DNA from: Flavobacteriales bacterium
GTDB taxonomy: Bacteria > Bacteroidota > Bacteroidia > NS11-12g > UBA955
DNA: 64,000 nucleotides
Assembly: GCA_947447955.1 (NCBI GenBank)
Contig: CANFLS010000011.1
Span: 1 to 64,000, forward strand
Reading direction: 5' to 3'
In this document: positions 1 to 64,000 of the stretch, in pieces
Layout: every line of letters starts with the position of its first letter
How positions within the stretch are numbered: position 1 is the first letter of the stretch
The notes under the pieces: model-generated
Seen by the model: only the letters and a program-made list of their open reading frames with translations
Told to the model about the DNA's origin: nothing
Databases searched by the model: none
Made by a program: the position numbers and the translations under genes

Positions 1-1
1 A

Positions 2-178
2 AAAGAAAAACCACAAAAAGGACAAGTTGTTGCTGTTGGCAGTGGAAAAGTAGATGAACCTATGACTGTAAAAATTGGCGACACTGTTTTGTACGGCAAA
101 TATGCTGGTACTGAAATCAATGTTGAAGGCACAGATTATTTAATCATGCGCGAGAGCGACATTTTAGCAATTTTATAA
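2..178 (+). CDS. groES: Co-chaperonin GroES (C-terminal part, cut by window edge)
   Basis: The last 58 codons of the 10-kDa chaperonin, in frame from base 2 to a TAA at 176-178. GroES forms the heptameric lid that closes the GroEL cage in the cytoplasm. The visible part carries the typical GroES beta-barrel signature [10 protein letters not shown] near the edge, then [16 protein letters not shown] and the ending [13 protein letters not shown]. The family is about 90-95 residues long, so roughly a third of the N-terminal part, including most of the mobile loop, lies outside the window. groEL starts 10 nt downstream on the same strand, the standard groESL operon, whose promoter would also be outside the window. 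Confidence 0.95.
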
Positions 179-182
179 TTAA

Positions 183-1826
<1,644 letters not shown>

Positions 1827-1846
1827 TATTATCCCCTCAATACAAC

Positions 1847-1878
1847 AAAAAAGGTGCGGAAATTTCCGCACCTTTTTT
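1847..1878 (+). terminator. Rho-independent terminator after groEL
   Basis: Perfect 16+16 inverted repeat with no spacer (arms 1847-1862 and 1863-1878), starting in six A and ending in six T. The G+C core is GGTGCGG/CCGCACC. It can work in both directions. Twelve outer bases of each arm are identical to the sucA terminator at 54320-54353. Confidence 0.9.
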
Positions 1879-2033
1879 GTTTCTTGTTATTACCTGTATG
1901 CAACTACTTCCTATTAACGGCTATGCTATTTACTCATTCACAACTATATAGTAAAAAACGTTTTATAAGACATAATTATATTTAATGATTTGCAAGCCCT
2001 TGGAGCTAAACCTTCATAAGCCTTAAAATTCCC

Positions 2034-2069
2034 GTCTAATCTGTCTAACCCGTCTAACCCGTCTAATCT
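2034..2069 (+). repeat. Four tandem 9-bp units GTCTAAYCY
   Basis: Four consecutive 9-mers at 2034, 2043, 2052 and 2061 (GTCTAATCT, GTCTAACCC twice, GTCTAATCT). They sit immediately before the ruvX -7 element in the groEL-ruvX gap (1879-2090), where no ORF or RNA gene was recognised. Function unknown; too short and too few for a CRISPR array. Confidence 0.75.
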
Positions 2070-2077
2070 TTTTTCAT

Positions 2078-2085
2078 TACCTTTG
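2078..2085 (+). promoter_or_regulatory. -7 promoter element of ruvX (TACCTTTG)
   Basis: Exact match to the Bacteroidota -7 consensus TAnnTTTG, ending 5 nt before the ruvX ATG at 2091. Known spacing puts transcription start within a few bases of the ATG, so the ruvX mRNA is probably leaderless. No clear TTTG -33 box; the GTCTAA repeats occupy that place. Confidence 0.65.
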
Positions 2086-2090
2086 TATTT

Positions 2091-2504
2091 ATGGGTAGAA
2101 TTATTGGAATTGACTTTGGCCTAAAGCGCATTGGCATTGCAATCACTGACCCATTAAAAATGTTTGCACAACCACTTACAACTGTTTTTGCTTCCGACTT
2201 TCCAAAATGGTTATCTGATTATGCCAAACTTGAATCAATTGACGAATTTGTTGTGGGCATGCCCACCAAATTATCTGGGGAAGATACTGATGCCACCCAG
2301 CCCGTAAGAGATTTTATTATTTGGTTAAATTCCAATTATCCTGAAATACCCCTTGCAACAATTGATGAAAGATTAAGCAGCCATGAAGCTCAGAACTTTA
2401 TAAATAAATCGGTTGTAAAAAGAGAAAATAGAAAAGACAAAAAACTAGTAGATACAATTTCTGCAACACTAATACTTCAAACACACTTACAAAGAATTTC
2501 ATGA
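2091..2504 (+). CDS. ruvX: RuvX/YqgF family putative pre-16S rRNA nuclease
   Basis: RNase H-fold protein of 137 residues, the usual family length, implicated in 5'-end maturation of 16S rRNA. The N-terminal IIGIDFGLKRIGIAITDP carries the first catalytic Asp of the RNase H fold. The conserved VVGMP and the later DERLSSHEA segment are also family hallmarks. It begins a tight (+) operon: its TGA overlaps the ATG of def by 4 bp (ATGA at 2501-2504), and a UbiA gene follows. A perfect -7 element lies just upstream, with almost no leader. The role is assigned from the family and was not tested here. Confidence 0.93.
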   Translation: MGRIIGIDFGLKRIGIAITDPLKMFAQPLTTVFASDFPKWLSDYAKLESIDEFVVGMPTKLSGEDTDATQPVRDFIIWLNSNYPEIPLATIDERLSSHEAQNFINKSVVKRENRKDKKLVDTISATLILQTHLQRIS

Positions 2505-3052
2505 TTTTTCCAATATACGCATACGGACAGCCAGTGCTTCGAAAAAAAGCCGACGACATTGATAAAGATTATCCTCAATTACTTGAATTAATTAGCAATA
2601 TGTTTGAAACCATGTACGAAAGCAATGGCATTGGTTTGGCTGCACCTCAAATAGGTTTACCTATCCGATTATTTGTTGTGGATGGTGCCGATGTTGACGA
2701 CATCAAACCTAAGGGTTTTAAACAAGTATTTATTAATGCCACAATCGAAGAAGAGTTTGGTAACGAATGGGACTTTGAAGAAGGTTGTTTAAGCATTCCA
2801 AATGTTAGGGCCAATGTAAAGAGAAAAGGAGAATTGACCATCCACTTTTTTGATGAAAAATGGCAAGAACATACCAAAACTTTTGATGGAATGGCAGCAA
2901 GAATTATCCAACATGAATATGATCATATTGAGGGAATTTTATTCACTGACAGGGTAAGTCCCTTAAAAAGAGGAATGATAAAAAAACGTTTAGAAAACAT
3001 CTCAAAAGGCTATGTTGATGTTGACTATAAAATGAAATTTCCAAAAAAATAA
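2501..3052 (+). CDS. def: Peptide deformylase
   Basis: Metalloenzyme that removes the formyl group from the initiator Met of nascent proteins. All three family motifs are intact: GIGLAAPQ at residues 43-50, EGCLSIP at 94-100 with metal ligand Cys96, and HEYDH at 138-142 with ligands His138 and His142 and catalytic Glu139. Length 183 is normal. The start codon overlaps the ruvX stop by 4 bp, so translational coupling is likely. The C-terminal KMKFPKK tail is basic and unremarkable. There is no methionyl-tRNA formyltransferase gene in the window. Confidence 0.97.
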   Translation: MIFPIYAYGQPVLRKKADDIDKDYPQLLELISNMFETMYESNGIGLAAPQIGLPIRLFVVDGADVDDIKPKGFKQVFINATIEEEFGNEWDFEEGCLSIPNVRANVKRKGELTIHFFDEKWQEHTKTFDGMAARIIQHEYDHIEGILFTDRVSPLKRGMIKKRLENISKGYVDVDYKMKFPKK

Positions 3053-3057
3053 AAACG

Positions 3058-3915
3058 GTGAAATACTATTGGAAGCTTGTTCGACCCATTAATTTACTAT
3101 TAACTGTTCTTACACAGCTCCTTTTTATATTATCTGCTTCTAGAATTAATCACAGCTTTTTACATTTCGATTGGAGCAATATCCGATTTCAAGAATCAAT
3201 CACAACCATGCTAGCTTGCGTTTTTGTGGCGGCTGGTGGTTATGTAATCAACGATATTTTCGACATAGAAACAGACCACATTAACAGACCAGAAAAGCTA
3301 ATTTTGAGTAAACATATTTCCCCTAAATCGGCCAAAATATTTTATGTAATTTTAACGTCATTGGGAATCATTTCAGGTTTTCTAACCGGCATAGGCATGG
3401 GAATACTTTGCCTTGTTTTGGCAATTCTACTTTATTTCTATTCTAGCGACTTAAAAGGCGAGATGCTACAAGGCAACCTATTAATTTCATTAATGGCAGG
3501 AATGGTGGTTTACGTTGCATCTAGAGGTGTTTTCAATGTGCAAAACACTTACTTTGCCGAATACGCAAGCGTGGCCTTTTTAATTACCATGGCCAGAGAA
3601 TTGATTAAAGACATTGAAGACCTTGAAGGAGACAAAGCTCAAGAACATGAAACGTATCCAATAATGAAAGGTATTCGAGCAACGAAAATACTGGCTGCAA
3701 TTTTTATGTTCTTTACACTTTTAATCGCAGTTTTACTCATATTTCAATCAAACGCAATTTTATTTAAAATTTTCATAACGGGATTGATCATTGCACCCAT
3801 TTTCTATTATCTGTATCTGCTTTATAAAGCAAAAGAAAAGGGACAATTCAGAAACATATCCAATTGGTTAAAATTAACAATGTTCATTGGATTGTTTTCA
3901 AGCTTATTTTGTTAA
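3058..3915 (+). CDS. UbiA-family membrane prenyltransferase
   Basis: Integral membrane prenyltransferase of 285 residues that transfers an isoprenyl chain to an acceptor. Both Asp-rich motifs that bind Mg-diphosphate are present: NDIFDIETD at residues 65-73 and DIEDLEGD at 185-192. About eight hydrophobic helices are visible. It uses a GTG start (MKYYWKLVRP) 5 nt after def. Bacteroidota homologues are often labelled geranylgeranylglycerol-phosphate geranylgeranyltransferase, but MenA/UbiA-like or heme O roles cannot be excluded from sequence, so no symbol is given. Its TAA shares the tetranucleotide TTAA with the stop of the convergent DUF3109 gene. Confidence 0.85.
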   Translation: MKYYWKLVRPINLLLTVLTQLLFILSASRINHSFLHFDWSNIRFQESITTMLACVFVAAGGYVINDIFDIETDHINRPEKLILSKHISPKSAKIFYVILTSLGIISGFLTGIGMGILCLVLAILLYFYSSDLKGEMLQGNLLISLMAGMVVYVASRGVFNVQNTYFAEYASVAFLITMARELIKDIEDLEGDKAQEHETYPIMKGIRATKILAAIFMFFTLLIAVLLIFQSNAILFKIFITGLIIAPIFYYLYLLYKAKEKGQFRNISNWLKLTMFIGLFSSLFC

Positions 3916-4490
3916 ATAACCCTGTTGCGCCAATCGCGGGCAATATCAGATAATTCTTGATACCACTCCTCACCCATTTTGCGAATCAGGGGTTCCTTCA
4001 AAAATTCATAGACTGGAATATTCAATTCCGAACCTGCGCTACAAGCATCATTGCAAATATCCCAATGGTGATAATTCATAGCAATGTAAGATCCATATTT
4101 TTTTGCTCTTATTGGATATAAATGGCAGCTAATAGGTTTCTTAAAATCAATTTTCCCATCGGTGTAAGCTTTTTCAATCCCACAGGAAGCGATTCCATTG
4201 TCCTCATAAACCACAAAGACACATTCACCAGTGGGTCTACAAACTGTAACCAAATCACCATCAATATCTCTAGTTACATAGCCATGTTCTTTAATTTCAT
4301 TGATTCCTGCTTCACTCAAATAGGGTTCAATTTTATCGTAAATATCAAGAATGATATCGGCTTCTTCCTTTAACAAAGGAGCTCCAGCATCGCCTTGAAC
4401 ACAGCATTCACCCTTACATTTATTAATTTGACATGCAAATTTTTTCTCTAAAACATCCTCAGAAACAAGGGCATTGCCAACAATGATCAT
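3912..4490 (-). CDS. Cys-rich DUF3109 family protein
   Basis: Cytoplasmic protein of 192 residues with no signal peptide, recognisable as DUF3109 by its opening [20 protein letters not shown] and many conserved cysteines: Cys20, Cys25, Cys29 and Cys30, then singles in [26 protein letters not shown] and [11 protein letters not shown]. The pattern resembles a metal or Fe-S binding protein of the CxxCxxxCC zinc/iron cluster type, which is inference. It is the last gene of a long minus-strand operon; its ATG overlaps the purE stop by 4 bp. Biochemical function is not known to me. Confidence 0.85.
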
Positions 4491-4999
4491 TTTTTGAGGT
4501 TCAAATAATTTTGATACCCAATTTCTTCAACCTTGGCGGCTTTCTCCAAAACCTCTGAATTCATTGACTCTTTAAATGCGATTACTGATTTGGCAACCTC
4601 GTTATTAGAAATTCCTATAATTTGAGCCGCCAAAATACCAGCATTGCGGGCACCATTGATAGCAACTGTTGCAACAGGAACCCCTGGAGGCATTTGAACA
4701 ATTGAATACAAACTATCTAATCCACTCATATTGCTAGATTTCACAGGAACACCAATTACGGGTAAATGCGTAAACGCAGCAATCATTCCTGGCAAATGGG
4801 CTGCGCCACCTGCACCTGCAATTACTACCCCAATTCCATTGTTATGGGCATTTTTACCATAATCGACCAAGCGATCTGGAGTTCTATGGGCTGAAACAAT
4901 AGTGAGTTCATATTCAACACCTAATTGACTTAAAATCGCGGCTGCTTCTTGCATTACTGGCAAGTCGCTGTCGCTACCCATGATAATTCCAACTTTCAT
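4487..4999 (-). CDS. purE: N5-carboxyaminoimidazole ribonucleotide mutase (class I PurE)
   Basis: Converts N5-CAIR to CAIR in purine synthesis. The 170-residue protein has the class I hallmarks: [17 protein letters not shown] at residues 4-20, the SAHRTPDRL active-site loop near 40-48, and [12 protein letters not shown]. Class I PurE normally works with a PurK ATP-grasp partner, which is not in the window. It is embedded between pssA and the DUF3109 gene with 4-bp overlaps on both sides, so this purine enzyme is co-translated with an unrelated lipid gene. No anomalies in the active-site residues. Confidence 0.97.
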
Positions 5000-5730
5000 A
5001 TTTCAGTAGATTGTTTTTGAACAGCAAAGTTCGCAATAAAAGAGATAAGTATATAAATAAAATAAAAAACTGCAACTCCAGCAGCCCCAAAAAGAGCAAT
5101 ACTTAATATTCCCAATCCCAAAAGTGCATATTTCCACTTGTTTAATGGATCGCCTCCTTTAAACTTTAAAGCCAACATTGGAAAATCTGAAATCATCATG
5201 TATGAAGCCAAAATAGGAACATAAAGCCAAAAATAATAATGGGTTAAAATTTCACGAACATCAAGTACCGAAAATGTAGGATCATTGAAAGTATGCATAA
5301 TCCAACTCCATGATGCCAATGCCAATCCGGTAATAGGTGTTGGAACTCCTAAAAATCCCGTTGTTTGTCGGGTATCAATATTGAATTTTGCCAATCGATA
5401 AGCTGCACCCAATGGAATAAACATCCACACGTAATTATTTACACAAAAACCTGAGGATGTGCAATATCCCTGATTTTGGATGTAATAACGCCAAATCAAA
5501 CCAGGAAGCACGCCAAATGTAACCACGTCGGCCATACTGTCTAATTGTTTTCCAAGTTCGCCATCTGCTTTCAACAAACGCGCTACAAATCCATCAAAAA
5601 AATCAAGAATTGCACCTAATATCATAAATAGAAACCCAGCGAATGGATTTCCTTGCATTACCATAGTAATACCCAATAAACCACATGACAAATTGCCTAA
5701 AGTGATTAAATTTGGAATTGATTTTATCAT
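4996..5730 (-). CDS. pssA: CDP-diacylglycerol-serine O-phosphatidyltransferase
   Basis: Membrane enzyme making phosphatidylserine, the precursor of phosphatidylethanolamine. The full CDP-alcohol phosphatidyltransferase signature D-G-x2-A-R-x8-G-x3-D-x3-D is present from about residue 44 ([20 protein letters not shown], then MAD). About six membrane segments are visible and the 244 residues fit the PssA type found in Bacteroidota. It overlaps purE by 4 bp and lies 26 nt downstream of the Ere-like gene. cdsA, which makes its CDP-diacylglycerol substrate, occurs separately at 50.7 kb. Confidence 0.94.
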
Positions 5731-5756
5731 TTTATGTTTTCTTTTTATCTTAAAGT

Positions 5757-7697
5757 TTAATAGTCTGAAACAACATCACTCCAAGAGAAACCTCTTAGTT
5801 CAAAATTCAATTTCAACGACAACGAAAAATTCCAAAATAACGGACCGTTCAATTTTCCGAAATTCTGATATACAAATTGGCTATGCTGGTATTTCCAAAT
5901 TTCATCTAGTGGCTGGAACATCATTTGATACGACATTCCCAAACTTGAATTTGAAAATTGATAATCACATCCAATATGTCCACCGTAAACAAATGAATTG
6001 GAAACCACATTCACTAAATTGCTATTCACTGTTGATATGTCTGGTGATTTTGGATCATTCGTTATTTTCTGCGAAAAAACACCACAATCGGCCATGATAT
6101 CAATTGAGACACGTGAAATGTCAAATGAAACACCCATAGAACCAATTGCACCTCCAGCTGAATAGTGTAAAGAACCTCCTTGTAGGTCAAGCAAAGTTTC
6201 ATCGTTACCTAGGCTGTAAAAACCCATCAATTCCGTTTTTAAAACACCATGTTGGTAACCAATACTGTGATTGAAATACCAACTTGAAGGATTTTTAATG
6301 GTATTATCAAAGTTCACTGCGCCAATGTGGTTTTGCATATTCATCAAATTATTCTTCAAAAAAGTAAGACCCAATATATTAAAAGTGATTCTACGCTTTA
6401 TAGAATGTTCACTTTCACTTGACTCACCATCGCTAATTTGGGTTGTATCACCTTTTCTAATTTTAGGCAATTCATCTATTTCTGAACCGCTATACAATAC
6501 AAATCGAAATTTCTTTTTTAATTCAACAAATTGATTGGTAGTATCATAGAGGTCGAAGAGTAAATGCATTTTTGACGAAATAGATTTTATAGATTTTACC
6601 TCTTCGCTCATTGTTGAATTTTTATCAATATCCACAGCAGACAAATCTTCACTATTATCTCTGTAAAACAGCGCTATGCTCACAATTTTAGTCGAATCTC
6701 CATTAAAATACCTGGTTCTAACTTTATTACAAACACTGCTATAATTATACCACCCACAATCGTTATTCTGTTTTGAATAAGCTACATGGCAACGACCAAA
6801 CTGTCCAAAAAACTTTTGTGTAGTATCGGCAGCCAATAATTGTTGGAATTTCCTTCCCATATATTCTTCGCGCCACAAATACTGCTGAGCATCATTTTCA
6901 AGTTTCATCCATTTGAAATACTCCTGAAGTGAAGCCAAATTGGTTTTAAATGTTTCAAACTCCGGTCCCAACCAAGTTTTATATAAAGCCAATTGCTTCG
7001 CCAAAGAATCAGCCAATGAAAGCGTATTTTTCTCATTTGGCTCGATGTAACCAGTTCCATAAGCATAATCGCCGTGCAAGCTTTTTTTACTGCTCGAACT
7101 ATAGTCGGAATGATATTCTTCATTCGCTTTCAGTAAATCTTTAGCAAGTATTTTCGCAGCATTTACAGTAGGAAATAAATCCTTTGGAATCTTTGATTTA
7201 ATGGTATTCAAATGGTCAACCAATCGCTGTAAACTCAAATCATAAAAACGTTCAACATCCAAACCATAAATATGAATCCTGTCCTTTTCCGGAACTTTTT
7301 GCATCCAATCATTCAAATGATCAAAAAACCTCATGTATTTTTCTGAGGAAATAGAATTCAACATACGACGGGCATTGGTATCATTCTTGCAAATATATTG
7401 CTCCATGTAATAAGCCCTATTTGCACTCATTTCAATGATAAAATTGCGGTAACCACAATTTTCATAAAGTCCTTTCATCATTGAAAACTCCAATCTTGAA
7501 TTCAATTCGGTCATGGAATGATTCTCCCCATCAAAAACAACCCTAGCCTTTCGTGCAGCAGCATAAATGGTCTTCATTCCTGAATCTTTGGCAAAATCAA
7601 CATGATTTAAATCTAATTTTATTCCATGAGGGACAATTTGAGCGCCTACAAATTGAATAAAACAAAAAGCCAATGTATAAACTATGCCCTTTTTCAT
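5757..7697 (-). CDS. Exported protein: erythromycin-esterase-like domain plus C-terminal barrel-like region
   Basis: 646 residues with a signal peptide ending near VGAQ (residues 17-20). Residues 50-100 match the erythromycin esterase-like pattern: GENH at 57-60 (Glu58, His60), then ENCGYRNFIIEMSANRAYYM with Glu89. Further pieces fit: RIHIYGLDVERF, REEYMGRKF at 276-284, and GRCHVAYSK with His304. From about residue 435 the chain becomes alternating aromatic/polar strands (SWYFNHSIGYQHG, GMSYQMMFQPL) ending FWNFSLSLKLNF, like an outer-membrane barrel. The enzymatic family is inferred from motif layout; macrolide resistance is not implied. Its start overlaps the preceding 607-residue gene by 4 bp. 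Substrate unknown. Confidence 0.6.
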   Translation of the reverse strand: MKKGIVYTLAFCFIQFVGAQIVPHGIKLDLNHVDFAKDSGMKTIYAAARKARVVFDGENHSMTELNSRLEFSMMKGLYENCGYRNFIIEMSANRAYYMEQYICKNDTNARRMLNSISSEKYMRFFDHLNDWMQKVPEKDRIHIYGLDVERFYDLSLQRLVDHLNTIKSKIPKDLFPTVNAAKILAKDLLKANEEYHSDYSSSSKKSLHGDYAYGTGYIEPNEKNTLSLADSLAKQLALYKTWLGPEFETFKTNLASLQEYFKWMKLENDAQQYLWREEYMGRKFQQLLAADTTQKFFGQFGRCHVAYSKQNNDCGWYNYSSVCNKVRTRYFNGDSTKIVSIALFYRDNSEDLSAVDIDKNSTMSEEVKSIKSISSKMHLLFDLYDTTNQFVELKKKFRFVLYSGSEIDELPKIRKGDTTQISDGESSESEHSIKRRITFNILGLTFLKNNLMNMQNHIGAVNFDNTIKNPSSWYFNHSIGYQHGVLKTELMGFYSLGNDETLLDLQGGSLHYSAGGAIGSMGVSFDISRVSIDIMADCGVFSQKITNDPKSPDISTVNSNLVNVVSNSFVYGGHIGCDYQFSNSSLGMSYQMMFQPLDEIWKYQHSQFVYQNFGKLNGPLFWNFSLSLKLNFELRGFSWSDVVSDY

Positions 7698-9517
7698 CTA
7701 TATTTCTGATAAATATTAATTCCTAAACCAACCGAGATATAAAGTCCTTTGTTCGACATACGGCCTTTGCCATTGATATAATTGTCGTTTTGTTTCCAAC
7801 GGTCATCACCATAATCCCATAAGTATCCCACTTCACCAATCAAATGGAATTTACTAAATCCAATTTTTCCATTCAATCCCAAACCGTATAAAAAAGAATT
7901 TTTTGTAACCTGATTTATTTCTTGAGGATTTGTAACCAACGGGTCGCCCATTTGAAATCCGTTAGGAAATGTCATACTATTTCGCATGTAATTCAAATTG
8001 GTTGTCCATGATAAACTTGCGAATCTTTTATTGAAAATATTAGATTCAGTTGAAAACATAAAATTATCGCCCCAATACGATTCGCAAATATTCAACTTTT
8101 GGTCGGTAGCCATAGTTCTGCCATATGAAAAACGATAACGGGTATTATCGATAGGCTGATATACAAATGTCAACCCAAGCGTATTTAAATGAGACAATTC
8201 TATAAGTCCCTCCGACTTTAAAACTTCATTAATTTCATTGAAATTGTTATAAAACTTCATGACAAAAGGTTCTATCCCAAATGTTTTTGAATTCAGCAAT
8301 TGTCTATAGCTATAATCATCTGCATACGCATCTTCAACTGCTGTTGTATCAGAAGCCCTATCTTCAAACACTTCCATTAATCTTTGAACGATAGGCATTG
8401 AATCTGGATTTACTTGCCAAACAATCAAATTGGTCGTGTCTCTGCTGTCAAAGTCATTAGTAGTATCTTTCGAAAAAACAGTATCGGTTTCAATCCAAAT
8501 CCTATTTACTGATGCAGAAGGATAGTACTCTTTTAACACAGTTCGGGTTGAAATTCCAATTCTTTCAGAATTCAAAACGGAATCAAAAAAGTTACCAGAA
8601 TTGTACAACATCCAAAAATTGGTTGCATTTTCATTTACTCTTTTGTCAATAAAGTTCAAATCGTCTATTAAAGAATTTACCAAGTCATCCGACACCTCCC
8701 ACACGGCATAATTGTTATAATAAACAATGTTGTTTTTAACGAGAAAATCAATGTAAGATTTTAAATCATTCCAATCGGCTTGCTTCTCTTTGTTTAATTT
8801 TCCATTCAATGATTTATCTATTGTATTTAACGAATCTAGAAAACGTTTCACAGTTGATTTGATATCAAAAGAATTTGAAATAGTCACGTATTCTGTGACA
8901 TCGCTTTCCCCGAATCTTTTTTTTCCGCTATAATCACCACTGCTATTCGACTGTAGCAAATAATTCTCAGAAGCCCTAATAGCATCTATTTGATTTTGAA
9001 TATCAATATCGATAATTGCCGAAGCATCTAGTCCCTCAAAAATATCGTCAAGAATATATACAATAGATTTATCGAGGAAATCTGAGAAAGGAGATATATT
9101 TTGAATGAATTTTGTGTGCGATAAAACTTCTGGCGACACACTATCAATAAAGTTCAGCACCATTTTTATTCTTTTGATATCGTAAAAACTATTGGTGGCA
9201 TTGTCAACCATTTTCAATAATTTGCCATATTTGATCGAATCAACATGCTTGTATTCGATTCCTTTTCTAATCAAATACGCCGAAGTCCAATCGAAATTGG
9301 CAATAATATTGTTTTGCTTTTTGTCAGACAAACTTGGCCTAATTGAACTCAAGAAAAGCGCAAAATCGCCTTCATCAATCGTATAATCTTTTACATGAAA
9401 CAAATTGAATTTTGCATCATCTAATTTTCTATTTAAAGAACCATTTTTTTGAGCTGCTAATCCCAATGGAATTAAAAAACCCAGCATTACGAACAGTCTA
9501 AATTTCATAAAATTCAT
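7694..9517 (-). CDS. Large exported protein of unknown function, barrel-like C-terminus
   Basis: Not recognised. 607 residues starting MNFMKFRLFVMLGFLIPLG with a cleavable signal peptide ending at LAAQ; the second Met at 9508 is an equally good start. The middle is helical and charged (many Asp, Asn, Lys, Ser). The last ~150 residues alternate aromatic and polar strands (YRFSYGRTMATDQKL, ASLSWTTNLNYMRNS, FHLIGEVGYLWDYGDD, GLYISVGLGINIYQKYR), typical of an outer-membrane barrel. It starts 16 nt after yicC and overlaps the Ere-like gene by 4 bp, so the two exported proteins are probably made together and may act as a pair. Localisation is inferred. Confidence 0.6.
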   Translation of the reverse strand: MNFMKFRLFVMLGFLIPLGLAAQKNGSLNRKLDDAKFNLFHVKDYTIDEGDFALFLSSIRPSLSDKKQNNIIANFDWTSAYLIRKGIEYKHVDSIKYGKLLKMVDNATNSFYDIKRIKMVLNFIDSVSPEVLSHTKFIQNISPFSDFLDKSIVYILDDIFEGLDASAIIDIDIQNQIDAIRASENYLLQSNSSGDYSGKKRFGESDVTEYVTISNSFDIKSTVKRFLDSLNTIDKSLNGKLNKEKQADWNDLKSYIDFLVKNNIVYYNNYAVWEVSDDLVNSLIDDLNFIDKRVNENATNFWMLYNSGNFFDSVLNSERIGISTRTVLKEYYPSASVNRIWIETDTVFSKDTTNDFDSRDTTNLIVWQVNPDSMPIVQRLMEVFEDRASDTTAVEDAYADDYSYRQLLNSKTFGIEPFVMKFYNNFNEINEVLKSEGLIELSHLNTLGLTFVYQPIDNTRYRFSYGRTMATDQKLNICESYWGDNFMFSTESNIFNKRFASLSWTTNLNYMRNSMTFPNGFQMGDPLVTNPQEINQVTKNSFLYGLGLNGKIGFSKFHLIGEVGYLWDYGDDRWKQNDNYINGKGRMSNKGLYISVGLGINIYQKYR

Positions 9518-9533
9518 TCTTAATATTTTTTAT

Positions 9534-10421
9534 CTAAGCCAAATTCAGAACTTGTTCTTTAATTTGTTCTAGTTTTTCTTTCATTTGAACCACTGCCTGT
9601 TGCATTGGGAAATAATTACTTTTCACGCCCATTGTATTCATTTCTCGGCCCATTTCTTGGGCTATAAAATTCAACTTACGTCCTTTCGGCTCAGCTTTAA
9701 GAGTATTAATAAAATAATTTACATGCTGATTCAAGCGTTGCTTTTCTTCCGCAATATCCCATTTATCTAGGTAAATTAAAATTTCCTGTTCCAAACGGTT
9801 TGGATCTAACAATTCTTCTTTTACATGTTCCAACAAATTGCCATAAATTCTCTCTTTCAAAGCTTCTTTTCTGGCATCTTCTTCATTTTCAACCAATATT
9901 AAATCTTGAGAAATACTTTGAACCAATTGCAATAATTTTTCACCGGTTGCAATGCCTTCAATTTCTCTGAATTTGATCAAATTATCGGCAGCTGCCATAA
10001 CCAATTCTTTGATTTGATCTTTGATATCATCAGAAATCTCGCGATCGGCTGTACCAATAACCTCTGGAACTCGGATGATTTCACGAAATGGATCTCTAAA
10101 CTCAACGTTCAAATTATTACTTAATAATTGCAATGCATCTAAATACCTTTTTGCCAAGGCTTCATTGATTTGAATTTCTTGAGATGAGTTTTGCTCATCT
10201 ACAATTTTTATATTAAAAACACATGTAATTGTTCCTCTTTCTAGTTTTTCAGAAAGCATTCTACGAACAGAAGCATCAATTTCATATAAGAATTTTGGCA
10301 AGCGAATGTCGGCCTCAAAGTATCTACCATTCAGTGCTTTTATTTCGCAGGTTGCTTTGAGTTTATCGTTTTCTATGACTGCCCTCCCGAAGCCTGTCAT
10401 ACTTTGAATTTTCATTGACAT
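9534..10421 (-). CDS. yicC: YicC family endoribonuclease-like protein
   Basis: 295-residue cytoplasmic protein with the YicC hallmarks: the N-terminal IQSMTGFGRA, the segment CEIKALNGRYFEADIRLPKF, and the C-terminal DUF1732 region PKGRKLNFIAQEMGREMNTMGVKSN. Members have been linked to RNA cleavage and stress adaptation. The first gene of the minus operon reading yicC, two exported proteins, pssA, purE and DUF3109. MSMKIQSM offers two Met starts (10421 and 10415). A near-consensus -7 box TATTTTCG lies at 10439-10432 on the minus strand, giving a leader of about 8-14 nt. Confidence 0.92.
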   Translation of the reverse strand: MSMKIQSMTGFGRAVIENDKLKATCEIKALNGRYFEADIRLPKFLYEIDASVRRMLSEKLERGTITCVFNIKIVDEQNSSQEIQINEALAKRYLDALQLLSNNLNVEFRDPFREIIRVPEVIGTADREISDDIKDQIKELVMAAADNLIKFREIEGIATGEKLLQLVQSISQDLILVENEEDARKEALKERIYGNLLEHVKEELLDPNRLEQEILIYLDKWDIAEEKQRLNQHVNYFINTLKAEPKGRKLNFIAQEMGREMNTMGVKSNYFPMQQAVVQMKEKLEQIKEQVLNLA

Positions 10422-10575
10422 GTTTAATAGGCGAAAATAGACATATTTAACTCAAAATTTACCATACTTTTTTAGTGATTTAAAACAATTGTAAAATCTT
10501 CACTAATTCAACCATGTTAAAACACCATTAATCTAATATAAAATTCAGTAACTTTACGTTTTAATGAGAATCAAC

Positions 10576-10583
10576 TACCTTTG
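10576..10583 (+). promoter_or_regulatory. -7 promoter element (TACCTTTG) of the M28 peptidase operon
   Basis: Exact TAnnTTTG match, 15 nt before the ATG at 10599. No exact TTTG at -33; the AT-rich ACTTTACGTTTT lies there. The remaining divergent gap 10440-10570 is AT-rich without recognisable genes. Confidence 0.6.
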
Positions 10584-10598
10584 TAAAATTAAAATTTT

Positions 10599-11591
10599 AT
10601 GAAATTTAAATTTGTCATTTTAGCTACTGTTTTCTGCTCATTAATTTGCATATTAAACAGTTGCACAAGCAATAATAAAAACAACAATTCTGAAGAAGTT
10701 GAGGTTAAAATTGTATCCAAACCAATTACAGGCTTTTCACAAGACAGTGCTTTTGGTTTTATACAAAAACAATTAAGTTTTGGCTACCGTGTTTCAGGAA
10801 CCAAAGAACATGAAAAATGCGCAAATTGGCTTTACCAAAAATTAAAAAGTTATTCTGATACTGCCATCTTTCAAAGAGGTGGTGCAGTTACTTACGACAA
10901 AAAAAGAATCCCTGTTTACAACATCATTGGTTCTTTTAACCCAAAAGCAACCAAACGTATTTTATTTGCTTCTCACTGGGATTCAAGACCTTGGGGAGAT
11001 CAAGACGACGAAGATAAAGACAAACCTATTGACGCCGCCAACGATGGGGCATCTGGTGTTGCCGTTTTGCTTGAAATTGCACGAAACTTGAGTATTTCAA
11101 AACCAGAAATAGGAATTGACATTATTTTCTTCGATGCAGAAGATTACGGAAAAAGCGAATTTGAAAACTCTTTTTGTCTGGGAAGTCAATACTGGGGTAA
11201 AAATTTACACGCACCAAATTATACCGCAAACTTTGGCGTTTTATTAGATATGGTGGGTGGCAAAGACGCTCAATTTATGTGGGAAGAAAACTCTAATACC
11301 TGGGGCAATTTTGCACTAGTGCACATTTGGGCTGTTGCCCAAGAATTGGGCCATGCAAATTATTTCGTTGGCAATACAATTGGACAAATCATCGACGACC
11401 ACAAATACGTTTATGAGGCCACCAAAATTCCAATGATCGACATCATTCAATACAATCCCCAAACAGGATTTGCTCCATATTGGCACACACATGACGACAA
11501 TATTGGCAGCATAGATAAAAACACTTTATTTGCCGTTGGCAATACTTTGCATAATGTTATTTTCTTTCCACCTCCAAGTATGTCTTACTAA
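10599..11591 (+). CDS. M28-family zinc peptidase / glutaminyl cyclase-like lipoprotein
   Basis: 330 residues. The signal peptide ends in the lipobox LNSC with Cys22, so it is a membrane-anchored lipoprotein. The M28/glutaminyl-cyclase metal-site motifs are in order: FASHWDSRP (His126, Asp128), DAANDGASG (Asp149), FFDAEDYG (Glu181) and WHTHDDNIG near 306. Family members either remove N-terminal residues or cyclise N-terminal Gln/Glu; DIIQYNP before the final His motif favours the glutaminyl-cyclase-like branch, common in this phylum. T9SS cargo often carries pyroglutamate, so a role in maturing exported proteins is plausible but inferred. The stop overlaps the bshB1 ATG by one base. Confidence 0.85.
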   Translation: MKFKFVILATVFCSLICILNSCTSNNKNNNSEEVEVKIVSKPITGFSQDSAFGFIQKQLSFGYRVSGTKEHEKCANWLYQKLKSYSDTAIFQRGGAVTYDKKRIPVYNIIGSFNPKATKRILFASHWDSRPWGDQDDEDKDKPIDAANDGASGVAVLLEIARNLSISKPEIGIDIIFFDAEDYGKSEFENSFCLGSQYWGKNLHAPNYTANFGVLLDMVGGKDAQFMWEENSNTWGNFALVHIWAVAQELGHANYFVGNTIGQIIDDHKYVYEATKIPMIDIIQYNPQTGFAPYWHTHDDNIGSIDKNTLFAVGNTLHNVIFFPPPSMSY

Positions 11592-12307
11592 TGCAAGTTG
11601 ACATTTTAGCCATAGCCGCACATCCAGACGACATTGAACTCGCTTGTTCTGGAACCATTTTAAAACACATTAGCATGGGCTATACTGCTGGCTTTGTTGA
11701 TTTAACCCAAGGTGAACTGGGAACTAGAGGAACAGCTGAAATACGTCTTGAAGAAGCATCAAACAGCGCAAATATTCTTGGTGCTGCTTTTAGAAAAAAC
11801 CTAAACCTTGGCGATGGATTTTTCGAAGAAAACGAAGTTACATTAAAAGCCATTATCACCGAAATACGTGCTGCAAAACCAAAAATTGTATTTGCAAATT
11901 CATTGCGCGACAGACACCCTGATCACGGTAGGGCTTCTGCTTTGATATCAAGGGCTTGTTTCCTTGCTGGATTGCCTAAAATTGAAACTTATCTGAATAA
12001 TGTACCTCAAGAAGCACACAGACCCAAATCAACTTACTTCTATATTCAAGATTACAACATTGGCCCGGATTTCATTGTAGACATTTCCGAGTTTTATTCT
12101 AAAAAAATAGAGGGTATCATGGCTTTTAAAAGCCAGTTTTACGACCCAAATAGTGATGAACCAAATACACCCATTAGCAGTAAAGAATTTCTCGATTTTC
12201 TTGAAGGACGCGCTTTAGAATATGGACGTTTAATTGGCGTTAAATATGGTGAGGGATTTAAAATAGACAGACCCTTGGGTATCGAAAATTTGATGAACAC
12301 ATTGTGA
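11591..12307 (+). CDS. bshB1: Bacillithiol biosynthesis deacetylase BshB1
   Basis: Zn-dependent LmbE/PIG-L-fold deacetylase that removes acetyl from GlcNAc-malate to give GlcN-malate in bacillithiol synthesis. The AHPDD motif lies at residues 10-14 and the second metal motif HPDHGRA near 113. The segment VDLTQGELGTRGTAEIRLEE is characteristic of BshB1, and 238 residues is normal. BshA and BshC are not in the window. Translationally coupled on both sides (taATG upstream, GTGA overlap downstream). Bacillithiol use by Bacteroidota fits the organism call. Confidence 0.93.
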   Translation: MQVDILAIAAHPDDIELACSGTILKHISMGYTAGFVDLTQGELGTRGTAEIRLEEASNSANILGAAFRKNLNLGDGFFEENEVTLKAIITEIRAAKPKIVFANSLRDRHPDHGRASALISRACFLAGLPKIETYLNNVPQEAHRPKSTYFYIQDYNIGPDFIVDISEFYSKKIEGIMAFKSQFYDPNSDEPNTPISSKEFLDFLEGRALEYGRLIGVKYGEGFKIDRPLGIENLMNTL

Positions 12308-13659
12308 GAATTTTTACAATCATATCGTTTTTATTCATTTTCTTTTGTGGGGACACTGCATTTGCTCAAACCAATGTAGACAAATTGATGAAAATGAAAC
12401 CAATGGTTGTAGCCATTCATCCGATTGTTTCAGACACCAACATTGTTTATTTGCCAATGGAATTTTCATCGTCTGAATTCAAGTCTAAAACCTTACCAAA
12501 TTTACCTTCAGACAGAACAATTTTAACGGTGCATTTGGTGTATACCAAATATAGGGAAGTTGATACATTCAATCAACCTTTATTGAACCGAAATCGGTAC
12601 GAAAATCTAAAAACACTTTGGCCAGAATTGTTCGCTTTAAAAGGAATTCAATTTAGGGCATTCGAACAAAATAAAGCCAAAACGGAAGACGATGCAAAAA
12701 AACTCTATCATGGATTTATCATTTTTTACAAAGCAAAACCTACAGAAAAAGTAAAAAAAGAAAAAGGATTAATCAGCTATACGATAGGTACATACAGAGA
12801 TACTTTTATTGAAATTCCAGAACGAATCATTTACAAAAAAAGAAAACGTTACGTTGAAACTGGATATTATTTGGCCAATGATCCTGAAAAACGAAAAGAT
12901 GGTCAAAAATTCAAAACCCCTTCTATTTGGTTTAGAGAAAAAGAAACCAAATTGGTTGTGGATAGTGTAGTGGCACGAAAAATCAAAGCAAAAAGAAAAC
13001 GTGTTGGAAAATTCGATTCAAAGTTTCTAAAAAACACAAATGAATATGACGCATTGGTAAATAAAACTTTCAATGGAAAATGGTGTATTGTAACTGATGT
13101 AACAGGAAGTATGGGTCCTTATTCTGCGCAGGTACTACTCTTTTTGAAATACAATTCTGAAGTGCTCAAAAATAGCAGATTTACTTTTTTTAACGATGGC
13201 AATGGAGCACCTGAATTAATTAAAAGACCGGGAAGTTCTGGAGGTGTTTACAATGTAAACAGCAATAATTTCGATACTATTTTCAAAACCATATTAACAG
13301 CAATGGAAAATGGAAACGGCGGCGATATTCCTGAAAACAACATTGAAGCAGCAATAAGTGCCTCTAAAAAATGGGCCGATATTGATACCATTCTTATGAT
13401 TGCTGATGTGGAAGCACCAATTAAAGATTTGGTATTAATAAAAAACCTTAAAAAACCTGTTTCTATATTGCTCTGTGGAAGTGTAAATGGAAATGTTCCG
13501 TTTGATTATTTTCAATTGGCAAGAGAAACCGGTGGAACCATCATTCAAACCGATGACGAAATAAGAAATCTACGCAAATACAAAAAAGGCGATATTATTG
13601 AAGTGGGTGAAAGATCTTACCGATTATCGGAATTTGGTCTGCAAATTTCCAAAGAATAA
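12304..13659 (+). CDS. Exported von Willebrand factor A domain protein
   Basis: 451 residues from a GTG start overlapping the bshB1 stop (GTGA). The signal peptide FTIISFLFIFFCGDTAFAQ predicts periplasmic or surface location. The C-terminal half is VWA-like: WCIVTDVTGSMGPYSAQ is the MIDAS motif (DxTGSM), followed by TFFNDGNGAPE and ILMIADVEAPIKDLVLI. The N-terminal half (residues 25-240) is Lys-rich and not recognised. MIDAS proteins bind divalent metal and protein partners. Co-transcription with an M28 lipoprotein and bshB1 is clear, but the functional link is unknown. Confidence 0.75.
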   Translation: MRIFTIISFLFIFFCGDTAFAQTNVDKLMKMKPMVVAIHPIVSDTNIVYLPMEFSSSEFKSKTLPNLPSDRTILTVHLVYTKYREVDTFNQPLLNRNRYENLKTLWPELFALKGIQFRAFEQNKAKTEDDAKKLYHGFIIFYKAKPTEKVKKEKGLISYTIGTYRDTFIEIPERIIYKKRKRYVETGYYLANDPEKRKDGQKFKTPSIWFREKETKLVVDSVVARKIKAKRKRVGKFDSKFLKNTNEYDALVNKTFNGKWCIVTDVTGSMGPYSAQVLLFLKYNSEVLKNSRFTFFNDGNGAPELIKRPGSSGGVYNVNSNNFDTIFKTILTAMENGNGGDIPENNIEAAISASKKWADIDTILMIADVEAPIKDLVLIKNLKKPVSILLCGSVNGNVPFDYFQLARETGGTIIQTDDEIRNLRKYKKGDIIEVGERSYRLSEFGLQISKE

Positions 13660-13700
13660 ACTTCCGAGCCTTTTGTCTCAATTCGATTTGTTTGAATCAT

Positions 13701-13708
13701 TATCTTTG
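13701..13708 (+). promoter_or_regulatory. -7 element (TATCTTTG) of the ferredoxin-NADP reductase gene
   Basis: Exact TAnnTTTG, ending 8 nt before the ATG at 13717. A possible -33 TTTG at 13672-13675 is spaced 25 nt away, slightly long. The transcript would have nearly no leader. Confidence 0.6.
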
Positions 13709-13716
13709 TAACCGAA

Positions 13717-14724
13717 ATGGTAGAAACTGATATTATCATCATAGGTGCTGGACCTGTAGGTTTATTTACTGTTTTTGAAGCAGGACTATTAAAACTACGA
13801 TGCCATATCATTGACGTATTGCCCCAACCAGGAGGACAATTAACTGAAATTTATCCTAAAAAACCCATTTACGATATACCAGGGTTTCCATCTATTTTAG
13901 CTGGTGATTTAATTGATAATTTAATGGAGCAAATTGCTCCGTTTAAACCCGGTTTCACGTTGGGTGAAAAAGCAGTTTCAATTGAAGAAACATCCGACAA
14001 TAAATTTATTGTAACTACGGAAAACGGCACGCAACATATTGCTCCTAACATAGCCATTGCGGGTGGCTTGGGCGTTTTTGAACCGCGAAAACCTCCCATT
14101 GCCAATATTGGTCAATTTGAAAACAAAGGCATTGACTACATGGTGAAAGATCCTGAGAAATACAGAAATAAAAAAATTGTAATTTCAGGTGGTGGCGATA
14201 GTGCTTTAGACTGGGCTTTATTCTTGAAAGATGTGGCGGCTGAAATTATTTTGGTTCACAGAAGCACTGAATTCAGAGGTCATTTAGATAGCGTCCAAAA
14301 AATTATGGATTTGAGCGCGGCAGGCAAAATAAAATTACTTACCAATTCAGAAATTACACATTTGGAAGGCAATGAATGCCTCAATAAAATAGGTGCAACA
14401 ACCAAAGGAAACGAAGAAATTCAGTGGATTGATGTAGACTATTTCCTTCCTCTTTTTGGTTTATCTCCAAAATTAGGACCAATTGCAGATTGGGGCCTCA
14501 ATATCAATAAGATCGCGATTGAAGTAAATACAGAAGATTACAGCACCAATATTCCTGGCATTTATGCCATTGGTGATATCAATACTTATAAGGGCAAGTT
14601 GAAATTAATTTTATGTGGTTTCCACGAAGCTACCTTAATGGTTCAAAGTGCTTTCAAACGTATTTACCCTAATAAAAACCTCGTTTTAAAGTACACAACT
14701 GTTAACGGAATACAAGGGTTTTAA
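13717..14724 (+). CDS. Thioredoxin-reductase-like ferredoxin-NADP(+) reductase
   Basis: 335-residue FAD/NAD(P)-binding oxidoreductase of the TrxR-like FNR type. The FAD motif is IIIGAGPVGLFTVFEAG at residues 7-23, the segment PGGQLTEIYPKKPIYDIPGFP follows, and the NADPH motif is ISGGGDSALDWAL near 155. The redox CxxC of true thioredoxin reductase is missing, which separates the FNR group (as in B. subtilis YumC). The C-terminal AIGDINTYKGKLKLI segment covers the FAD. It would pass electrons between NADPH and a ferredoxin; an adrenodoxin-type [2Fe-2S] ferredoxin is encoded at 39.5 kb, though pairing is only possible, not shown. Confidence 0.9.
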   Translation: MVETDIIIIGAGPVGLFTVFEAGLLKLRCHIIDVLPQPGGQLTEIYPKKPIYDIPGFPSILAGDLIDNLMEQIAPFKPGFTLGEKAVSIEETSDNKFIVTTENGTQHIAPNIAIAGGLGVFEPRKPPIANIGQFENKGIDYMVKDPEKYRNKKIVISGGGDSALDWALFLKDVAAEIILVHRSTEFRGHLDSVQKIMDLSAAGKIKLLTNSEITHLEGNECLNKIGATTKGNEEIQWIDVDYFLPLFGLSPKLGPIADWGLNINKIAIEVNTEDYSTNIPGIYAIGDINTYKGKLKLILCGFHEATLMVQSAFKRIYPNKNLVLKYTTVNGIQGF

Positions 14725-14747
14725 TTTAGATTTCACTATTATTGCCC

Positions 14748-15407
14748 ATGTTTACAATGATTTTCTTCCGTAAGTTTTTTAAATATTGTTTAATTATTTG
14801 GGGAATTTCGCTTATTCCCGTTATCATTTACAAATGGATTAATCCTCCATTTACCATGATTCAAAATTCGCAGAGTGATATTCGTGGAGAAAAAGGACGT
14901 TGGATAGATATTGAAGAAATTCCAAAGCATTTCCAATTGGCGGCAATGGCCGGTGAAGATCAAGTATTTTTTGATCATTGGGGATTTGATTTTCGGGCCA
15001 TTGAAAAAGCCATTGAACACAATGCTACGAGTAACAAAACCCGCGGGGCCAGCACCATTTCACAACAAACTGCGAAAAACGTTTTTTGTTGGGAGGGACG
15101 CAGTTGGCTAAGAAAAGGAGTTGAAACTTATTATACTTGCATGATTGAACTCTTTTGGAGCAAAAAACGAATTCTTGAAGTGTACTTAAACGTAATTGAA
15201 ATGGGAAGAGGTGCCTTTGGCGTTGATGAAGCCGCTCATTACTATTTTCATATTCCTGCTGAAAAACTTTCGCGTCAACAAAGTATTTTGATTATTTCTA
15301 CCCTCCCCTGCCCCAGAACTTGCGGATTCAATAGTGCTCTGGCAAGAAATCGCCAATATTTAATCAATTACGCCATGAGGCGTTACGGATTGAAATTAAA
15401 GTATTAA
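14748..15407 (+). CDS. mtgA: Monofunctional biosynthetic peptidoglycan transglycosylase
   Basis: GT51 enzyme polymerising lipid II into glycan strands at the inner membrane. One N-terminal membrane helix (KYCLIIWGISLIPVIIY) is followed by the GT51 motifs: EDQVFFDHWGFD with the catalytic Glu, GASTISQQTAKN, RKGVETYYTCMIE, and ILEVYLNVIEMGRGAFGVDEAA with the second Glu. About 219 residues and no transpeptidase domain, as expected for MtgA. ATG codons at 14748 and 14757 are both possible; an upstream in-frame TTG at 14742 overlaps a -7-like TATTATTG (14737-14744) and is less likely. Confidence 0.93.
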   Translation: MFTMIFFRKFFKYCLIIWGISLIPVIIYKWINPPFTMIQNSQSDIRGEKGRWIDIEEIPKHFQLAAMAGEDQVFFDHWGFDFRAIEKAIEHNATSNKTRGASTISQQTAKNVFCWEGRSWLRKGVETYYTCMIELFWSKKRILEVYLNVIEMGRGAFGVDEAAHYYFHIPAEKLSRQQSILIISTLPCPRTCGFNSALARNRQYLINYAMRRYGLKLKY

Positions 15408-15476
15408 ATCGAATCAAATTGATTTAAAATCTATCTTTGAATTATTGGGAAATTCTAACATTAAAAAAAATTATCC

Positions 15477-15484
15477 TACCTTTG
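15477..15484 (+). promoter_or_regulatory. -7 promoter element of efp (TACCTTTG)
   Basis: Exact TAnnTTTG ending 7 nt before the efp ATG at 15492. A second exact copy, TATCTTTG at 15432-15439, could be an alternative upstream promoter with a 50-nt leader. Confidence 0.6.
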
Positions 15485-15491
15485 CAATTGT

Positions 15492-16055
15492 ATGGCTACA
15501 ACTCAAGACGTTTCAAACGGTAATTTTATTCGCTTTAACGGTGAATTATGCCAAATTATTGAATGGCAACACAGAACTCCAGGAAATTTACGTGCTTTTT
15601 ATCAAGCAAAAATGCGCAGAGTAAAAGATGGAAAATCGGCTGAAAATCGCTTCCGCAGTGGCGAAACAGTAGAAATTGTTCGTGTTGAAACGAGAGAACT
15701 TCAATACCTTTATGAAGAAGGCGATGCATACATTTGCATGGACAACGATACCTATGACCAAATTCCAGTGCAGAAACACTTATTTGGCGAAGGTGCCAAA
15801 TTCATGAAAGAAGGCGATACAGTAATTATTGCTTTTGAAGGTGAAGATACCCCAATTTCTGCTGAACCTCCGCATACTGCAATTGTTGAAATTACTTATA
15901 CAGAACCTGGTGTAAAAGGCGATACAGCTACAAATACATTGAAACCTGCAACCGTTGAAACTGGCGCAACTGTATTTATTCCTTTGTTTATTGATATCGG
16001 AACCAAAATCAAAGTGGATACCCGTACTGGTGAATATATGGAACGTGTTAAGTAA
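15492..16055 (+). CDS. efp: Translation elongation factor P, non-Lys/Arg loop variant
   Basis: Relieves ribosome stalling at polyproline. 187 residues with three KOW/OB domains; the C-terminal signature region EPGVKGDTATNTLKPATVETGA and the end TRTGEYMERVK are standard. The tip of the domain I loop, which reaches the peptidyl-transfer centre, reads TPGNLRAF with Asn32 where E. coli has the modified Lys34 (KPGKGQAF) and Pseudomonas has a rhamnosylated Arg. Arg34 lies two residues on. So the classic modification site is absent, and no EpmA, EpmB or EarP gene is in the window. A perfect -7 box directly precedes the gene. Confidence 0.95.
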   Translation: MATTQDVSNGNFIRFNGELCQIIEWQHRTPGNLRAFYQAKMRRVKDGKSAENRFRSGETVEIVRVETRELQYLYEEGDAYICMDNDTYDQIPVQKHLFGEGAKFMKEGDTVIIAFEGEDTPISAEPPHTAIVEITYTEPGVKGDTATNTLKPATVETGATVFIPLFIDIGTKIKVDTRTGEYMERVK

Positions 16056-16064
16056 TTGCTTACA

Positions 16065-16958
16065 ATGAAAGTACTTAATGCCGAAGATGGCTTTTTAGCC
16101 CTACCAAATCCTGAATTAACCACACTTGAGAATGCCAAAGTTGTCATTCAACAAGTTCCCTACGAATTTACAAGTAGTTATATAGCAGGTTCAGACAAAG
16201 GTCCTCAAGCAATGGTTGATGCAAGTCACTTCGTTGAATTTTACGACGAAGAACTCGATCAAGAAACTTATAAAAATATTGGCATTGCCACACTAGAGCC
16301 TATTGATTTTGAGGGACTTGTGGACGAAAACGCAATGGTAGCCATTGCCAACCAAACCCGTGAACTTTTACAAAAAGACAAATTCGTGGTTTCTTTGGGA
16401 GCTGAACATACCGTTACCAATGGTTTTATTCGTGCTTACAAAGAAAAATACCCAACTATTTCTGTCCTTCAAATTGATGCCCATTCAGACTTACGTCAAG
16501 AATATAATGGCAACCCATATTCTCATGCCAGCGTTATGGCAAGAATTAACGATATGGGAGTTAATTTGGTGCAAGTGGGAATTAGAGCGCAATGCATTGA
16601 AGAATCTCAATTAATTAAATCATCGCCAATTATCAATACTTGGTACGCCCATATGCTCGACAAAGACGACAAATGGATTGACGATTGTATTGACAAACTT
16701 GGTGATATTGTATACGTTTCGATTGATGCCGATGGATTTGACCCATCTATTGTTCCAGCTGTTGGAACCGCCGAACCAGGTGGTTTATCTTGGCAACAAG
16801 GAACCAAACTTTTGAAAAGATTATGTGAACGCAAAAAAGTAGTAGGTTTTGATATTGTTGAAATTGCTCCCCGCGAAGTGGATATTATTTCAGAATTTGC
16901 AATGGCAAAACTTTGCTATAAATTTTTAGGATATTTGAATACCAATAACCATATTTAA
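16065..16958 (+). CDS. speB: Agmatinase (ureohydrolase family)
   Basis: Mn-dependent hydrolase releasing urea from agmatine (putrescine route) or a closely related guanidine. The binuclear metal motifs are all present: GAEHTVT with His115, DAHSD at 138-142, DADGFDP at 221-227, and Glu in VEIAPRE. The first motif has Gly-Ala rather than Gly-Gly. 297 residues from ATG 16065; an in-frame TTG at 16056 directly after the efp stop is a weaker start. It overlaps the next gene by one base. Substrate choice between agmatine and arginine is inferred from size and context-free similarity; speA was not seen here. Confidence 0.87.
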   Translation: MKVLNAEDGFLALPNPELTTLENAKVVIQQVPYEFTSSYIAGSDKGPQAMVDASHFVEFYDEELDQETYKNIGIATLEPIDFEGLVDENAMVAIANQTRELLQKDKFVVSLGAEHTVTNGFIRAYKEKYPTISVLQIDAHSDLRQEYNGNPYSHASVMARINDMGVNLVQVGIRAQCIEESQLIKSSPIINTWYAHMLDKDDKWIDDCIDKLGDIVYVSIDADGFDPSIVPAVGTAEPGGLSWQQGTKLLKRLCERKKVVGFDIVEIAPREVDIISEFAMAKLCYKFLGYLNTNNHI

Positions 16959-18094
16959 TGACAAACACTGCCAGCAGAATTTATTTAGATAACGCAGCTA
17001 CAACCCCAATGGATCCAGAAGTAGTTGATGTAATGATTCCAATGATGCGCGAGCATTTTGGAAATCCTAGCTCTACCCATGCCAATGGAAGAAAAGTAAA
17101 AAATGTTATTGAAGAATCTCGTGGCAAAATTGCGTCATTATTAAAATGCTCACCAGGTGAAATATTTTTCACATCTGGTGGCACAGAGGCCGACAATTTG
17201 GCTTTGCGTGGTTCCGTAGCTAATTTGGGTGTTAAAACCTTAATTACATCTCCAATTGAGCACCATGCTGTATTGCACACTGCTGAGGATTTACATAAAG
17301 TTGCGGGTGTTAATCTTGAATTGGTAAATATTTTACCAAATGGACATGTTGACACTAACCATTTATATGAATTGCTTGCAAAAAATCCTAATTCTTTGGT
17401 AAGTCTTATGCATGCCAACAATGAAATTGGCAACATGATTCAAATTGAAGAAATTGGGAATACTATTCACAATGCAGGTGGTTTATTCCATTGCGATACT
17501 GTGCAAACCATGGGGCACTATAGCTTTGACTTAAGTCAAGGATATGTTGATTTTCTTTGCGGTGCAGGACATAAATTCAATGGACCAAAAGGAATTGGTT
17601 TCCTCTATATGAATAAGAAAAATCGTGTTACACCTGAAATTACCGGAGGAGCTCAAGAAAGAGAAATTCGCGGTGGAACAGAAAATGTATACGGTATTGT
17701 CGGATTAACCAAAGCCCTTGAAATCAGTTACCGTGATCTTGAAAAGAAAAAAGCACACATTTCGATGCTTAAGGCTGAAATGATTAAAGCTTTACGCGAA
17801 AATATTGCAGATATTCAATTCAACGGTGATCCTGAAGGAAATAGTCTTTACACCGTTTTGAGCGTTTCTTTCCCTAAATCAGATGCTGGAAACATGTTGT
17901 TGTTCAACTTAGACATTAATGGCATTTCTGCAAGCGGTGGAAGTGCTTGTTCTAGCGGTGCAAATACAGGAAGCCATGTTTTGAATTGTATTTGCCCAGG
18001 ATCAGAGCGCAACACTGTTCGCTTTAGCTTTGGAAAATACAATACCCTTGAAGATATTCATACTACCATAGAAAAATTAAAAACTTGGTATTAA
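16958..18094 (+). CDS. Cysteine desulfurase (NifS/IscS class)
   Basis: PLP enzyme that removes sulfur from cysteine for Fe-S cluster or thio-cofactor synthesis. 378 residues. Motifs: YLDNAATTPMDPEV at the start, FTSGGTEADNLALRG, SPIEHHAVL, HCDTVQTMGH, the PLP-lysine segment GAGHKFNGPKGIGFLYM, EREIRGGTENV, and the catalytic-Cys loop GGSACSSGA. The loop placement is of the IscS/NifS (group I) type rather than SufS. No iscU or sufE neighbour is present. It starts on the last base of the agmatinase stop (taATG), so the two are coupled. IscS is likely but NifS naming is equally used, so no symbol is given. Confidence 0.93.
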   Translation: MTNTASRIYLDNAATTPMDPEVVDVMIPMMREHFGNPSSTHANGRKVKNVIEESRGKIASLLKCSPGEIFFTSGGTEADNLALRGSVANLGVKTLITSPIEHHAVLHTAEDLHKVAGVNLELVNILPNGHVDTNHLYELLAKNPNSLVSLMHANNEIGNMIQIEEIGNTIHNAGGLFHCDTVQTMGHYSFDLSQGYVDFLCGAGHKFNGPKGIGFLYMNKKNRVTPEITGGAQEREIRGGTENVYGIVGLTKALEISYRDLEKKKAHISMLKAEMIKALRENIADIQFNGDPEGNSLYTVLSVSFPKSDAGNMLLFNLDINGISASGGSACSSGANTGSHVLNCICPGSERNTVRFSFGKYNTLEDIHTTIEKLKTWY

Positions 18095-18110
18095 GCCGAA
18101 TTTTTTAATT

Positions 18111-18118
18111 TATTTTTG
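18111..18118 (+). promoter_or_regulatory. -7 element (TATTTTTG) before the PTPS-family gene
   Basis: Exact TAnnTTTG ending 8 nt before ATG 18127, with TTG at 18085-18087 giving a 23-nt spacer. The -33 box lies inside the end of the cysteine desulfurase gene. Confidence 0.55.
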
Positions 18119-18126
18119 CAGCCGCA

Positions 18127-18543
18127 ATGCCTCTACTTTACATCACAAGAAAAGAACATTTCAACGCAGCCCACCAGCTTTGGAACAGCAATTGGACTGA
18201 GGAACAAAATTTAGCCATATTTGGAAAATGTGCAAATCCGCATTTTCATGGCCACAACTTTGATTTGTATGTTTGTGTGAAAGGTCAACCAAATCCCGAT
18301 ACCGGTTGCGTAATGGATTTGAAAAAACTGAAAGTAATTATCCGCGAGGAAGTAATTGACCACTTAGACCATCAAAACCTTAATCTCGATGTTCCATGGT
18401 TATCAGGTCAAATGCCGTCAATTGAAAATATATCAGTTGCCGTTTGGCATAGAATCGCAGCCAAATTACCAGAAGGAGTTCAATTGCATAAAATTACCCT
18501 TTGGGAAACACAAAACAACTTCGTAGAATACTTCGGAGAATAA
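18127..18543 (+). CDS. 6-pyruvoyl-tetrahydropterin synthase / QueD family protein
   Basis: 138-residue Zn enzyme of the T-fold. The Zn-binding His occurs in RKEHFNAAHQL and the pair in HFHGHNF; the catalytic Cys is in GKCANPHFHGHN, with the longer Cys-to-HGH spacing of PTPS-type rather than the CxxxHGH of short QueD. The C-terminal TLWETQNNFVEY supplies the substrate-anchoring Glu. It may make 6-carboxy-tetrahydropterin for queuosine or a tetrahydropterin cofactor; the spacing leans to the latter but does not decide. The gene ends 3 nt before the stop of the convergent M14 peptidase. Confidence 0.88.
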   Translation: MPLLYITRKEHFNAAHQLWNSNWTEEQNLAIFGKCANPHFHGHNFDLYVCVKGQPNPDTGCVMDLKKLKVIIREEVIDHLDHQNLNLDVPWLSGQMPSIENISVAVWHRIAAKLPEGVQLHKITLWETQNNFVEYFGE

Positions 18544-18546
18544 TCC

Positions 18547-20436
18547 TTAAGGCATTATTCTAACAACAGGGTATCTCTTATGGGTTGGCTCATAATACAC
18601 TGAATTTTTGTAAACAAAATCCAACTGAGCGCCTCCATCTTTGGCAAATGCAAGATCATTTTTGCGTTTTAATTCAAGTTTCTTCCTTAATTCAGGGTTT
18701 GCCTTTAAAATTTCGGCAGCCTTATCTTCGAAAACATAGGCACTATACCCTTCTTTTTGTTGCAAAATGCCATCAAAAAAGTTCCAACAGAAATAACTAT
18801 CCGGTGATTTAGGTTCCAATGTTGCAGCTAAAAATGCAGAGTTTCTAGAATTCACGCGTATCAACCTATCTCCTGCTCTCAAAGCTACCTTCATCATTGT
18901 GTCTTTGGTTTTTACTTGTGAATGCAAATAATGTCCCTCATAAGGCTCTTTAACCGTATTGTAATCTACAATGTAACTCACTTTGCAAAGCATAACAGTA
19001 TCTTCCACGATTGTGTTGTATTTGATATTGTTAAGATCCACCCTTTCCAAGACTTCCTTATATGCATAGGGAATAACATAGGCTTGAGGCATTTCAACCG
19101 AATCGGTTGGAATATAATGATTATAATACTTGAGCAAAATAGTTTTAGGTTTTGTTCTATCGTAATACAATCTAGGAAAACCAGAGACTTCACTTGTCTT
19201 GTAGCCAAATTCATATCCCAAAAAATCAATCATCTCAAATTTTGATTGATCAAGTTTAAACTGTGTATATGCCAATTGCTTTGATTTGAAATCAAATCCA
19301 AAATCAGCCTTTGACCTTGACAAATTCTCTCGAACCTTATCGGAACTTATACAACTAACAAAAGACTCTAAGAATGCCTTTGTGGCATCAACCCTTTTAT
19401 TAAAAGGTTTTAACATGTGGGTTTCAACTGTAAAACCTATTGTATGATTCAGAGCAGCCCATCCAGTAGCAAATCTTGGAGATTCATAAAAACCAACCAA
19501 ACCGCTGTCGGGAACTTCTTGCATTGTATTTACATACGGCGATGTTGGATAGCCGATTCTTTTGAGGGACAATTTCAACATTGTATCTACCATCAAAGTA
19601 TTTTTTACCAAGTACTGAGGTAATTTTTCAACCCTGGTATGAAAGTAAGTGAGTGTATATTGGTAATCTGCACCATTCGAAGTGTGATTATCAATGAAAT
19701 AATCGAATTTTTCTTTGGCCATAAAACCCACCAAAGTTTTAGCATTGCGGCTATCCATTTTAATAAAATCACGGTTCAAATCTAAGTTTTTGGCATTCCC
19801 TCTAAATCCATATTCAACGGGTCCATCTTGATTGGCTCTTGACGTTCCACTTCTATTGATAGTGCCATCAACGTTGTATTGAAGTATGATATAAATGTCG
19901 ATATTCCTATAAACATCTTTCTCAAACCTCAATTGCTTTGTTAAAATATCCCTAGCAAACATCATGCTCGCGTCTGTCCCTTCTGGTTCACCAGGATGGA
20001 TATTGTTATTGATCAATAATTTAATTGGGTTACTCTGTTTTTGAGGGATCCTTTTGCCGTATTCAATTCTACCATCCGGAAATACATCTTCGGCATTCAT
20101 TAAAATCATCCCAGGTAAGATATGAAAACAATAAATTGGCAAACCTGCGTCGCTATTGCCAATGTTCAATAACTCGGTATTGGGAAAAGAACGGTGCAAC
20201 TTCTTATACCAATTCACCGCTTCGTCATAGGTTGCGGTTTTTGTAAAATTACTTAATTCGTACGGAGTTTTATGATATTCTGGAGATTGATTGTCAATTT
20301 CCCCAACATCAACGGAAGGAACAATAAAAACAGGTTGGTTTTTTGTTTTCTTAGAGTTGTTTTTATTTTTCTTAGGCTGACCTATAATAAAAGAAAATTG
20401 CACAAAAGCAATTACTATAAGCACCCACTTTTTCAT
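18547..20436 (-). CDS. Secreted M14-family zinc carboxypeptidase
   Basis: 629 residues with signal peptide KWVLIVIAFVQFSFIIGQ. The M14 metal motif HPGEPEGTD (HxxE) appears in NNNIHPGEPEGTDASMM, the substrate Arg/Asn region in RGNAKNLDLNRDF, the third ligand in FIDNHTSNGAD, and the catalytic Glu in GFTVETHMLK. It would cleave C-terminal residues or peptidoglycan stem peptides outside the cytoplasmic membrane; substrate unknown. About 240 residues after the catalytic domain are unassigned and extend to the C-terminus without a T9SS tail. Its ATG overlaps the DUF4293 stop by 4 bp. Confidence 0.85.
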   Translation of the reverse strand: MKKWVLIVIAFVQFSFIIGQPKKNKNNSKKTKNQPVFIVPSVDVGEIDNQSPEYHKTPYELSNFTKTATYDEAVNWYKKLHRSFPNTELLNIGNSDAGLPIYCFHILPGMILMNAEDVFPDGRIEYGKRIPQKQSNPIKLLINNNIHPGEPEGTDASMMFARDILTKQLRFEKDVYRNIDIYIILQYNVDGTINRSGTSRANQDGPVEYGFRGNAKNLDLNRDFIKMDSRNAKTLVGFMAKEKFDYFIDNHTSNGADYQYTLTYFHTRVEKLPQYLVKNTLMVDTMLKLSLKRIGYPTSPYVNTMQEVPDSGLVGFYESPRFATGWAALNHTIGFTVETHMLKPFNKRVDATKAFLESFVSCISSDKVRENLSRSKADFGFDFKSKQLAYTQFKLDQSKFEMIDFLGYEFGYKTSEVSGFPRLYYDRTKPKTILLKYYNHYIPTDSVEMPQAYVIPYAYKEVLERVDLNNIKYNTIVEDTVMLCKVSYIVDYNTVKEPYEGHYLHSQVKTKDTMMKVALRAGDRLIRVNSRNSAFLAATLEPKSPDSYFCWNFFDGILQQKEGYSAYVFEDKAAEILKANPELRKKLELKRKNDLAFAKDGGAQLDFVYKNSVYYEPTHKRYPVVRIMP

Positions 20437-20924
20437 CGGATTCTATCCATGCTTTGAACCAAGCGCTCGTCGTGTCTAATTCCCAAATATGCCAATACTG
20501 AAAAAACAAACATCAATAATGGCCAAACAATTTGATATCCCAATGTGGTTGACATAGCATTCATTTCAAACTGATTTTTGGTCATAAAATAATCTACCAA
20601 TAAGATTGCAAAAAATACAAATGCGCATAAAACCAGAATACCAACGGCCTTCAATTGAAGTTTTCTATTTCCGAATAAAAAGACATTCACAAGCGAACCC
20701 AATCCTACTAAAACCAGCAAAATCATATTCAACAACTTGTAACTGTAAACTGGAATTCTACTTTCAGTTGATACTGAAAATTGACTCCAATATTGCATTA
20801 AAACAGATTCAGGATTAAAGCCGTTTTTCATCCTAAATTCTGCATATATCGGATTTGAAAGCATCAATAACAATGCAATTGCAAAAATTAAAAATAAATA
20901 GAGTGTTTGGATGCGTTGTATCAT
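20433..20924 (-). CDS. DUF4293 family membrane protein
   Basis: 163 residues with four hydrophobic helices. The opening MIQRIQTLYLFLIF and the ending DERLVQSMDRIR are the conserved ends of DUF4293, a Bacteroidota-restricted inner-membrane family of unknown function. It precedes the M14 peptidase with a 4-bp overlap. A perfect -7 element TATCTTTG (20936-20929, minus strand) stands 4 nt before the ATG, so the gene is probably read from a leaderless transcript starting in the 20-nt gap behind the histidine kinase gene. Confidence 0.88.
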   Translation of the reverse strand: MIQRIQTLYLFLIFAIALLLMLSNPIYAEFRMKNGFNPESVLMQYWSQFSVSTESRIPVYSYKLLNMILLVLVGLGSLVNVFLFGNRKLQLKAVGILVLCAFVFFAILLVDYFMTKNQFEMNAMSTTLGYQIVWPLLMFVFSVLAYLGIRHDERLVQSMDRIR

Positions 20925-20928
20925 AATT

Positions 20929-20936
20929 CAAAGATA
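20929..20936 (-). promoter_or_regulatory. -7 element (TATCTTTG) of DUF4293-M14
   Basis: Exact TAnnTTTG on the minus strand, separated from the ATG at 20924 by only AATT. No TTG at the -33 distance was found. Confidence 0.6.
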
Positions 20937-20944
20937 AATTTTGT

Positions 20945-22129
20945 TTAAGTATTTCCTGCTAAAATAATTCTAAATGTTGTTTTTACAAATGGATTGCTCT
21001 CCTTTACAAAGATTTGTCCTTTGTGATAATCTTCAATAATGCGCTTCGCCAATGACAATCCCAATCCCCAACCGCGTTTCTTAGTTGTAAATCCCGGCTT
21101 AAAAATATCGGTCATTTGATTTCTCTGAATTCCCTTCCCGTTGTCTATAAAATCAATAATTACTTTTTGATTGCGCACATAAACTTTAAATAACAATTCA
21201 CCCCTTCCTTCCATGGCATCAATGCTATTTTTAATTAAATTTTCAACAACCCAATTGAACAAGTTGACGTTTATTTTGGAGTACACATTGTGATTTGAGA
21301 GTTGAACATCAAAATGCACATTTGCACCCGATCTAGTTCGCATATACGCAATTGAATCATGAAGAACTTGATTTAATTCAACTTCCTCAAGAATAGGCTC
21401 AGAACCAATTTTAGAAAAACGTTCGGTGATTATTTTCAATCGGTCAATATCTTTCCGCATTTCAACCGGCGCATTTTCAGGAATAATATCCATTTCTAAA
21501 CACTCAACCCAGCCCATCAAACTCGAAATTGGGGTACCCAATTGATGTGCGGTTTCTTTGGCCAATCCTACCCACACTTGATTTTGTTCACTTCTCGTAG
21601 AATATGAAAATGCAAAATAACTCACCAACATGAATAACGCCACAATTCCCAAAACAACATAAGGATAATAGGCCAACTGCTTTAAAACAGTACTCTTGCC
21701 ATAATAAACTTTATAGACTGTTTTTTCATCAATTGGAATATCTATTGGCTCATTTTCTACTTTGAATTCTTCAATCTTTAATTTTAACTTAGCATCTGAA
21801 ATTTTATCTTTAGGCCTATCCGATTTTTCAAGATTAATGTGTTGAATCACCCTTCCAGTTTCACTCACCAATATGGCAGGAATGGTGGTATTCGATTGAA
21901 TAATGGTCAAATGAAACCCGAGATCACCTTCACTATTGGGATCAGATAAAATATGCTCTGCATCAGCCCAAATCTGCATTTTTTTCGTTTCTTCTGCAGC
22001 AATTTTATTCACCAATCTTTGCGATAAAAACAACGTAAAAATACTGATCAATACTGCCAAAAGCAATAAAATAATCTTTACAATTCGCTTTAATTCAAAT
22101 GCATTTATTTTTTGAAATCCAAACTTCAT
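20945..22129 (-). CDS. Orphan sensor histidine kinase
   Basis: 394 residues. TM helix 1 at about 16-36, a ~115-residue extracytoplasmic sensor region, TM helix 2 at about 155-176, then the kinase core. The H box is AKETAHQLGTPISSLMGW with phospho-acceptor His195, the N box NLIKNSIDAM, G1 DNGKGI, and the lid GFTTKKRGWGLGLSLAKRI. The AHQLGTP form of the H box (Gln-Leu-Gly after His) belongs to the HisKA-like group frequent in Bacteroidota. No response regulator lies nearby. It overlaps the chimeric glycosyltransferase by 4 bp and therefore belongs to the recR-glycosyltransferase operon. Confidence 0.9.
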   Translation of the reverse strand: MKFGFQKINAFELKRIVKIILLLLAVLISIFTLFLSQRLVNKIAAEETKKMQIWADAEHILSDPNSEGDLGFHLTIIQSNTTIPAILVSETGRVIQHINLEKSDRPKDKISDAKLKLKIEEFKVENEPIDIPIDEKTVYKVYYGKSTVLKQLAYYPYVVLGIVALFMLVSYFAFSYSTRSEQNQVWVGLAKETAHQLGTPISSLMGWVECLEMDIIPENAPVEMRKDIDRLKIITERFSKIGSEPILEEVELNQVLHDSIAYMRTRSGANVHFDVQLSNHNVYSKINVNLFNWVVENLIKNSIDAMEGRGELLFKVYVRNQKVIIDFIDNGKGIQRNQMTDIFKPGFTTKKRGWGLGLSLAKRIIEDYHKGQIFVKESNPFVKTTFRIILAGNT

Positions 22130-24078
22130 AAAGATTTATTAAAAATTGAATTCATCAACCTATTGAAATCTTTTGAAACATGGTATTCTTTTGCATATAA
22201 AAGATTTATATCGCCTTCGAATATTGTATTTTTCCAATTTCCACTAATTGAAAACACTCCATTTCTTAATTTTGGCAAATATTCTGATGATTTAGAATTT
22301 GAATAACTCACCCATGTTTTAAACCCAAATAATACATTTATAGTATTTCTCAGCATCAACTGAACAGAAGAATTAAATATTGCAAAAATTAAAGAAACAG
22401 GCAATGTGGCAATAATCAAACAAGAAAATAAAATATCAAAAATTCTCTTTCTTCTTTGTTGATGCAATTCGGCAAGTTCATATTTCACTTCAATCGTAAA
22501 CAATTCACCCGGGTCATTTTTAGAACTTGAACCAATGATTGATTCGCCTTTATCGGGTGCAATTTTCAATTGAATTCCAGATTTCGCAAACTGCGACATG
22601 GTTTTCATGATTTCCGAGGCAGCCACGTCTTTACCACTGAAAATCACCAAATTTGATTTGTAAATTTCAATAATTTCAGAAAGTTGGTGAATGCCACCCA
22701 AAAAACCTTCAGTTCTATCAGCAGTTGGCAATACCCAACCCAACATATGGTGATTCACTTGGCTTCTATTCAAAAGCTCTTGAATTCGGGTTGCTTCCGT
22801 TTCACTACCAACAATAATAATTCGCTTTTCTGAGTTTGCCGTTAGGTTAATTTCACCAAGTTTAAAAAATTGCGCAAGCAATCGAATGAAAAACAATATT
22901 CCCAGAGCCCAAGCCGAACCCAAGGCCAAAATAGCCCTAGAAAATTGTAGGCTTTTTGGCATAAATCCATAAACTACAAATAAGGCTATAGCTCCAATAA
23001 CTGCACCTCTAAGCAATCTTTTACCTTGAAAAGGCTTATCATATCCCCCAGAAATAAAAACAGCAAATAAAACAGCAAATGCATAAATGGGAATATGCAC
23101 TGCATAATATATTTCCGGATAAAATCCCCTTACAAACTTGTGGTATAATTCCCAATATTTGGCAATTCCCAGATAGCCTAAGTAAATACCAATAAAATCT
23201 AATGCGGGTAAGAAAACGGATTGTACCCCTCTGAATAAAACTGCCAAACTTGCCCTAAAATAAATCGCTATTTTTATCCAAAAGGCAAACCAACCCGCCA
23301 TACGCTGAGAATAGTGTTTTTGAGCAAAAAGCACCATTGCGTTGTAAAAAACTTTTACATAATTCGCTGATTTCTTTTTGGTTGATTCTCCTTTATAATG
23401 AATGATGGTAGTATCTGCAAAATATACATTTTTAGATCCACCCAAAGTTATGCGATAGCTTAAATCAATATCCTCACCATACATGAAAAAGTCTTCATCT
23501 AACAATCCAACTTTATCAAGCACAGAGCAACGCATCATCATAAATGCACCCGACAAAACATCCACCTCGTGGGTTTCGTTTTCAGGTAAATATTTCATGT
23601 GGTACTTTCCAAAGTAACGTGACTTGGGAAACAAAGTAGCCAAACCTGTCATTTTGAAAAATGCTACTTTCGGAGTAGGCAATCCCCTTTTACTTTCAGG
23701 TAAAAAATTTCCTTTGCCATCAATCATCCTTACACCCAATCCACCGACATCTTGATGCTCGTCTAAATAATTCAGACATTTCGCCAATGAATCATCTTGC
23801 AAAACGGTATCAGGATTTAACAACAAAACGTACTCGCTTTGGCTATCTCTAATGGCCTGATTATTGGCTTTTGAAAAGCCAACATTAATTTTATTACAAA
23901 TGGTTTTAACCCAAGGAAATTTATCGGCAACCATTTCCATGCTGCCATCAACACTGTTATTATCAACCACCCAAACTTCCGTATCAATATTACTAATAGC
24001 CTTTTCCACAGAAACAAGTACTTGCTCTAGGAAGTGCTTTACATTGTAATTTACAATAACAATTGACAGTTTATGCAT
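22126..24078 (-). CDS. Chimeric GT2 glycosyltransferase with degenerate sugar-transferase-like C-terminus
   Basis: 650 residues. Residues 1-240 are a GT2 (GT-A) domain of the rhamnosyltransferase type: LSIVIVNYNVKHFLEQ, WVVDNNSVDGS, LNPDTVL, and FFMYGEDIDLSYRI. Then come several membrane helices (about 265-405), a Rossmann-like segment RIIIVGSETEATRIQELL near 420, and a final part beginning RRKRIFDILFSCLIIATLP that resembles the entry helix of polyprenyl-phosphate sugar transferases, but the catalytic loops with the KFRSM-type motif are absent. Probably a surface-polysaccharide enzyme. It starts 4 nt after recR and overlaps the kinase gene. Domain calls beyond GT2 are moderate. Confidence 0.8.
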   Translation of the reverse strand: MHKLSIVIVNYNVKHFLEQVLVSVEKAISNIDTEVWVVDNNSVDGSMEMVADKFPWVKTICNKINVGFSKANNQAIRDSQSEYVLLLNPDTVLQDDSLAKCLNYLDEHQDVGGLGVRMIDGKGNFLPESKRGLPTPKVAFFKMTGLATLFPKSRYFGKYHMKYLPENETHEVDVLSGAFMMMRCSVLDKVGLLDEDFFMYGEDIDLSYRITLGGSKNVYFADTTIIHYKGESTKKKSANYVKVFYNAMVLFAQKHYSQRMAGWFAFWIKIAIYFRASLAVLFRGVQSVFLPALDFIGIYLGYLGIAKYWELYHKFVRGFYPEIYYAVHIPIYAFAVLFAVFISGGYDKPFQGKRLLRGAVIGAIALFVVYGFMPKSLQFSRAILALGSAWALGILFFIRLLAQFFKLGEINLTANSEKRIIIVGSETEATRIQELLNRSQVNHHMLGWVLPTADRTEGFLGGIHQLSEIIEIYKSNLVIFSGKDVAASEIMKTMSQFAKSGIQLKIAPDKGESIIGSSSKNDPGELFTIEVKYELAELHQQRRKRIFDILFSCLIIATLPVSLIFAIFNSSVQLMLRNTINVLFGFKTWVSYSNSKSSEYLPKLRNGVFSISGNWKNTIFEGDINLLYAKEYHVSKDFNRLMNSIFNKSL

Positions 24079-24082
24079 GAAG

Positions 24083-24688
24083 TTAAATTGAGTAATTGGT
24101 TCGTTGAATTAAACTTCTACCCAAGGTAATTTCATCGGCGTATTCTATTTCACCACCAACGGCAATACCTCGAGCGATACATGTAATTTTCACGGGAAGA
24201 TGTTGTAATTTTTTTGCAATATAATACATAGTTGTATCACCTTCAACCGTTGCACTCAAAGCGAGTATGATTTCTGCAATTTGATTCTGTGAAACCCGAT
24301 CAACCAACTTTGAAATACTCAAATCATCGGGTCCAATTCCATCCATGGGAGAAATTAATCCCCCCAAAATATGATACTGACCTAAAAATTGAGACGTAGA
24401 TTCAATGGCCATTTGGTCAGAAAAATCTTCAACAACACAAATAATATCTGATTGACGCATTGGATTTGAGCAAATTGCACAAATTGGCGTGTCGCTTACA
24501 TTGCAACAATTTTCACACAAATGCAACTCCGTTTTCAACTTCATTAACGACTGAGCCAACACAGAAACCTCAGACTCTGGGCGCTTTAGCAAGTACATAA
24601 CCAAACGCAATGCCGTGCGCTTTCCAATACCTGGAAAACCCGACAATGATTCTACTGCTTTTTCAACAATTGACGATGTAAATTGCAC
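24083..24688 (-). CDS. recR: Recombination mediator protein RecR
   Basis: 201 residues; loads RecA at gaps together with RecO/RecF. The N-terminal HhH region has GFPGIGKRTALRL, the Cys4 zinc finger is CENCCNVSDTPICAIC, the Toprim domain contains CVVEDFSDQMAIE, and the C-terminal Walker-like IARGIAVGGEIEYADE is present. The start codon is GTG at 24688, 5 nt after a -7-like TATTTTCG (24701-24694, minus), so initiation may be leaderless on GTG. The glycosyltransferase and histidine kinase follow in the same operon. Confidence 0.96.
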   Translation of the reverse strand: MQFTSSIVEKAVESLSGFPGIGKRTALRLVMYLLKRPESEVSVLAQSLMKLKTELHLCENCCNVSDTPICAICSNPMRQSDIICVVEDFSDQMAIESTSQFLGQYHILGGLISPMDGIGPDDLSISKLVDRVSQNQIAEIILALSATVEGDTTMYYIAKKLQHLPVKITCIARGIAVGGEIEYADEITLGRSLIQRTNYSI

Positions 24689-24693
24689 AACTG

Positions 24694-24701
24694 CGAAAAT
24701 A
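24694..24701 (-). promoter_or_regulatory. -7-like element (TATTTTCG) of the recR operon
   Basis: One mismatch from TAnnTTTG (C for T at position 7), ending 5 nt before the recR GTG. Lies back to back with the panD promoter in a 73-bp divergent gap. Confidence 0.45.
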
Positions 24702-24746
24702 CATCAAACATTATATGTATTTGATTGCGATTACATTTTTTAAATT

Positions 24747-24754
24747 TAACTTTG
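24747..24754 (+). promoter_or_regulatory. -7 element of panD (TAACTTTG)
   Basis: Exact TAnnTTTG ending 7 nt before ATG 24762, with TTG at 24725-24727 (19-nt spacer) as a well placed -33 box. Confidence 0.7.
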
Positions 24755-24761
24755 CACCAAC

Positions 24762-25109
24762 ATGTACATCGAAGTACTTCAAGCTAAAATTCATAATGTC
24801 CGTTTAACTCAAACTGAATTAAACTATACGGGCAGTATCACCATTGACATGGACCTAGTTGATGCAGCGGGAATGATTCCTAACCAAAAAGTACTCATTG
24901 TTAACAATAACAATGGCGAACGTTTTGAAACATACATTATTGCCGGAGAACGTGGTTCTGGAATTATTGGACTTAATGGCGCTGCAGCAAGAAAAGGCCA
25001 AAAGGGTGATGAACTCATTATCATGACCTTTATTTCAATGGAATTGGAAAAAGCTAAGCAGCATCAACCCAACAATATCTTTCCAGACCAATACAACAAA
25101 CTAACCTAA
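24762..25109 (+). CDS. panD: Aspartate 1-decarboxylase precursor
   Basis: Pyruvoyl enzyme that makes beta-alanine for pantothenate and CoA. The self-cleavage site is intact: Tyr22-Thr23-Gly24-Ser25, Ser25 becoming the pyruvoyl group. Lys9 (LQAKIH) and the Arg of GERGSG match substrate-binding positions, and NGAAARKGQKGDELIIM is the conserved C-terminal half. Length 115 is normal. First gene of a (+) operon containing a YbhN-like protein, rfaE2, a GT2, a lamin-tail protein and prmC. panB and panC are not in the window. Confidence 0.96.
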   Translation: MYIEVLQAKIHNVRLTQTELNYTGSITIDMDLVDAAGMIPNQKVLIVNNNNGERFETYIIAGERGSGIIGLNGAAARKGQKGDELIIMTFISMELEKAKQHQPNNIFPDQYNKLT

Positions 25110-25115
25110 ATCAAT

Positions 25116-26090
25116 TTGAAAAAACATATTTCCACCATCATCATGATTGCTTTAGCAATTGTGGTATTTGCTTTTATTGGATATTCAATGGACCTTAAGT
25201 CTACATGGGAATCCATTAAAAAAGCCAATTTCTACATGATTGGTTTGGGTAGCGTTACCATGCTTATTGCTCATTTTCTGCGTGGTTACCGTTGGAATAT
25301 GCTCACAGAAACAGCAAATATCAAACTCAACCACAGAAGATCATTTTATTCTGTAATGACAGGATATTTGGTAAATACGGCCACTTCTAGAGGTGGTGAA
25401 GTTGTACGTTGTGCGTTAACTGCCAAAAGTGAAAAAGCACCAGTTGAAACTTTAATTGGAACAGTCATCACCGAGAGAATAGCCGATTTGGTTTTTATGC
25501 TCGTTTTGGGAATTCTTTGCGTTTGTATACAATTTGATCAGTTTTACGGATTTATAAATCAAAATATTTTGACGCCATTGGCAGAAAATCCTATGATAAT
25601 TGTAATCATTATACTTGCAATTATTGGTGGTTGGTTCATTATTAAAAGAATTACCAAAAATAAAAAAGACAATAAAGATTCACTTTTAGGTCGTTTACTT
25701 ATTGGTATGAAGAGTATTCTAAATTTAAAAAATCCACTTTTATTTGCAATATTGTCGTTGGCAATTTGGATGGGTTATTGGATTGGAATGTATTTCCAAT
25801 TGCAGGCTCTAGACATAACCGTGCATTTTAATCTTGCAAACGCTTTGGGAATTTTAATGTTCTCTGCCATGGGAATTATTATTCCAATTCCAGGTGGTGC
25901 AGGTGTTTATGGAACAATTGCACTTGGACTTACTTTGATGTATGGCTTACCTACCAAAGAAGCTCAAACATTCTCAATATTCAACATCGCATTTTCAAAT
26001 ATTTTCCATATCACAATGGGCGCCATTTGCTATGGATTGTTGTTTTTTGAAATTCGTAAAATGGAATCCAAAAATGAAATCATCAAGTAA
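25116..26090 (+). CDS. YbhN/AglD-type (lysylphosphatidylglycerol synthase TM) membrane protein
   Basis: 324 residues with about eight to nine hydrophobic helices. The UPF0104 pattern is visible in SVMTGYLVNTATSRGGEVVRCA, the ETLIGTVITERIADL block, and the C-terminal IPIPGGAGVYGTI. Family members include MprF transmembrane domains and putative lipid or glycolipid flippase-like proteins; here there is no synthase domain. TTG at 25116, 6 nt after panD, gives a basic N-terminus (KKH) before the first helix and is preferred to the internal ATG at 25143. Its last 17 nt overlap the rfaE2 start. Confidence 0.82.
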   Translation: MKKHISTIIMIALAIVVFAFIGYSMDLKSTWESIKKANFYMIGLGSVTMLIAHFLRGYRWNMLTETANIKLNHRRSFYSVMTGYLVNTATSRGGEVVRCALTAKSEKAPVETLIGTVITERIADLVFMLVLGILCVCIQFDQFYGFINQNILTPLAENPMIIVIIILAIIGGWFIIKRITKNKKDNKDSLLGRLLIGMKSILNLKNPLLFAILSLAIWMGYWIGMYFQLQALDITVHFNLANALGILMFSAMGIIIPIPGGAGVYGTIALGLTLMYGLPTKEAQTFSIFNIAFSNIFHITMGAICYGLLFFEIRKMESKNEIIK

Positions 26091-26565
26091 AATTTGGGAA
26101 CACAATCAAATTGCAGGTGAAATTCAAAACCTAAGGGCAAGCGGTAATAAAATTGTTTTTACGAATGGTTGTTTTGACATTTTACATGCGGGACATGTTC
26201 AGTATCTTGAAGAAGCTTCAGAACTAGGCGATTTCCTTATTGTAGCATTAAATACAGATGAGTCTGTTCAACGATTAGACAAGTCTCCTGCCCGCCCATT
26301 GCAAAACGAATATTCTAGATGCCATGTTATGGCGTCTCTCGGTTTTGTTGGAGCAGTGGTACTATTTAATGAAGATACACCAAAAGAGATCATTGAAATC
26401 ATTACCCCAGATGTCCTTGTAAAAGGAGCAGATTACGAAATTTCAAATATTGTAGGTGCCGATTGGGTTTTAAAACATGGAGGCGAAGTCAAAACCATAG
26501 AATTTTTGCCAGGATTTTCTACTTCAGCCATTGAAAAAAAGATAATTGCAGCACATAAATTGTGA
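26074..26565 (+). CDS. rfaE2: D-glycero-beta-D-manno-heptose 1-phosphate adenylyltransferase
   Basis: 163-residue nucleotidyltransferase that adds AMP to heptose-1-phosphate for ADP-heptose, an LPS inner-core precursor. The signature is FTNGCFDILHAGHVQYLEEA (HxGH), followed by ALNTDESVQRL and the C-terminal FLPGFSTSAIEKKI. Only the adenylyltransferase half is present; the kinase (RfaE1/HldE-N) is not fused. ATG at 26074 lies inside the 3' end of the preceding gene, a 17-nt overlap; a longer in-frame extension upstream is only the shadow of that gene. It is followed by a GTGA overlap to the GT2 gene. Confidence 0.92.
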   Translation: MKSSSKIWEHNQIAGEIQNLRASGNKIVFTNGCFDILHAGHVQYLEEASELGDFLIVALNTDESVQRLDKSPARPLQNEYSRCHVMASLGFVGAVVLFNEDTPKEIIEIITPDVLVKGADYEISNIVGADWVLKHGGEVKTIEFLPGFSTSAIEKKIIAAHKL

Positions 26566-27737
26566 TCTCTTTCCTTCAAATATTATCACTATCTCAAAAT
26601 TTTTATCTTTTATTTTTATGGCTAATTTCTATACTGCTAATTGGCAAATACTTTTTTTCGTGGTACAAAATCGCTCAGTTTAATTCGACAAACTTCAAAG
26701 CCTCTAAAACTCATTCACTCAATGAAAAAGCGCCAAATATTTCGGTGATTATACCTTTCAGAAATGAGGCACATAGAATTATTCCACTTTTAAATTCAAT
26801 TCAAGAAACTGATTTTGAGGGACAAATTGAGTTTCTATTTATCAACGACCATAGTACAGACAATTCCAGTGAGGTTATTCAGAATCACGATACATTTCGA
26901 TCAAATAATTGCAAAATAATCAACCTTGAAAACGACAAGCATGGCAAAAAGGATGCATTAGAAATCGGAATTTCAAAAGCAGAAAACGAAATAATTATTA
27001 CCACCGATGCGGATTGTGTGTTAATGGCTTCTACCCTAAAAACGCTAACAAAAGCATTTATTGAAAAAAATGCAAATATGGGAATTGGACCTGTTTTTTT
27101 TAACACAACCAGATTTTCAATCCATCAGATTTATCAAAAAATTGAAAATACCGCATTAATTGCATTGGGATTTTATCAATTTGCGCAAAACAAACCAACC
27201 ATGGCAAATGGTGCCAATTTGATTTTTAAAAAGTCTATATTTCTAAAATTAAATCCGTTTGAAAATAATAGGAAAATTGCAGGAGGAGATGATATTTTCA
27301 CTTTAGAAGCCTTTTATAATTTCGATCAAACCAAAGTTATTTCTATTACAGATCCAAATGCGGCTATTTCAACAAATGTGCTTAATAGTTTGACTGAATT
27401 ATGGAAGCAAAGAATTAGATGGGTTAAAAAAACCGCATTTCAATCAACTTCAAATACTGAAAAATCGCAAAAATATTTGGCTATATTTTTCATGCTATTT
27501 TGGGGATTAACAATCATGGCATTGTACTATTCGTACTATGAAATCATGCTTATTCTTTGGATTGGAAAAGTTGCTGCCGACACAATTACCCTTAAAAAAA
27601 TATTCCAATCCTTTAAACAACCAATTTCAATTTTCGAAATTGTTGTGGCTTCGATTTTTCAAAATATTTTTATACCAATTTTGGGTATTTTTCACCCGTT
27701 CAGCAAAACAAATTGGAAACAAAGGGTTTATTCTTAG
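26562..27737 (+). CDS. Membrane GT2 family glycosyltransferase
   Basis: 391 residues from a GTG that overlaps the rfaE2 stop. One N-terminal helix, then the GT-A domain: ISVIIPFRNEAHRIIPLL, FLFINDHSTDNSSEV, the metal motif TTDADCVL, GGDDIFTLEAFY, and QRIRWVKK (Q/RxxRW type) that marks processive or polyprenyl-linked GT2 enzymes. Two to three helices close the protein. Position behind rfaE2 suggests an envelope glycan or lipid role; donor and acceptor are unknown. The 3' end overlaps the next gene, whose start is unclear. Confidence 0.87.
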   Translation: MISFLQILSLSQNFYLLFLWLISILLIGKYFFSWYKIAQFNSTNFKASKTHSLNEKAPNISVIIPFRNEAHRIIPLLNSIQETDFEGQIEFLFINDHSTDNSSEVIQNHDTFRSNNCKIINLENDKHGKKDALEIGISKAENEIIITTDADCVLMASTLKTLTKAFIEKNANMGIGPVFFNTTRFSIHQIYQKIENTALIALGFYQFAQNKPTMANGANLIFKKSIFLKLNPFENNRKIAGGDDIFTLEAFYNFDQTKVISITDPNAAISTNVLNSLTELWKQRIRWVKKTAFQSTSNTEKSQKYLAIFFMLFWGLTIMALYYSYYEIMLILWIGKVAADTITLKKIFQSFKQPISIFEIVVASIFQNIFIPILGIFHPFSKTNWKQRVYS

Positions 27738-30231
27738 CAGTCTTATTTCCCTTTTAACATGTAAATCGGCATACAGCCAAATAAATTTAATCGACAGCGC
27801 AAACTCAGTAAAATGGCCCTCTGCTATTTCAGGAGATTCATCCAAATTCAAAAGAACCCAATTTGCCGTTTTCACTAATTCAACCAATCCTTTAAAGCAT
27901 CAATTCCAACTTAATTTCAATAACACACAATCAAAAGTAGCACAATTCAATATTGATCTCACCTCCGAAATAAACCTATCAAGTTCTAATTTTATTGAAT
28001 TTGGATTCTTAGATTCCACCTCAAACCATAAAATACAAATTCGAATCGGAAATACGCTTGATCAATGGCAATTATTAAAAAACGACACTGTTTTATATCG
28101 CGGCCCAGAAAACGAATTTAATGTTTCAAAATTCCATTATGCATTTGAAATCAAAATAAAAGCTGACACCTTGTTTTTGCATAAAATAAATTTACAGTAT
28201 TCCACTATTACCGTCGATACATTATTGTTATGTATTCAATTTGAAAAAATAAACGCCTATTTGAAAATTCAACAATATGGTACTAGCGCAATTGGAAAAA
28301 TAAGTTACCATTACCTTTATTTCGGCAGCAATAAAGCGAACCAATCACTTCCTGAAATTTCTAAATTCAGTCAAATTGACAATCAAACTATCATGATTGA
28401 ATTCAAAAAACCAATCCAGCAAATTGGAAAAACACAATGTAGAATCAATGATCTAAAAATTGATTCTGTATTTTACTTCTCCAATAACCAAGTCATATTG
28501 AAAATTTCAAATTTCAAGAGAATTATACACGATTCAATTTCAATAGTACTAACAAATATTCAGGATCTATTTTCAAACAATACAAAAACGTTCCAAATTA
28601 AATTGGACTACAAATACATCGACACACCCACTTTTGGCGACATTATCCTTTCCGAAATCATGTCGAATCCAAGTCCATCAAACGGCATTCTCCCCGAAAA
28701 AAAATACATTGAAATTTATAACCGCAGTTCAAAATATTTGGCGGCGAATACATTGTACATCTCTGATTCTAAAAATACGGCCAAGCTTCCAATATTTACT
28801 ATTGAGCCATGTAAATACTATTTAATCATCAATGAAATTGATTCAAATTTCTTTCCGAAAAGCCAAACAATTAAAGTTAAAAGTATGCCAAGCTTCAATA
28901 TTGAATCCGATTTTATATCACTAAAAAACACAAGAAACGAATATCTTTTTCAATTCGAATATTCACAAAACATGCAGCAATCCGATAAAATTGACGGCGG
29001 ATATTCCCTCGAAAAAACAAATGTTACCTCTGGCACATTAGAAACAAACAATTGGCAAAGCAATTCAACAACCGGAGGAACTCCTAGCGTTGCAAATAGC
29101 AATGACACTATATTCAAAATTGAGCAATTCAAGATAATTGAGTCCTATTTCAAGAATGATACGTTCGTTATTAAATTCAACCACAATACAAATCCAAACA
29201 AAATTGGCAAAGCAAAGTTCAAAACCCAAACCGATACCATTAATTTAAACTATTTTCAAAATACAGCCAAGGGATTTTGCAAATGCACTAAGCAAAACTC
29301 TGAGAAAATAATTCCAATTCTGCTCGAAGATGCCTTGGGAAATAAAATCCAAAACCCCTTTGTGACTTACAATTCGAACTCTTCAAATTCGAATATTCAA
29401 TTCAATGAAATATTATTTCGCAATTATGCATACAAACCAGATTTCATTGAGCTCATAAATACCGACACTTCAGCCATTTTTTTAGAAAATATTAACTTAA
29501 AAATTTACGATGAATATTTTCAAAACTATAAATCTACCCATGCCTTTAAAAATCATTTTCGTGAATTAATATTACCCAATGAAATATTGGCATTTACAGG
29601 CAATTCAAATTTATTAATCAATCAATTTCCTACATCAAACAAAGAAAAAACCATTGAATTAAATGGTTTTCCAAACTTTTCTACGGAGGGTGGATCTTTA
29701 ATATTAATCAATATAAAAAATGGGATATCAATTGATAAACTATCATTCGACGATAAATACCACAGTCCCAATATTGTAAATTCCATTGGCATCTCACTTG
29801 AAAAAAATTCACCACTTGCCGAAAGCAGCGATTATAGAAATTGGCAAAGTGCCATAGAAAACACTGGTGGTGCAACACCGGGTCTTACAAATTCAGTTTT
29901 TATTAAGGCAATTGAAAACAATAATTCGAAACACTTCAATATCCCTCAAAAAAGAATAATAAATCAATCATCAATTACACCCTTGCATGTTGAATTTCAA
30001 TTCCCCCAATCAGGTTACATTTGCAATGCAATTGTCTTTAATAAGTTTGGACAAATTATTTGCGAAAGCATCAAAAACCAACGACTTACGCAACATGGCG
30101 TTTTGACAATTTGGCCAAGCAATCATGATCAACTTTTACCAAATGAAAATTATATAATAAAACTTGAAGCTTTCTATCCAAATGGTGACCTTTGCAGAGA
30201 AATACATAGATTTACCATTATAAACCAATAA
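27712..30231 (+). CDS. Secreted lamin-tail-domain protein (start uncertain)
   Basis: About 839 residues. Lamin-tail (LTD) domains are visible at FGDIILSEIMSNPSPSNG with KYIEIYNRSSKYL, and again at IQFNEILFRNYAYKPDFIELIN. The C-terminus (VFNKFGQIICES) resembles a FlgD-like/T9SS-type Ig fold without a canonical tail. A signal peptide GFILSSLISLL with an AYSQ cleavage site is clear, yet no in-frame ATG, GTG or TTG is close to it. The nearest options are ATT at 27712 (used here), two adjacent TTG codons near 27640, or ATG 27538 deep inside the GT2 gene. Composition is very rich in Asn, Ile, Lys and Ser. Binding partner unknown. Confidence 0.65.
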   Translation: MGNKGFILSSLISLLTCKSAYSQINLIDSANSVKWPSAISGDSSKFKRTQFAVFTNSTNPLKHQFQLNFNNTQSKVAQFNIDLTSEINLSSSNFIEFGFLDSTSNHKIQIRIGNTLDQWQLLKNDTVLYRGPENEFNVSKFHYAFEIKIKADTLFLHKINLQYSTITVDTLLLCIQFEKINAYLKIQQYGTSAIGKISYHYLYFGSNKANQSLPEISKFSQIDNQTIMIEFKKPIQQIGKTQCRINDLKIDSVFYFSNNQVILKISNFKRIIHDSISIVLTNIQDLFSNNTKTFQIKLDYKYIDTPTFGDIILSEIMSNPSPSNGILPEKKYIEIYNRSSKYLAANTLYISDSKNTAKLPIFTIEPCKYYLIINEIDSNFFPKSQTIKVKSMPSFNIESDFISLKNTRNEYLFQFEYSQNMQQSDKIDGGYSLEKTNVTSGTLETNNWQSNSTTGGTPSVANSNDTIFKIEQFKIIESYFKNDTFVIKFNHNTNPNKIGKAKFKTQTDTINLNYFQNTAKGFCKCTKQNSEKIIPILLEDALGNKIQNPFVTYNSNSSNSNIQFNEILFRNYAYKPDFIELINTDTSAIFLENINLKIYDEYFQNYKSTHAFKNHFRELILPNEILAFTGNSNLLINQFPTSNKEKTIELNGFPNFSTEGGSLILINIKNGISIDKLSFDDKYHSPNIVNSIGISLEKNSPLAESSDYRNWQSAIENTGGATPGLTNSVFIKAIENNNSKHFNIPQKRIINQSSITPLHVEFQFPQSGYICNAIVFNKFGQIICESIKNQRLTQHGVLTIWPSNHDQLLPNENYIIKLEAFYPNGDLCREIHRFTIINQ

Positions 30232-30235
30232 AATT

Positions 30236-31042
30236 TTGACTATTCAAGAATTCAAAGCAGACTTTCAAGAAAAATGCAGTCCTCATTTTTCCCATGATGA
30301 AATTCAAAGCTTCTGGCAATGGTTTAAAGAAAACTTGGAAAGCCTTTCCCATTCAATAGAGATTGAAACTGAATACAAAAAATGGTTAAGCGAATTAATG
30401 AGTGGGAAACCAATTCAATACATTTTTGGATATTCATTTTTTCATAAATATTGTTTTGAGGTAACATCTGATACACTGATTCCAAGGCCAGAAACTGAAG
30501 AATTGTGCGAATTGATATTAAAAGCAAATCTGAATTCACCTTTAACTGGAATTGATATCGGAACAGGCTCTGGATGTATTCCAATTACTTTGTTATGTGA
30601 ACGATCAAATTGGGAATTCAAAGCATTAGATATATCTAAAGAAGCGTTAAAAGTTGCTGACAGAAATACTAAAAAATACCAACTTTCGAACAGATTAGCA
30701 TTGGTGAATCAAAACTTTTTAGAAAACAACCTTTCAGTGAATAATTACGATATCATTGTTTCTAATCCTCCATATATTCATCCCGAAGAGAAAGATTTAA
30801 TAGCAAACAGAGTTACTCATTTCGAACCGCACATGGCCCTTTTTGTCACAAACAATATTTTAGAATTCTATATTGCTTTGTTTGATTACTTTGCACAAAA
30901 CACCAATCCAAATGCTCAACTTTGGATGGAAACCCACCAAGACTATTGTGATGATGTAGTTGTGTTATTTAATAAAAAATTTACGGCAAAAAAAATCGAG
31001 GATCTTTCAAAAAACCCTCGATTTGTAAATGTTGTGAAATAA
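30236..31042 (+). CDS. prmC: Release factor glutamine N5-methyltransferase
   Basis: Methylates Gln of the GGQ motif in peptide release factors. 268 residues. An N-terminal helical domain ends with SGKPIQYIFGY (PxQYxxG motif), then LIPRPETEELCE, the SAM-binding GIDIGTGSGCIPITL, and catalytic NPPY in IVSNPPYIHPEEKDL. The start is TTG at 30236, 4 nt after the preceding stop; no ATG lies near the N-terminus. The gene ends 2 nt before the convergent AT-hook gene. Release factor genes are not present. Confidence 0.95.
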   Translation: MTIQEFKADFQEKCSPHFSHDEIQSFWQWFKENLESLSHSIEIETEYKKWLSELMSGKPIQYIFGYSFFHKYCFEVTSDTLIPRPETEELCELILKANLNSPLTGIDIGTGSGCIPITLLCERSNWEFKALDISKEALKVADRNTKKYQLSNRLALVNQNFLENNLSVNNYDIIVSNPPYIHPEEKDLIANRVTHFEPHMALFVTNNILEFYIALFDYFAQNTNPNAQLWMETHQDYCDDVVVLFNKKFTAKKIEDLSKNPRFVNVVK

Positions 31043-31044
31043 AA

Positions 31045-31680
31045 TTACTTTTTAGAAAGGGTAATAACTCCGCCATTATTCAACAACTCACCCGTTTTAT
31101 ATATTTGGGTTAATGTTGTGTAAATTCCTTGAGAGTATCTTTTGGCATCGCTTTCACCGCTTAATAAGAACAACTGATGTATTAATTCTTTAGAAGAAAT
31201 TTCATTGTTGAAATTACGCATGAAATTCAAAATAATATCCTTCTTTGTTAATTCACCCGCTTTTTTACGTCCCCCACCTTTCCTAGGCTCACCTTTAACC
31301 GGGCGACCGCGCTTAACCGCAGGTTTTGCAACTAAAGAAGCCGGTCTGCCAACTGATCTCTTTTTTATAGAACTACCAGTTATCATTTTTTGACGATATT
31401 CTTTTGCACGCTCTTTCCAAAGTTGAATTGACAAATCAGATTTGTCTTTAATTTTTGAAATATCTTTTTTATGTTTGGCTTCTAATTTTTCAATTTGTTT
31501 TTCAGCCAATTCTTGCGCCTTTTGAATGGCTACCATAACCGCAGCCATTTCATTTTCAAGTGTCTTGAAAATTACACTGTAACCATCGTTACTCGTAGTT
31601 CTTTTTGACTTTGATTTGTTTTTAGAACCTTTTTTCCTACCGCGTTTTTTAGGTTCAACTATTTCATTTTTTTGATTCAT
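31045..31680 (-). CDS. AT-hook-like, coiled-coil DNA-binding protein
   Basis: 211 residues, no signal peptide, very basic. GRP/RGR hooks occur at residues 13-16 (KRGRKKG), 111-113 (VGRPAS), 124-127 (KRGRPVKG) and 135-140 (GGGRKK). Residues 40-100 form a charged coiled coil, and the last 65 residues (TKKDIILNFMRNFNNEISS onward, ending GGVITLSKK) look like a winged-helix with a beta hairpin. This layout suggests a nucleoid-associated or AT-rich-DNA-binding regulator. The family is not recognised by name. It is monocistronic, with a 384-bp AT-rich upstream gap. Confidence 0.65.
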   Translation of the reverse strand: MNQKNEIVEPKKRGRKKGSKNKSKSKRTTSNDGYSVIFKTLENEMAAVMVAIQKAQELAEKQIEKLEAKHKKDISKIKDKSDLSIQLWKERAKEYRQKMITGSSIKKRSVGRPASLVAKPAVKRGRPVKGEPRKGGGRKKAGELTKKDIILNFMRNFNNEISSKELIHQLFLLSGESDAKRYSQGIYTTLTQIYKTGELLNNGGVITLSKK

Positions 31681-32051
31681 ACTTATTAGAGATTAAAAGA
31701 GATTTTAGAATTACAAAAATCAACAAATTAATTCAATAAATTGTTTTCATTATCGAATATTTCCTCACTTTAAACGATAGCAATTGTGTAAATTTATTTC
31801 AAAATAAATATATCAAAATATGTAATTTATAAAACATATCATTTTATTTAACAATTACTTAAATTATAATTAAATATCAAACAAACAATGTCAATTATTG
31901 CAATTTACTCCCCTTCTGAAAATTAAAAATATTTTTAAAATGACTAAAACCTTACAATTAAAACACGAATCAAATGAACCAAGTTGAATTTAAATGATTT
32001 TTGAATTTCTAAAATTTAGCAAGAATGCGCATCCTATTCAATATTCAAACG
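31681..32051. other. AT-rich divergent intergenic region (AT-hook gene / dxs)
   Basis: About 370 bp of very AT-rich DNA with runs such as TTATTTCAAAATAAAT and no ORF or RNA gene that I can support. It must hold the promoter of the AT-hook gene (weak -7 candidate GATTTTTG at 31721-31714, minus strand) and the upstream part of the dxs promoter. An AT-hook protein could bind here, which is speculation. Confidence 0.5.
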
Positions 32052-32059
32052 TATTTTTG
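32052..32059 (+). promoter_or_regulatory. -7 element of dxs (TATTTTTG)
   Basis: Exact TAnnTTTG ending 5 nt before the dxs ATG (32065), which implies a leaderless or nearly leaderless transcript. No TTG at the -33 distance. Confidence 0.6.
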
Positions 32060-32064
32060 CATAC

Positions 32065-33768
32065 ATGTTTCTTGAAAATATTCAACATCCCTCCGAAATA
32101 CAATCTCTCAATGCGGAAGAGTTGATTGAATTATCTGCAGAACTTCGCGAATATATCATTGAAACAATTTTGCATAATGGAGGACATTTTGCAGCCAACC
32201 TTGGGGTAATTGAGCTCACAACAGTTTTACTCAAAAACTTCAATCTTAATTCCGATCAGATTGTTTGGGATGTAGGACATCAATCTTACCCTTACAAAGT
32301 ACTCACCCAACGCAAAGAAGAGCTTAAATCAATTCGGAATATGAATGGAATTTCAGGCTTTCCAAAAATAGATGAAAGCAATTTCGACCATTTTGGAACT
32401 GGCCATTCAAGCACTGCTATTTCTGCCGCAATGGGTATGGCGCAAGCTGCAAAAATAAACAATGAACCCAATAGGAATTTCATTGCCGTAGTTGGAGATG
32501 GTGCCCTTACTGGAGGAATGAGCTATGAGGCACTGAATAACATAGTAAATAGCAATCTAAACATCACAATTGTACTCAACGACAATCAAATAGGTATAGA
32601 CCCAAATACTGGAGCTTTAAATCATCATTTAACCAACGATGATTATCCCCAAGTAAAGCAATGGTTCGAATGGTTTGGATTGAATTACAATGGCCCTGTT
32701 GATGGGCATAACGTTTATGAATTATTGTCGGCATTTGAAAATTCTAAGTCCATTCAAGGACCAAAAATTATTCATATAAAAACAATCAAAGGCAAAGGTT
32801 ACCTTCCTGCTGAAAAGGAACAAACCAAATACCATAGCACCAATAAATATGTAAAAATTCAACCAGATGAGAATTCAATTTCAAAAAAATGGCAAGATGT
32901 TTTTGGAGAAATTCTCGTTGAATTAGCAACACAAAATACCCATATTGTTGGTATTACTCCTGCCATGCCAAGTTCTTGTGGCATGCAAAAAGCAATGGAT
33001 ATTTTCCCAGGTCGTTTTTTCGATGTTGGAATATCAGAACAACACGCAGTAACTTTTGCTGCAGGTTTGGCAACCCAAGGCAAAATTCCTTTTGTAAATA
33101 TTTACAGCACATTTTTACAACGTGCTTACGACCAAATTATTCACGATGTTGCCCTTCAACATTTACCCGTGGTTTTTTGTATAGACCGCGCTGGATTGGT
33201 TGGCGAAGATGGACCAACGCATCACGGCGCATTCGATATATCCTTTTTAAATTGCATTCCCAATATTGAAATTTTTGCACCCAAAAATGCGCAAGAGTTA
33301 TACAACAACATGAGATATGCTGTTTCAGCAGGAAAGCCTATTGCAATTCGATATCCAAAAGGATTTGTAAAGAACGATGAATGGTCCTCGGAAAACATAA
33401 CGAAAACCGAATCTATAATTGTAAGCAACAATAAAATTTTGGTGATCTCAACCGGTATTACAAGCAATTTTGTAGAAACCGCGAAAAGCAAAACTTCTAT
33501 TTCTTTCGATTCATTACATCTTAATCAAATTAATCCAATTCCTGATTTCAACTTTTTACAATATTCCAAAATAATTACTGTTGAAGATGGTTCTATTATT
33601 GGGGGATTTGGGCAATCCATAAAAATGCATCATTCTAATTTCAAGGGAAGCTGGTTAAATTTAGGAATACCAGATCAATTTATCCCTCATGGAAATAATG
33701 AAAACTTGTATGAAATGGCAGGATACGGAATAGATTCAATCGTTTCGGCTATTGAATCAGACTACTAA
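32065..33768 (+). CDS. dxs: 1-deoxy-D-xylulose-5-phosphate synthase
   Basis: TPP enzyme joining pyruvate and glyceraldehyde-3-phosphate, the entry step of the MEP isoprenoid pathway. 567 residues, somewhat shorter than the ~620 of E. coli. Motifs: WDVGHQSYPYKVLT, FGTGHSSTAISAA, the TPP motif VVGDGALTGGMSYEALNN with NDNQIGID, the transketolase centre FDVGISEQHAVTFAAG, and DRAGLVGEDGPTHHGAFD. The product feeds prenyl donors such as those used by the UbiA enzyme at 3.1 kb. Its last 20 bases overlap the convergent pabA/trpG gene. Confidence 0.96.
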   Translation: MFLENIQHPSEIQSLNAEELIELSAELREYIIETILHNGGHFAANLGVIELTTVLLKNFNLNSDQIVWDVGHQSYPYKVLTQRKEELKSIRNMNGISGFPKIDESNFDHFGTGHSSTAISAAMGMAQAAKINNEPNRNFIAVVGDGALTGGMSYEALNNIVNSNLNITIVLNDNQIGIDPNTGALNHHLTNDDYPQVKQWFEWFGLNYNGPVDGHNVYELLSAFENSKSIQGPKIIHIKTIKGKGYLPAEKEQTKYHSTNKYVKIQPDENSISKKWQDVFGEILVELATQNTHIVGITPAMPSSCGMQKAMDIFPGRFFDVGISEQHAVTFAAGLATQGKIPFVNIYSTFLQRAYDQIIHDVALQHLPVVFCIDRAGLVGEDGPTHHGAFDISFLNCIPNIEIFAPKNAQELYNNMRYAVSAGKPIAIRYPKGFVKNDEWSSENITKTESIIVSNNKILVISTGITSNFVETAKSKTSISFDSLHLNQINPIPDFNFLQYSKIITVEDGSIIGGFGQSIKMHHSNFKGSWLNLGIPDQFIPHGNNENLYEMAGYGIDSIVSAIESDY

Positions 33769-34327
33769 CCCAATTATCCATAATTTTTTGACCCATTGGC
33801 GTCAAAACACTTTCCGGATGAAATTGAACTCCCATTATTGGCAATTCTTTGTGCTGAATGGACATGATTTCACCTTCACAATGTGCCAAAATTTCAATGT
33901 TTTCAAATGACTTAACGGTTTGTTCAACTATCAGAGAATGGTACCTACCCACCGCAATTGGCGATAGCATTTCGCTAAAAACACCAACCCCGTTATGTGT
34001 AATTTCAGACGATTTACCATGCATCGGAATTTTGGCGTGCTTTAAGTTCATTCCAAAGTATTCTCCAATTGCCTGTTGTCCCAAACATACTCCCAAAATA
34101 GGAATTCTCGCATCAATTAAAACTGGTAAAAACGACAACAGCTCACCAGATTGCACAGGCGTATTAGGGCCTGGCCCTATTAAAACACCGTCGCATTCTA
34201 AAATTTCAGATTGAAATTCAAACAATTCACGGTTATGAAACACCCTTGTTTTGGCACCTGCATTCTCAAGATAATGCACCAAATTAAAGGTAAAACTATC
34301 GAAATTATCTATAAAAGCTATGGTCAC
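33749..34327 (-). CDS. Aminodeoxychorismate/anthranilate synthase glutamine amidotransferase subunit
   Basis: 192-residue class I glutamine amidotransferase that supplies ammonia for PABA or anthranilate synthesis from chorismate. Nucleophile Cys in ILGVCLGQQAIGE, oxyanion-region IGPGPNTP, and the His-Glu pair in VQFHPESVLTP. PabA and TrpG cannot be separated by sequence and the enzyme may serve both pathways; no trpE or pabB is adjacent (the chorismate-binding gene at 37.4 kb is MenF-like). It overlaps tsaB by 4 bp upstream and dxs by 20 bp at its 3' end. Confidence 0.93.
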   Translation of the reverse strand: MTIAFIDNFDSFTFNLVHYLENAGAKTRVFHNRELFEFQSEILECDGVLIGPGPNTPVQSGELLSFLPVLIDARIPILGVCLGQQAIGEYFGMNLKHAKIPMHGKSSEITHNGVGVFSEMLSPIAVGRYHSLIVEQTVKSFENIEILAHCEGEIMSIQHKELPIMGVQFHPESVLTPMGQKIMDNWVSSLIQ

Positions 34328-34992
34328 ACCGAGAACTTTTTACTGATACCGGGCACAAAATCCTTTAAATAAAAAGGCTCAAAATATGCCACATTTTGAA
34401 ATTGCTTGTTTTGAAATAATTTACTTGCTTCAAAACATAGTTGATTCGCAAATGGACCAAATAAAACTACCTTAGGTTCTTTTTCAATAATGCGAACCGC
34501 TTTGTCATTGGAATTTCCTATAAATCCAACTTCCTGCCAGTTCTCTTCTGTAATTAAATTGTCCAAAATTTTGGCTTCAACTTTTGCAACAGAATTTGGC
34601 ACTTCCAATCGCTTCATAAAAACTTCATCGCGACGAGCATCAATCATTGCGTACACTATTTTTAAATCAGAATGTTTAGAAAACAAATATTGCCCCATGG
34701 CTTCAAAAGCATCGATTGCCAATAGCGGTATATTTTTGGCATAACACAATCCTTTTGCCAAACTAACGCCAATTCGAAGCCCTGTATAACTTCCTGGTCC
34801 TTGATTAACACCAATTGCGAGTAATTCAAGTGATTGTTCAGTAAACCAATCCAAAGCATTATTAACCAATACAGGAAGTTGCTCTGAATGACTTTGAAAA
34901 ACATCGGCATGTTTTTCAAATTGCACATTTCCTTGCAAATCACAAATTGCAACAGAGGGAAAATCAGCCGAAGATTCAATGATAAGAATCAC
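34324..34992 (-). CDS. tsaB: tRNA threonylcarbamoyladenosine biosynthesis protein TsaB
   Basis: 222-residue ASKHA-fold protein that scaffolds TsaD in t6A37 synthesis on ANN-decoding tRNAs. The N-terminal LIIESSADFPSVAI and the signature NQGPGSYTGLRIGVSLAKGL are clear, then YAMIDARRDEVF. The start codon is GTG at 34992, 4 nt downstream of a perfect -7 box TATATTTG (35004-34997, minus), so the mRNA may begin on the GTG itself. It is co-transcribed with pabA/trpG. TsaC, TsaD and TsaE are not in the window. Confidence 0.95.
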   Translation of the reverse strand: MILIIESSADFPSVAICDLQGNVQFEKHADVFQSHSEQLPVLVNNALDWFTEQSLELLAIGVNQGPGSYTGLRIGVSLAKGLCYAKNIPLLAIDAFEAMGQYLFSKHSDLKIVYAMIDARRDEVFMKRLEVPNSVAKVEAKILDNLITEENWQEVGFIGNSNDKAVRIIEKEPKVVLFGPFANQLCFEASKLFQNKQFQNVAYFEPFYLKDFVPGISKKFSV

Positions 34993-34996
34993 ATTG

Positions 34997-35004
34997 CAAA
35001 TATA
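34997..35004 (-). promoter_or_regulatory. -7 element of tsaB (TATATTTG)
   Basis: Exact TAnnTTTG on the minus strand, followed by CAAT and then the GTG start. Shares a 71-bp divergent gap with the thiolase promoter. Confidence 0.6.
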
Positions 35005-35016
35005 GGGAAAACCCCT

Positions 35017-35046
35017 TTTGGCTTTGCCCTATTTTCAATACCTTTG
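35017..35046 (+). promoter_or_regulatory. Thiolase promoter (-33 TTTG, -7 TACCTTTG)
   Basis: TTTG at 35017-35020 and TACCTTTG at 35039-35046 with an 18-nt spacer: one of the most complete Bacteroidota promoters in the window, 17 nt before the ATG at 35064. Confidence 0.75.
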
Positions 35047-35063
35047 TAATACAAAATAAAGCT

Positions 35064-36242
35064 ATGACAAAAGAAGTGTATATCGTAGGTGCAATGCGCA
35101 CACCCCTTGGCAGTTTTAACGGATCTTTGGCTTCAGTTTCTGCCACCAAACTTGGTGCAGTAGCAATCAAAGCTGCGTTGGAACAAGCAAACATCAGTCC
35201 TGAAATGGTTCAAGAAGTTTTAATGGGTAGCGTTTTACAAGCTGGTTTGGGTCAAGCTCCAGCAAGACAAGCTGCAAAATTTGCCGGTATTCCCGACAAT
35301 GTTCCTGCAACTACAGTAAATAAAGTTTGTGCGAGCGGAATGAAAGCAATTGCTCTGGCTGCTCAAAGCATTCAACTTGGATACGCCGATGTGGTTGTGG
35401 CCGGTGGAATGGAAAATATGAGTCAAGTGCCTCATTACTTACCGGGTTCTCGCTCTGGTTACAAATATGGCAATATCAATATGCTTGATGGCATTATTAC
35501 TGATGGATTAACTGACGTTTACAGCCAAACACTGATGGGTACTTGTGCTGAAATGTGTGCCGATGAATATAATTTCACCCGTGAAGACCAAGATAATTTC
35601 GCTATTGAAAGCTATAAGCGTTCCGCAAAAGCTTGGGCTGAAGGAAAATTTGCAAATGAAATTGCTCCTGTTACTGTTCAAACTCGCAAAGGTGATGTGA
35701 TTGTTTCAGAAGATGAAGAATATAAAAGCGTAGATTTCAATAAAATACCAGGCCTAAGAGCTGTTTTCAAAAAAGATGGCACTGTTACAGCCGCTAATGC
35801 AAGCACAATGAATGATGGTGCGGCTGCTCTTGTTTTGGTAAGTGGTGAGAAATTAAAAGAATTGGGATTAACTCCTTTGGCTAAATTGATTGGCGCTGCA
35901 GACGCAGAGCAAGCTCCAGAATGGTTTACGACCACTCCAAGTAAGGCACTTCCAATTGCCGCACAACGTGCAGGTATTTCTGTAGCAGATTTAGACTATG
36001 TTGAACTAAACGAAGCATTCGCTGTTGTTGGTTTGGCTAATAATAAATTATTAAACCTTTCTGCTGACAAAGTGAACGTAAATGGCGGTGCAGTTTCATT
36101 AGGACATCCATTGGGTGCTTCTGGTGCAAGAATCATTGTTACCCTTATCAATGTTTTGAAACAAAACAACGGTAAATTTGGTGGCGCTGGTATTTGCAAC
36201 GGCGGTGGCGGTGCTTCTGCAATGGTTATCGAAAATTGTTAA
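35064..36242 (+). CDS. Acetyl-CoA C-acyltransferase (thiolase)
   Basis: 392-residue thiolase that condenses two acetyl-CoA or cleaves 3-ketoacyl-CoA. The nucleophilic Cys89 is in TTVNKVCASGMKAI, the His region is GGAVSLGHPLGASGARI, and the second catalytic Cys is in GICNGGGGASAMVIEN. Size and motifs fit the AtoB/ThlA biosynthetic type better than FadA, but no fadB-like partner or butyrate genes are nearby, so the pathway direction is open. Monocistronic, with a strong promoter. Confidence 0.94.
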   Translation: MTKEVYIVGAMRTPLGSFNGSLASVSATKLGAVAIKAALEQANISPEMVQEVLMGSVLQAGLGQAPARQAAKFAGIPDNVPATTVNKVCASGMKAIALAAQSIQLGYADVVVAGGMENMSQVPHYLPGSRSGYKYGNINMLDGIITDGLTDVYSQTLMGTCAEMCADEYNFTREDQDNFAIESYKRSAKAWAEGKFANEIAPVTVQTRKGDVIVSEDEEYKSVDFNKIPGLRAVFKKDGTVTAANASTMNDGAAALVLVSGEKLKELGLTPLAKLIGAADAEQAPEWFTTTPSKALPIAAQRAGISVADLDYVELNEAFAVVGLANNKLLNLSADKVNVNGGAVSLGHPLGASGARIIVTLINVLKQNNGKFGGAGICNGGGGASAMVIENC

Positions 36243-36284
36243 TTTTTTACATCCCTCAATAAATTCATTCATATTAACGTTATA

Positions 36285-37382
36285 ATGAATATGTTGCGAT
36301 TTAAGTTTTTACTCCTTTTGTTTTTTGCATCTTTCTTGCAATTTAATACAGCGTTTTGTCAAGAATTTATTGCTCCACAAACACTAGAAAAAAATATACT
36401 ATCTATTAATTTAAAGCCACTCTCGGCACCCACAGATGCCGAGAGAATTAAGGCTTCTATTGAAATACAAGATCAACTTCTTGAGGGATTATTAAATCCC
36501 ATTTCATTTTCATATCCGTTTGATTCTCTCAAGTTTACAACGATTGCTATTGCTAGTCATAAAGATGCAGATTGCCGTATTTTCACTTACAATGCCATAT
36601 TGCAAAATGGCAAATTCATGCATTTCGGTGTCATTCAAAGGAAAATAAAAAAGCAAATGAGAACATTCATTCTCATTGATACTTTAGAAACAATTGCCAA
36701 AGATGCCGAAGAAGAAACTTACACCCTTGCAAAATGGCCTGGTGCTTTGTATTATCAAATGCAGCCATACAAATACGATGGCAAGAGTTTAATTTTATTG
36801 ATGGGATTTGATGGACATAACAACCAGTCAAACCGCTCAATGCTCGACGTGCTTTATTTTGAAGATGGAGAACCCCTTTTTGGCTATCCACTTTTTAGAG
36901 ATGGAAACGATGACCCGAGTGCTTCAAGTAGGGTAGTTTTCGAGTATCATAAATCTGCACAAATGGTATTGCGCTTTCAACCTGAAGACAAAGTGATTGT
37001 CATGGACCATCTTGGACCAGCCTATGAAAAAGTGAGAGGAAACAAAGCCTATTACATTCCAACTGGCGATTATGATGGTTATCCATTAAATGGAAAAACC
37101 TTGGTAAAAAAGACAATGTCATCAATGAATTTTGGACAAGATCCAAAACCATTGGATCCAAAAACGCTTGCTTTACCCGAAGATTTAACACCTCCCCCTG
37201 ATGAACCTTCAGACAAACCTGAAGAAGTTAAACCAACAAAGGAGCCTAAAAAATCAGAGTCCAAAACAAGTAAGCCAGAAGACAAGAAGCCAGAGCCTAA
37301 AACTGATTCAAAGAAAAAGGATAAAAAGAAAAAATCAGATGATGACGATGATGACGATGATGATGATGACGACGAAGATTAA
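36285..37382 (+). CDS. Secreted protein of unknown function with Lys/Pro-rich and poly-Asp tail
   Basis: Not recognised. 365 residues with a signal peptide (MLRFKFLLLLFFASFLQFN..AFCQ); MNM gives two possible starts. The central ~270 residues are an ordinary folded region (YILIDTLETI.., YDGKSLILLMGFDGHNN). From about 37183 the chain is low complexity: alternating Pro-Lys-Glu-Ser, then KKKDKKKKS, then twelve consecutive Asp and a final Glu-Asp. The acidic run suggests Ca2+ or cationic-surface binding, by inference. The stop shares TTAA with the convergent menF stop. A TGAGGGA copy lies just upstream at 36252-36258 (minus orientation). Confidence 0.65.
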   Translation: MNMLRFKFLLLLFFASFLQFNTAFCQEFIAPQTLEKNILSINLKPLSAPTDAERIKASIEIQDQLLEGLLNPISFSYPFDSLKFTTIAIASHKDADCRIFTYNAILQNGKFMHFGVIQRKIKKQMRTFILIDTLETIAKDAEEETYTLAKWPGALYYQMQPYKYDGKSLILLMGFDGHNNQSNRSMLDVLYFEDGEPLFGYPLFRDGNDDPSASSRVVFEYHKSAQMVLRFQPEDKVIVMDHLGPAYEKVRGNKAYYIPTGDYDGYPLNGKTLVKKTMSSMNFGQDPKPLDPKTLALPEDLTPPPDEPSDKPEEVKPTKEPKKSESKTSKPEDKKPEPKTDSKKKDKKKKSDDDDDDDDDDDDED

Positions 37383-38407
37383 TTCCAAAAACTTCGAATC
37401 ACATTCATTTTAGCTTCAGTTTCTAACCATTCTTTTTGCACTTCACTGCCGCTGTTTACACCACAACCAGCAAAATACAAATGTTGATTTTGGGTAATTT
37501 TCGCACAGCGCAAATTCACCGAGAGCAATAATTTATGATTTGTTTTGGGACCAATAAATCCCGTGAATAATTCACGGTTGTGTAATTCATTCTTTAGCAA
37601 CCATTCTACAGATTCTTTTTGAGGATATCCCCCAACTGCAGGAGTAGGGGAAATAGCGTTAACCAATTTCAACAATTGAGAAGCTTCTAACTTTGCCTTA
37701 AACCCACTTTTTAAATGCCTCAATTTGCCGCTGGTTGATTCATTGATTGTAGTAGGTTCAATTTGTCCAATTGAATATTTTTGTAAAGTTTCATGTATAA
37801 ATTTACTTGTAACACTTTGTTCCAATGCCTCTTTTGCCGACCACTTATCGTTTTCGTTAACCAAAGTTCCGGCCAAACTCATTGTCTGAACACTATCATT
37901 TTCGTAGGAAATCAATGTTTCAGGAGTAGCACCTATCCACATACCAAACTCCGACGTATAAACCAATGAAACAAATGCATTCTGATGATTTTCAAGAAGT
38001 AATTGGAACCAATTAGCAATTTTTTCAATATCAAAATTTTCACTTGTTGCATCAATCCTACTCGCCACTGCCTTTTCGAAGTTCCCCAATGCCAATTCAT
38101 TTTGAATTGATAAAACTGCAATTTCAAATTCATTGTAGATTGTTGACGAAAATTGAGTTTCACTAACTTGAAATTTAAAGTCCCTCAAAAAATCAAGAAC
38201 CTGATTTTCAGTTATTGATTCAATATCTCCAGAAATGCACCAAAGTTCATCTGATTTTGCCCACGGCGATAGAATAAATCCTTGCGATAAATTTCGAAAT
38301 TCTATATTCTTCGGTAATTTCTCACAACTACCTTGACATATGTATATTTGATTGTCACTGGCTTCTCTATAAATGGCAAATGAAATTTCCATTTCAACTA
38401 ATTGCAA
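37379..38407 (-). CDS. menF: Isochorismate synthase (chorismate-binding enzyme)
   Basis: 342-residue member of the MST chorismate-utilising fold, taken as isochorismate synthase of menaquinone synthesis. Motifs: FEKAVASRI, WIGATPETLISYEND, TMSLAGTL, PTPAVGGYPQKESVEW, and RELFTGFIGP, then the C-terminal NLRCAKITQNQHLYFAGCG and GSEVQKEWLETEAKM. The PTPAVGGYP form is typical of MenF/EntC rather than TrpE/PabB. The adjacent upstream thioesterase (14-nt overlap) fits a DHNA-CoA hydrolase role, supporting the menaquinone assignment. menD, menH, menC and menE are not in the window. Confidence 0.87.
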   Translation of the reverse strand: MQLVEMEISFAIYREASDNQIYICQGSCEKLPKNIEFRNLSQGFILSPWAKSDELWCISGDIESITENQVLDFLRDFKFQVSETQFSSTIYNEFEIAVLSIQNELALGNFEKAVASRIDATSENFDIEKIANWFQLLLENHQNAFVSLVYTSEFGMWIGATPETLISYENDSVQTMSLAGTLVNENDKWSAKEALEQSVTSKFIHETLQKYSIGQIEPTTINESTSGKLRHLKSGFKAKLEASQLLKLVNAISPTPAVGGYPQKESVEWLLKNELHNRELFTGFIGPKTNHKLLLSVNLRCAKITQNQHLYFAGCGVNSGSEVQKEWLETEAKMNVIRSFWN

Positions 38408-38831
38408 TCACTGCCATATTCATTGTTCCTTTACATACCAATTTGCCTTCTGCTTGAAAAATTGAAACTTCCCAAACTTGACTTTTCTTACCAATATGAA
38501 TAGGAATTGCGTTGGCTTCAATCCATTCTCCTTCTTTCACCGGACGAAAATGATTCCCTGTAATTGACTGTCCCAAGGCAACTTCTTTTTCTCTATCTAA
38601 AATCAAATTAGCCGCCATACTTCCCAAAATTTCAACAACTGCCATAGAGGCACCTCCATTTAACATACGCAATGGTTGACAATTAGAAGCATCAACCAAC
38701 ATTTTTGCTTTTAACGCATTTGCAGTAATTTCTGTAAAAACCAACCCAATAGCAGTTGACATGGTGTTTTCACAGCGCTTGTTTAAAGCTTCTATGCTTA
38801 TATTTGCAGTATCAAAAATATTGGCCATCAT
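38394..38831 (-). CDS. Hotdog-fold thioesterase, probable 1,4-dihydroxy-2-naphthoyl-CoA hydrolase
   Basis: 145 residues of the PaaI/YdiI thioesterase group. The catalytic helix reads LNGGASMAVVEILGSMAAN, similar to the HGGAS..AE motif of MenI; the usual first His is replaced by Asn. GNHFRPVKEGEWIEANA follows. Overlap with menF by 14 nt strongly suggests menaquinone synthesis. Tandem ATG codons at 38831 and 38828 are possible starts. A -7-like GAATTTTG (38844-38837, minus, one mismatch) lies 5 nt upstream. The start faces the phosphatase start only 20 bp away, so the two promoters overlap the opposite coding regions. Confidence 0.8.
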   Translation of the reverse strand: MMANIFDTANISIEALNKRCENTMSTAIGLVFTEITANALKAKMLVDASNCQPLRMLNGGASMAVVEILGSMAANLILDREKEVALGQSITGNHFRPVKEGEWIEANAIPIHIGKKSQVWEVSIFQAEGKLVCKGTMNMAVIAIS

Positions 38832-38851
38832 TCATGCAAAATTCACTCACA

Positions 38852-39469
38852 ATGAGCAAAAAAACAATTTATTTAATTCGACATGGTCAAACAGATTTCA
38901 ATAAACAAGGAATTGTGCAAGGTTCTGGCGTTGATTCTTCTTTAAATGATGAGGGACATGCTCAAGCGAGGAAATTTTTTGAAGCATATCACCACATAAA
39001 TTTCGACAAAATTTATGTTACAGAACTACAAAGGACCCACCAAACAGTGGCCCCCTTTGGGCAAAAAAACATTCCTGTAGAAATTGTACCCGAGTTTAAT
39101 GAAATAAACTGGGGAATTTTCGAAGGGAAATTGCCCACCCCAGAAAATACCAAAACCTTTTTGCAAATATTGCAACGATGGCGCAATGGTGAATTAGACC
39201 ATTGCATTGAGAATGGCGAAACTCCTTTAGCGATGTTTGAACGACAATCAAAAGGACTCAGCCGAATTCTTGAAAATGAAACGGAAGATACAATTCTAAT
39301 TTGCATGCATGGTCGCGCAATGAGAAGTTTCTTATGTTTACTTACCGGAGCAGAATTACAAAAAATGGACGATTTTGATCATGCAAATGTTTGTTTATAC
39401 AAATTGGAGCAAAAAGAGGGCAATACTTTTGAAATTATTTTGAGCAATTATCAAGAACATTTAAATTGA
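38852..39469 (+). CDS. Histidine phosphatase (phosphoglycerate mutase-like)
   Basis: 205 residues from the ATG at 38852 (an in-frame ATG at 38834 gives six more). The phospho-His motif LIRHGQTDFN is at the N-terminus, VTELQRTHQTV supplies the second Arg/His region, the acid is in FNEINWGIFEGK, and CMHGRAMRSF holds the second active-site His. The length and lack of the extra loop argue against a glycolytic mutase and for a broad phosphatase such as CobC-like or GpmB-like. Substrate unknown. The ferredoxin gene starts 4 nt downstream. Confidence 0.85.
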   Translation: MSKKTIYLIRHGQTDFNKQGIVQGSGVDSSLNDEGHAQARKFFEAYHHINFDKIYVTELQRTHQTVAPFGQKNIPVEIVPEFNEINWGIFEGKLPTPENTKTFLQILQRWRNGELDHCIENGETPLAMFERQSKGLSRILENETEDTILICMHGRAMRSFLCLLTGAELQKMDDFDHANVCLYKLEQKEGNTFEIILSNYQEHLN

Positions 39470-39473
39470 CAAC

Positions 39474-39797
39474 ATGGATAATATAACTATCACAATAATA
39501 GATAGAAATGGCGTGGCTCAAAACTATGATGCTCCCACCGACATGAATATGAATTTAATGGAATTTTGCAAAGCTGTTGAACTTCCGGTAAAAGGCGAAT
39601 GTGGGGGAATGGCAATGTGTGCCACGTGTCAAGTTTATATAGAAAGCGACACCCAACTTCCGGAGCGTTCAGAATCCGAATTGGATATGTTAGATCAAGC
39701 ATTTTTTGTGAAGGATAATTCACGTTTGGGTTGTCAAATTCACCTTAACCCAAGCTTAGAAGGACTTATTGTAAGGATTGCACCTGAAATTGATTAA
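39474..39797 (+). CDS. Adrenodoxin-type [2Fe-2S] ferredoxin
   Basis: 107 residues. Cluster ligands follow the adrenodoxin/ISC-Fdx layout: Cys43, Cys49 and Cys52 in GECGGMAMCATCQ and Cys87 in RLGCQIH. The C-terminal IVRIAPEID is acidic and short. Electron carrier for Fe-S assembly or monooxygenases; the TrxR-like FNR at 13.7 kb could reduce it. Co-oriented 4 nt after the phosphatase gene. No isc genes beside it. Confidence 0.92.
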   Translation: MDNITITIIDRNGVAQNYDAPTDMNMNLMEFCKAVELPVKGECGGMAMCATCQVYIESDTQLPERSESELDMLDQAFFVKDNSRLGCQIHLNPSLEGLIVRIAPEID

Positions 39798-39813
39798 TTT
39801 TTTTCAAATATTC

Positions 39814-39844
39814 TTGACTAAATAAAAGATTCATCGTATATTCG
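39814..39844 (+). promoter_or_regulatory. rpsT promoter (-33 TTG, -7-like TATATTCG)
   Basis: TTG at 39814-39816, 20-nt spacer, then TATATTCG at 39837-39844 (one mismatch from TAnnTTTG), 20 nt before the rpsT ATG. Confidence 0.5.
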
Positions 39845-39864
39845 CACTCCTTTTTAGCAAAGCA

Positions 39865-40119
39865 ATGGCAAATCATAAATCCGCAATTAAAAGAATCAGA
39901 GCCAATGAGGCTAAGCGTGAGCTCAATAAATATCAGCACAAAACCGCGCGTAACATAATCAAATCTATTCGTAAATCAACTGACAAAGCTGAAGCTTCTA
40001 CATTGTTGATTAACGCAATTAGCGCTCTAGATAAATTAGCAAAGAAAAACGTTATTCACAAAAACAAAGCAAGCAACTTGAAATCAAGTTTGCAAAAGCA
40101 TGTGAATGCATTAGCATAA
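39865..40119 (+). CDS. rpsT: 30S ribosomal protein S20
   Basis: 84-residue basic protein that binds the 5' domain of 16S rRNA during 30S assembly. The opening MANHKSAIKRIRANEAKREL and the S20 pattern (ALDKLAKKNVIHKNKASNLKSSLQK, near the end) are diagnostic. Monocistronic, with its own promoter and a terminator at 40148-40172. Length is normal. Confidence 0.97.
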   Translation: MANHKSAIKRIRANEAKRELNKYQHKTARNIIKSIRKSTDKAEASTLLINAISALDKLAKKNVIHKNKASNLKSSLQKHVNALA

Positions 40120-40147
40120 AATTAAAGTTATTTTTTTCATACAAAGT

Positions 40148-40172
40148 AAAGACGGTTTATCCGTCTTTTTTT
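40148..40172 (+). terminator. Terminator after rpsT
   Basis: Stem AAAGACGG (40148-40155) with CCGTCTTT (40161-40168), loop TTTAT, followed by a T tract to 40172. Confidence 0.88.
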
Positions 40173-40188
40173 GTTTTACTATATTTCA

Positions 40189-40219
40189 AATTTGACAAAT
40201 CCTTTAAATTTGTCAAATT
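40189..40219. repeat. 12-bp inverted repeat AATTTGACAAAT, 7-nt spacer
   Basis: Perfect arms at 40189-40200 and 40208-40219 between the rpsT terminator and the end of the convergent outer-membrane gene. No T tract follows, so it is not a standard terminator; it may be an operator-like dyad or a second weak hairpin for the minus gene. Confidence 0.6.
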
Positions 40220-40236
40220 CACTTTACCTTAAATAT

Positions 40237-40863
40237 TTATTTTAAGTGGTATTGTATTCCAATCATCAACCCACAACCATAGTTTCTTGACCCAGGAATA
40301 TACTTTACAACATCTACCAAACCAGCATCATAGATAATTGATGCCATGTAAGAAAAATTATTTTTTGTAGGATACTCAATGTTAAAGGCACCATTAAGTC
40401 CCCAATCAGCTTCATGTACATTCATTGTAAAGTCTCTCGTTGATTGTGGATCACTCAGCAATCGTTGTGTCGTATTTAATCGATACGCGCCATAAATACC
40501 AAATTGAAAAAAGCAATGACTTTCCTTAAAGCTGCCTAACGGAAATTTAAGAGAAATTGGCAACCTTATATATTGAATATCAATTGAATTTTCATAACTA
40601 CCCATATATGAAGATAAAGGATCAATTGTAATCGGCGATATTTGCAAATAACCTTTTTGCAAATAGGCCAATCCAAATAACATTTGTATTTTATTATTCA
40701 ATGTTGTTTGATAGGTAAAGGATACGTTAGCGCCTGGCTTTAAACTAACAGTTTCCGTCTGTGATAGCAAATTTAGCGCACCACCTATTTGAATACTGAA
40801 ACTATTTTGACTAAATAATAGATTGGAGAGACTTAACAATAATATGATGATGTAATTTTTCAT
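40237..40863 (-). CDS. Small outer-membrane beta-barrel protein
   Basis: 208 residues from ATG 40863: the signal peptide MKNYIIILLLSLSNLLFSQ fixes the start, ten codons inside the longest frame. The mature part alternates polar and hydrophobic residues (SFSIQIGGALNLLSQ, VSFTYQTTLNNKIQML, CFFQFGIYGAYRLN, FSYMASIIYDAGLVD) and ends GLMIGIQYHLK, as in the PorT-like/OmpA-like barrel families of Bacteroidota. Monocistronic. Function unknown. Confidence 0.75.
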   Translation of the reverse strand: MKNYIIILLLSLSNLLFSQNSFSIQIGGALNLLSQTETVSLKPGANVSFTYQTTLNNKIQMLFGLAYLQKGYLQISPITIDPLSSYMGSYENSIDIQYIRLPISLKFPLGSFKESHCFFQFGIYGAYRLNTTQRLLSDPQSTRDFTMNVHEADWGLNGAFNIEYPTKNNFSYMASIIYDAGLVDVVKYIPGSRNYGCGLMIGIQYHLK

Positions 40864-40914
40864 GTAAATATTTTTTATATTAGAATTGAACAATAGATTA
40901 AGTTAAAAATGGCT

Positions 40915-40936
40915 CCAACTTTACCAACGAAGTTGG
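40915..40936. repeat. Short hairpin upstream of the outer-membrane gene
   Basis: CCAACTT (40915-40921) and AAGTTGG (40930-40936) enclose an 8-nt loop, with GGTC/GACC right beside it. Could be the end of the small ORF transcript or a remnant; no T run. Confidence 0.4.
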
Positions 40937-40975
40937 TCCCAGACCATGAGCGTTTACTAATGATTCCCGTGAAAT

Positions 40976-41134
40976 TTAACCCAAATCTAACAAAGAATAC
41001 ACATTTAAACGAATGAGAGCTCTCAATGCAGGCTTTGACAAATTAAGCGCTAAAATTCTAGCATCCAGCTTAGATATTTCGATTTCCAAAAAGCTTTTTG
41101 CATCAACATTCGTGTTCAACTCGCATTGTTTCAT
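40976..41134 (-). CDS. 52-residue ORF resembling half of an RNA polymerase alpha-CTD
   Basis: A small ORF, ATG at 41134 to TAA at 40978-40976, in an otherwise empty 397-bp gap. The sequence reads MKQCELNTNV.. then SKLDARILALNLSKPALRAL and IRLNVYSLLDLG. The second half matches the first helix-hairpin part of the RNA polymerase alpha C-terminal domain (pattern L-x-LS-xx-A-xx-L-xx-x-NVYSLLDL). The second helical half of an alpha-CTD (the LGKKSLxEI part) is missing. It may be a real small regulator or a decayed fragment. No strong -7 element or Shine-Dalgarno was found. The pyrH terminator lies upstream, so it would need its own promoter. Confidence 0.45.
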   Translation of the reverse strand: MKQCELNTNVDAKSFLEIEISKLDARILALNLSKPALRALIRLNVYSLLDLG

Positions 41135-41208
41135 ATTTTAACCTAATACAATTAAGCAAAAATGCTAAAATAATTCGAAATTATAATAGAACGATTAATA
41201 AATAGCAT

Positions 41209-41238
41209 AAAAAAAGCCATTGAAGAATCAATGGCTTT
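41209..41238 (-). terminator. Terminator after pyrH
   Basis: 11-bp stem AAAGCCATTGA (41213-41223) with TCAATGGCTTT (41228-41238), 4-nt loop, and on the minus strand a run of T (41215-41209). It ends the pyrH transcript. Confidence 0.88.
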
Positions 41239-41260
41239 CAGAATATCATTAAATAGTTGC

Positions 41261-41968
41261 TTATTTCACTAATGTACCCACAGACTCGCCATTCATTAAT
41301 TTAAGCAAGTTTCCTGGAGTATTTATATCAAAAACTACGATGGGTTTATTGTTTTCTTGGCATAAAGTAATTGCTGTCAAATCCATCACTTGCAATCCCA
41401 AATCATATACTTGTTTAAAAGAAATTTCATTGTATTTAACCGCATTTGGATTCTTTTCAGGATCAGAATCATAAATACCGTCAACACGAGTACCTTTTAT
41501 AACCAAATCAGCTTCAATTTCAACAGCGCGCAAAGAAGCAGCAGTATCAGTTGTAAAGTATGGATTACCTGTACCCGCTCCAAAAATCACAACCCTACCC
41601 TTTTCTAAATGGCGCATTGCCCTGCGGCGGATAAATGGTTCACCAATTTGTTCCATTTTAATTGCCGATAACAAACGCGTAGTCATACCAAACTTCTCAA
41701 AAGAACCTTGAATAGCCATGGCATTCATCATTGTTGCCAACATACCCATATAATCGCCGGTTGCCCTATCAACAACCCCGCCTTGAGCACCTTGCACACC
41801 TCTGAATATGTTTCCACCACCAATCACAATTGCCACTTCCACACCGGCATCAACAATTGACTTAACTTCCTTTGCGTATTGTTCCAGCACAGAAGGATCT
41901 ATACCGTATTGTTGACTCCCTAAAAGGGCTTCACCGCTTAATTTGAGTAGGATTCTTTTATATTTCAT
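41261..41968 (-). CDS. pyrH: UMP kinase
   Basis: 235-residue hexameric amino-acid-kinase-fold enzyme that phosphorylates UMP to UDP. Motifs: [43 protein letters not shown], the ATP-site [13 protein letters not shown], and [17 protein letters not shown]. It follows tsf but a clear terminator (41986-42019) separates them, so it may be transcribed separately or by read-through; pyrH next to tsf is a very common bacterial order. Confidence 0.97.
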
Positions 41969-41985
41969 ATTGTTCAGTATTTGCC

Positions 41986-42019
41986 AAAAAAAATCCCCCG
42001 AAATTCGGAGGATTTTTTT
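41986..42019 (-). terminator. Terminator between tsf and pyrH
   Basis: Stem AAAAATCCCCCGAA with TTCGGAGGATTTTT around a one-base centre and one C-A mismatch; flanked by A and T runs, so active on the minus strand after tsf. Confidence 0.8.
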
Positions 42020-42034
42020 AATATTTTAAAATTA

Positions 42035-42868
42035 TTATCCGAGTTGAACTCTTCTAAATTGTTTAATAGTTAAACCAGCTTCCGTGTCTTGCAACATTTT
42101 AGCAACAGTTTTGCTACCGTCTTTTACAAATTCTTGATTCAACAAGGTAGAATCTTTGTAAAATTTCTCAAGTTTACCCATAGCAATTTTTTCAATCATT
42201 GCTTCAGGTTTTCCTTCTTGACGGGCTTGTTCTTTACCAACTTCAAGTTCACGTTCAATTGTAGAAGAATCTACTCCGTCACGGTCAACAGCAACTGGAT
42301 TCATTGCAGCAATTTGCATTGCAGCGTCTTTACCAGCAACCATATTCGCATCTGAAGGAGCGTTATTCATTTCAACCAACACACCCATACGATTTGCACC
42401 GTGAATGTAGGCTACAACATTTGAACCTTCAATTAATTCGTATTTAACTACGTCGATTTTTTCACCAATTTTAGCAACTTCATCAAGCAAACGCGCTTCG
42501 ATAGTGGCATTACCCATTGGAAGGGCTTTCAATGCATCTAAAGTTGCAGGTTTGTTATTCAAAGCAATTTCAGCAACTTCTTTAGCAAAAGCTACGAAGT
42601 TTTCGTTTTTACCAACGAAATCTGTTTCGCAACTCAACACTATGATTACACCAGTAGTTGAATCAGCAGAAGTCAATGAAATCACTGCACCTTCTGTTGC
42701 GTCCCTATCGGCACGTTTTGCTGCAATTTTTGCGCCTTTTTTACGTAAAAAGTCAATTGCACTTTCAAAATCGCCACCTGTTTCAGTCAAAGCAGCTTTA
42801 CAATCCATCAGACCTGCACCAGTTACTTGGCGCAATTTGTTAACGTCTGAAGCGGTTATAGTTGTCAT
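42035..42868 (-). CDS. tsf: Elongation factor Ts
   Basis: 277-residue nucleotide exchange factor for EF-Tu. The N-terminal UBA-like domain holds VNKLRQVTGAGLMDCKAAL, then DFLRKKGAKIAAKRADRDATEG, and the core TGVIIVLSCETDFVGKNENF with the TDF motif that contacts EF-Tu. The C-terminal domain ends TIKQFRRVQLG. Follows rpsB by 25 nt in the rplM-rpsI-rpsB-tsf operon, a conserved arrangement. Confidence 0.97.
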   Translation of the reverse strand: MTTITASDVNKLRQVTGAGLMDCKAALTETGGDFESAIDFLRKKGAKIAAKRADRDATEGAVISLTSADSTTGVIIVLSCETDFVGKNENFVAFAKEVAEIALNNKPATLDALKALPMGNATIEARLLDEVAKIGEKIDVVKYELIEGSNVVAYIHGANRMGVLVEMNNAPSDANMVAGKDAAMQIAAMNPVAVDRDGVDSSTIERELEVGKEQARQEGKPEAMIEKIAMGKLEKFYKDSTLLNQEFVKDGSKTVAKMLQDTEAGLTIKQFRRVQLG

Positions 42869-42893
42869 ATTCTGTTATAAATATTAGATTAAA

Positions 42894-43640
42894 TTATGCT
42901 TCAGCAACAACCTCTTTAGGAGCTTCTACTTTGTTTTCTTCTTCAGATTTCTCACGTTTGCGTTCAGCAGTACCTTCTAAGATAGCATTCGCCAATTCAG
43001 AAGCAATTAATTGAATACTTTTAGAAGCATCATCATTACCTGGAATTGCGTAGTCTACTTTAGTAGGATCAGAGTTTGTATCAACCAACCCGAAAGTAGG
43101 AATATTCAAACGAACTGCTTCAGAAACTGCAAGATGTTCTCTTTTCACGTCAACCAAGAAAATAGCACCAGGAAGTTTAGTCATATCTTCGATACCACCA
43201 AGCATTCTAGCCAATTTAATTTTTTCACGATCAAGCATTAAGCGTTCTTTTTTATTGATACGTTCGAAAGTACCATCGTTCGCCATTCTGTCGATTATTT
43301 GCATTCTTTTAATGCTTTTACGAACAGTTTGGAAGTTAGTAAGCATACCACCTAACCAACGTTCAGTTACGTAAGGCATTCCAGCACGTTGAGCCTCTTG
43401 CATCACGATTTCTTTTGCTTGTTTCTTAGTTGCCACAAATAAAATGCGACGACCAGATTTAGCAATATTTTTAATCGCTGCTTTAGATTCTTCTAATCTT
43501 GCCTCTGTTTTTTTAAGATCGATGATGTGAATACCATTCTGTTCCATAAAAATATACGGAGCCATTCTAGGATTCCATTTGCGGGTAAGGTGACCGAAAT
43601 GTACACCAGCATCGAGCAAATCTTGTTGAGTATAAGCCAT
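42894..43640 (-). CDS. rpsB: 30S ribosomal protein S2
   Basis: 248 residues. Family motifs [19 protein letters not shown] at the start, [39 protein letters not shown], and [23 protein letters not shown]. The last ~30 residues are a charged, Lys/Glu-rich tail ([16 protein letters not shown]), longer than in E. coli relative to the core but typical of the phylum. Starts 8 nt after rpsI. Confidence 0.97.
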
Positions 43641-43648
43641 TTTGATAA

Positions 43649-44029
43649 TTAACGTTTTGAGAATTGGAAACGCTTACGCGCTTTCTTCTGACCACTTTTC
43701 TTACGTTCTACAACACGAGAATCACGTGTCATAAAGCCCGCATGACGCAATACAGGTTTGAATTCAGCATCTATTTCTACCAAGGCCTTAGAAATACCTA
43801 AACGAATAGCTTCCGCTTGTCCGCTGATACCTCCTCCACGAACATTTACCATAACGTCATACTTGTTGTCGTTTGAGGTAAGTGCAAATGGCGCTTGTAC
43901 AGATGTTTGATGCCATGCCAAAGGAAAATAAATTTCCAATGTTTTATTATTAACAGTAATTTGCCCGCTTCCCTCCTTGAGGTAGACTCTCGCCACTGCG
44001 GCTTTTCTTCTGCCTGAGTTGTTTATCAT
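43649..44029 (-). CDS. rpsI: 30S ribosomal protein S9
   Basis: 126 residues. Opening [20 protein letters not shown], the middle [21 protein letters not shown], and the C-terminal [18 protein letters not shown] whose final Arg reaches the P-site tRNA. The classic L13-S9 pair: it starts 5 nt after rplM. Confidence 0.97.
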
Positions 44030-44034
44030 AATTC

Positions 44035-44478
44035 TCAGTTATCGAATTTTAATTCTTTTGGTTGTTGTGCTTCATGTGGATGAGTAGTTCCTTCATAAAC
44101 AAATAAGTTATGAAACAACTTTCTTCCTAAACGATTTTTAGGCAACATGCCTTTAATCGCCATTTCGATTAATTTCTCCGGTCTTACATTTTTAGCAAGG
44201 GTGCTACGCTGACCACCTGGGTATCCAGTATGGCGCAAGTATTCCTTGTTATCCATTTTTTGTCCGGTTAATACTACCTTCTCCGCATTGATAACAATAA
44301 CATTGTCACCACAATCTACGTGTGGGGTAAAACTTGGCTTGTTCTTGCCACGAATGATCATTGCAATCTGAGACGACATACGTCCCAAAGTTTGACCGTC
44401 GGCATCTACAACATACCAGCACTTAGTGGCTGTTGCTCTGTTTGCCGAAATTGTTTTATATGTACTCAGTGGGTTCAC
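44035..44478 (-). CDS. rplM: 50S ribosomal protein L13
   Basis: 147 residues. [19 protein letters not shown], the [21 protein letters not shown] signature, [13 protein letters not shown], and [18 protein letters not shown] are intact. First gene of the L13-S9-S2-EF-Ts operon, with a well-formed promoter about 30 nt upstream. Ribosomal feedback control by L13/S9 operons is known in some bacteria, but no leader structure was recognised here. Confidence 0.97.
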
Positions 44479-44510
44479 TTTACGTAACGCTTAATTCTTA
44501 TTTGGGGTTG

Positions 44511-44541
44511 CAAAAATAGTAATTATTTTCTTGGATAACAA
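44511..44541 (-). promoter_or_regulatory. rplM operon promoter (-33 TTG, -7 TATTTTTG)
   Basis: On the minus strand TTG at 44541-44539 and TATTTTTG at 44518-44511 with a 20-nt spacer, giving a leader of about 30 nt before the ATG at 44478. Confidence 0.7.
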
Positions 44542-44627
44542 GATATCCACAAACTTTTTTTATGAGATATTAAATTAGACACTAAAAAATGATTTTTATT
44601 TTCATTTTTTAAAGTGCAACAAATTGA

Positions 44628-45275
44628 CTACCATTCATCTTCTTCAGGACGATATGGTTCACGCAATGCATAAGTAATTGCTGTAACCATGTCCTTAACC
44701 TCTCTGTCTGAGGCTAAAAGGAACTTATCGGTTGCCTCATATCCACGTTTTACGCGCATATAATACTCATGGTAAGTTTTGGTTGGGTTACCTACCAAGC
44801 CTTCACCAGTTTGTAAATGTACAAAGTTTCCAAATTGATATTTGAAACGAGAATCTTGGAATCTTAAACAAACTTTATATTCCATCATTCCTTTTGCCGC
44901 TTTGTTGTATCTTCCATTAATCACGACCATTGGCAAAGTAACTTTCACAGTTATATGATGACCAATCTTTTCATCCAATATCATTTTTTTCAAAACAGAC
45001 TTACCGTACTTTTTTGATAAATACTTTTTTGCTCTCCAATACAATGAATCAGCAGTACATAAACTGCAATCCTCATTCTCAACAATGCCTTCGTAAAAAA
45101 TGATTTCACGCATGGTATCGTATGGAGGCACGAAACGTACATATGGAATTTTTTTAAGTGATGAACTGTCAATCTTAGCAGTATCTACCGAACCACCCAT
45201 ATCCCACTGCGCACTCAGATCTCCTCCGATTGCCAATAATAATCCCAATACAAAAACCTTGAAATACTGCTTCAA
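44628..45275 (-). CDS. Exported DUF4468-like protein of unknown function
   Basis: About 215 residues if started at TTG 45275, which gives a clean signal peptide (KQYFKVFVLGLLLAIGG..LSAQ). The longest frame starts at 45359 but adds 28 residues with an unlikely N-terminus. The body carries IIFYEGIVENEDCSLCTADSLYWRAKKYL and KVTLPMVVINGRYNKAAKGMMEYKVCLRFQDSRFKYQFG, matching my recollection of DUF4468 (a beta-sandwich found in Bacteroidota). CSLC is a CxxC pair of possible structural role. Monocistronic. Similar genes are usually annotated only as DUF. Confidence 0.65.
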   Translation of the reverse strand: MKQYFKVFVLGLLLAIGGDLSAQWDMGGSVDTAKIDSSSLKKIPYVRFVPPYDTMREIIFYEGIVENEDCSLCTADSLYWRAKKYLSKKYGKSVLKKMILDEKIGHHITVKVTLPMVVINGRYNKAAKGMMEYKVCLRFQDSRFKYQFGNFVHLQTGEGLVGNPTKTYHEYYMRVKRGYEATDKFLLASDREVKDMVTAITYALREPYRPEEDEW

Positions 45276-45443
45276 GTCTTTCTTCGCTATATCTTTTAAA
45301 TTGTTCAATTTTATACTTGTTTTTATTTTAAAAAGTGCGAATATAATTCCCACGGGCATTATTTACATAAATCTTTTGCAAATTGCTTGCCGAGTGTCCT
45401 AAATATACTGCGTTTGACAATGTAAAACGCAAAAAATAGGATT

Positions 45444-46463
45444 TTATTGTAAGGGTGCTTTAAATCTTCCTTTACTGAATATTCTACCTGCAGGTTTTCC
45501 TTTTCTCATTTCCTTCTGAATTTCTTCAGGTAAATGAATTGTTTCTTGGCATTTTTCACTACAACAAAGCTCATATTTTGCAGCACATTCATTGCATTGA
45601 ATAAATAACAAATGACAACCTACATTGGCGCAGTTAATATGCACATCTGCAGGCTCGCCACATTGATGACAAGATGAAATTACATCATCGCTCACTCGTT
45701 CATGCAAACGTTGATCAAAAACAAAATTAACGCCCTTAAATTTGTTTTCTAATTCCTCTGAGCGCACTTGATTCACATAATTAATAATACCACCTTTTAA
45801 ATGATAAACCTCATTGAATCCATTGTGCTTCATCCAAGCACTGGCCTTTTCGCATCGAATGCCTCCAGTGCAGTACATTAAAATGGCTTTGTCTTTATTG
45901 TCATTGTATTCATCAATAACCAATTTTAACTCTTCTCTAAAGGTATCAGCGTCGGGACAAGTTGCCCCTTCAAACCTACCCACTTCGCTTTCATAATGAT
46001 TGCGCATATCAATCAACACTGTATTAGGGTCATTTAGCTTCTCATTCCAACCATTCGCTTCTAAATATCTTCCTGTATTGCTTGGATTAAATGTAGGATC
46101 ATCAATACCATCGGCAACAATTTTAGATCGTACTTTAACATCCAATTTTATGAAGGACTTTTGACGTTCTTCAATTGCCACGTTTAACCGAATATTATTC
46201 AAGAAATCAATTGCATATAGGCCCTGTTTAAATCCCTCAAAACAAAGTGATGGCATTGCTATTTGGGCATTAATGCCTTCATTTGCAACATATACCCTAC
46301 CAACCACTTCAAATGGCTGCCAAGCTAAAAAAAGTTGATTTCTAAAATCCGTTGGATTTTCAATTGAATGATAACAATAGAAGGAGACTGTAGTATATGG
46401 ACGCTCATCTGCATCCATTTTACGTTTTAACTCCTCCCTACTAACAATGTTTCGCAATAACAT
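45444..46463 (-). CDS. trhO: Oxygen-dependent tRNA uridine(34) hydroxylase (rhodanese family)
   Basis: 339 residues of the YceA/TrhO family that hydroxylates U34 on the way to (c)mo5U-type wobble bases. An N-terminal acylphosphatase-like domain (FLAWQPFEVVGRVYVANEGINAQ) precedes the rhodanese domain with active-site CTGGIR (Cys198) in LMYCTGGIRCEKASAW. The C-terminal extension is Cys-rich (CHQCGEPADVHINCAN, then CHLLFIQCNECAAKYELCC), probably Zn-binding. A -7 box TATATTTG lies at 46509-46502 (minus), about 38 nt upstream. dusB, another tRNA-modifying gene, follows on the same strand one gene upstream. Confidence 0.92.
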   Translation of the reverse strand: MLLRNIVSREELKRKMDADERPYTTVSFYCYHSIENPTDFRNQLFLAWQPFEVVGRVYVANEGINAQIAMPSLCFEGFKQGLYAIDFLNNIRLNVAIEERQKSFIKLDVKVRSKIVADGIDDPTFNPSNTGRYLEANGWNEKLNDPNTVLIDMRNHYESEVGRFEGATCPDADTFREELKLVIDEYNDNKDKAILMYCTGGIRCEKASAWMKHNGFNEVYHLKGGIINYVNQVRSEELENKFKGVNFVFDQRLHERVSDDVISSCHQCGEPADVHINCANVGCHLLFIQCNECAAKYELCCSEKCQETIHLPEEIQKEMRKGKPAGRIFSKGRFKAPLQ

Positions 46464-46534
46464 GGTGGGGACGTTTGAGTTTAAGAGTGAATATTACTCC
46501 ACAAATATAAGAAAAAACATAAAAATAATTAAAC

Positions 46535-46563
46535 AAAAAAGGAGCCCTATAAAGGACTCCTCT
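46535..46563 (-). terminator. Terminator after the Omp28-like gene
   Basis: Stem AGGAGCCC (46540-46547) with GGACTCCT (46554-46561), one mismatch, and on the minus strand a six-T run (46540-46535). It lies directly upstream of the trhO promoter. Confidence 0.78.
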
Positions 46564-46595
46564 TCTGATATTTAATTTAGTTTAGTTGTTTAAAC

Positions 46596-48683
46596 TTAGT
46601 GACGAACAACCATTTTGGTGTTCAAGTTTTTAGAACCAGATTGAACTGATACCATATACATTCCTTCGCTAAGGTTAGCAACACTAATTTGTGCTTTACC
46701 ATTAACCAAAGAACCGTTGTAAACGATTTGACCTTGCGCATTGGTTACAACAACATTTGCTTTTTCAGAAGCCATTGCACCAACGTTGATATTGAACATG
46801 TCGTTCGCTGGGTTAGGATACAAGTTGATACCTTGTTCAACTGCTTCAACACCAGTTAAAACAATTGGGAAAGTTTCAGATTGCAATACTTCTTTGGTAG
46901 TAGCATCTTGTACGAATATAACTACAGCCAAATCATCCCAAGTTTCAATGCTATTTTCAGTAGCATGATTGATGTGATTAGCCGCTTGACCGTCTAATGG
47001 CAAACGATAGTTACCATTAAATGTAAAGTTCAAAGATTTAGAAACAGCAGTGCTTTTTGTCATCGGCAACAAAGCCAAACCTGTGCTTGAAGGCATCATT
47101 TTTTTCATTACATCTTCAAACTGTTTTTCACCATTGGTTTTCTTATTAGCGAAAGTTGTTCCTTCTGTAATTACAGCAAATAATTTCAAATTGTTTGAAG
47201 TAAAGTTTACCAACGGATTCAAGTTAATATCTGCAGTAACTTTATTTTTCCATGTCAAGTTAACAGCACCTGTAATTTCTAAGAAAGCAGGTTTAGCATT
47301 GAATTGATCATACAAAGCATTTGTGAATGAAGCAGCGTTACCATCCCATCCACCGTCAACTTCCATTCTAGGAACAGAGTTAATATTGTAGAAAGATACT
47401 CTATCACGTACTTCTTGAGTACAATATGGATCACCAGTACTAGGCCAGTTTACTTGATATTTAATAGTAGAGTGCTGAGTTAAACCAGTAGTAACTTTCA
47501 AATAGTTAGCGTTACCAGCAACACAAGGACCACATGTAGAAGAAGTGAAAATTTCATTTAAAATTTTGCGAGGAGCAATTTTATCAACGACATTTACAGT
47601 TAATGTAGCTGTATCATTTTTTGAATTTTCATCTGCAACACCGTTCAAATTTGAAGCCCAAATTTTCAAAGTATAAGTACCAACAGCAGTTGGAGTCCAT
47701 GAAATAGGAGAACTTAATTCTTGGGTTGCAAAAGTAGAAACAGCAACAGAAGAAGCTGCACCGGTAATAGCTGCACCACCGTTAATTGAGTAATTCACAT
47801 CAGCAGTAGTGATTTTATCTGTACCGTTATTAAAGAAAGTTGCTTTGCAAACGTATGGAGCTTGATTCAAAACCAAATATGGGCTCAAAGTTACTTTTAC
47901 ACCAGACAAATCTTTTGCTGGTTGATTACCTGGTAAAAATTGATAATAGCTATTATCAGCAGCGGTGAAAATATTTGCAGTAATTTGTTGTGCACCTACG
48001 TTTGGAGAACCAGCAACAGTATAAGCAGTAGTACCATTCACTTGGATACCCAAAGACATTTTCACGTTGTTCGTACATAAATTACCTGCAGAAACACATA
48101 ATGTTTTCATATCAACAATATAAATATTGTTGGTAGTTTCTTCTAAAACAATTGCCCAATAAGTCCAACCGTCATTGATGTTTGCTTCATCAAAGAAGTT
48201 AAACCAAATCCAGTGTTGACGTTTTCCAGGTGTACCATAAGTTTTGGTCATAACCGCACTTTGATAAGTAGTAGTACCACTTACAACACTTTGTGGTTTG
48301 ATACCCAATACACAAACTGATTTATCAGGAATTTGCGCAGAAGGCAAAGTCAAGTTAGAAAATGCAGTTGGGATAACTGTAGGAGTGCCAGCGTCAAAAG
48401 AAATTGTTCCAAAATTACTTGGAGTGTATTTAGTTACAGCAGTACCATTAAAACTGAATGCAAATGGAATTGTTTGTTCAGCGCTGTAAGAAGGAGTAGC
48501 AGTAGCATCGCCATTCCAAATATTTGACCAGCCAGAATTGTTGGTTGAAGGATATGGATTTTCTCCATCCGGATTAACACCACCTGGATTTTGTCCAGCG
48601 TTCAAAAAGGGGATATTATAGTATTGCGCATTAGCAACTTGCCCCGCACAAAACAATCCCACCAATAGTAATAATTTTCTCAT
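46596..48683 (-). CDS. Omp28-like secreted protein with T9SS sorting domain
   Basis: 695 residues with signal peptide KLLLLVGLFCAGQVANAQ. Residues ~20-250 form a beta-sandwich-rich N-terminal part; 270-370 look like Ig/CARDB repeats; then an Omp28/thioredoxin-like domain with CxxC in FTSSTCGPCVAGNANYL. The C-terminal T9SS type-A sorting domain is explicit: INLYPNPANDMFNINVG, VVVTNAQGQIVYNG and ending SGSKNLNTKMVVRH. It is therefore exported through the T9SS and left on the surface or released. The CGPC pair suggests disulfide chemistry outside the cell, which is inference. Upstream -7 TACATTTG at 48711-48704 (minus). Confidence 0.87.
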   Translation of the reverse strand: MRKLLLLVGLFCAGQVANAQYYNIPFLNAGQNPGGVNPDGENPYPSTNNSGWSNIWNGDATATPSYSAEQTIPFAFSFNGTAVTKYTPSNFGTISFDAGTPTVIPTAFSNLTLPSAQIPDKSVCVLGIKPQSVVSGTTTYQSAVMTKTYGTPGKRQHWIWFNFFDEANINDGWTYWAIVLEETTNNIYIVDMKTLCVSAGNLCTNNVKMSLGIQVNGTTAYTVAGSPNVGAQQITANIFTAADNSYYQFLPGNQPAKDLSGVKVTLSPYLVLNQAPYVCKATFFNNGTDKITTADVNYSINGGAAITGAASSVAVSTFATQELSSPISWTPTAVGTYTLKIWASNLNGVADENSKNDTATLTVNVVDKIAPRKILNEIFTSSTCGPCVAGNANYLKVTTGLTQHSTIKYQVNWPSTGDPYCTQEVRDRVSFYNINSVPRMEVDGGWDGNAASFTNALYDQFNAKPAFLEITGAVNLTWKNKVTADINLNPLVNFTSNNLKLFAVITEGTTFANKKTNGEKQFEDVMKKMMPSSTGLALLPMTKSTAVSKSLNFTFNGNYRLPLDGQAANHINHATENSIETWDDLAVVIFVQDATTKEVLQSETFPIVLTGVEAVEQGINLYPNPANDMFNINVGAMASEKANVVVTNAQGQIVYNGSLVNGKAQISVANLSEGMYMVSVQSGSKNLNTKMVVRH

Positions 48684-48703
48684 AGTTTTCGTTTCTTAAA
48701 ACA

Positions 48704-48711
48704 CAAATGTA
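48704..48711 (-). promoter_or_regulatory. -7 element (TACATTTG) of the Omp28-like gene
   Basis: Exact TAnnTTTG on the minus strand, 20 nt upstream of the ATG at 48683. No clear -33 TTTG. Confidence 0.55.
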
Positions 48712-48743
48712 ACAAAATTTTACATTTAGTTAAAAAAAAATTA

Positions 48744-49742
48744 TCACAGAGTAACTAAATGACTGTCGGAGTATTCGTCAACAATTTTGTTTAAAATAGA
48801 TTGAATTTCTAGTACATCTTCACTTTGAACCAATTTCATCCGAAATTCTTTAAAATGCGACAAGCCCCTAAAATAATTGGCATAATGCCTTCTCATTTCA
48901 ACAATGCCAACCCTTTCCCCTTTCCATTGTATGGATTTTTCAAAGTGGGTAGTACAAGCATTTACTCTTTCTTGCATGGTAGGTCCAGCCAACAATTCGC
49001 CAGTTTTCAAAAAGTGTTTAATTTCTCTAAAGATCCAAGGATGACCAATACTTGCCCTGCCAATCATAATTCCATCAACACCGTACCTATTTTTATATTC
49101 TAGCGCTTTTTCGGGGGAATCAATATCGCCATTGCCAAAAATCGGGATATGCATTCTTGGGTTATTCTTTACCTCGGCAATTAAAGACCAATCGGCTTCT
49201 CCTTTATATAACTGCACTCGAGTTCTTCCATGAATCGTTAATGCTTTAATGCCAACATCTTGCAAACGTTCGGCTACATCAACAATATTTTTGGTGCTAT
49301 CATCCCACCCAAGCCTAGTTTTTACAGTTACCGGCAAATGTGTGCATTCTACAATTGCCTTGGTCATTGCCATCATCTTGGGAGGATTGGTCAAAATACC
49401 AGCGCCAGCACCTTTGCAAGCTACTTTTTTTACAGGACACCCGTAATTAATGTCTATTAAATCGGGATTGGCTTTGGTTGCAATTTTGGCAGCTTCAACC
49501 ATTGAATCAATTTCAGATCCAAATATTTGGATACCAATTGGACGTTCATATTCAAAAATGTCTAATTTTTGGACACTTTTCGCGGCGTCTCTAATGAGTC
49601 CCTCACTACTAATAAACTCAGTGTACATAAGGTCTGCGCCGTTTTCTTTACACACAAAACGAAAGGGAGGATCACTCACGTCTTCCATTGGAGCCAATAA
49701 TAATGGAAAATCTCCTAGCGCTATGTCACCAATTTTTACCAA
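48744..49742 (-). CDS. dusB: tRNA-dihydrouridine synthase (DusB family)
   Basis: 332-residue FMN enzyme reducing uridine to dihydrouridine in tRNA. LLLAPMEDVSDPPFRFVCKE binds FMN, INYGCPVKKVACKGAGAGIL carries the catalytic Cys, and TVKTRLGWDDSTKN, IHGRTRVQLYKGEADW and GIMIGRASIGHPWIF are typical. The start is TTG at 49742; a perfect -7 box TAAATTTG (49757-49750, minus) ends 7 nt upstream, so a near-leaderless TTG start is implied. It diverges from the CPBP gene with only 22 bp between start codons. Confidence 0.94.
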   Translation of the reverse strand: MVKIGDIALGDFPLLLAPMEDVSDPPFRFVCKENGADLMYTEFISSEGLIRDAAKSVQKLDIFEYERPIGIQIFGSEIDSMVEAAKIATKANPDLIDINYGCPVKKVACKGAGAGILTNPPKMMAMTKAIVECTHLPVTVKTRLGWDDSTKNIVDVAERLQDVGIKALTIHGRTRVQLYKGEADWSLIAEVKNNPRMHIPIFGNGDIDSPEKALEYKNRYGVDGIMIGRASIGHPWIFREIKHFLKTGELLAGPTMQERVNACTTHFEKSIQWKGERVGIVEMRRHYANYFRGLSHFKEFRMKLVQSEDVLEIQSILNKIVDEYSDSHLVTL

Positions 49743-49749
49743 ATTTGTG

Positions 49750-49757
49750 CAAATTTA
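49750..49757 (-). promoter_or_regulatory. -7 element of dusB (TAAATTTG)
   Basis: Exact TAnnTTTG on the minus strand, 7 nt before the TTG start. The -33 region necessarily lies inside the start of the divergent CPBP gene (ATG 49765). Confidence 0.55.
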
Positions 49758-49764
49758 ATATCTA

Positions 49765-50688
49765 ATGACAAGCAGAACAGATTTATTCTCGAAAAACATT
49801 TTTTTTAACCTTTGGGGGTTGGCAATATTGCTTATACTCATACTTATATTTCAGCTTGTAGGGTATTTTATATCAATCTATTTCTTAAAGTTTTTTTACC
49901 ATATTTCAGTAAATGATGTTAAATCATTAATGAATCATCCCGATGGTTCAGCACTTGGAATTAATATAGGTAGATGGTCAAATTTTATTCAGTTTGCCTT
50001 TTACATGGGCATACCAGCTGTGATTTTTACTTTTATTAACGGTTCGAAAATTAGCGACTTCACGCTTTTCAATAACAAGCCAAACCGCAAAAAAATAACA
50101 TTGGCAATAATTACAGGAATTTCGGCATTGCCGGTTGTGAATGTAATTACAACACTTACCCAACAATTTCCTTGGCCAACAAGCTTGCGCTATTTTGCTC
50201 AAAAATTAGAATTTTCAAGAAACAGCATTTTCGAAAACATGCTCGATATGCATCACTTAAACGAATTGCTAATTTGCATTTTTATCTTGGCATTTTTACC
50301 CGCATTGCTTGAAGAATATGTTTTCAGAGGACTCGTTCTAAAAATTGGATTGACTCAGTTTTCGAAAGCAAAGAGAGCTTTGTTTTTCCAAGCATTTATT
50401 TTCACCATTTTACATCTATCGCTCTATGAGTTTTTAGGCATATTTATGATGGGAAGTGCATTAGGAATTATAGCATACCGAAATAATAGCCTTTGGTATA
50501 ATACCATCACACATTTCACATTCAATGCGGTAACTGTAATCATTCATTTTTTACTCATTATTAAATTTGAAAAAACAGGTGTTATGGAAAATCCTGAATC
50601 ATTTTTAAACAATTTCTTTGTTGCAATTCCCGCATCACTTATTTTTGGATTAAGTTTCTATCATTTAACAAAAAAAGACAATGAATAA
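49765..50688 (+). CDS. CPBP-family intramembrane metalloprotease
   Basis: 307 residues with seven or eight hydrophobic helices. CPBP (Abi/CAAX prenyl protease-like) motifs are in order: EEYVFRG (EExxxR) after LLE, FTILHLS with the His, and HFTFN (HxxxN). Such enzymes cleave within the membrane; many are linked to self-immunity or prenyl-protein-like processing, but no bacteriocin cluster is visible. It overlaps cdsA by 8 nt. Confidence 0.88.
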   Translation: MTSRTDLFSKNIFFNLWGLAILLILILIFQLVGYFISIYFLKFFYHISVNDVKSLMNHPDGSALGINIGRWSNFIQFAFYMGIPAVIFTFINGSKISDFTLFNNKPNRKKITLAIITGISALPVVNVITTLTQQFPWPTSLRYFAQKLEFSRNSIFENMLDMHHLNELLICIFILAFLPALLEEYVFRGLVLKIGLTQFSKAKRALFFQAFIFTILHLSLYEFLGIFMMGSALGIIAYRNNSLWYNTITHFTFNAVTVIIHFLLIIKFEKTGVMENPESFLNNFFVAIPASLIFGLSFYHLTKKDNE

Positions 50689-51520
50689 TTTCTGGACAAG
50701 AGTAATAAGTGGCATATTTATGATTGCCGCAGTAATTTTACTAATTCAATCAGGCAACTGGGGCATAACATTTTTGGCAGTAATTATTGGAATAGGCAGC
50801 CACTACGAATGGTTGAAATTAAAAGGCAAGTTATCAAAGTTAAATTTGGCAATTAGTATCTTCTATTTTTTAATCATTCTATTTTTTAAACAAATCAATG
50901 ATTCAGATTTTCAAAATTTGTGGAGAAGCATAACAATTTTAATGATCGTTATATTGGGAGCGAATTATACCAAAAGAGAAAATAAAATTTTCAATTTCGA
51001 TTTAATTCTCAACCATATTTATATATCGGTTCCTTTGTTACTCTTTACGTTAACTCCTTACACAAAAAATATTTACAACCATTACAATGCCCTGTTACCA
51101 ATCATGCTCATGGTTTTGGTTTGGTCGTCGGATTCATGGGCCTACGTTTCTGGAAAACTGTTTGGGAAACACAAACTTGCACCGAGTATTTCTCCAGGAA
51201 AAACTTGGGAAGGATTGATTGGTGGCACCATTTTAACTGGTATTACAGGGTATCTTTTTGTTAAATATTTATTAGAACCGAATGGTGGATTTATTGGCAC
51301 CGATGGGGCACATAACTTCACTTTAACAAAAGGCCTCATTTTGGGAATTGCCATCTCCATTTTTGGAACAATGGGTGATCTTTTTGAAAGCTCCCTCAAA
51401 AGAAAAGCAGGGGTTAAAGACAGCGGAAATGTACTTCCCGGACATGGTGGAATGCTCGACCGATTTGATGCTTTCTTGTTTGCGGCTGTAGTGTTTACCA
51501 TCGTTTCGCGAATTCCTTAA
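50681..51520 (+). CDS. cdsA: Phosphatidate cytidylyltransferase
   Basis: 279-residue membrane enzyme making CDP-diacylglycerol, the substrate of PssA (encoded at 5.0 kb). Its CDS signature S-x-L-K-R-x4-K-D-x-G is present as SSLKRKAGVKDSGNV, followed by LPGHGGMLDRFDAFLF; SDSWAYVSGKLFGKHKLAPS and ISPGKTWEGLIGG also fit. About eight helices. ATG overlaps the CPBP gene by 8 nt. Confidence 0.96.
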   Translation: MNNFWTRVISGIFMIAAVILLIQSGNWGITFLAVIIGIGSHYEWLKLKGKLSKLNLAISIFYFLIILFFKQINDSDFQNLWRSITILMIVILGANYTKRENKIFNFDLILNHIYISVPLLLFTLTPYTKNIYNHYNALLPIMLMVLVWSSDSWAYVSGKLFGKHKLAPSISPGKTWEGLIGGTILTGITGYLFVKYLLEPNGGFIGTDGAHNFTLTKGLILGIAISIFGTMGDLFESSLKRKAGVKDSGNVLPGHGGMLDRFDAFLFAAVVFTIVSRIP

Positions 51521-51526
51521 ATTTCA

Positions 51527-51558
51527 TTGTGCCAAACACTTTTTTTTAGGTAAATTTG
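51527..51558 (+). promoter_or_regulatory. sucA promoter (-33 TTG, -7 TAAATTTG)
   Basis: TTG at 51527-51529 and exact TAAATTTG at 51551-51558 with a 21-nt spacer, 15 nt before the ATG. Confidence 0.65.
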
Positions 51559-51573
51559 CGCTAATATTCACTC

Positions 51574-54288
51574 ATGAGCGCACCTGATACATCTTACCTA
51601 ATGAATGCCGATCCTACGGCAATTGACAATTTGTATAGCCAATATCAAAACGACAAAGAAAGCGTTGATTTTGGTTGGAGAAAATTTTTTGAAGGATTTG
51701 ATTTAGGAGCTCAGAAACAACCTACAGGCGGAGCCATCAGCGATGATGCAATGAAAGAGATTCACGTTTTGAATCTTATTCATGGATACAGAAGCATGGG
51801 CCACTTGTTTAGCAAAACCAACCCTCTTCGTCAACGCCGTCAATATTCTCCAAATTTGGATATTGAAAACTTTGGTCTAGAAAAAGGCGACTTAGAAAAA
51901 ACCTTTAACGCAGGTGCTGAAGTTGGTTTGGGTGCTGCCAAATTAAAAGACATTATTGCAAAACTCGACAAAACCTATTGCCACAGCATTGGTTGTGAAT
52001 TTGCCTATATCCGCGACCCTAAACGCCGCAAATGGCTGCAAGACCGTTTTGAGGGAACTCAAAATATACCTAATTTAACCATTGACGAAAAACGTCATTT
52101 CTTGGACAAGGTAAATCAAGCAACTGTTTTCGAAAATTTCCTACACAAGAAATTTATTGGACAAAAGCGCTTTTCTCTTGAGGGACTTGAAGCGTTGATT
52201 CCTGCTTTAGATGCGGTAATTCAATATGGTGCAGGTCTTGGTTTAGAAGAGTTTGTGTTGGGAATGGCTCATCGTGGTCGCTTGAACGTACTAGCGAATA
52301 TTTTCAACAAAACTTACAGCCAAATATTCTCTGAATTTGAAGGCAAAGTTTTCCAAGGTGGAGATTTTGACGATTTTGAAGGAGATGTAAAATACCATTT
52401 GGGTTACAGTGTTGATGTAGATACCGCTGCTGGCAAAAAAGTGCATTTGCGTTTGGCCGATAACCCAAGTCACCTTGAAGCGGTTAACCCAGTTGTAAAA
52501 GGATTGGTAAAAGCAAAATTAGACCACAAATACAACGGCGACGTTGAAAAAATATGCCCTATTTTAATCCATGGTGATGCTGCTCTTGCCGGTCAAGGTA
52601 TTGGATTAGAAATAGTTCAAATGAGTGGCTTAGATGCCTATTATGTAGGTGGAACCATCCATATTGCAACAAACAACCAAATAGGATTTACAACCAATTA
52701 CCTCGATGCAAGAACTTCAACTTATTGCACCGATGTTGCCAAAATTACCCTTTCTCCAGTTTTACATGTAAACGCCGACGATTTAGAAGCCGTTGTGCAT
52801 GCAGTTAAATTGGCAATGGCTTACCGTTTAGAATTCAAATCAGATATTTTCATTGACCTTTTGGGTTATAGAAAATATGGGCACAATGAAGGCGATGAAC
52901 CTCGTTTCACTCAGCCTGAAATGTATAAGTTAATTGACAAGCACCCGAACCCAAGAGAAATATACAAACAACAACTTCTTGAGCGCGGCGAAATCGATGC
53001 TGAGTTGGCGGTTGAAATGGAAAAGAAATTCCAAGAACTTCTTCAAGAAAAATTTGAAGAAGCAAAAGGAGATTTCAAACCAACACCAACTTCAATAAAA
53101 AATACTTGGGAAGGATTTAAACACTCCGACACAAAAGATATACAATTGGTTGCCAATACCAAGGTTGACATGAAAACCTTAAAAGAAGTTGGAACCAAAA
53201 TTTCTACCATCCCAGAATCTAATCAACCCATTAAAAAGGTTCAAAATCTGTTTGCAGACCGCAAAAAGATGATTGATAATGGTACCATTGATTGGGCTAT
53301 GGGAGAACTATTGGCTTATGCAACTTTATTGAATGAGGGACACCCAGTTCGTCTTGTAGGACAAGATGTTGAGCGCGGAACATTTAGTCACCGTCATGCC
53401 GTTATTAAACAAGAAGTTGGTGAAGCTGAATACACTCCATTAAATAACATTTCTGACAAACAAGCCAAATTCAGTGTTTACAATTCTTTGTTAAGTGAAT
53501 ATGCTGCACTTGGTTTTGAATATGGTTATAGCACAACCACTCCAAATGGATTGACATTATGGGAAGCACAATTTGGTGATTTCTCTAATGGTGCTCAAAT
53601 TATCATAGACCAATTTATTGCATCTGCCGAAGCAAAATGGAATAAATTCAGTGGAATTACAATGCTGTTGCCACATGGTAACGAAGGACAAGGTCCAGAA
53701 CATAGTTCTGCGCGTCCTGAGCGATACTTGCAGTTGTGTGCAGGTACAAACATGCAAGTGGTGAATTGCTCAACTCCTGGAAACTATTTCCATGCTTTGC
53801 GCCGTCAATTAAAGCGCGATTTCACAATGCCTTTAATTGTGATGACACCAAAGAGTCTTTTACGTCACCCTAAATGTGTAAGTACATTAGACGAATTGGC
53901 AAATGGCAATTTCCAAGAGTTAATTGACGATACCAACGTTGCTAAAAAGGTTCGCAAAGTACTTTTCTGCACTGGTAAAATCTACTATGAACTATTGGCA
54001 GAAAAAGAAGCCAAAAATGCAACTGACATTGCTATCGTAAGAATTGAACAATTATATCCTTTGCCAGAATGGAAACTCACAGAGATTTTTGCTAAATATG
54101 AAGGAGCAGAATTCTGTTGGGTACAAGAAGAATCTAAGAACCAAGGTACTTGGTTGCACCTACACCGTTACGACTTCCCTGTGAAATTAACGTACATTGG
54201 TCGTAGAAGTAGCGCAAGTCCTGCAACTGGGTTCAAAAAAGTGCACGACGCCGAACAAGCAGAAATTATTGCAAAATCATTTGCTTAA
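51574..54288 (+). CDS. sucA: 2-oxoglutarate dehydrogenase E1 component
   Basis: 904-residue TPP enzyme that decarboxylates 2-oxoglutarate in the TCA cycle. Motifs: LVLGMAHRGRLNVLAN-type region (FVLGMAHRGRLNVLANIFN), SVDVDTAAGKKVHLRLADNPSHLEA, HGDAALAGQGIGLEI, TIHIATNNQIGFTTNY, LLPHGNEGQGPEHSSARPERYLQ, and the C-terminal CWVQEESKNQGTWLHL. The N-terminal E2-interacting MSAPDTSYLMNADPTAIDNLY is standard. The usual sucB partner is not adjacent: a strong terminator follows at 54320. E2 and E3 must lie elsewhere. Confidence 0.96.
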   Translation: MSAPDTSYLMNADPTAIDNLYSQYQNDKESVDFGWRKFFEGFDLGAQKQPTGGAISDDAMKEIHVLNLIHGYRSMGHLFSKTNPLRQRRQYSPNLDIENFGLEKGDLEKTFNAGAEVGLGAAKLKDIIAKLDKTYCHSIGCEFAYIRDPKRRKWLQDRFEGTQNIPNLTIDEKRHFLDKVNQATVFENFLHKKFIGQKRFSLEGLEALIPALDAVIQYGAGLGLEEFVLGMAHRGRLNVLANIFNKTYSQIFSEFEGKVFQGGDFDDFEGDVKYHLGYSVDVDTAAGKKVHLRLADNPSHLEAVNPVVKGLVKAKLDHKYNGDVEKICPILIHGDAALAGQGIGLEIVQMSGLDAYYVGGTIHIATNNQIGFTTNYLDARTSTYCTDVAKITLSPVLHVNADDLEAVVHAVKLAMAYRLEFKSDIFIDLLGYRKYGHNEGDEPRFTQPEMYKLIDKHPNPREIYKQQLLERGEIDAELAVEMEKKFQELLQEKFEEAKGDFKPTPTSIKNTWEGFKHSDTKDIQLVANTKVDMKTLKEVGTKISTIPESNQPIKKVQNLFADRKKMIDNGTIDWAMGELLAYATLLNEGHPVRLVGQDVERGTFSHRHAVIKQEVGEAEYTPLNNISDKQAKFSVYNSLLSEYAALGFEYGYSTTTPNGLTLWEAQFGDFSNGAQIIIDQFIASAEAKWNKFSGITMLLPHGNEGQGPEHSSARPERYLQLCAGTNMQVVNCSTPGNYFHALRRQLKRDFTMPLIVMTPKSLLRHPKCVSTLDELANGNFQELIDDTNVAKKVRKVLFCTGKIYYELLAEKEAKNATDIAIVRIEQLYPLPEWKLTEIFAKYEGAEFCWVQEESKNQGTWLHLHRYDFPVKLTYIGRRSSASPATGFKKVHDAEQAEIIAKSFA

Positions 54289-54319
54289 ACTTTTTGCAGA
54301 AATTGCAAAAATAACCCAC

Positions 54320-54353
54320 AAAAAAGGTGCGATAAATTTATCGCACCTTTTTT
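54320..54353 (+). terminator. Terminator after sucA (perfect palindrome)
   Basis: Arms 54320-54336 and 54337-54353 are perfect inverses with no spacer, starting in AAAAAAGGTGCG. Twelve outer bases of each arm are identical to the groEL terminator. Confidence 0.9.
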
Positions 54354-54371
54354 GTGTATATTGAAAATACC

Positions 54372-55136
54372 TTAAAAATAGGTATAATATTTCTCTTGTA
54401 GTTTTGTAGATCCTTGTAACATGGTAACAACAGTTGGCCTATTCAAAGAATCGAATTGATAGGTATAATTGTAGGTAGTTGAAGATCCTCGTGTGCTGTA
54501 TTTCTCTGTATCTACCAAATAGTAGGACTTATCTCTCAAGAACTGCCAATATCCCAAATTTCTATTGTCTGGATATTTGGTATATGTAGCCACCACTTGG
54601 GTTTCATATTGTGGAATAGTGTATTCAGAAATACATTCATTTTGCCATACCCCATAATACCCTATAGAAGAATCTTTCGCTACATGGTAAAATTCTTGAG
54701 TGCGATATCCTTCTTTGTTATACAAATAAGAAATAGAATTCACAAAAGCACTATCACTTGCATACATATTTTTCCAACTTGCATAGCCTTTTTGATTCAA
54801 AATATAATGTGTATAATAAACCAATCTACCTGTTGTTTTTGCACGTTGATTCATTGTGATTTTCTTCGCATCACTATAATCAAAATCCAATACCAAAGCG
54901 TCTTTGATACTCCATTGACTTAATATTCTATTTTGTGCATCGAAAGTAAATTTAAACAAAGCCGAATCTACCAAAACACCCTTGTCAAAAATCAACGTTT
55001 TAGATTCTTTCACATTGTAACAAGTTACAGTTGGAAGAGGTCCTTGTTCTACTGGTTTTTTAGTATTGTCTCTACATGATACAAATGTCCCTAAAAAGAA
55101 AAGACTCAGAAAGGGCATTAAAATATTAATTTTCAT
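54372..55136 (-). CDS. Lipoprotein of unknown function
   Basis: 254 residues with a lipobox TFVSC (signal KINILMPFLSLFFLG), so exported and lipid-anchored. The mature part has regularly spaced aromatic strands: LFKFTFDAQNRILSQW, FDYSDAKKITMNQRA, YYTHYILNQKGYA, ISYLYNKEGYRTQEFYH, YNYTYQFDSLNRPTVV, and QEKYYTYF. The repeating Y-x-Y..DxxNR units recall YD/RHS-like or DUF4595-type beta-strand proteins, but this is only pattern similarity. Convergent with sucA across a terminator. Function unknown. Confidence 0.6.
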   Translation of the reverse strand: MKINILMPFLSLFFLGTFVSCRDNTKKPVEQGPLPTVTCYNVKESKTLIFDKGVLVDSALFKFTFDAQNRILSQWSIKDALVLDFDYSDAKKITMNQRAKTTGRLVYYTHYILNQKGYASWKNMYASDSAFVNSISYLYNKEGYRTQEFYHVAKDSSIGYYGVWQNECISEYTIPQYETQVVATYTKYPDNRNLGYWQFLRDKSYYLVDTEKYSTRGSSTTYNYTYQFDSLNRPTVVTMLQGSTKLQEKYYTYF

Positions 55137-55188
55137 TTTGTTTGGTTCAATGATAACGGCCGAAATCTACTAATATTCTATCAATTAA

Positions 55189-56598
55189 TTATCTCAACAC
55201 ATACAACGCCACATTTTCAACGTGGTGGGTATGTGGAAACATATCAACAGGTTGAATTTTCACCAAATCGTATTTTTCGCTAAGCAACTTGCTATCTCTT
55301 GCCTGCGTAGCAGGATTGCAACTTACATAAACAATTTTCTTTGGTTCTGCTTCAAGTAATCTTGCAACTACACTTGGATGCATTCCATCACGTGGAGGAT
55401 CAGTAATTACAACATCAGGTTTGCCATGTTCTGAAATGAATTCCTCGGTTAAAATATCCTTCATATCACCTGCAAAAAAGATACAGTTTTCAACACCATT
55501 CATATTGGCATTTTCTTTTGCATCAATTATTGCTTCCTCTACATACTCAATACCCACTACCTTCGATGCCTTATCGGCAACGTAAATTGCAATACTTCCA
55601 GTACCTGTATATAAATCATACACCAATTCAGAACCTGTTAATCCAGCAAAATCTTTGGTAATATCATATAACACTTCCGCTTGTTCACTATTCGTTTGAA
55701 AGAAGCTTTGTGCTTGAATTTTATAGGTTTTATTTCCTAATGTTTCAGTCAAGTAAGGCACTCCGTCAAACAATTGAACTTCCAAACCTTGTAAAGTGTC
55801 ATTCCGTTTTTCATTGATTACATACATCAATGAAACTACGTTATCAAATGAATTTTTAACATAATTCATTAGTTTTTGAATGGCATCTTGATCATTTTGA
55901 TGGAAAGACAGTACAATCATCCACTCCCCTTTTCTATTGCACCGAACCAAAAGATTACGCATTAATCCTTCTTGGGTAATTAAGTCGAAGAATGTAATTT
56001 GATTCTCAAGGCAAAAAGCATGAATGCCACGCTGAATTTCATTTACAAATTCAGGCATCAAATGGCAATAATCAATATCTAAAACCTTATCAAATCTACC
56101 AGGAATATGGAATCCCAATGCTTTAGGTTTGTCGCTTTCAGATTGCTCTAATTTATTAAATGTAGTAACCCAGGCTTTATCACTAAAGGTTAAATCAAGT
56201 TTATTTCTATAAGCTGTGGTTTTTGCACTCCCCACAATGGGCATAACTTCAAATCCAGAAAGTCCACCTATGCGCTCTAAGTTATCAATTACTTGTTGTT
56301 GTTTGAACGCAAGTTGATCGGCATAACTTAAGTGCTGCCATTTACATCCACCACAAACGGTAAAATGCGAACAGAAAGGTTCAATTCTTTTCTCCGATTT
56401 TTTATGAAATTTTAGAATTTTCCCTTCTTGAAAACTCTTCTTTTTCACAATTACTTGAACATCCACCACATCACCAGGTGCGGCAAATTTCACAAAGACT
56501 ACTTGATTTTCGGTTCTACCGATACAATGTCCCTCAGCAACAGCTGCGGTTATTTCAATTTGATCAATCAACTTGAATTTAGCATTTCTTCTGCCCAT
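55189..56598 (-). CDS. rlmD: 23S rRNA (uracil-5)-methyltransferase, RumA/RlmD family
   Basis: 469 residues. An N-terminal TRAM domain is followed by three cysteines CSHFTVCGGC and a fourth in DIDYCHL that bind [4Fe-4S]. The SAM motif is ELVYDLYTGTGSIAIYVA, catalytic elements are VITDPPRDGMHPSVVARLL and IVYVSCNPATQARD. Members methylate U1939 of 23S rRNA (RlmD) or related uridines (RlmCD); the target cannot be fixed by eye. Its ATG coincides with the last base of the thioredoxin stop. Confidence 0.92.
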   Translation of the reverse strand: MGRRNAKFKLIDQIEITAAVAEGHCIGRTENQVVFVKFAAPGDVVDVQVIVKKKSFQEGKILKFHKKSEKRIEPFCSHFTVCGGCKWQHLSYADQLAFKQQQVIDNLERIGGLSGFEVMPIVGSAKTTAYRNKLDLTFSDKAWVTTFNKLEQSESDKPKALGFHIPGRFDKVLDIDYCHLMPEFVNEIQRGIHAFCLENQITFFDLITQEGLMRNLLVRCNRKGEWMIVLSFHQNDQDAIQKLMNYVKNSFDNVVSLMYVINEKRNDTLQGLEVQLFDGVPYLTETLGNKTYKIQAQSFFQTNSEQAEVLYDITKDFAGLTGSELVYDLYTGTGSIAIYVADKASKVVGIEYVEEAIIDAKENANMNGVENCIFFAGDMKDILTEEFISEHGKPDVVITDPPRDGMHPSVVARLLEAEPKKIVYVSCNPATQARDSKLLSEKYDLVKIQPVDMFPHTHHVENVALYVLR

Positions 56599-57158
56599 TA
56601 ATTTTTCATTTTAACTGCGGACGACAACAATTTCAAAAAGTCTGCAGGAGGCAAATAACCAGCTTGATTATCGCGCTTATCATCTTTATCTGGATTGAAC
56701 CAAAAGTAAGTGGTAGGATAACCACCTGATTCGCCGTAACCTAGCCATAGCAACAAAGTTCTACCATCCATTTTTCTGTCGCCAAATTGATATGTTTTTT
56801 CAATTTCAGGATTGAATTTTACACAAACAAAATTCTTGTTTAAGTCAGCGATAACTTCGGTATTCTTATACGTTTCTCTGTCCATCACTTTGCACCAGCC
56901 ACACCATTCAGTATAGGCATCAACCAATAAAATTTTCTTTTCCTTTACCGCTTTTTTATAACCTTCTTCAAAACCATACCATTTTAATTCATCTTTTGGT
57001 TCTTCTTTCACAACTGGAACTTTATCAATTGAGGTAGTTGCAGTAACCTCAGCTTTTTTCTTCTGAGGGACAGTTTTACGTTTTGCCTTTTGAGCAATTA
57101 ATCCATTACAAAGAAGCACTAGGGCTGCAATGAAAGTTATATTTCTAATTTTTAACAT
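56598..57158 (-). CDS. Exported thioredoxin-like protein
   Basis: 186 residues with signal peptide KIRNITFIAALVLLCNGLIAQ and a Lys-rich linker. The thioredoxin fold is of the DsbD-gamma/thioredoxin_7 type: DAYTEWCGWCKVMDRETYK (WCGWC active site), with DLNKNFVCVKFN and YPTTYFWF (cis-Pro) later. It would act as a periplasmic thiol-disulfide protein. It begins directly after nadC (one base between stop and ATG) and overlaps rlmD by one base. Partner not identified. Confidence 0.87.
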   Translation of the reverse strand: MLKIRNITFIAALVLLCNGLIAQKAKRKTVPQKKKAEVTATTSIDKVPVVKEEPKDELKWYGFEEGYKKAVKEKKILLVDAYTEWCGWCKVMDRETYKNTEVIADLNKNFVCVKFNPEIEKTYQFGDRKMDGRTLLLWLGYGESGGYPTTYFWFNPDKDDKRDNQAGYLPPADFLKLLSSAVKMKN

Positions 57159-57159
57159 T

Positions 57160-58017
57160 TTAATTTTTCAATTTTGTTTTAAAACTAATATCTAAGGCTT
57201 TTACACTGTGCGTTAAATAGCCCAAACTAATATAAGTAACGCCAGATTCAGCGTATTCTTTTATGTTACTTAAAGTAATTCCGCCCGAAGCTTCTGTTTC
57301 GCATTGGCCTGCAATGATTTTAACCGCTTCAACACATAACGATGGATCAAAATTATCAAGCATAATGCGATCAACGCCAACAGTCAATGCTTCATTTACT
57401 TCATCTAAATTCCGGGTTTCAACCTCTATCTTTAAATCTAACTGATTCTCAGCCAAATATTTTTTCGTTTTATTTACCGCGGTTGTAATGCCACCAGACG
57501 AATCAATATGATTATCTTTCAACATAATCATGTCGTACAAACCAATTCTGTGGTTATATCCACCACCCATTGTCACGGCCCATTTTTCAAGTATTCTTAA
57601 TCCTGGAGTAGTTTTTCTGGTATCAAGCAATTTTACAGATGTGTTCTTCACCAAATCTACCACTACCCTAGTTTGGGTTGCAATTCCTGATAAACGCTGC
57701 AATAAATTCAGCATCAATCTTTCACCCTTCAACAACGATTGAGCATTTCCTGATGCCTTTGCCAAAATTGTACCTTTAGAATAATAGGTACCATCTTCTG
57801 CCAAAACATCAAATTCAATTGAAGCATCTATTTCCGAAAACACGAGTGCTGCCAATTGCAAACCCGCAACAACACCATCGTCTTTCAAAATCAAAACTGA
57901 ATTGGCAACAGCATTTGAATCAATTGAAGCCAAAGATGAATAATCGCCGGTTCCAACATCTTCTGAAAGCCAAGTTTGGATTTGATTTTTTAACGTATCG
58001 GATTGAAAATCTATCAT
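57160..58017 (-). CDS. nadC: Nicotinate-nucleotide pyrophosphorylase (carboxylating)
   Basis: Converts quinolinate to nicotinate mononucleotide in NAD synthesis. 285 residues from ATG 58017; the longer frame from 58074 adds an unlikely N-terminus and would overrun the -7 box TATTTTTG (58051-58044, minus). Motifs: ERLMLNLLQRLSGIATQTR, LDTRKTTPGLRILEKWAV, GGGYNHRIGLYDMIMLKDNH, RIMLDNFDPSLC, and EASGGITLSNIKEYAESGV. First gene of nadC-thioredoxin-rlmD. nadA and nadB are not nearby. Confidence 0.95.
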   Translation of the reverse strand: MIDFQSDTLKNQIQTWLSEDVGTGDYSSLASIDSNAVANSVLILKDDGVVAGLQLAALVFSEIDASIEFDVLAEDGTYYSKGTILAKASGNAQSLLKGERLMLNLLQRLSGIATQTRVVVDLVKNTSVKLLDTRKTTPGLRILEKWAVTMGGGYNHRIGLYDMIMLKDNHIDSSGGITTAVNKTKKYLAENQLDLKIEVETRNLDEVNEALTVGVDRIMLDNFDPSLCVEAVKIIAGQCETEASGGITLSNIKEYAESGVTYISLGYLTHSVKALDISFKTKLKN

Positions 58018-58126
58018 GAATAAATCTAAAGGGTAATAAACTTCAAAAATAAAGGCTAATCTTGATAAGAGCACGATTTAAAAGAAAAAATCGACCCTCA
58101 AAATAAATTTAACAAAATTTAAAATG

Positions 58127-59119
58127 TTAATCCTTTACAATTTTACCAACCAAAGCTCTCCCATCTAATAAATTTAACCAACATGCATAAATTCCCGGTT
58201 TTATATGTCCCAAATTAATTTCCAAAGTTCCATACTGTATTTGAAAAGGTGAATTCAATTTCAACGGAATAACTTCCCCCAATAATGAAATTAAATAGAC
58301 CTTTTTTACAGCTGTAGGTTCTAAGTTTACAATCACTTTGTCATTCGTTGGATTGGGATAAAACTGCAATTCTAAATGCTCCTTCTCTACCAACTCTGCA
58401 TTCTCACAAATACATTGGTGAGACCCCAATGAATCAAACATGTCTTTCGGGTGAGATATCCATTCTGATGTTGGATTAAAATACGACGTTGGATTCATTG
58501 CCTTCAAAACCCCATTTTCAATAGTATCGATACCATGGGTAATCCATATTTTACGCGTCAAAGTTCTATCCATGGAATACCAATTCCCTTGTCCCAAATA
58601 TGGATAGATATCGGTCCAACATGGGTTTGGTTTGTCGCCAATTTTTCCAAAAATATCTACTCCCACGTATTTACCAATTTGGGTATTGTATTTTTCGAGG
58701 GACAAAGCATCATCGCCATTAAAACTCATCGAGAAATTTATACTATCTGTGTTCCCAAGAAACAGGTTTGCCTTTTGTTTCAAAACGCTAACAACTGGAG
58801 TATCAAGTCCAATTTTGGTAGTGTCTTGCTTATCAATTACCAAAACTATTGTTTTTTTTGAAGGAAGAAATCCCTTCAGTTTATGGCTCAAAGCCGATGA
58901 AAATTGAGTTGAACCATTTGACCAACGCACAATTCGATATTGGGAAAGATTTACCGTTTTATTGGTAGGATTATAAATTTCAAGTGCTTTGTTATTTCTT
59001 GAACCTTCTACATACTCCGAAAAGAAAATTTCCGAACATTTAGGGATGTTCTGACCCATTAGGTTTGAATTATTCCATAAACAAACCACCATTACCGCAC
59101 ATAATCTCCACTGCTTCAT
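58127..59119 (-). CDS. Lamin-tail-domain protein with T9SS-type C-terminal domain
   Basis: 330 residues with signal sequence QWRLCAVMVVCLWNNSNLMGQ. LTD at residues ~30-160 starts CSEIFFSEYVEGSRNNKALE and IYNPTNKTVNLSQYRI, as seen fused to extracellular nucleases. The C-terminal ~85 residues contain LELQFYPNPTNDKVIVNL, VKKVYLISLLGEVIPLKL, and PGIYACWLNLLDGRALVGKI, a T9SS type-A sorting domain. So a surface or secreted protein without a visible catalytic domain. -7-like GACATTTG (59131-59124, minus) 4 nt upstream overlaps a TGAGGGAC copy. Confidence 0.83.
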   Translation of the reverse strand: MKQWRLCAVMVVCLWNNSNLMGQNIPKCSEIFFSEYVEGSRNNKALEIYNPTNKTVNLSQYRIVRWSNGSTQFSSALSHKLKGFLPSKKTIVLVIDKQDTTKIGLDTPVVSVLKQKANLFLGNTDSINFSMSFNGDDALSLEKYNTQIGKYVGVDIFGKIGDKPNPCWTDIYPYLGQGNWYSMDRTLTRKIWITHGIDTIENGVLKAMNPTSYFNPTSEWISHPKDMFDSLGSHQCICENAELVEKEHLELQFYPNPTNDKVIVNLEPTAVKKVYLISLLGEVIPLKLNSPFQIQYGTLEINLGHIKPGIYACWLNLLDGRALVGKIVKD

Positions 59120-59156
59120 TTTACAAATGTCCCTCAGAAAAAATAAAATAATTTCA

Positions 59157-59170
59157 AATTCCGCGGAATT
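59157..59170. promoter_or_regulatory. 14-bp perfect palindrome AATTCCGCGGAATT
   Basis: Located in the divergent gap between the lamin-tail gene and rluD; it is a GC-rich centre in an AT-rich stretch. Candidate operator; no factor known. Confidence 0.45.
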
Positions 59171-59242
59171 CGCAAATCATATTGCAATTTTTATTTAAGG
59201 AAAAGTTATACGCCAAAATGGTATATTTCATAAAATCGGGCG

Positions 59243-59250
59243 TAATTTTG
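59243..59250 (+). promoter_or_regulatory. -7 element of rluD (TAATTTTG)
   Basis: Exact TAnnTTTG, only 4 nt before the TTG start codon at 59255. Confidence 0.55.
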
Positions 59251-59254
59251 CAGC

Positions 59255-60313
59255 TTGAATAATTCAGCAATAGACGAAGAAGAGTTACCTAACGAAGAAT
59301 CGTGGTTTGAACATCATGCATTTATTGTAGACAAAGGACAAGAACCTTTGCGCATTGATAAGTGGTTGCAAGTTCGCATAGCAAATGCTACACGATCTAA
59401 AATACAAGCAGGTATTGAAGCTGGTTGTGTGTTGGTTAACAATAAGCCCATAAAGAGCAATTACAAAGTAAGAGGCCTCGACGATGTTCGCGTAGTGCTT
59501 TCTGAACCTCCTCGCGATACTGAAGTTTACCCTGAAAATATTCCACTTGAAGTAAAATATGAAGATACCGACATATTAATCATCAACAAAAAAGCGGGTA
59601 TGGTGGTTCATCCAGGTTGCAACAATTATTCAGGAACTTTGGTAAATGCATTGGTTTATCATTTTGGAAATTTACCACAGCAAAATGAAAATCACAGACC
59701 AGGATTGGTTCATAGAATCGATAAAGACACCTCCGGGTTGTTGGTTATAGGCAAAAATGAATTTGCATTGAGCTTTTTAGGAAAGCAGTTTTTTGACCAC
59801 AGTATAGACCGAAAATATTGGGCTTTGGTATGGGGTGAACCCGCTGAAGAATCAGGTACCATTCGTGGATATTTGGCGCGCGACCCTGCCGACAGAAGAA
59901 AATCTAAGCATTATACAGATCCTGAAATGGGAAAAGAAGCCATCACCCATTATAAAATTATTGAGAAATTCTATTTCCTTACTTTGGTTGAATGTAGATT
60001 AGAAACAGGCAGAACCCATCAAATTCGCGCTCATTTTACTGCAATTGGACATCCATTATTTTCTGATGAAATGTATGGTGGAAACGAGATTAGAAAAGGA
60101 ACTTCTTTGGCTAAATTCAAATCTTTTATTCAAAACTGTTTTACAATGATGCCTCGCCAAGCGTTGCATGCAAAGGAATTGGGTTTCATTCATCCAACAA
60201 CAAAAGAATATGTGTTTTTTGACAGTGAATTACCTCCTGATTTTGCCGGTATTCTAGAAAAACTTCGAAATTACGTCAAAGCCAATCTCGGCGAATTGAC
60301 CATAGACAGATAA
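59255..60313 (+). CDS. rluD: Ribosomal large-subunit pseudouridine synthase, RluD family
   Basis: 352 residues. S4 RNA-binding domain at about 35-95 (LRIDKWLQVRIANATRSKIQ), then the RluA-family catalytic motif HRIDKDTSGLLVI with catalytic Asp, and RLETGRTHQIRAHFTAIGHPLF. Acts on helix 69 of 23S rRNA in the RluD type; RluC-like targets are possible. The start codon appears to be TTG at 59255; no nearby ATG, and a perfect -7 box is 4 nt upstream, so the transcript may start at the TTG. The gene is followed by a strong terminator shared with the PaaE-like gene. Confidence 0.92.
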   Translation: MNNSAIDEEELPNEESWFEHHAFIVDKGQEPLRIDKWLQVRIANATRSKIQAGIEAGCVLVNNKPIKSNYKVRGLDDVRVVLSEPPRDTEVYPENIPLEVKYEDTDILIINKKAGMVVHPGCNNYSGTLVNALVYHFGNLPQQNENHRPGLVHRIDKDTSGLLVIGKNEFALSFLGKQFFDHSIDRKYWALVWGEPAEESGTIRGYLARDPADRRKSKHYTDPEMGKEAITHYKIIEKFYFLTLVECRLETGRTHQIRAHFTAIGHPLFSDEMYGGNEIRKGTSLAKFKSFIQNCFTMMPRQALHAKELGFIHPTTKEYVFFDSELPPDFAGILEKLRNYVKANLGELTIDR

Positions 60314-60314
60314 C

Positions 60315-60344
60315 AAAAAAGCCTTCGTAAACGAAGGCTTTTTT
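60315..60344. terminator. Bidirectional terminator between rluD and the PaaE-like gene
   Basis: Stem AAAAAAGCCTTCGT (60315-60328) with ACGAAGGCTTTTTT (60331-60344), 2-nt centre; A and T tracts on both ends serve the two convergent genes. Confidence 0.9.
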
Positions 60345-60363
60345 GTTATAATACATTTATAAT

Positions 60364-61440
60364 TTATTCGTAGCTCAATTCAATTTCATTGCTTCTTGGA
60401 ACAGATTGACAAGTTAGAACATATCCTTGTTCAATTTCTTTGTCGCTTAAGCCTTCTCTTTCCAACATATGCAAATGTCCTTTAGATACTTTTGCACGGC
60501 AAGTTGTACAAACACCCACAGTGCAGCTATATGGAGGATCAATACCTTGTTTCATTGCTGCATTCAATATGGTTGTATTTGAATCACACGTAATTGTATG
60601 GGTTTTACCATAAACCTTCATAGTAATACTTGCAGTTCCGCTAAACGCAGCGTCTGCCGTAGATTCCTCAACTTGAGGAGTTGAACTCACCGGAGCAGAA
60701 AAATACTCAATGTGAATTTTTTCATTGGAAACACCAATTTGTGTCAATCCAGTTTTCACAACTTCCATCATAGGGCCTGGACCGCATGTGTAGTAAAAAT
60801 ACTGATCATAAGAACCGCCAATTTTTTGCTTCACAATATTTGCAATTTTATCGGTGGTTAACATGCCTTTCAAACCAAACCATGTAAACGGTGCTTGGTC
60901 GTAGTTATGAATCACTTTGAATCTAGATCCAAACGTTTTTTCCATATCGGCCAAAACTTGTTTAAATATTACAGAATCTGGGTTTCTATTGGCGTAAACC
61001 AAAGTAACATTACTGTTTGATTCTTTATGTAGAACTTCTTTTGCTATTCCCATTAAAGGAGTAATTCCACTTCCACCACCAAACAATACATAATTCTTCG
61101 CTTTTGAAGGATCGATATCTACAATGAATTTACCCATAGGAGGCATCACTTGAAGTGTATCGCCTGCTTTAATTTGGGTATTCAAATAAGTACTCATTTT
61201 TCCCTTTTCAACCATTTTAACGGTAACTGCAGGGTCTGTATCCACCTCAGAAAATGTGCATAGAGAATATGATCTTCTTACTTTTTCGCCATTAATTTCA
61301 GCATCAAAAGTTAAATATTGGCCAGCTTTATAGGCAAATGTTGATTTCAAAGATTCTGGAACTTCAAAATAAAAAGTTGTTGCATCGGCAGTTTCTTTAA
61401 CTGCTTTTTTTACAACCAATGGAAAAAAACCTTCACTCAT
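60364..61440 (-). CDS. PaaE-like FAD/NADP-[2Fe-2S] oxidoreductase
   Basis: 358 residues. FAD domain with RRSYSLCTFSE, NADP domain with YVLFGGGSGITPLMGIAKEV and FYYTCGPGPMME, and a C-terminal plant-type ferredoxin domain: PPYSCTVGVCTTCRAKVSK then LTCQSVP (four Cys). This layout matches ferredoxin-NADP reductase/PaaE-type electron-transfer subunits. No ring-hydroxylating paaABCD genes are nearby, so the role is probably a general reductase for an oxygenase or desaturase. A perfect -7 TAATTTTG (61456-61449, minus) precedes the ATG by 8 nt. Confidence 0.92.
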   Translation of the reverse strand: MSEGFFPLVVKKAVKETADATTFYFEVPESLKSTFAYKAGQYLTFDAEINGEKVRRSYSLCTFSEVDTDPAVTVKMVEKGKMSTYLNTQIKAGDTLQVMPPMGKFIVDIDPSKAKNYVLFGGGSGITPLMGIAKEVLHKESNSNVTLVYANRNPDSVIFKQVLADMEKTFGSRFKVIHNYDQAPFTWFGLKGMLTTDKIANIVKQKIGGSYDQYFYYTCGPGPMMEVVKTGLTQIGVSNEKIHIEYFSAPVSSTPQVEESTADAAFSGTASITMKVYGKTHTITCDSNTTILNAAMKQGIDPPYSCTVGVCTTCRAKVSKGHLHMLEREGLSDKEIEQGYVLTCQSVPRSNEIELSYE

Positions 61441-61448
61441 TATTAATG

Positions 61449-61456
61449 CAAAATTA
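61449..61456 (-). promoter_or_regulatory. -7 element (TAATTTTG) of the PaaE-like gene
   Basis: Exact TAnnTTTG on the minus strand, ending 8 nt before the ATG at 61440. Confidence 0.55.
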
Positions 61457-61536
61457 CGCCGATTTTTCCAATAAAAAAGACATGTGCATTAAAGGTTTTA
61501 ATAAAATGATTTTTCTAAGCGAATTTGCAAGTTCAA

Positions 61537-62625
61537 ATGATCGACGCATTTTTTACCCCAATTCCTGAAAATTTATGGGCTCCTATGAAAGGGAAAAACC
61601 AATATATTGGAGGGAAAATCAAACTTTACTCAACCGCCTTTCCTAAACTCAAGAAAACACAAATTGCTATTATTGGTTTGGGTGAGTCATCAGATGTTTT
61701 TAGAAAACACTTCTATGATTTAACCTGGAGGTTTGGAAATTTAGAAATTGCAGATTTGGGTAATTTGGTAGAAACCAAAGATGAAAAACAGCGTCAATTT
61801 GCATTGAGCGAAGCAATGGGCGAGCTTATGAATTTAAACATTACAGTGCTGGTAATTGGCGGCAATAAAAATCTCACATTTGCACACTATAAGGCATACC
61901 GACAACACAGCGAACCTGTTGAAATTGTGAACATTGCGCCTTCTATTGATTTCGAAGAAGGAACTCCTTTGCGTCAAATATTAATTGACAAACCTTCCAA
62001 TTTATTCAATATAGATTTTGTAGCGACACAGGGCTATAACATCACTGAAAACACTTCGAACTTATTAGAAAAAATGTATTTCGAAAATCACCGATTGGGT
62101 GAAGTGAGAACACATATTGAAGAAACAGAACCGATTTTGAGGAGTTCACATTTAATGATGTTCGATATGAATTCGTTGCGCATTTCAGACGCTCCAGGCA
62201 CCACTGAAAAATCGCCAAATGGCCTTTATGCAGAAGAAGCAGCCCGCATAGCGAGGTATGCTGGAGTTTCAAACAAATTAAGTTCTGCGTTCTTTTACGG
62301 TTTAGACGAAATTCAACTAGACCCCGCTTCACATCAACTACTAGGTCAAATGGTATGGTATTTTATTGACGGATATATTACTCGGTATTATGATCACCCT
62401 GAAACGAATCATCCAGAATTTATCATTTACAGAAATAAATTAGAATCTACAGGCCACGAAATAACCTTTTACAAAAGCAGAAAAAGCAACCGCTGGTGGA
62501 TGGAAATCCCACATCCATACGAAGGCAAAACCTTCTTTATTGGATGTTCATACCGCGACTATGAAATGGTTTGTAATGGCGATATGCCCGACCGTTGGTG
62601 GAGGGCATATCAGCGCTTAATGTAA
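61537..62625 (+). CDS. Ureohydrolase-fold protein lacking canonical metal ligands
   Basis: 362 residues from ATG 61537 (an in-frame TTG at 61525 is less likely). The arginase/formimidoylglutamase fold is suggested by the order and spacing of strands, but each ligand motif is altered: GGNKNLTF at 108-115 in place of GG(D/E)H, NIAPSIDF at 132-139 in place of DAHxD, and FDMNSLRISDAPG from 209 in place of DxDxxD. The C-terminal ~100 residues (ITFYKSRKSNRWWMEIPHPYEG, MPDRWWRAYQRLM) are Trp-rich and not part of a normal arginase. Likely a binding or scaffold protein. Such pseudo-ureohydrolases are, to my memory, found near T9SS genes in flavobacteria; this link is unverified. Confidence 0.7.
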   Translation: MIDAFFTPIPENLWAPMKGKNQYIGGKIKLYSTAFPKLKKTQIAIIGLGESSDVFRKHFYDLTWRFGNLEIADLGNLVETKDEKQRQFALSEAMGELMNLNITVLVIGGNKNLTFAHYKAYRQHSEPVEIVNIAPSIDFEEGTPLRQILIDKPSNLFNIDFVATQGYNITENTSNLLEKMYFENHRLGEVRTHIEETEPILRSSHLMMFDMNSLRISDAPGTTEKSPNGLYAEEAARIARYAGVSNKLSSAFFYGLDEIQLDPASHQLLGQMVWYFIDGYITRYYDHPETNHPEFIIYRNKLESTGHEITFYKSRKSNRWWMEIPHPYEGKTFFIGCSYRDYEMVCNGDMPDRWWRAYQRLM

Positions 62626-62646
62626 TTGATTTTGTGTAGGATTATT

Positions 62647-62674
62647 AACGCTAAGATTTAACAATCTTAACGTT
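62647..62674. repeat. 12-bp hairpin overlapping the DUF4249 stop codon
   Basis: Arms AACGCTAAGATT (62647-62658) and AATCTTAACGTT (62663-62674), one mismatch, 4-nt loop. Lies between convergent genes; no T tract on either strand, so a factor-assisted end or mRNA-stabilising hairpin is possible. Confidence 0.55.
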
Positions 62675-63572
62675 GATAAAAAACGCCTGTTTCGAAGTCG
62701 TATGACCCAAATACTCCTATTGCACCATCAGAAAAATTAGTCGGAGGTATGATAGGTTCATTAAATGGATTAGGATCACCTCCAACGAAAAATTCTTGAG
62801 TTTTGTAAAATTCAGCATATGCTTTGTCCATTGTATAGATTGAGCCATAAACAGATTTTAACGAAAATGGATTATTGAAAAAATTAAATTCATTTCTCAT
62901 AAATATTTCCAAATTATTGGTCGAATTTCCTTGGATAATTTCTTTTTCAAGTGGTTGAGAGAATTGCATATCCAAAAACTCACCCGTTCCATTTTCAATT
63001 GAATCAATTAATTGGAGAGATAAATAAAAGCCTCTACCTAAGTCACCTGTATATCCCAATTTCATTGAAATTGGGGTTGTGTAATAACTAAAACCAGTTG
63101 AATTATCGAAGTAAATAAACTCGCTCGCACTAAATAAATGATCAATTAACTTTAATTTCCCAATTTCCGGTTTAGGAGGAACTGTTGAATTTGCAGTATA
63201 TATCTTTCCATTTGACAACTGAACTTCTAATTTATAAGTGTGCAGTGAAATAATGTGAACCGTATTTGTATCTGCCTTGTAAACTCCAGTAATCCCGTCT
63301 AAATCCATTTTTGAAGACACACCCGTTGTTAAATCGTAAATAGTTACTTTGGCATCTAGAATATATTCAAATTGATTATTGTTATTGCTACCCCAATATG
63401 GTTGGGTGTAACTCAAATTTGCCAAAATAAACTCACTCTTAGGAGAAATCAAACACGTTATTACTGGTTTTTTCTCAAACGGTGGTGGCTCAACAGTTGC
63501 ACTATTTTCGCAGGAGTAAATAAAAATAACTGCACAAAGTATAAATATGTTTTTCATTAATTTCTTTCTCAT
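62667..63572 (-). CDS. DUF4249 family lipoprotein
   Basis: 301 residues. Lipobox IYSCE after KNIFILCAVIF; two starts are possible (63572 and 63557). DUF4249 features: EKKPVITCLISPKSEFILANLSYTQP, ILDAKVTIYDLTTG, TVHIISLHTYKLEVQLSNGK followed by IYTANSTVPPKP. DUF4249 proteins are outer-membrane-anchored partners of TonB-dependent receptors in Bacteroidota; here the receptor gene ends one nucleotide upstream, supporting the pairing. Ligand not known. Confidence 0.85.
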   Translation of the reverse strand: MRKKLMKNIFILCAVIFIYSCENSATVEPPPFEKKPVITCLISPKSEFILANLSYTQPYWGSNNNNQFEYILDAKVTIYDLTTGVSSKMDLDGITGVYKADTNTVHIISLHTYKLEVQLSNGKIYTANSTVPPKPEIGKLKLIDHLFSASEFIYFDNSTGFSYYTTPISMKLGYTGDLGRGFYLSLQLIDSIENGTGEFLDMQFSQPLEKEIIQGNSTNNLEIFMRNEFNFFNNPFSLKSVYGSIYTMDKAYAEFYKTQEFFVGGDPNPFNEPIIPPTNFSDGAIGVFGSYDFETGVFYQR

Positions 63573-63573
63573 A

Positions 63574-64000
63574 TTAATTAAATTTAAATGACCAGCTTAT
63601 AGATGGAATAACAGGAAACAATGTGATTTTTCTTAACGTCATTGAATTCGTAATGAAATTTCTTGAGCCGTAATAGAAAAATGGATTTGACCTATTGTAA
63701 GCATTGTAAAGGCTAAATTCCCACGTTCTCACGCCATGTTCTCTCTTTTTACTAATTCTCAAGCCAACATCTAAACGGTGATAGGGTTCCATTCTGAAAC
63801 TATTTCTAGAACCATAATCAATTTGGCTATTGAGTATATTTATATTGGGATCCCAAATAGTAGGATAACTCGACAATTGATGAGAGTTACCTGCCATCAC
63901 TCCTTGTGGAATAGAAATGGCATTTCCAGTTCCATAAACCCAAGTAGCAGAAAGGGTAATTTCTTTATTAATTCTATAAATACCTACCAATGACAGATCA
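63574..64000 (-). CDS. TonB-dependent receptor, C-terminal end (cut by window edge)
   Basis: The last ~141 residues of an outer-membrane receptor, in frame to the window edge. Barrel strands are visible: INKEITLSATWVYGTGNAIS, MEPYHRLDVGLRISKKR, TWEFSLYNAYNRSNPFFYY, and the end LFPVIPSISWSFKFN with a terminal aromatic-polar strand typical of TonB receptors. Together with DUF4249 it forms a receptor/lipoprotein pair. Plug domain and signal are outside the window, so the substrate is unknown. Confidence 0.8.
   Translation of the reverse strand, partial: DLSLVGIYRINKEITLSATWVYGTGNAISIPQGVMAGNSHQLSSYPTIWDPNINILNSQIDYGSRNSFRMEPYHRLDVGLRISKKREHGVRTWEFSLYNAYNRSNPFFYYGSRNFITNSMTLRKITLFPVIPSISWSFKFN

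Follow-up and report, generated by a model that had tools for sequence, protein, structure and literature searches.

An Erythromycin-Esterase-Like Domain Followed by a Probable Outer-Membrane β-Barrel, Encoded beside an Apparently Decayed Duplicate, in a Bacteroidota Lineage

Proteins of the erythromycin esterase (Ere) superfamily are known mainly as antibiotic-resistance enzymes. Described members include EreA, EreB, and EreC as well as BcR135 and BcR136 of Bacillus cereus, which belong to PF05139 and share one domain with five catalytic residues in the same order, as can be taken from the excerpted text of PMC7979712. Herein, the catalytic residues of EreC are E47, H50, E78, R261, and H289, and the enzyme is described as metal-independent. 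Some graspetide loci contain a distant homologue of Ere whose function is unclear (PMC8939145, excerpt). An open-access literature search returned no description of an Ere protein fused to an outer-membrane barrel, or of one together with a phosphatidylserine synthase.

Outer-membrane proteins form the other side of the comparison. In OmpA and OprF, the barrel comes first and a periplasmic domain follows, and both ends of OmpA-type barrels face the periplasm. PagL and PagP are outer-membrane lipid enzymes with the active site located in the barrel itself. The window (the whole stretch of 64,000 nucleotides studied here) encodes a protein in which an Ere-superfamily domain precedes a barrel-like tail. 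It has the domain and the order of the five catalytic residues in common with EreA, EreB, EreC, BcR135, and BcR136 but, unlike these, carries a predicted signal peptide, the tail, an FGRCH motif, and the invariant cysteines C303 and C314. Compared with OmpA and OprF, the order of parts is reversed, with the enzyme domain first and the barrel last. In contrast to PagL and PagP, the active site of the fusion would lie in the separate Ere domain. A family of stand-alone proteins (A12) is homologous to the tails of the active copies along their length and is devoid of an Ere domain. Taken together, the protein is read, with a probability of roughly 0.6, as an exported Ere-superfamily hydrolase that is tethered to the outer membrane by an OmpA-like barrel, holds its enzyme domain in the periplasm, has a pseudoenzyme partner derived from a tandem duplicate, and acts on an envelope ester or a small ester. 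The features are collected in Table 1.

Table 1. Coordinates of the features described in the text; positions are those of the window unless a locus is given.
Feature	Coordinates	Strand	Description or basis
Ere–barrel fusion gene	5757..7697	minus	ORF, 646 aa
Predicted signal peptide, residues 1-20, ending VGA-Q	7638..7697	minus	read by eye
Ere-superfamily domain, residues ~21-410	6468..7637	minus	PF05139, HMM of barrel-less Ere proteins, conservation, EreC mapping
Cys pair C303 to C314 beside the catalytic His	6756-6791	minus	family-specific conservation
C-terminal tail, residues ~434-632, putative small outer-membrane β-barrel	5802..6398	minus	β moment, model, fold matches, A11 profile
Upstream paralogue	7694..9517	minus	607 aa; decayed Ere-like N-part ~25-400 and homologous tail ~405-607; putative pseudoenzyme
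CDP-alcohol phosphatidyltransferase, "PssA-like"	4996..5730	minus	PF01066; next gene downstream of the fusion, 26 bp gap
YicC-like gene, yicC	9534..10421	minus	PF03755, PF08340; heads the apparent six-gene minus-strand run
AIR carboxylase, purE-like	4487-4999	minus	in the six-gene run
DUF3109 gene	3912-4490	minus	in the six-gene run
Long Ere architecture loci	L166:3165-5627, L167:1505-3967, L168:1489-3975, L169:1374-3953	all minus	

The first-pass annotation had placed the fusion gene at the right coordinates, to which the minus strand is added here; the plus strand of 5757-7697 is interrupted by stops throughout. By eye, the hydrophobic N-terminal segment has the look of a signal peptide of the signal peptidase I type, with no lipobox Cys. 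Q20, directly after the predicted cleavage point, is nearly invariant (at least 90% of the 39 rows of alignment A1), which agrees with the Bacteroidetes Q-rule as excerpted from PMC5837995. Segment and Q20 both support the export that had been predicted for this protein.

For the domain that follows, the domain search that the first-pass annotation had proposed gives a PF05139 match over residues 79-290 with 32.0 bits, above the gathering cut-off of 26.4, and the gene is the sole PF05139 match found in its genome. The family used for further comparison comprises 47 proteins, 46 of them from 40 loci fetched from other genomes and one being the window's own; no additional relatives were found in the viral contigs scanned. 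Alignment A1 holds 39 of the 47, leaving out six near-duplicates, one odd, and one truncated protein, and A10 holds the 33 active copies that remain when six upstream copies are taken from A1. PF05139 matches 23 of the 39 A1 members. Against solved structures, the A1 profile finds 2rad/3b55 (6.7e-11), 2qgm (9.7e-9), and EreC 6xcq (1.4e-4, 24.3 bits). A second model, A9, was built from 19 tail-less Ere proteins of the phylum sample; as these were found with A1, their choice is not blind. This HMM recovers 2qgm at 2.4e-45 and EreC at 1.3e-25, and it matches the window's fusion protein over residues 6-392 (E 2.2e-23) and all 47 fusion-family proteins (median residues 5-399), six upstream copies among them. 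The direct hhalign comparison of A10 with A9 gives E 3e-32 over 319 columns. Profile homology supports an Ere-superfamily domain in the N-terminal half.

The catalytic residues proposed in the first-pass annotation (E58/H60, E89, REEYM, and H304) lie where it had put them and align with those of EreC via the 19-protein profile. Combining the A9-to-EreC and A10-to-A9 alignments, E47/H50/E78/R261/H289 of EreC correspond to E58/H60/E89/R276/H304 of the fusion, with EreC numbered by counting residues of the chain as printed, starting at H289N of the crystal mutant. All five are invariant in the aligned active copies (33/33, window included). Of the 47 fusion-family proteins, 40 contain the motif GE[NDS]H and 43 the motif GRCH; among the seven that lack the former, six are the upstream copies and one is truncated by the end of its contig. 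Around the catalytic His, the fusion family reads FGRCH, as opposed to AHNN in EreC (crystal mutant H289N). C303 and C314 are invariant in 33/33 active and 6/6 recognizable upstream copies, and a Cys adjacent to the catalytic His is seen in none of the 19 barrel-less proteins of A9. In the periplasm, the two cysteines could form a disulfide. R150 and W316 are further family-specific invariant residues.

The C-terminal tail of about 200 residues, called barrel-like in the first-pass annotation, is a real feature of the sequence. Averaged over the family, residues 430-635 show period-2 amphipathicity with a z of 5.5 and a helical signal of −2.3, whereas the Ere domain (residues 21-420) gives −0.2 for β and 2.9 for helix. 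The β-moment z ranges from 5.5 to 6.4 for the tails and from −0.2 to 0.0 for the Ere domain. The partner protein follows the same pattern (tail: β 3.4, helical −1.2; N-part: −0.5 and 2.9), and the known-barrel control PF13568 (30 members) has a β z of 7.4 and a helical z of −4.2. Structure prediction, likewise suggested earlier, yielded a low-confidence model of the tail and did not confirm the Ere half. The best of five AlphaFold2 models of the tail alone reaches a pLDDT of 55.2 (pTM 0.54), the other four 34.7-39.1, and the full-length prediction from a four-sequence alignment (window, L002-L004) has a mean pLDDT of 29.9. In the VIA fold list of this low-confidence tail model, ranks 1-31 are all membrane barrels, two of them designed. 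The designed barrel 6x9z stands at Z 13.7, and the small barrels OmpA 1qjp (127 residues, 2.5 Å), OprF 4rlc, and OmpW 8qxp each at 13.3; PagL and PagP are also among the matches (Z 11.2 and 9.9). Some soluble barrels occupy lower ranks at Z ≤8.1, e.g. VtrA/VtrC with 8.1 and nitrophorin with 6.4. In Foldseek, OmpA is the best match of the tail model at E 2.9e-3, with no match under E 0.001.

Sequence comparison of the tail with described barrels gave the following. No homology to PF13568 was detectable: there is no Pfam match, hhalign against the 30 members gives E 0.0046 with a probability of 7.6%, and a second hhalign gives E 0.0019 with 14%, worse than the reversed control at 7.9e-4. The tail profiles have no significant match among PDB sequences. 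An assignment to DUF4421 (PF14391) was dropped, as it matched 1/39 members and 1/38 genomes, none over the cut-off. The eight-row tail alignments A5 and A7 were likewise dropped because partner tails are badly aligned in them, and A8 (partner C-terminal fragments only) was used instead. Given the strand periodicity, the family homology, and a low-confidence model that matches membrane barrels, the tail is very probably, if not provenly, a small outer-membrane β-barrel. The fusion would hence be attached to the outer membrane; of the earlier proposal of an outer-membrane-attached Ere hydrolase, the Ere homology stands and the attachment stays conditional. Since both ends of OmpA-type barrels are periplasmic, the Ere domain would be located in the periplasm.

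Relatives of the tail exist as separate proteins. Seven tail-like proteins of 211-344 aa were found by A1 outside the order and align to the tails at E 2.2e-13 (hhalign); for the active-copy tails against the 15 stand-alone barrel-like proteins of A12, the value is E 1.6e-14 over 211 columns. The tail profile A11, which includes the window's own tail, matches 86 of 395 phylum-sample genomes with up to eight candidates scored per genome, and most of the open frames concerned are about 240-290 aa long. The analysis thereby exposes a barrel-like family without a name, matched in 85/394 sampled genomes outside the order. None of 14 stand-alone proteins scanned exceeds a Pfam or NCBIfam cut-off, and one has a sub-threshold OMP_b-brl match (E 6.6e-5). 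An HMM of A12 alone matches 20/47 fusion proteins (the window's tail is not among them) and 13/18 partners, including the window's partner at E 0.0017. A match of A12 to PF13568 is not counted, since E 3e-4 over 73 N-terminal columns leaves no useful margin over the reversed-tail control of 7.9e-4. Members such as L087, L099, L103, and L188-L198 represent widespread stand-alone barrel-like proteins of about 240-290 aa. At G183:C1:642530-643504, two close tail-family matches are seen, each in a 439-aa open frame and possibly a double barrel in one ORF, and genomes related to G183 contain single tail-family matches in frames of about 438-444 aa.

The gene upstream of the fusion matches no Pfam or NCBIfam model at E ≤1, and the A9 Ere HMM matches none of the 18 partners of alignment A2 (three contig-end fragments and one spurious match were left out, and L058, found beside its gene, was included). 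Aligned as whole proteins by hhalign, partners and active copies match at E 3.7e-26 over 556 columns. As the common tail alone could carry such a match, tails and N-parts were compared apart. The partner tails align to the active-copy tails at E 2.6e-16 over 191 columns (reversed control 7.9e-4), which upholds the barrel-like end that the first-pass annotation had noted in this gene. The remainder, which it had missed, is related to the Ere domain and decayed: the N-parts align at E 4.7e-8 over 171 of about 390 columns with a reversed control of 0.14, and the crossed parts give 0.68 and 0.98. Six recognizable upstream copies bridge the two groups, their N-parts reaching E 1e-71 to active copies and 5e-10 to the N-part of the partners, and thus make the homology of the enzyme part plain. 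Homology to the fusion in both halves, as judged from these profile comparisons, is newly recognized here.

The six bridging copies keep E58 in 1/6, H60 in 0/6, E89 in 2/6, R276 in 6/6, and H304 in 3/6; in the window's partner, the R276/H304 region is not reliably aligned. In a quick tree of 57 proteins, unrooted and with long branches flagged, one branch with a support of 84 separates 33 active from 24 upstream copies, which is consistent with a single duplication behind both. Upstream copies are less alike than downstream ones in 8/8 genome pairs compared. Between the window and three close relatives, dN/dS is 0.05-0.08 for the Ere domain, 0.12-0.21 for the partner N-part, and 0.11-0.17 for the tails, with some dS values above 1. 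These low ratios mark the partner as a maintained protein under purifying selection and not a dead gene. The upstream gene is evidently, from its sequence, a tandem duplicate of the fusion with a decayed Ere active site: after duplication, the active site would have been lost while the barrel and part of the scaffold were retained. Its product is probably a pseudoenzyme partner or regulator.

Both genes lie in a run of six minus-strand genes (yicC, the 607-aa gene, the fusion, PssA-like, purE-like, and DUF3109) with gaps of −4 to +26 bp, which may be co-transcribed as one operon. "PssA-like" is herein the name given in this analysis to the gene that matches PF01066. A homologue of it follows directly downstream on the same strand at 34 of the 40 fetched loci, namely 34/35 loci of the window's family as opposed to 0/5 of a second family. 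The paralogue lies directly upstream of the fusion gene at 26 of the 40, is absent at 13, and one locus is at a contig end. At six loci of single-copy genera, the upstream gene is on the opposite strand and the PssA-like gene is still downstream. The adjacency of fusion and PssA-like gene may be inherited synteny. Relatives of the window's protein occur in 71 of 108 genomes of its order (own genome included, some matches partial). In the phylum sample, PF05139 is found in 57/395 genomes, and both PF05139 and the tail in one ORF only in the window's genome, none being detected in the 394 others with at most three or at most eight candidates scored per genome, so that absence is not proof. These 394 are taken as outside the order because their handles were new after an order search that returned 108 of 150 genomes asked for. 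As to the taxonomic spread, which the earlier annotation had wanted surveyed, the fusion has so far been detected in this one Bacteroidota lineage only. With relatives in 71/108 genomes, and a gene order that is conserved at most of the loci fetched for the window's family, the fusion looks like a core gene and not an acquired resistance gene.

The mechanism put forward for EreC offers an analogy for how the protein may act. H60, assisted by E58, would activate water held with E89 and H304; R276 would stabilize the transition state. Hydrolysis is argued for by the full Ere catalytic set, which the active copy keeps strictly and its twin has lost. A likely substrate would be an ester or lactone of the envelope or its vicinity. 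Because of the conserved gene order with the PssA-like gene, an envelope lipid or lipid-linked ester is a reasonable guess; the neighboring genes suggest, rather than show, an envelope-lipid context. A more specific version, in which both proteins are anchored by barrels of the unnamed family and form an outer-membrane enzyme/pseudoenzyme pair that works on such a lipid or ester and is co-expressed with the phosphatidylserine-synthase-like enzyme, is speculative and on balance doubtful. If true, outer-membrane maintenance would have a new kind of enzyme in this pair, and Ere-type enzymes a native role in the envelope.

Other readings change either the task of the Ere domain or the nature of the tail. 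The domain might be a ligand-binding (e.g. haem-binding) receptor of the wider Ere/ChaN fold at the outer membrane, instead of a hydrolase. The excerpts of PMC7979712 give haem-binding ChaN the same fold as Ere, one of 39 members matches PF04187 at E 0.045, and the invariant R150, C303, C314, and W316 hint at a pocket that differs from that of EreA-C. Against it stand the five EreC catalytic residues, invariant in 33/33 copies, and the weakness of the PF04187 match, seen in 1/39 members compared with 23/39 for PF05139; this reading is unlikely. That the protein is a macrolide-resistance esterase displayed at the envelope would fit the membership in the Ere superfamily with identical catalytic residues; it is nevertheless highly improbable in view of the distance to EreC (24.3 bits), the exchange of AHNN for FGRCH at the catalytic His, and the core-gene look.

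As for the tail, the order of signal peptide, enzyme, and C-terminal barrel is what an autotransporter-like protein would have, with the Ere domain as the passenger that its barrel brings to the cell surface. The best matches of the tail profiles are indeed the EspP autotransporter barrels, at a non-significant E of 0.031, and EspP and BrkA are present in the VIA list of the low-confidence model at Z 7.1 and 6.7. Small barrels match far better at Z about 13, though, most homologues of the tail stand alone and measure about 240-290 aa, and the tail looks too short for the 12 strands usual in autotransporter translocator barrels; surface display is therefore improbable. A similarly low chance is given to a soluble β-rich tail, e.g. 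for binding or sorting. The low model confidence, the soluble barrels further down the fold list, and the lack of a curated barrel family matching the window's tail would speak for it, but the first 31 ranks belong to membrane barrels, the period-2 amphipathic pattern resembles that of known barrels, and one stand-alone relative has the sub-threshold OMP_b-brl match mentioned above.

The preferred reading of a tethered, exported hydrolase places an intact Ere catalytic set in an apparent core gene of a Bacteroidota lineage, and the fusion together with its frequent decayed duplicate points to a native, non-resistance role of the Ere superfamily in the envelope. Long Ere proteins elsewhere, from open frames of 550 or more, were considered as possible independent Ere–barrel fusions. 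The proteins of about 574-660 aa that were looked at carry N-terminal extensions, of ~250 residues in L083, L088, L097, L136, L138, L158, L159, L161-L163, and L165. The C-terminal region of L157, 189 residues long, does not look like a barrel by eye, and in genome G462, whose long Ere protein has 603 aa, the tail profile finds no match. Four proteins of ~820-860 aa, with extra C-terminal sequence but no barrel by eye, were also rejected as barrel fusions; in one of them, L096, Pfam shows a CarboxypepD_reg-like domain below its cut-off. Another long Ere architecture, of 820-859 aa, occurs in four genomes of the same class (L166-L169 in Table 1): behind an exported Ere domain come a CarboxypepD_reg-like domain, which Pfam sees below its cut-off in the first of the four only, and one more C-terminal region.
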